From Verrucomicrobiota bacterium (GTDB taxonomy: Bacteria > Verrucomicrobiota > Verrucomicrobiia > Verrucomicrobiales > Verrucomicrobiaceae), in assembly GCA_009885275.1 (NCBI GenBank), contig VFKY01000013.1, positions 1 to 11,479 of the forward strand: 11,479 bases of DNA, read 5' to 3'. The first letter of the stretch is position 1. Each line of letters begins with the position of its first letter. Below are positions 1-11,479 of this stretch, piece after piece. A program made the position numbers and the translations under genes. Under the pieces are notes generated by a model. It saw only the letters and a program-made list of their open reading frames with translations, had not been told where the DNA came from and ran no database searches.

Positions 1-80
1 ATAACCACTAAAATCCCTTGTTATTCCTGAGCACCAAATAACACTTTTTCTGTTATTGAGAGGGAAGAGCATTCCCTCAT

Positions 81-188
81 GGGGAGCGCAGGCCGCTGGC
101 TGCTGGTTTCGGCGGCCCGTCGGAATCTTCTGTAATGAACTTCTTTGACGAGCCGTCCAAGAATGCAGGCCAGCGTCCTGCGCTCCCC
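81..188. repeat. 108-nt two-tier palindromic element (REP/MITE-like)
   Basis: The ends form an inverted repeat: 81-100 is complementary to 169-188 at 19 of 20 positions (the C93/T176 pair is the only mismatch). Inside, 111-124 can pair with 144-157 through a core of CGGCCCGTC (113-121) against GACGAGCCG (147-155), with one C/A mismatch and flanking G-T wobbles. The whole element would fold into a long stem with an internal loop (101-110 and 158-168) and an apical loop (125-143). It contains no ORF and lies about 110 nt upstream of the promoter of the first gene. The form suggests an interspersed palindromic repeat or a non-autonomous mobile element. Whether it recurs in the genome cannot be seen from this window, and there is no obvious target-site duplication. 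Confidence 0.75.
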
Positions 189-299
189 AGAAATCCGAGA
201 GGGGAGACGATGAAATCACGAAAAAATGGGCGCAACACCCAGATTTAACCTGTTCTGGGATGAATTAAGCTTCATACGCCCGCAAAAAGGGGTGGATGA

Positions 300-328
300 T
301 TGACACTATCTCACGCAACCCCTAGGAT
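300..328 (+). promoter_or_regulatory. Sigma70-type promoter for the envelope operon
   Basis: A perfect -35 hexamer TTGACA (300-305) is followed after exactly 17 nt by TAGGAT (323-328), which matches four of six positions of the -10 consensus. Transcription would begin near 335, leaving a leader of about 15 nt before the GTG start at 351. Confidence 0.6.
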
Positions 329-350
329 GGAATTTCCATAAAAAATACCT

Positions 351-1511
351 GTGAGTAAGCCTTCCGCCATCCTAACCCATGATAATGATCACGCCTATAG
401 GGTCGTGCAGGTAGTTTTGGGCTGTCTGGCTTCCATTATCATCGCAGGGCTTATCTGGACAATCTGGCATAGCACCGAAATTTCGGCCAGCAAAGTAACT
501 TCTCATAGCCCACTTCCCTCGGCCATTCCCTTAGTCTTTAATCCCCCCTCAAAAATTGAGGTTATACCTCCATCGAAAGTGGCACCAATCCTGCCTGTTT
601 CTGACAACAAAATGATACTTGAGCCGTTGCAACCCCTCCCTCTGGTGCCGCTTGCCCCCGTGGCTGCCTTAGGGTCGCCTCAGTCACCCGCTAATTTAGG
701 GGCGATTCCGGCTCTTAGTGTATCAGACGCTACGACATTTCCGATCGAAGCATCTTCCACGGTGAAAGCCTTGAAAAATCCACAAATCCTCGAAGCGATT
801 GAGGCGGGTAAACTGGCTCGTAAGCAAGGAGACATGCAGGCATCTCTCGAAGCCTTGCGCGGAGCTGATGCCAAGGAACCCAATCATCCCCTCATTCTTT
901 CTGAAATAGCCCTAACGTATGAGGAGATGGGCATTCTGACAAAAGCTTCGGCAGCATGGCGCAGCATCGTAACTATGGGCGAACAGTCCGCCGGGAGTTA
1001 TTTTAACCTGGCAAAATCCAAATTAGATGGCCGCTCGGAATCCATGCTCAAAAACATCAGCGCTATAAAATTGGGCGAATGTCAGGTCATCCGTGATGCC
1101 TCTGCTAAAAAAGGGGAACGTATTGCTGTTCGCGTCCCGCTTCTTGCCACACCGGGAGCAGTGATTGATCCTGCGCAAATGGACATCCATGTTTATCTCT
1201 ATGAGTCAGTAAACAACGGCGAGCGCATCGAACAGGCCCGCGCAAAAGAGCCCTCTCTTGACTGGGTTTCTGCGCCGGTTGACTGGAAAGAATCGAACGA
1301 AGAACTTGTGGATGTAGTCTACGATTTGCCGTCGCCCAAACCAGAAGAGTTACGTGAGTTTGGCCAGAGAAAATTTCATGGGTATGTCGTAAAGCTTTTC
1401 TATCAAAACAAACTTGTCGGTGATGAAGCTCAGCCAGCCTCGCTTCGTGATTTCTCCCCAATGCGCAACAGTTCCACCGGTTTGGACGGCGCACTTTTCC
1501 CCAAGCAATAA
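351..1511 (+). CDS. Membrane-anchored periplasmic TPR protein
   Basis: Predicted inner-membrane protein of 386 residues with most of its mass outside the cytoplasm. Residues 1-18 are polar, residues 19-39 form one hydrophobic helix (VVLGCLASIII onward), and residues 52-125 are a proline-rich, probably extended linker. Residues about 147-213 contain two helical hairpins with TPR character: small residues at the A/G/A positions in EAGKLARKQGDMQASLEAL, then a second repeat around LILSEIALTYEEMG. The C-terminal part (about 236-368) is probably beta-rich and of no family I can name. The start is GTG; no earlier in-frame start fits the promoter, which gives a leader of only about 15 nt, and no Shine-Dalgarno is visible. 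The next gene begins 17 nt after the stop, so the two are almost certainly co-transcribed. By family behaviour it should be a protein-protein interaction scaffold, and its likely partner is the SUMF1-containing protein next to it; that link is inferred. Its specific function is unknown. Confidence 0.85.
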   Translation: MSKPSAILTHDNDHAYRVVQVVLGCLASIIIAGLIWTIWHSTEISASKVTSHSPLPSAIPLVFNPPSKIEVIPPSKVAPILPVSDNKMILEPLQPLPLVPLAPVAALGSPQSPANLGAIPALSVSDATTFPIEASSTVKALKNPQILEAIEAGKLARKQGDMQASLEALRGADAKEPNHPLILSEIALTYEEMGILTKASAAWRSIVTMGEQSAGSYFNLAKSKLDGRSESMLKNISAIKLGECQVIRDASAKKGERIAVRVPLLATPGAVIDPAQMDIHVYLYESVNNGERIEQARAKEPSLDWVSAPVDWKESNEELVDVVYDLPSPKPEELREFGQRKFHGYVVKLFYQNKLVGDEAQPASLRDFSPMRNSSTGLDGALFPKQ

Positions 1512-1528
1512 GACTCCCTTTCTATTTC

Positions 1529-3529
1529 ATGGTAATTTTATATGTTGATCCCATTTCCGAAGCACGCGCGTTGCGTGCAGCCTGCCTGCAAAAGCACGGG
1601 TTGACGGTGTATGAGGCCCCTGATGCGGAGAGCGCAGTAGAATTCGCACAGGAAATTGATCATATTGACGTGCTTGTCTGTGAAGGGTTCCTAGTTGGAG
1701 ACTTCACAGGTTTTGACTTAAGTCACGCGCTTCAGGAAAAATATCCCGAATTACGCACTGTGTTCACCAGTCGTCACAACCTCGTGGGTTATGAAGGTGT
1801 CATTGGCAGCAGTCCGGTGATTTACGATCCCGTGCCAGATGAGCAACTGCTCAAAGCGGTTATTGGAGGAGCGGAAGAGGGGCAAGCGCCGGTGGCGATA
1901 CTCGACAACGAAAGCGCGAATGAAACCCTGCCAACGCTCGCGCCAGGAACGGTATTGGGCAATTACGTGATCAAAGAACTTCTTACCGTAGAGCCTGATA
2001 CTGAAACCTATGCAGCAGTTCAGCAAGTTGTGGGCCGGCAAGTTGCCTTAGTCCTCCTCGATCCGATCAAGGCCATGGATCCCGCCATGCTCAGCAACTT
2101 TCAAGAACGGGTTCGAGTCAAAGCTTCCGTAACACATCCCAAAGTCGCCCCTCTCTATGAATCACTCGTGATAGATCAACTCTACTTCTATACGCGTGAA
2201 ATATCTCATGGAAAAACTCTGCTGGACATGCAGGATCAAGGCGACAAGCTGAGCGAAAAGGCCATGGTGGATCTTATTGCAGGCGTCACTGAAGCCATGT
2301 CTTACGGTACCGAGCGAGGCTTCCACTATCGCATCCTTACTGCGCTCGATGTTTCTTTCGATGCAGAACATCAGGCCTGTATTGTTAATGTTTTTCGCCC
2401 GCCCAGTGCGAAGCCTCACAACTTTCAGAAAGACACTAAAAAGTTAATCATGCTCCTGCGATCTGTGGCCGATGGCCCGCGTGCGCGACACCTTATCGAT
2501 GATTTGCTCAGGGAAAGTTACGACTGGGAGTCATTGCATAAAAAAGCCAAAGAACTTCAGGAAGAACATCGTGAGCGCAGTCTGCTTAAGCGTGTCGATC
2601 TCAAGGAGGTTGGAGACATCAAGGCCTCTCAGAATGCGAAAGGGACACCCAAATGGGTCTTTGTCGTGGCTCCATTAATTCTCATTGGATTATTCGTTGG
2701 ATTTTATGTTAAGAGCACTTTAGCCCCACCACCACCAGCTGCCCCGATCATCGAAACGATGCTTCTCATTCCTAGTGGGAACTTTATTTATCAAAATGCG
2801 GATAAGCCCACGACCACGGGTAAACGTTATTGGATTGATCAACACGAAATTACCATCGGTCAATACGCTGAGTTTTTGGAAGCTTTGGAGCAAGATCCCT
2901 CAATTATTTTGCGCTGCAATCACCCAGATCAGCCCAAAGACAAAAAAACGCATAAGCCAGAGCAGTGGGCAGCCTACCTCGCCGCTGCAAAAACGGGCGG
3001 GAACTTTAATAATCAACGCATGGACATCAACTGCCCGATCGTGAATGTGGACTGGTGGGATGCGCATGCGTATGCCCTGTGGAAGGGGCATCGGCTCCCT
3101 ACTGAGGAGGAATGGGAAAAGGCAGCCAGGGGAACTGATGGTAAAATATTTCCTTGGGGGGATGATCTGCGTCCACATGCCGCAAACTTGGGGTCAGACT
3201 ATGATCCAAAAGGCAAAGGTGGAAAGATCGATGGTTACAACTACTGGGCACCTGTCATTCATACACGTGAAGATATTAGCGCTTTTGGAGCGCTCGGTAT
3301 GGCCGGCAACGTGGAAGAGTGGACTGCGACGTGGGACAATCATCCAGATTACCCAGACACTCTCGTTCCAGTAGTTCGCGGTGGGCATTTTGCATTGACC
3401 ACGGTTAAAAATTTGCTCACACTCAGGACTTTGGCTCAATCCCCAGATAAAACTTCGCTAGCTCGAGGCTTTCGAACCGTTACAGACAAAGAACCACCCT
3501 TGGACGAACAAGTGTCCGTGACGAACTAG
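1529..3529 (+). CDS. Pseudo-receiver/pseudokinase/TM/SUMF1 fusion protein
   Basis: A 666-residue trans-membrane fusion. Residues 1-115 have a CheY-like receiver pattern, but only one acidic-pocket residue remains (D7), the phospho-acceptor position is Glu (E52 in DVLVCEGFL), and the conserved Lys is Asp (D100); T80 is kept. Residues about 140-350 resemble a Ser/Thr kinase (GTVLGNYVI, then VALVLLD), but the glycine-rich loop, the ATP-binding Lys (V175), the HRD Asp (HYRILTALD) and the DFG motif are absent. A transmembrane helix spans about 376-395, followed by a proline-rich stretch. Residues about 408-652 are a SUMF1/FGE-type (C-lectin-like) domain with its hallmarks: IPSGNFIY, HRLPTEEEWEKAARG, FPWGDD, MAGNVEEW, VVRGGHF and ARGFRTV. 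The C-terminal cysteine pair of true formylglycine-generating enzymes is missing. Kinase plus SUMF1 architecture is known in PVC bacteria, for example chlamydial Pkn1. The domains suggest a scaffold or sensor linking cytoplasm and periplasm; its ligand is unknown. Confidence 0.9.
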   Translation: MVILYVDPISEARALRAACLQKHGLTVYEAPDAESAVEFAQEIDHIDVLVCEGFLVGDFTGFDLSHALQEKYPELRTVFTSRHNLVGYEGVIGSSPVIYDPVPDEQLLKAVIGGAEEGQAPVAILDNESANETLPTLAPGTVLGNYVIKELLTVEPDTETYAAVQQVVGRQVALVLLDPIKAMDPAMLSNFQERVRVKASVTHPKVAPLYESLVIDQLYFYTREISHGKTLLDMQDQGDKLSEKAMVDLIAGVTEAMSYGTERGFHYRILTALDVSFDAEHQACIVNVFRPPSAKPHNFQKDTKKLIMLLRSVADGPRARHLIDDLLRESYDWESLHKKAKELQEEHRERSLLKRVDLKEVGDIKASQNAKGTPKWVFVVAPLILIGLFVGFYVKSTLAPPPPAAPIIETMLLIPSGNFIYQNADKPTTTGKRYWIDQHEITIGQYAEFLEALEQDPSIILRCNHPDQPKDKKTHKPEQWAAYLAAAKTGGNFNNQRMDINCPIVNVDWWDAHAYALWKGHRLPTEEEWEKAARGTDGKIFPWGDDLRPHAANLGSDYDPKGKGGKIDGYNYWAPVIHTREDISAFGALGMAGNVEEWTATWDNHPDYPDTLVPVVRGGHFALTTVKNLLTLRTLAQSPDKTSLARGFRTVTDKEPPLDEQVSVTN

Positions 3530-3599
3530 CGTATACTCGGATTGCGGGTATCATACTCACGAATACGCCGCCTTCACATCCGACACCTATCCTTCTTCT

Positions 3600-4484
3600 A
3601 TGAATCGTAATACCATCCCTCTTTTTCTCTGGGTATTAAGCTTACTGTTAACGGTAAACACTCCGTCTCTACAAGCTCAATACATGACTAACATAACTCT
3701 AAACAAACCTGCTTATCTCACGTATGAAGCCGTGGAAGCTACGGTTACGATCAACAATCGATCCGGTGCCGATATTGTGATGGGCGGTCCCAATGGGCAA
3801 TCTTGGTTAACCTTTGCCGTGATTGCCCCCAATGGCAACGCCGTGCCTTCCATGCAATTCCAAGCGGATGACAATATGATTTTTAAAAGTGGAACATCCA
3901 TCAGTAAAAAAGTTCTCATCTCCAACTTCTACACATTCTCGGAATATGGAACTTACTCAGTCAACGCAAGTATCTATCACCCTCCATCTCAACAATACTA
4001 TGGCTCCAACCGCGCACGCGCGCTATTCACCGACGCCAAACCATTCTGGGAACAAAGTTACGGCGTGCCGGTAGATCAGCCCAATGCAGGACAAATTCGT
4101 CGATATACCATCAGCACTCTGCGAGACACAGAACGCACCTGGCTTTATGTCCGCGTGCTGGAAGACAAAACAAATTTGAAGCTGACCACTTTTTCTCTGG
4201 GTACCTGCATCCTCGTCGCCGACCCCCAAATTACCGTGGACAGCAACAATAAGCTACACGTCCTCTTCATGGCGGTGCCCCACATCTACTCCCATGTCAT
4301 CATCGACACTCAGGGCAAATTAGAAAAGAGACGTTACTTCAAAGAATTGGAAACTAACCGGCCTAAGCTCGTTGTTCAAAACGATCAAACTATTGATGTT
4401 CAAGGAGGAGAACCCTACGACCCCACAGCGGTCGCCGCAAAACCCAAAGCTCGATCTGTTGGCCAACGCCCACCCGGACTCTAG
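3600..4484 (+). CDS. Secreted beta-rich protein of unknown family
   Basis: A 294-residue protein with a typical Sec signal peptide: a basic start, a hydrophobic core (PLFLWVLSLLLTV) and a likely cleavage after residue 26 (SLQA/QY). The mature part begins with a segment of about 115 residues (NITLNKPAYLTYEAVEATVTI onward) that reads like an Ig- or macroglobulin-type beta sandwich. The pattern of a YLTYE entry, an NNRSG turn and a GTYSVNASIY strand is typical of such folds. Residues 150-265 are a second beta-rich unit. The tail (about 270-294) is proline/lysine/arginine-rich and probably disordered. I do not recognise the family. It follows the SUMF1 protein by 70 nt on the same strand. A -10-like TATACT at 3532-3537 has no good -35, so read-through from the operon promoter is likelier. 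Its stop lies 5 nt from an opposing tRNA gene, with no terminator between them. Confidence 0.8.
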   Translation: MNRNTIPLFLWVLSLLLTVNTPSLQAQYMTNITLNKPAYLTYEAVEATVTINNRSGADIVMGGPNGQSWLTFAVIAPNGNAVPSMQFQADDNMIFKSGTSISKKVLISNFYTFSEYGTYSVNASIYHPPSQQYYGSNRARALFTDAKPFWEQSYGVPVDQPNAGQIRRYTISTLRDTERTWLYVRVLEDKTNLKLTTFSLGTCILVADPQITVDSNNKLHVLFMAVPHIYSHVIIDTQGKLEKRRYFKELETNRPKLVVQNDQTIDVQGGEPYDPTAVAAKPKARSVGQRPPGL

Positions 4485-4489
4485 TGAAT

Positions 4490-4563
4490 TGGTTACCGCG
4501 TAAGGATTCGAACCTTATCAAAGAGAATCAGAATCTCTTGTGCTACCGTTACACTACGCGGCA
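4490..4563 (-). tRNA. tRNA-Gln (anticodon CUG)
   Basis: Read on the minus strand, the cloverleaf is complete in 71 nt plus an encoded CCA. The acceptor TGCCGCG pairs with CGCGGTA (including one G-T wobble). The D arm is GTG/CAC, and the anticodon stem is AGAGA/TCTCT with loop TTCTGAT, giving anticodon CTG, which reads CAG. The T arm is TAAGG/CCTTA with loop TTCGAAT. The discriminator base is A73. It differs from the neighbouring tRNA-Gln(UUG) at four positions, one of them in the anticodon, so the pair arose by recent duplication or is kept alike by gene conversion. Confidence 0.95.
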
Positions 4564-4578
4564 ATTAATTACTTAATG

Positions 4579-4607
4579 ATATTACATAGCCGATACACTT
4601 CATGCAA
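4579..4607 (-). promoter_or_regulatory. Possible promoter for tRNA-Gln(CUG)
   Basis: On the minus strand TTGCAT (4602-4607) is followed after exactly 17 nt by TAATAT (4579-4584). Each hexamer matches the sigma70 consensus at four of six positions. Transcription would start near 4572, about 9 nt before the tRNA 5' end. This would let the CUG gene be transcribed independently of the upstream UUG gene. Confidence 0.4.
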
Positions 4608-4629
4608 GTTTAGAGGCACCACCTCATGA

Positions 4630-4703
4630 TGGTTACCGCGTAAGGACTCGAACCTTATCAAAGAGAATCAAAATCTCTTGTGCTACCATTACACCACGCG
4701 GCA
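4630..4703 (-). tRNA. tRNA-Gln (anticodon UUG)
   Basis: This is the upstream member of the tandem pair, also 71 nt plus encoded CCA. The acceptor is TGCCGCG/CGCGGTA, the anticodon stem AGAGA/TCTCT with loop TTTTGAT (anticodon TTG, reading CAA), and the T loop TTCGAGT. The discriminator is A73. It lies 109 nt after the end of gpmI on the same strand. I see no convincing dedicated promoter: GATAAG at 4725-4730 lacks a -35 at the proper distance. Read-through from gpmI is therefore possible. Confidence 0.95.
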
Positions 4704-4812
4704 ATTGCAGAATGCGGCCGCGAACTTATCCCCTTGCACGCAATTCGCAAGAAAGATTTGTTGTCGAAGCGAGGAAGGTAGAGGCCTGTTCAATTCAGCT
4801 TGCCGTTGGACC

Positions 4813-6366
4813 CTATCTCAATTTTTCTAACAAGCTGGAACCCGTCATCTCCACTGGCTGCTTAACCCCAAGCATTTTTAACAAGGTGGGAGCAACATCC
4901 GCAAGCCTCCCATCTTTCACTTTATAGTCAGCAGCATCTGCAGCCACATAAATACCGTGTACAAGATTCGTCGTATGCGCCGTATTCGGGGTGCCATCAG
5001 GGTTGCGCATCAGTTCGCAATTGCCATGATCCGCAGTGATAAAAAGCTTGCCGCCAAGCTCCAGCACTTTCTCTACGACCAATTTGACACTGAGATCGAT
5101 CGTCTCAACGGCATGAATACCCGCTTCAACCACACCGGTGTGGCCCACCATGTCGGGATTGGCAAAGTTGATGATGACTAGATCGTAATTACCGATACGA
5201 CGCAGAAGCTCAAAAGTTAAATCCGGCGCACTCATTTGGGGCTTGAGATCATAAGTGGCCACCTCCTTGGGACTGATAGCGAGATAGCGATCCTCCCCTT
5301 CGTAGGGTGTTTCCAATCCACCATTAAAGAAGAAGGTGACATGCGGATACTTCTCCGACTCAGCGGCTCTTAATTGTTTCATCCCAGCCTCAGCCACCAC
5401 TTCACCCAGAATGTTTTTCATGGTTGCTGACCCAAAAATAACCCGGCAGCCCAGGTCATAATAGGTCGCGTCATATTCTGTCATCGTATAGTAAGCCACC
5501 TTCGGCATTACCTCACGATCAAAGCCGTCGAAGTTTGATTTCAAAAAGGCGTCACTCAGTTGGCGGGCGCGGTCTGCGCGAAAGTTGAACCATAGTATCA
5601 CGTCACCATCATTGATGCGTTGTTCTTCTCCATGACTAAAAATCATGGGGGGCATAAACTCATCGCCGCGGGCATCTTTGTCATACGCAGAGGTGATCGC
5701 AGCGCTTGGTGAGCCATGGCACTTTTCTCCGCGCCCCAGCACGATAGCATCCCAGGCCAATTTGTTTCGGTCCCAGCGTTTATCACGATCCATGGCGTAA
5801 TAACGCCCGATGACCGTGGCAATTTTCGCGCCACTCGCCACCAAATCTTTCTCAAGTTTGGCAACGTAAGCAGCGCCTCCTTTGGGGGAAGTATCGCGGC
5901 CATCGGTAATGACATGCACCATGATATCCTCCGCCCCTGCAGCCTTTGCCGCATTACACAAAGCCACCAGATGATCCTGATGCGAATGCACTCCGCCATC
6001 ACTGATAAGGCCAAGAAAATGGAGACGTTTCCCTTTGGCTTTGGCAAACGCTTCAACTAAAACCGGGTTGGAAGGCAGTTCCCCATCGCGAATGGATTTA
6101 TTGATGCGAGTAAGGTCTTGATACACGATGCGACCAGCACCGAGATTCAAATGCCCTACTTCACTGTTACCCATTTGCCCGTCAGGCAGACCCACATCTT
6201 CTCCGCTGCCGCTAATCTTGCTCCACGGATAGCTCGCATATAGCTGATCGTGGTAAGGTGTGCTTGCCAATAAGGTGGCGTCACCATTTTCCTTGGCTTT
6301 AGCCTTGCCGCCGGGATTGATACCCCAACCGTCACGGATAATGAGAACTACGGGTTTTTTGGACAT
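4813..6366 (-). CDS. gpmI: 2,3-bisphosphoglycerate-independent phosphoglycerate mutase
   Basis: Cytoplasmic glycolytic/gluconeogenic enzyme interconverting 3- and 2-phosphoglycerate through a phosphoserine intermediate with two Mn2+ ions. At 517 residues it has the usual family length and is intact. Visible motifs are the first metal site VLIIRDGWG (D12), the catalytic serine in GQMGNSEVGHLNLG (S68), SDGGVHSH (124-129), TDGRDTSP (154-161), GRYYAMDRDKRWDR (187-200), FNFRADRARQ (260-269), the metal-binding NPDMVGHTG (403-411) and TADHGN (444-449), and AHTTNLV near the end. It is an alkaline-phosphatase superfamily enzyme with the inserted phosphotransferase domain. The start is ATG with no Shine-Dalgarno. 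Its neighbours do not form a glycolytic operon; two tRNA-Gln genes follow on the same strand. Confidence 0.98.
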   Translation of the reverse strand: MSKKPVVLIIRDGWGINPGGKAKAKENGDATLLASTPYHDQLYASYPWSKISGSGEDVGLPDGQMGNSEVGHLNLGAGRIVYQDLTRINKSIRDGELPSNPVLVEAFAKAKGKRLHFLGLISDGGVHSHQDHLVALCNAAKAAGAEDIMVHVITDGRDTSPKGGAAYVAKLEKDLVASGAKIATVIGRYYAMDRDKRWDRNKLAWDAIVLGRGEKCHGSPSAAITSAYDKDARGDEFMPPMIFSHGEEQRINDGDVILWFNFRADRARQLSDAFLKSNFDGFDREVMPKVAYYTMTEYDATYYDLGCRVIFGSATMKNILGEVVAEAGMKQLRAAESEKYPHVTFFFNGGLETPYEGEDRYLAISPKEVATYDLKPQMSAPDLTFELLRRIGNYDLVIINFANPDMVGHTGVVEAGIHAVETIDLSVKLVVEKVLELGGKLFITADHGNCELMRNPDGTPNTAHTTNLVHGIYVAADAADYKVKDGRLADVAPTLLKMLGVKQPVEMTGSSLLEKLR

Positions 6367-6434
6367 AGGTAATAGAAGCTACTGGTCGTTACTTCCATGC
6401 CTGCTATGCGATAGGAATCAAGCAGAAGGATAAG

Positions 6435-6451
6435 AAGTTGCCGCGCAACTT
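6435..6451 (-). terminator. Possible terminator of the small membrane gene
   Basis: A perfect 7-bp stem (AAGTTGC with GCAACTT, three-base loop) lies 24 nt beyond the stop of the small minus-strand gene. On that strand it is followed by CTTATCCTTCT, which is pyrimidine-rich but not a clean T run. It could also stay in the gpmI leader if transcription reads through. Confidence 0.45.
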
Positions 6452-6475
6452 TTGACAGGGACTTCTTTAAAGGCT

Positions 6476-6721
6476 TTAAAGCGTCGTTTTACGATTCGCC
6501 AAGGCACATTGAAAAGTGACCGCGAGGGCCGCTATGCCTAATACCAAGACAAAAGTTCTCTTTTTTCCCGGTAAAGCACTGTCAGGCAAGGGGGCAAAGG
6601 CGGACACGGCAGCTCCCATGTTTTGATTGATCATCAGTCCACTCGATTGCCCCAACTTATCTTCAGCGCAAAGAGCTGAACTAAGGAGCATGACTGCCGC
6701 AATGATTTTGATGATTGACAT
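6476..6721 (-). CDS. Small secreted/membrane protein with C-terminal anchor
   Basis: Hypothetical protein of 81 residues. ATG at 6721 is preferred over the in-frame TTG at 6757, because it puts a normal signal peptide at the N-terminus (MSIIKIIAAVMLLSSALCA, cleavage near residue 19). A polar segment without cysteines follows (about 20-54). A second hydrophobic helix (TFVLVLGIAALAVTF, about 57-73) is succeeded by a short basic tail (ANRKTTL). The layout of signal peptide, short ectodomain, PLPDSALP segment, helix and basic tail resembles a C-terminal sorting or anchoring signal such as PEP-CTERM, but the PEP motif itself is absent and lysine/arginine residues precede the helix. A plain bitopic membrane protein is equally possible. 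It lies divergent from hom and upstream of gpmI. The family is not recognised. Confidence 0.6.
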   Translation of the reverse strand: MSIIKIIAAVMLLSSALCAEDKLGQSSGLMINQNMGAAVSAFAPLPDSALPGKKRTFVLVLGIAALAVTFQCALANRKTTL

Positions 6722-6754
6722 CGTACATACAATGGCATTTTGGATATAATTTTT

Positions 6755-6783
6755 CAAGTGAAAATATATATTCCTCTCACTTG
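6755..6783. promoter_or_regulatory. Inverted repeat in the divergent promoter region
   Basis: A perfect 7-bp inverted repeat, CAAGTGA (6755-6761) and TCACTTG (6777-6783), is separated by 15 nt of AT-rich DNA. It sits between the small minus-strand gene and hom. A perfect -10-like TATAAT lies just beside it on the plus strand (6745-6750) but has no good -35. The half-site spacing is suited to a dimeric regulator, and as RNA it could form a small hairpin. Confidence 0.35.
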
Positions 6784-6883
6784 GGGTGGAGCGGGCTACT
6801 GATAATCAACGTTTTACAAAGGTTGGTTGCGTTAAAAGCGCGTTGAGTGCATGATAAGGCCCTTCATTTTCATTTTCAGCACC

Positions 6884-8203
6884 ATGTCTACCGCCCTTCA
6901 AGCTCCTCGTACTGTTCGCATAGGTCTAGCTGGATTGGGTAACGTAGGCGCTGGGGTCTTCATCAATCTTCAAAAGAATGCTGGCCTACTCAAAGAGCGC
7001 ACAGGCTGCATTCTGCAAGTAACCAAAATCGCGGTGCGTGATCTCAATAAGTCGCGAGGTATCGATATTCCAAGCCATCTGCTCACAACCGATTGGCGGG
7101 ACTTGGTGGCGGACCCGAACATTGACATCATGGTGGAGCTGATTGGCGGTACCACCGAGGCTTTCGATCTTGTTTGCGCTGCATTAAAAGCCAAAAAACC
7201 CGTGGTTACTGGAAACAAAGCACTATTGGCAGAACGAGGGCAGGAGCTTTTTAAGCTGGCGGAAGAAAATCATGTCCCCATCTATTTTGAAGCCGCAGTG
7301 GCCGGTGGCATACCCATCATCCAGACATTACAAGAGGGCTTCATCGGCAATCATATCCGTAGCATCCACGGCATCATCAACGGCACTTGTAACTATATCC
7401 TGACTCGCATGGCGAAGGTAGGCTTGAGCTATGAAACCGCGCTCGCGGAGGCTCAACAACTCGGCTTTGCCGAGGCTGACCCAGACTTGGATGTCAGCGG
7501 TTGGGATGCTGCTCACAAGGCTATTATTCTCGCCTCACTGAGTTACGGATTTTGGATCAAACCTGAGCAAGTCTTCGTGGAAGGCATTGAACGCGTAAAT
7601 CTCACTGACATGCGTTTTGCGAAAATGCTTGGTTACACCATCAAACTTCTTAGCGTCATTCGAGCTGATGAAAAAGGACTCGTTGAAGTGCGCACCCAGC
7701 CCTCATTGGTGCCCCAAAGTCATATCCTCGCCAATGTTAGCGGCGCATTCAATGCGGTGTTGGTGAATGGAGATATCGTTGGCGAGTCTCTTTTCTATGG
7801 CAAAGGCGCAGGTCAGGATCCTACCTCCAGCAGCGTGATCAGCGATCTTGCAGATGCCGCTGGGACACTGATCTTCAATTCACGACACAGTGGTTTTGTC
7901 CCTCACGGACTTTATGGAAAAAGCAAACCGGTAGAGGATACCGTATCGCATTATTACGTGCGACTGACTGTTGATGATCAACCGGGCGTGCTTGCCCGTG
8001 TCGCAACTTTATTGGGTAATCGTGGCATTGGCATTTCTTCGGTAATTCAGCCAGAGGATTTGGAAGGCAACACCACACCACTCATTTTCATGCTTGATGA
8101 CGCCCCCTTAAAAGTGATGCGTGAAGCCATTCAAGCGATTTCCGCCCTCGACTGTGTGCGTGAAGAGCCGTCCTGGCTGCGAGTGGAAACTCTGGAGGAG
8201 TAG
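6884..8203 (+). CDS. hom: Homoserine dehydrogenase with ACT domain
   Basis: Cytoplasmic NAD(P)-dependent enzyme reducing aspartate semialdehyde to homoserine, the branch point to threonine and methionine. ATG 6884 gives a normal-length protein (439 residues). ATG 6851 is in frame but would add only the hydrophobic MIRPFIFIFST. The cofactor-binding glycine motif GLAGLGNVGAGV is at about 14-25. TGNKALLAERG (around K112), AAVAGGIPII and GIINGTCNYILT follow. The signature AEADPDLDVSGWDAAHK carries the substrate and catalytic residues E197, D208 and K212. The C-terminal ACT domain (about 356-436: YVRLTVDDQPGVLARVA, then GIGISSVIQ) is the usual regulatory module, in this family typically for threonine feedback. 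No aspartokinase is fused or adjacent. A short stem before a T-rich stretch (8233-8254) may end the transcript. Confidence 0.97.
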   Translation: MSTALQAPRTVRIGLAGLGNVGAGVFINLQKNAGLLKERTGCILQVTKIAVRDLNKSRGIDIPSHLLTTDWRDLVADPNIDIMVELIGGTTEAFDLVCAALKAKKPVVTGNKALLAERGQELFKLAEENHVPIYFEAAVAGGIPIIQTLQEGFIGNHIRSIHGIINGTCNYILTRMAKVGLSYETALAEAQQLGFAEADPDLDVSGWDAAHKAIILASLSYGFWIKPEQVFVEGIERVNLTDMRFAKMLGYTIKLLSVIRADEKGLVEVRTQPSLVPQSHILANVSGAFNAVLVNGDIVGESLFYGKGAGQDPTSSSVISDLADAAGTLIFNSRHSGFVPHGLYGKSKPVEDTVSHYYVRLTVDDQPGVLARVATLLGNRGIGISSVIQPEDLEGNTTPLIFMLDDAPLKVMREAIQAISALDCVREEPSWLRVETLEE

Positions 8204-8232
8204 CCTCAGCACGCTTGCAAAAATATCAGCCT

Positions 8233-8254
8233 AGGCACTGTATATGCCTCTTTT
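8233..8254 (+). terminator. Weak intrinsic terminator after hom
   Basis: AGGCA (8233-8237) pairs with TGCCT (8245-8249) around a 7-nt loop and is followed by CTTTT. The stem is only 5 bp, so it is a weak candidate. Confidence 0.3.
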
Positions 8255-8362
8255 CAATTTCAGATAATGTGACAAACTTCCTTTTTGCTCACCGAGCATT
8301 CCTTTTCATTCGACTCATTGTCTGTCACGCTGTGTGTTGCCCTCCAAACTAAAATTCACGCT

Positions 8363-8848
8363 ATGCATTCTACTCCCTCCGCCCTCATTCTCTTAATTCT
8401 GTCCATTCTCATGACAGCACCTGCATGGAGTGCTGATGAGAAAATCACAGAAGATAAAGCCAAGGACTTACTCGGCAAAGTCTTGAGTGAAGTTTCAAAA
8501 AACGCGTCCAAGATCGAAGAGAAGAGCAAAGGACTCTGGGATAAAAATAAGGAAATCTTCAAAATGAGCCGCGAAGATTATTTGAAGAAAGTTGAATCGA
8601 TTCTCATCACCATGGATGCAGAAATTCAAAATATTCAAGAAAGTGAATCGACGCTTCTCGCGCGTGACTATTTCAAAATGCGTCTCGATGCGATCAAATT
8701 ACAGATTGAATACTGTAAGCGTAACTTAGATCGCCTTAAGGAATCCCCATCGGAAGAAGTCTTTCGCGTAAAGCAGAAAGGATATGATCGCACGCTAAAT
8801 GGGCTGAGTGATATCATTGAATTATCAAAAGAGGAAGCCGGTCTCTGA
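8363..8848 (+). CDS. Secreted helical (coiled-coil) protein
   Basis: Hypothetical exported protein of 161 residues. ATG 8363 is chosen over the in-frame TTG at 8285 because it begins directly with a good signal peptide: MHSTPSALILLILSILM, cleaved after AWSA (residue 24). The mature part is rich in Lys, Glu, Asp and Leu and looks entirely alpha-helical (ITEDKAKDLLGKVLSEVSK, then LLARDYFKMRLDAIKLQIEY). Heptad-like spacing suggests a coiled coil or helical bundle. It has one cysteine (C118). I do not recognise the family. The next gene, a polytopic membrane protein on the same strand, starts 82 nt later; a shared transcript is possible. A periplasmic location is inferred from the signal peptide. 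Confidence 0.75.
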   Translation: MHSTPSALILLILSILMTAPAWSADEKITEDKAKDLLGKVLSEVSKNASKIEEKSKGLWDKNKEIFKMSREDYLKKVESILITMDAEIQNIQESESTLLARDYFKMRLDAIKLQIEYCKRNLDRLKESPSEEVFRVKQKGYDRTLNGLSDIIELSKEEAGL

Positions 8849-8930
8849 TATAATTTGTCACATGCGCTGTCAATAAAACATCTACTAGCTTTACTTTGCA
8901 TCATTCATTCAAATCAAAACCCGTATCATT

Positions 8931-9659
8931 ATGAACTACATCGAGTCTATCACTGATTTCTTCAAGAGCCCTAAGTGGATGATGAACATGCTGCTCGCTG
9001 GCATCTGCTGTTTTATCCCCTTCGTCGGACCCATGGTCGTTATAGGTTGGCTCATTACAGGCTTCTGGTGTCGCCCAAGTACAGCGCCGGAGAGTTTTCC
9101 TGACTTTGACTTTGATAACTTTGCCAAATGGCTTGAACGCGGGCTCTGGCCTCTAATCACCGCGATGGCGACCAGTTTTGCGCTCTACATTATCTTCATG
9201 ATTCCAATGGCTATTATCATGATGGTGATCGGTGGTGTGGGCGCGAGTACCGATAGTCAGGGCGGCGGGGCATTGAGCGCTCTCCTTTTTCTTGTCGTTT
9301 TTGGCATGTACTGTCTGTTGTTACTCTCAATGATTTTTTTGATGAAGCCCATCATGTTAAAAGCGGCGCTCACACAAGACTTCGCGAAAGCCTTTGATTT
9401 TGGGTTTATCAAAAGCTTTATCACGCGCACTTGGCTTGAGATGATCATCTCCTCAATATTCCTCGCCATCGCCAGCTCTTGTCTTGCATTTATGGGCATG
9501 ATAGCTTTATGCGTCGGCTTTATATTTGTGCCAGGTGTACTCTATTTCGCAATGGCGCACTTGGATAAGCAGCTCTACAATCTTTATCTCTCCCGTGGTG
9601 GCGAGCCCATCCAGCTAAGCCCTAAGCTTAACGATTCAGTGATACCCCCCATGCTTTGA
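8931..9659 (+). CDS. DUF4013-like polytopic membrane protein
   Basis: Inner-membrane protein of 242 residues. Hydrophobic segments lie at about 19-45 (LLAGICCFIPFVGPMVVIGWLI), 73-103, 115-138 and 168-210, the last long enough for two passes, so five or so helices. The N-terminal pattern of a short amphipathic piece with KSPKW, then a helix with IPFVGP and a following FPDFDFDNFAKWLERGL segment, is what I associate with the DUF4013 family, which has no established function. The stretch MALTQDFAKAF-like (144-155) between membrane parts resembles family members in which the loop faces the cytoplasm. No catalytic motif is seen. A strong intrinsic terminator stands 27 nt after the stop, so this gene closes its transcription unit. 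Confidence 0.75.
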   Translation: MNYIESITDFFKSPKWMMNMLLAGICCFIPFVGPMVVIGWLITGFWCRPSTAPESFPDFDFDNFAKWLERGLWPLITAMATSFALYIIFMIPMAIIMMVIGGVGASTDSQGGGALSALLFLVVFGMYCLLLLSMIFLMKPIMLKAALTQDFAKAFDFGFIKSFITRTWLEMIISSIFLAIASSCLAFMGMIALCVGFIFVPGVLYFAMAHLDKQLYNLYLSRGGEPIQLSPKLNDSVIPPML

Positions 9660-9685
9660 TCTTACTTTCAATTCATGTGAATTTT

Positions 9686-9720
9686 AATGGGCGGACATTA
9701 TGCGTCTGCCCATTTTTATT
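9686..9720 (+). terminator. Strong rho-independent terminator
   Basis: The 11-bp stem AATGGGCGGAC (9686-9696) pairs with GTCTGCCCATT (9704-9714), with one G-T pair and a 7-nt loop, followed directly by a T run (9713-9717, then ATT). It ends the DUF4013-like gene's transcript and isolates the next gene, which must have its own promoter in 9721-9798; none stands out there. Confidence 0.9.
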
Positions 9721-9798
9721 TAGGAAGAGCCACCATAAACTGCAAGAAGCCTTAAAAAGTTTTCGTTAAACAATCTTACTTAAATCAAACCCACCTCC

Positions 9799-11136
9799 AT
9801 GCCCACCATTGCTTCCAATCGTCGTCGTTTCATTCAAGCCACTGCCAGCGCAGCCGTTGCACCCCTCATTCTTCCAGATCGTGTCTGGAGCGCAGACACC
9901 GCACCCAGTGAAAAAATCGTCATGGGTTTCATCGGCACAGGCAAACAAAGCCGTGGCCTGATGAATCGTTTCCTCCAAGATCCTAATGTGCAGGTGGTTG
10001 CTGTTTGCGATGTGGATACAACCAGTCGTGAAGATGCGAAAGCCAAAGTGGACAAGCATTACGCCAACGCCGATTGCAAGTCCTACAACGACTTCCGTGA
10101 AATCACGACCAACAAAAGCATCAATGCTGTTTGTATTGCCACCCCTGACCACTGGCACGCCATCATCTGCATCTCTGCCGTTGAGAATGGTAAGGATGTT
10201 TACTGCGAAAAACCGCTCACTCACAACATTCATGAAGCCGTCAGACTCGTAGAGATCGTGCGTAAACACAACCGCATCCTCCAGACAGGTTCCATGCAGC
10301 GTAGCAGTGCCGAATTTCGTGTTGCCTGTGAGCTGGTACGCAACGGCGTCATTGGTCAAATCAAAGCCGTGGACACGAGTTTTGGCGATATCGCCGTTCC
10401 CAACGCCAACAAGGAAGAGGCCATGGAACCTGGTCTCGACTGGGATCGCTGGTGTGGACCAGGGCCTCTTGCTCCTTACAGCCCTGTGCTAAGCCCCCGT
10501 GGCATTCACGACAACTTCCCCGCATGGCGCATGACGCGTGAGTACGGCGGCGGCATGATCACGGACTGGGGCGCTCACCATATTGACATCGCTCAATGGG
10601 GTCTCGGAATGGATGAAAACGGCCCCGTTGAAGTCATTGCCCCAGCTGAGTGGGATAAACCAAGCGCACGCGGTGCTCAGCTTATTTACGCCAATGGCGT
10701 TGTGCTTACTCATGTCAACGGCAAGGGCGTAACCTTTAAGGGAACGGATGGCGAAATCAGCTGCAACCGTGGCAAGTTTGAAGTCATCGTCAAAGGGCAA
10801 CCTAAAGCCAAGTTCTGGGACAAGGAAGTGGACAAAGGCACCTCGCTGCAACGCGAGTATACTCTGATGGAACGTGAATTTCTCACGGATGCCAAGATCA
10901 AACTCTACAACAGCAAAGACCAAATCGGTGATTTCCTCGCTTGTATCAAATCCCGCCAAAAACCCATCTGTGATGTCGGCATTGGAGCCAGCTCAGCTAT
11001 CTGCTGCCATCTCATGAATATTGCCTACTGGCATGGCGCAAGCTTCAAGTGGGATCCCATTAAGAATACCTTTGTTAGCGGTGGCGATCCAAAATGGCTC
11101 ACCCGTGAGTATCGGGGAGAGTGGAAAGTTGCCTAA
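9799..11136 (+). CDS. Tat-exported Gfo/Idh/MocA-family oxidoreductase
   Basis: Predicted NAD(P)-dependent sugar or polyol oxidoreductase of 445 residues. The N-terminus is a twin-arginine signal: NRRRFIQA (7-14), a hydrophobic stretch to about 26, and a likely cleavage after VWSA (residue 32). The Rossmann domain starts with IVMGFIGTGKQSRG (40-53) and reaches VQVVAVCDVD. The family's EKP motif is in VYCEKPLTHN (134-143). The C-terminal alpha/beta domain contains GGGMITDWGAHHIDIAQWGLG (250-270), typical of the large exported subfamily found in Verrucomicrobiota and Planctomycetota. Tat export implies folding with the cofactor in the cytoplasm, as known for Zymomonas glucose-fructose oxidoreductase. 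The substrate cannot be deduced, and no sugar-catabolic neighbours are present. It is apparently monocistronic, bounded by a terminator upstream and a long hairpin downstream. Confidence 0.93.
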   Translation: MPTIASNRRRFIQATASAAVAPLILPDRVWSADTAPSEKIVMGFIGTGKQSRGLMNRFLQDPNVQVVAVCDVDTTSREDAKAKVDKHYANADCKSYNDFREITTNKSINAVCIATPDHWHAIICISAVENGKDVYCEKPLTHNIHEAVRLVEIVRKHNRILQTGSMQRSSAEFRVACELVRNGVIGQIKAVDTSFGDIAVPNANKEEAMEPGLDWDRWCGPGPLAPYSPVLSPRGIHDNFPAWRMTREYGGGMITDWGAHHIDIAQWGLGMDENGPVEVIAPAEWDKPSARGAQLIYANGVVLTHVNGKGVTFKGTDGEISCNRGKFEVIVKGQPKAKFWDKEVDKGTSLQREYTLMEREFLTDAKIKLYNSKDQIGDFLACIKSRQKPICDVGIGASSAICCHLMNIAYWHGASFKWDPIKNTFVSGGDPKWLTREYRGEWKVA

Positions 11137-11143
11137 GCAAATG

Positions 11144-11226
11144 TAGAGCGAACTTTCAAGTTTGCTAAAGCGTGACCCCAACGACTCAGGTCGAATCACG
11201 CTCCAGCAAACTAAAAGTTCGCTCTA
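11144..11226. repeat. 83-nt long multi-segment hairpin
   Basis: Four stem segments nest: 11144-11156 with 11214-11226 (13 bp), 11159-11166 with 11205-11212 (8 bp), 11169-11175 with 11196-11202 (7 bp), and CGAC 11182-11185 with GTCG 11190-11193 around a 4-nt loop. Only small internal loops separate the first three; the apical segment sits in a larger loop. It begins 7 nt after the oxidoreductase stop and is followed by ATTTCATTCTTC, so it may act as that gene's terminator. Its length and modular symmetry look more like an interspersed palindromic repeat or structured RNA than an ordinary terminator. Confidence 0.8.
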
Positions 11227-11291
11227 ATTTCATTCTTCTGGCAGATAGCCTTACCATATGCTGGGGGCATCGCTTCGCGCGAGCTCAAGCT

Positions 11292-11323
11292 TGGCTCTTG
11301 GTTTACACATCTCCCAAGAGCCA
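11292..11323. repeat. 10-bp hairpin between convergent genes
   Basis: A perfect 10-bp stem (11292-11301 with 11314-11323, core GGCTCTTGG/CCAAGAGCC) with a 12-nt loop lies 40 nt beyond the stop of the minus-strand nuclease gene. No T run follows on either strand, so it is at best a weak terminator. The 8-mer GCATCGCT flanks it on both sides as a direct repeat (near 11266 and 11334). Confidence 0.55.
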
Positions 11324-11363
11324 TTCATCGGCGCATCGCTGGCTGCCATTTATTTGAACCGCA

Positions 11364-11479
11364 CTAGAACATCTCCATCTCCACGGGGCAATGATCCGAA
11401 CCGTGGATCTCTGGACGAATACGAGAAGCGGTAATCTTTGATCTCAATGCCTGAGAAGTTAACCAGTAGTCAATTCGCC
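11364..11479 (-). CDS. xth: Exodeoxyribonuclease III, C-terminal fragment
   Basis: Only the last 37 codons are in the window; the gene continues past the right edge. The readable end begins RIDYWLTSQALRSK and finishes GSDHCPVEMEMF before a TAG stop (11364-11366). The R-I-D-Y strand motif and the terminal G-S-D-H-C-P-V-E block, which carries the catalytic Asp-His, are the hallmark C-terminus of the exonuclease III/AP endonuclease family (endonuclease/exonuclease/phosphatase superfamily). Such enzymes cut at abasic sites and degrade 3' ends in base-excision repair. The gene converges on the Tat-exported oxidoreductase, with the two palindromic elements between them. The rest of the protein is needed to separate it from other superfamily members. 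Confidence 0.85.
   Translation of the reverse strand, partial: RIDYWLTSQALRSKITASRIRPEIHGSDHCPVEMEMF

Follow-up and report, generated by a model that had tools for sequence, protein, structure and literature searches.

Results

A run of three genes and its products

The window, by which we mean the whole stretch of 11,479 nucleotides analysed here, carries a run of three genes on the + strand, encoding a TPR protein (gene 1), a multi-domain protein (gene 2) and a secreted beta protein (gene 3). Gene 1 (351-1511) lies 17 bases upstream of gene 2 and gene 3 (3600-4484) lies 70 bases downstream, and the three may be co-transcribed. The features are as follows.

300..328, + strand: weak promoter-like site, TTGACA-17-TAGGAT, upstream of gene 1, with 10/12 consensus matches
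351..1511, + strand: gene 1 (c1), 386 aa, with an N-terminal transmembrane (TM) segment (14-41), a Pro-rich linker, a TPR-like region and a C-terminal domain
1068..1508 (limits approximate), + strand: C-terminal domain of gene 1, which by HMM matches also ends N-acetylmuramoyl-L-alanine amidases of other genomes
1529..3529, + strand: gene 2 (c0), a 666-aa receiver-pseudokinase-TM-FGE-like protein, assigned from the ORF, Pfam, a structure model and homologues
1529..1864, + strand: degenerate receiver domain, residues 1-112, with Glu52 for the phospho-Asp and Asp100 for the Lys
1940..2584, + strand: pseudokinase domain, residues 138-352, with Val175 for the Lys, YRI for HRD, Asp274 for the catalytic-loop Asn and Asn287 for the DFG-Asp
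2654..2719, + strand: transmembrane helix, residues 376-397, from hydropathy and the model
2750..3496, + strand: FGE/SUMF1-like domain, residues 408-656, catalytic Cys pair absent, probably on the periplasmic side
2930..2968, + strand: insert QPxxKxxHxPxxW, residues 468-480, specific to the gene 2 family
3600..4484, + strand: gene 3 (c2), 294 aa, whose signal-peptide-like N-terminus is followed by an Ig-like domain (25-145) and another all-beta part (146-273)

Promoter-like sites of the quality seen upstream of gene 1 occur four times in positions 1-4900, compared with 5.6 in shuffled sequences, so the site is a weak candidate. TPR_19 is matched at E ≤ 0.1 in 30 of 43 gene 1 members, and among 32 gene 3 members we found no Pfam match better than E 0.02.

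Gene 2 encodes three retired enzyme folds

An earlier note on this DNA had described gene 2 as a receiver-like domain without the phospho-Asp and Lys, a kinase-like domain without the glycine loop, ATP-Lys, HRD-Asp and DFG, a TM helix, and a periplasmic SUMF1 domain without the catalytic Cys pair. Except for the side of the membrane, which is only probable, this description is borne out: the product is a set of three retired enzyme folds spanning the inner membrane, with the receiver and kinase-like domains presumably facing the cytoplasm. A Pfam scan of the product gave only four families at E ≤ 1, none of them named EssB/YukC, for which Pfam holds a model. There is a single hydrophobic segment (372-399), with a hydropathy of 2.47 over 19 residues and a model helix at 377-397. 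The structure model has a pTM of 0.47 and thus leaves the mutual placement of the domains undefined.

The receiver (2-112) is predicted to consist of five strands and five helices in alternating beta-alpha order, with pLDDT mostly > 90. Its set of phospho-Asp, acidic pair and conserved Lys is incomplete in the window, which has Glu52, Asp7-Pro8 and Asp100. Across 136 family receiver rows, from which members without a receiver match of 15 bits are left out, the phosphosite is Glu in 120 and Asp in 5, while the conserved-Lys position is acidic in 96 and Lys in 9; the Ser/Thr position is retained in 130/136. Among 12 control receivers, taken as other ORFs of the fetched loci that match the receiver profile at ≥ 12 bits, the phosphosite is Asp in nine and the Lys is present in eight. 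Glu52 falls in the 93rd percentile of conservation within the receiver. In one family (f2) no receiver was detected, and gene 2 matches there begin at about residue 120 or later.

Residues 138-352 have a bilobal kinase fold, in which the glycine loop reads LTVEPDTETY, Val stands for the Lys, YRI for HRD and NVF for DFG. We aligned 149 family rows, from family sets of 116 proteins of at least 440 aa (P0001-P0116) and 33 ORFs above 55 bits, with five control kinases; the 149 rows contain the window twice and P0114 counts both as family and as control, while the 143 unique rows include P0114, L060 and a few members from other orders. Four of these controls have the first two loop Gly, the VAIK Lys, the αC Glu, HRD, Asn and DFG where they should be, one of them with Ala at the third loop Gly; the fifth, P0114, is without HRD, Asn and Glu. 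In the 143 unique rows the three loop Gly positions are kept 10, 5 and 8 times, the VAIK Lys and the αC Glu seven times each, the HRD Asp twice, the DFG Asp once and the catalytic-loop Asn never. None of these homologues combines Lys, HRD-Asp and DFG-Asp in one protein.

Several of the replacement residues are themselves conserved. Asn replaces the DFG Asp (N287) in 139/143 unique homologues and Asp replaces the catalytic-loop Asn (D274) in 120/143, placing these columns in the 97th and 87th conservation percentiles of the domain. The HRD-Asp and next Lys columns rank near the bottom for conservation (15th and 9th percentiles), as would be expected if phosphotransfer is gone. In the model, 13 residues separate strand 283-285 from helix 299-311, which would be too short for an ordinary activation segment. 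From the alignment, conserved replacement in a pseudokinase, rather than decay, appears well supported. E211, E224 and N287 are near-invariant polar residues round the old kinase pocket; they could still bind a small molecule, which would count against a scaffold reading.

The FGE fold is present at residues 408-656. The catalytic pair C-x(3-5)-C occurs in 0/148 family rows, compared with 17/84 controls, and any Cys in only 4/148; a paralogue in the same genome (L001) carries the pair (GGSWLCSPIYC). Within the insert at 468-480, Q468 is found in 145, H475 in 142 and W480 in all 148 family rows, and the Q468 column is a gap in 68/84 controls. Pro614 occupies a position in 140/148 family rows that is Arg or Lys in 75/84 controls. 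The closest sequence match of known structure to this half is SUMF2/pFGE (1y4j, E 2e-20), an inactive paralogue of human FGE that is without a receiver, kinase or TM part.

Conservation of the operon

We searched 141 genomes of the window's order and found gene 1 in 139 (E ≤ 1e-10), gene 2 in 129 (E ≤ 1e-25, mostly as a single match per genome) and gene 3 in 137 (E ≤ 1e-3). Genes 1 and 2 adjoin on the same strand in 122 of the 128 genomes with both, which are the 129 less one with a short kinase-only match (G144); in the other six they are on separate contigs. Genes 2 and 3 adjoin in 77 of 127 genomes with all three, and the whole run is contiguous in 76. In the remaining 50 genomes gene 3 is apart from gene 2, on another contig in 45 and far off on the same contig in five. 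Among the 12 genomes of the order with no gene 2 match at this threshold, six show a gap of ~1.5 kb between genes 1 and 3, and four such gaps that we inspected held a diverged gene 2 in three cases.

ORF clustering of 23 sources (the window and L038-L059) placed gene 2 in 22, gene 1 in 20 and gene 3 in 10. The ORF caller, which retains the longest frame, overlooked gene 2 in G013 (L046, L187) and showed none in G073 (L185); a profile search of 56 stretches recovered further missed and diverged copies. A search of 188 genomes from the whole class gave gene 3 in 136 (E ≤ 1e-5), gene 1 in 91 (E ≤ 1e-8) and a match to the gene 2 profile in 87 (E ≤ 1e-30), some of the last being FGE-only matches. 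We found no description of the three-gene operon in the open-licence papers searched. The earlier note had put forward the single protein as a candidate for an undescribed system; given these counts, the claim is better made for the operon.

The gene 1/gene 3 pair does not always need gene 2. In G137 the two genes are 86 bp apart with gene 2 missing between them, in G155 and G222 they stand side by side without it, and in G187 a 225-aa receiver-like/DUF4388 protein occupies its place (L159:6866-7543). These arrangements suggest that gene 2 is an input or regulatory part and that genes 1 and 3 form the more basic pair. In a separate case (G045, L186:4015-4545), genes 1 and 3 flank what is apparently a truncated gene 2, a receiver-like fragment with a remnant of the FGE end, left by a deletion or an assembly fault.

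Relatives in other orders

From other orders we aligned 16 relatives of gene 2 that have a match to gene 1 or gene 3 next to them (syntenic relatives). The FGE half is present in every one of the 16, a Pfam receiver match in 12 and a DUF4388 match in five. Fully intact phosphorylation residues occur in 5 of the 12 syntenic receivers aligned (L158, L164, L205, L206, L208) and in 0/6 non-syntenic relatives, defined by no gene 1 or gene 3 match within the 3.4-6.5 kb fetched. Among 128 unique family-set rows the only intact receivers are L158 and L164, both from other orders, and P0114. Some other-order members also retain the glycine loop and the VAIK Lys, while none of the other-order rows compared has HRD-Asp or DFG-Asp. 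The loss of all three active sites claimed by the earlier note is thus not general.

In a maximum-likelihood tree the other-order members are separate (support 100/99) and P0114 groups with them; as the tree is midpoint-rooted, the direction of change is one that we infer. The intact receivers and the retained glycine loop and VAIK Lys indicate that the gene 2 protein probably descends from something phosphorylatable, and with 5/12 syntenic homologues in other orders still carrying an intact receiver, loss of receiver function was probably the later event. The simplest reading is that the kinase was already dead in an ancestor whose receiver still worked, and that receiver function was lost toward the window's order. 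The relatives form a series, from an intact receiver through partly kept glycine loop and Lys to the loss of all, that makes stepwise loss of catalysis directly testable.

Three unusual proteins were seen along the way. P0114 is a 1030-aa protein with an intact receiver, DUF4388, a kinase-like domain with Lys and DFG and no HRD, and an FGE domain. L060:1413-3371 encodes a receiver-kinase-FGE protein; its contig bears the label Betaproteobacteria but may come from Verrucomicrobiota and have been binned wrongly. L137:189-10916 is a 3575-aa frame with four FGE-like domains on a Wallbacteria contig.

Discussion

Comparison with known systems

Chlamydial proteins combine a kinase domain with DUF323/FGE (PMC1262709, in the part consulted). 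In these proteins, and at a locus from environmental Chlamydiae (L117), the kinase-like domain is N-terminal to the FGE-like domain, as in gene 2. L117 differs in that its 4.6-kb contig gives no match for the receiver or for gene 1 or 3, and its kinase keeps the glycine loop, VAIK Lys, αC Glu and DF(C) while HRD is gone. The chlamydial kinase-DUF323/FGE protein is presumably Pkn1.

A likeness of working is offered by EssB/YukC of type VIIb secretion, according to the consulted sections of PMC12599244 a TM pseudokinase with a scaffold role. Like gene 2 it has a cytoplasmic pseudokinase in a TM protein, in which the three motifs are all degraded and the activation loop is reduced, although this does not imply membership, and those sections mention no receiver or FGE domain for EssB. 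The same sections describe MviN ActPs3 as a membrane pseudokinase tied to envelope synthesis; its motifs read VALT/Lsidhpsr/Y--, compared with VALV/YRILTALD/NVF in gene 2. The gene 2 motifs match no entry in table 1 of this review, and searching its text gave no mention of Verrucomicrob-, FGE, sulfatase, SUMF1, receiver or periplasm. For the FGE fold, the old substrate groove of PorK in the T9SS docks PorN (PMC12421860, in the part consulted). Gene 2 is TM-anchored, unlike the T9SS ring protein PorK/GldK, and scores 51.9 bits against the GldK equivalog model, below the cut-off of 350. MviN carries a multi-TM flippase part in the same chain, whereas gene 2 has one TM helix and an FGE domain.

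A probable scaffold or relay across the envelope

As far as the consulted parts of these papers go, there are thus precedents for non-enzymatic hubs built on the pseudokinase fold (EssB/YukC and MviN, PMC12599244) and on the FGE fold (PorK, PMC12421860), which points to a scaffold or relay reading of gene 2. We favour, at a probability of roughly 0.6, a non-catalytic trans-envelope scaffold or conformational relay. The cytoplasmic receiver-pseudokinase half would be a docking platform, its kinase pocket rebuilt as a protein-contact surface; the single TM helix would cross the inner membrane; and the periplasmic FGE-fold half, no longer an oxidase, would dock its two operon partners, the TPR protein anchored in the membrane and the secreted Ig-like protein, by analogy with the PorK groove that docks PorN. 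The ancestral receiver would have been a true phospho-acceptor feeding a His-Asp signal into the assembly, and in the window's order the change from Asp to Glu may hold it in one state. Weighing against this reading are the undefined placement of the domains in the model, the 50 genomes where gene 3 sits away from gene 2, and the genomes where genes 1 and 3 occur without gene 2 between them.

The earlier note had called the protein a non-enzymatic transmembrane signalling or assembly hub. The non-enzymatic part is well supported for the kinase and FGE domains and does not extend to the receivers of the other-order homologues that are intact; a transmembrane hub fits the topology, and a scaffold role appears plausible on sequence grounds. 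Almost all sampled genomes of the order keep gene 2 together with its repeat protein and secreted partner, which points to a little-known device for assembly or signalling in the cell envelope. With retired enzyme folds on either side of the membrane, three in all, and a near-universal presence together with two partners, the protein is a strong candidate for a core envelope device.

Alternative readings

A possible reading, which we hold tentatively, is that the operon regulates peptidoglycan hydrolases by acting on N-acetylmuramoyl-L-alanine amidases. The gene 1 C-terminal domain ends Amidase_3 proteins in all four second matches of this kind that were scanned (L188, L189, L190, L192), out of ten genomes in which such matches are listed, but f4 and a single f3 genome, two families of the order, account for all of these fusions. 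In L051, L053 and L054 members of one BLAST cluster adjoin the operon, with Amidase_3 identified in L051, the copy scanned; this adjacency is seen in just 3/23 sources. Moreover, family f12 has gene 1 with no match for genes 2 and 3. The features of genes 1 and 3, the amidase-end domain and the amidase neighbour together point to the envelope and perhaps to cell-wall remodelling, no more, and the peptidoglycan link of the operon is only suggestive. A caspase-domain protein in G002 (C135, L191:6432-8093) also carries a gene 1-like Pro-rich/TPR piece (138 bits), along with a peptidoglycan-binding domain.

A broader version of the preferred scaffold or relay is speculative. It would be an undescribed, class-wide trans-envelope machine in which a phosphorelay signal passes to the receiver, then by conformation alone to the pseudokinase, and on to a periplasmic FGE-fold/TPR/Ig-like complex governing cell-wall hydrolases, frozen in the window's order by the Asp-to-Glu change and switchable in other orders.

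Rather doubtful is an outside-in sensor, in which the FGE/C-type-lectin-like domain in the periplasm, on binding an envelope ligand, alters the pseudokinase-receiver half so that cytoplasmic partners are recruited, much as in a PASTA kinase without phosphorylation. The order of kinase-like domain, TM helix and extracytoplasmic domain is as such a sensor would have it, and PknA and PknB are the best kinase rows matched by gene 2. However, the strong conservation of the FGE domain and its family-specific insert speak rather for a fixed protein interface than for a variable ligand site.

We consider it unlikely that the pseudokinase has gained a new, SelO- or SidJ-like activity through Asp274, Asn287, Arg268 and acidic residues. 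The metal loop shows a conserved swap at two positions, and some relatives retain the VAIK Lys and glycine loop; yet in the 149 rows position 175 is Val in 119, the αC Glu is Arg in 120 and the glycine loop is mostly lost, whereas SelO and SidJ retain the Lys (PMC12599244, in the part consulted).

Control of a motility or pilus machine is very unlikely. The reading draws on DUF4388, the PATAN domain, and on the action of PATAN-receiver proteins on pilus motility elsewhere; the domain sits between receiver and kinase in L205 and P0114 and is matched in the five syntenic other-order members noted above, but in 0/53 members of the A1 set, and there is no pilus gene among nine neighbour proteins scanned. 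That gene 2 is a decaying enzyme without function, as its three degenerate active sites, the receiver-less family f2 and the few genomes where it was not found might suggest, is hardly credible for a near-universal gene, mostly single per genome, with invariant or near-invariant residues in all three domains.

For Verrucomicrobium spinosum a saturated transposon library and targeted mutagenesis exist (PMC12283558, in the part consulted), and the need for the three genes can thus be looked up. Further along the window, a DUF4013 protein (45.6 bits) is encoded at 8931-9659, preceded by a 187-aa frame at 8285-8848.
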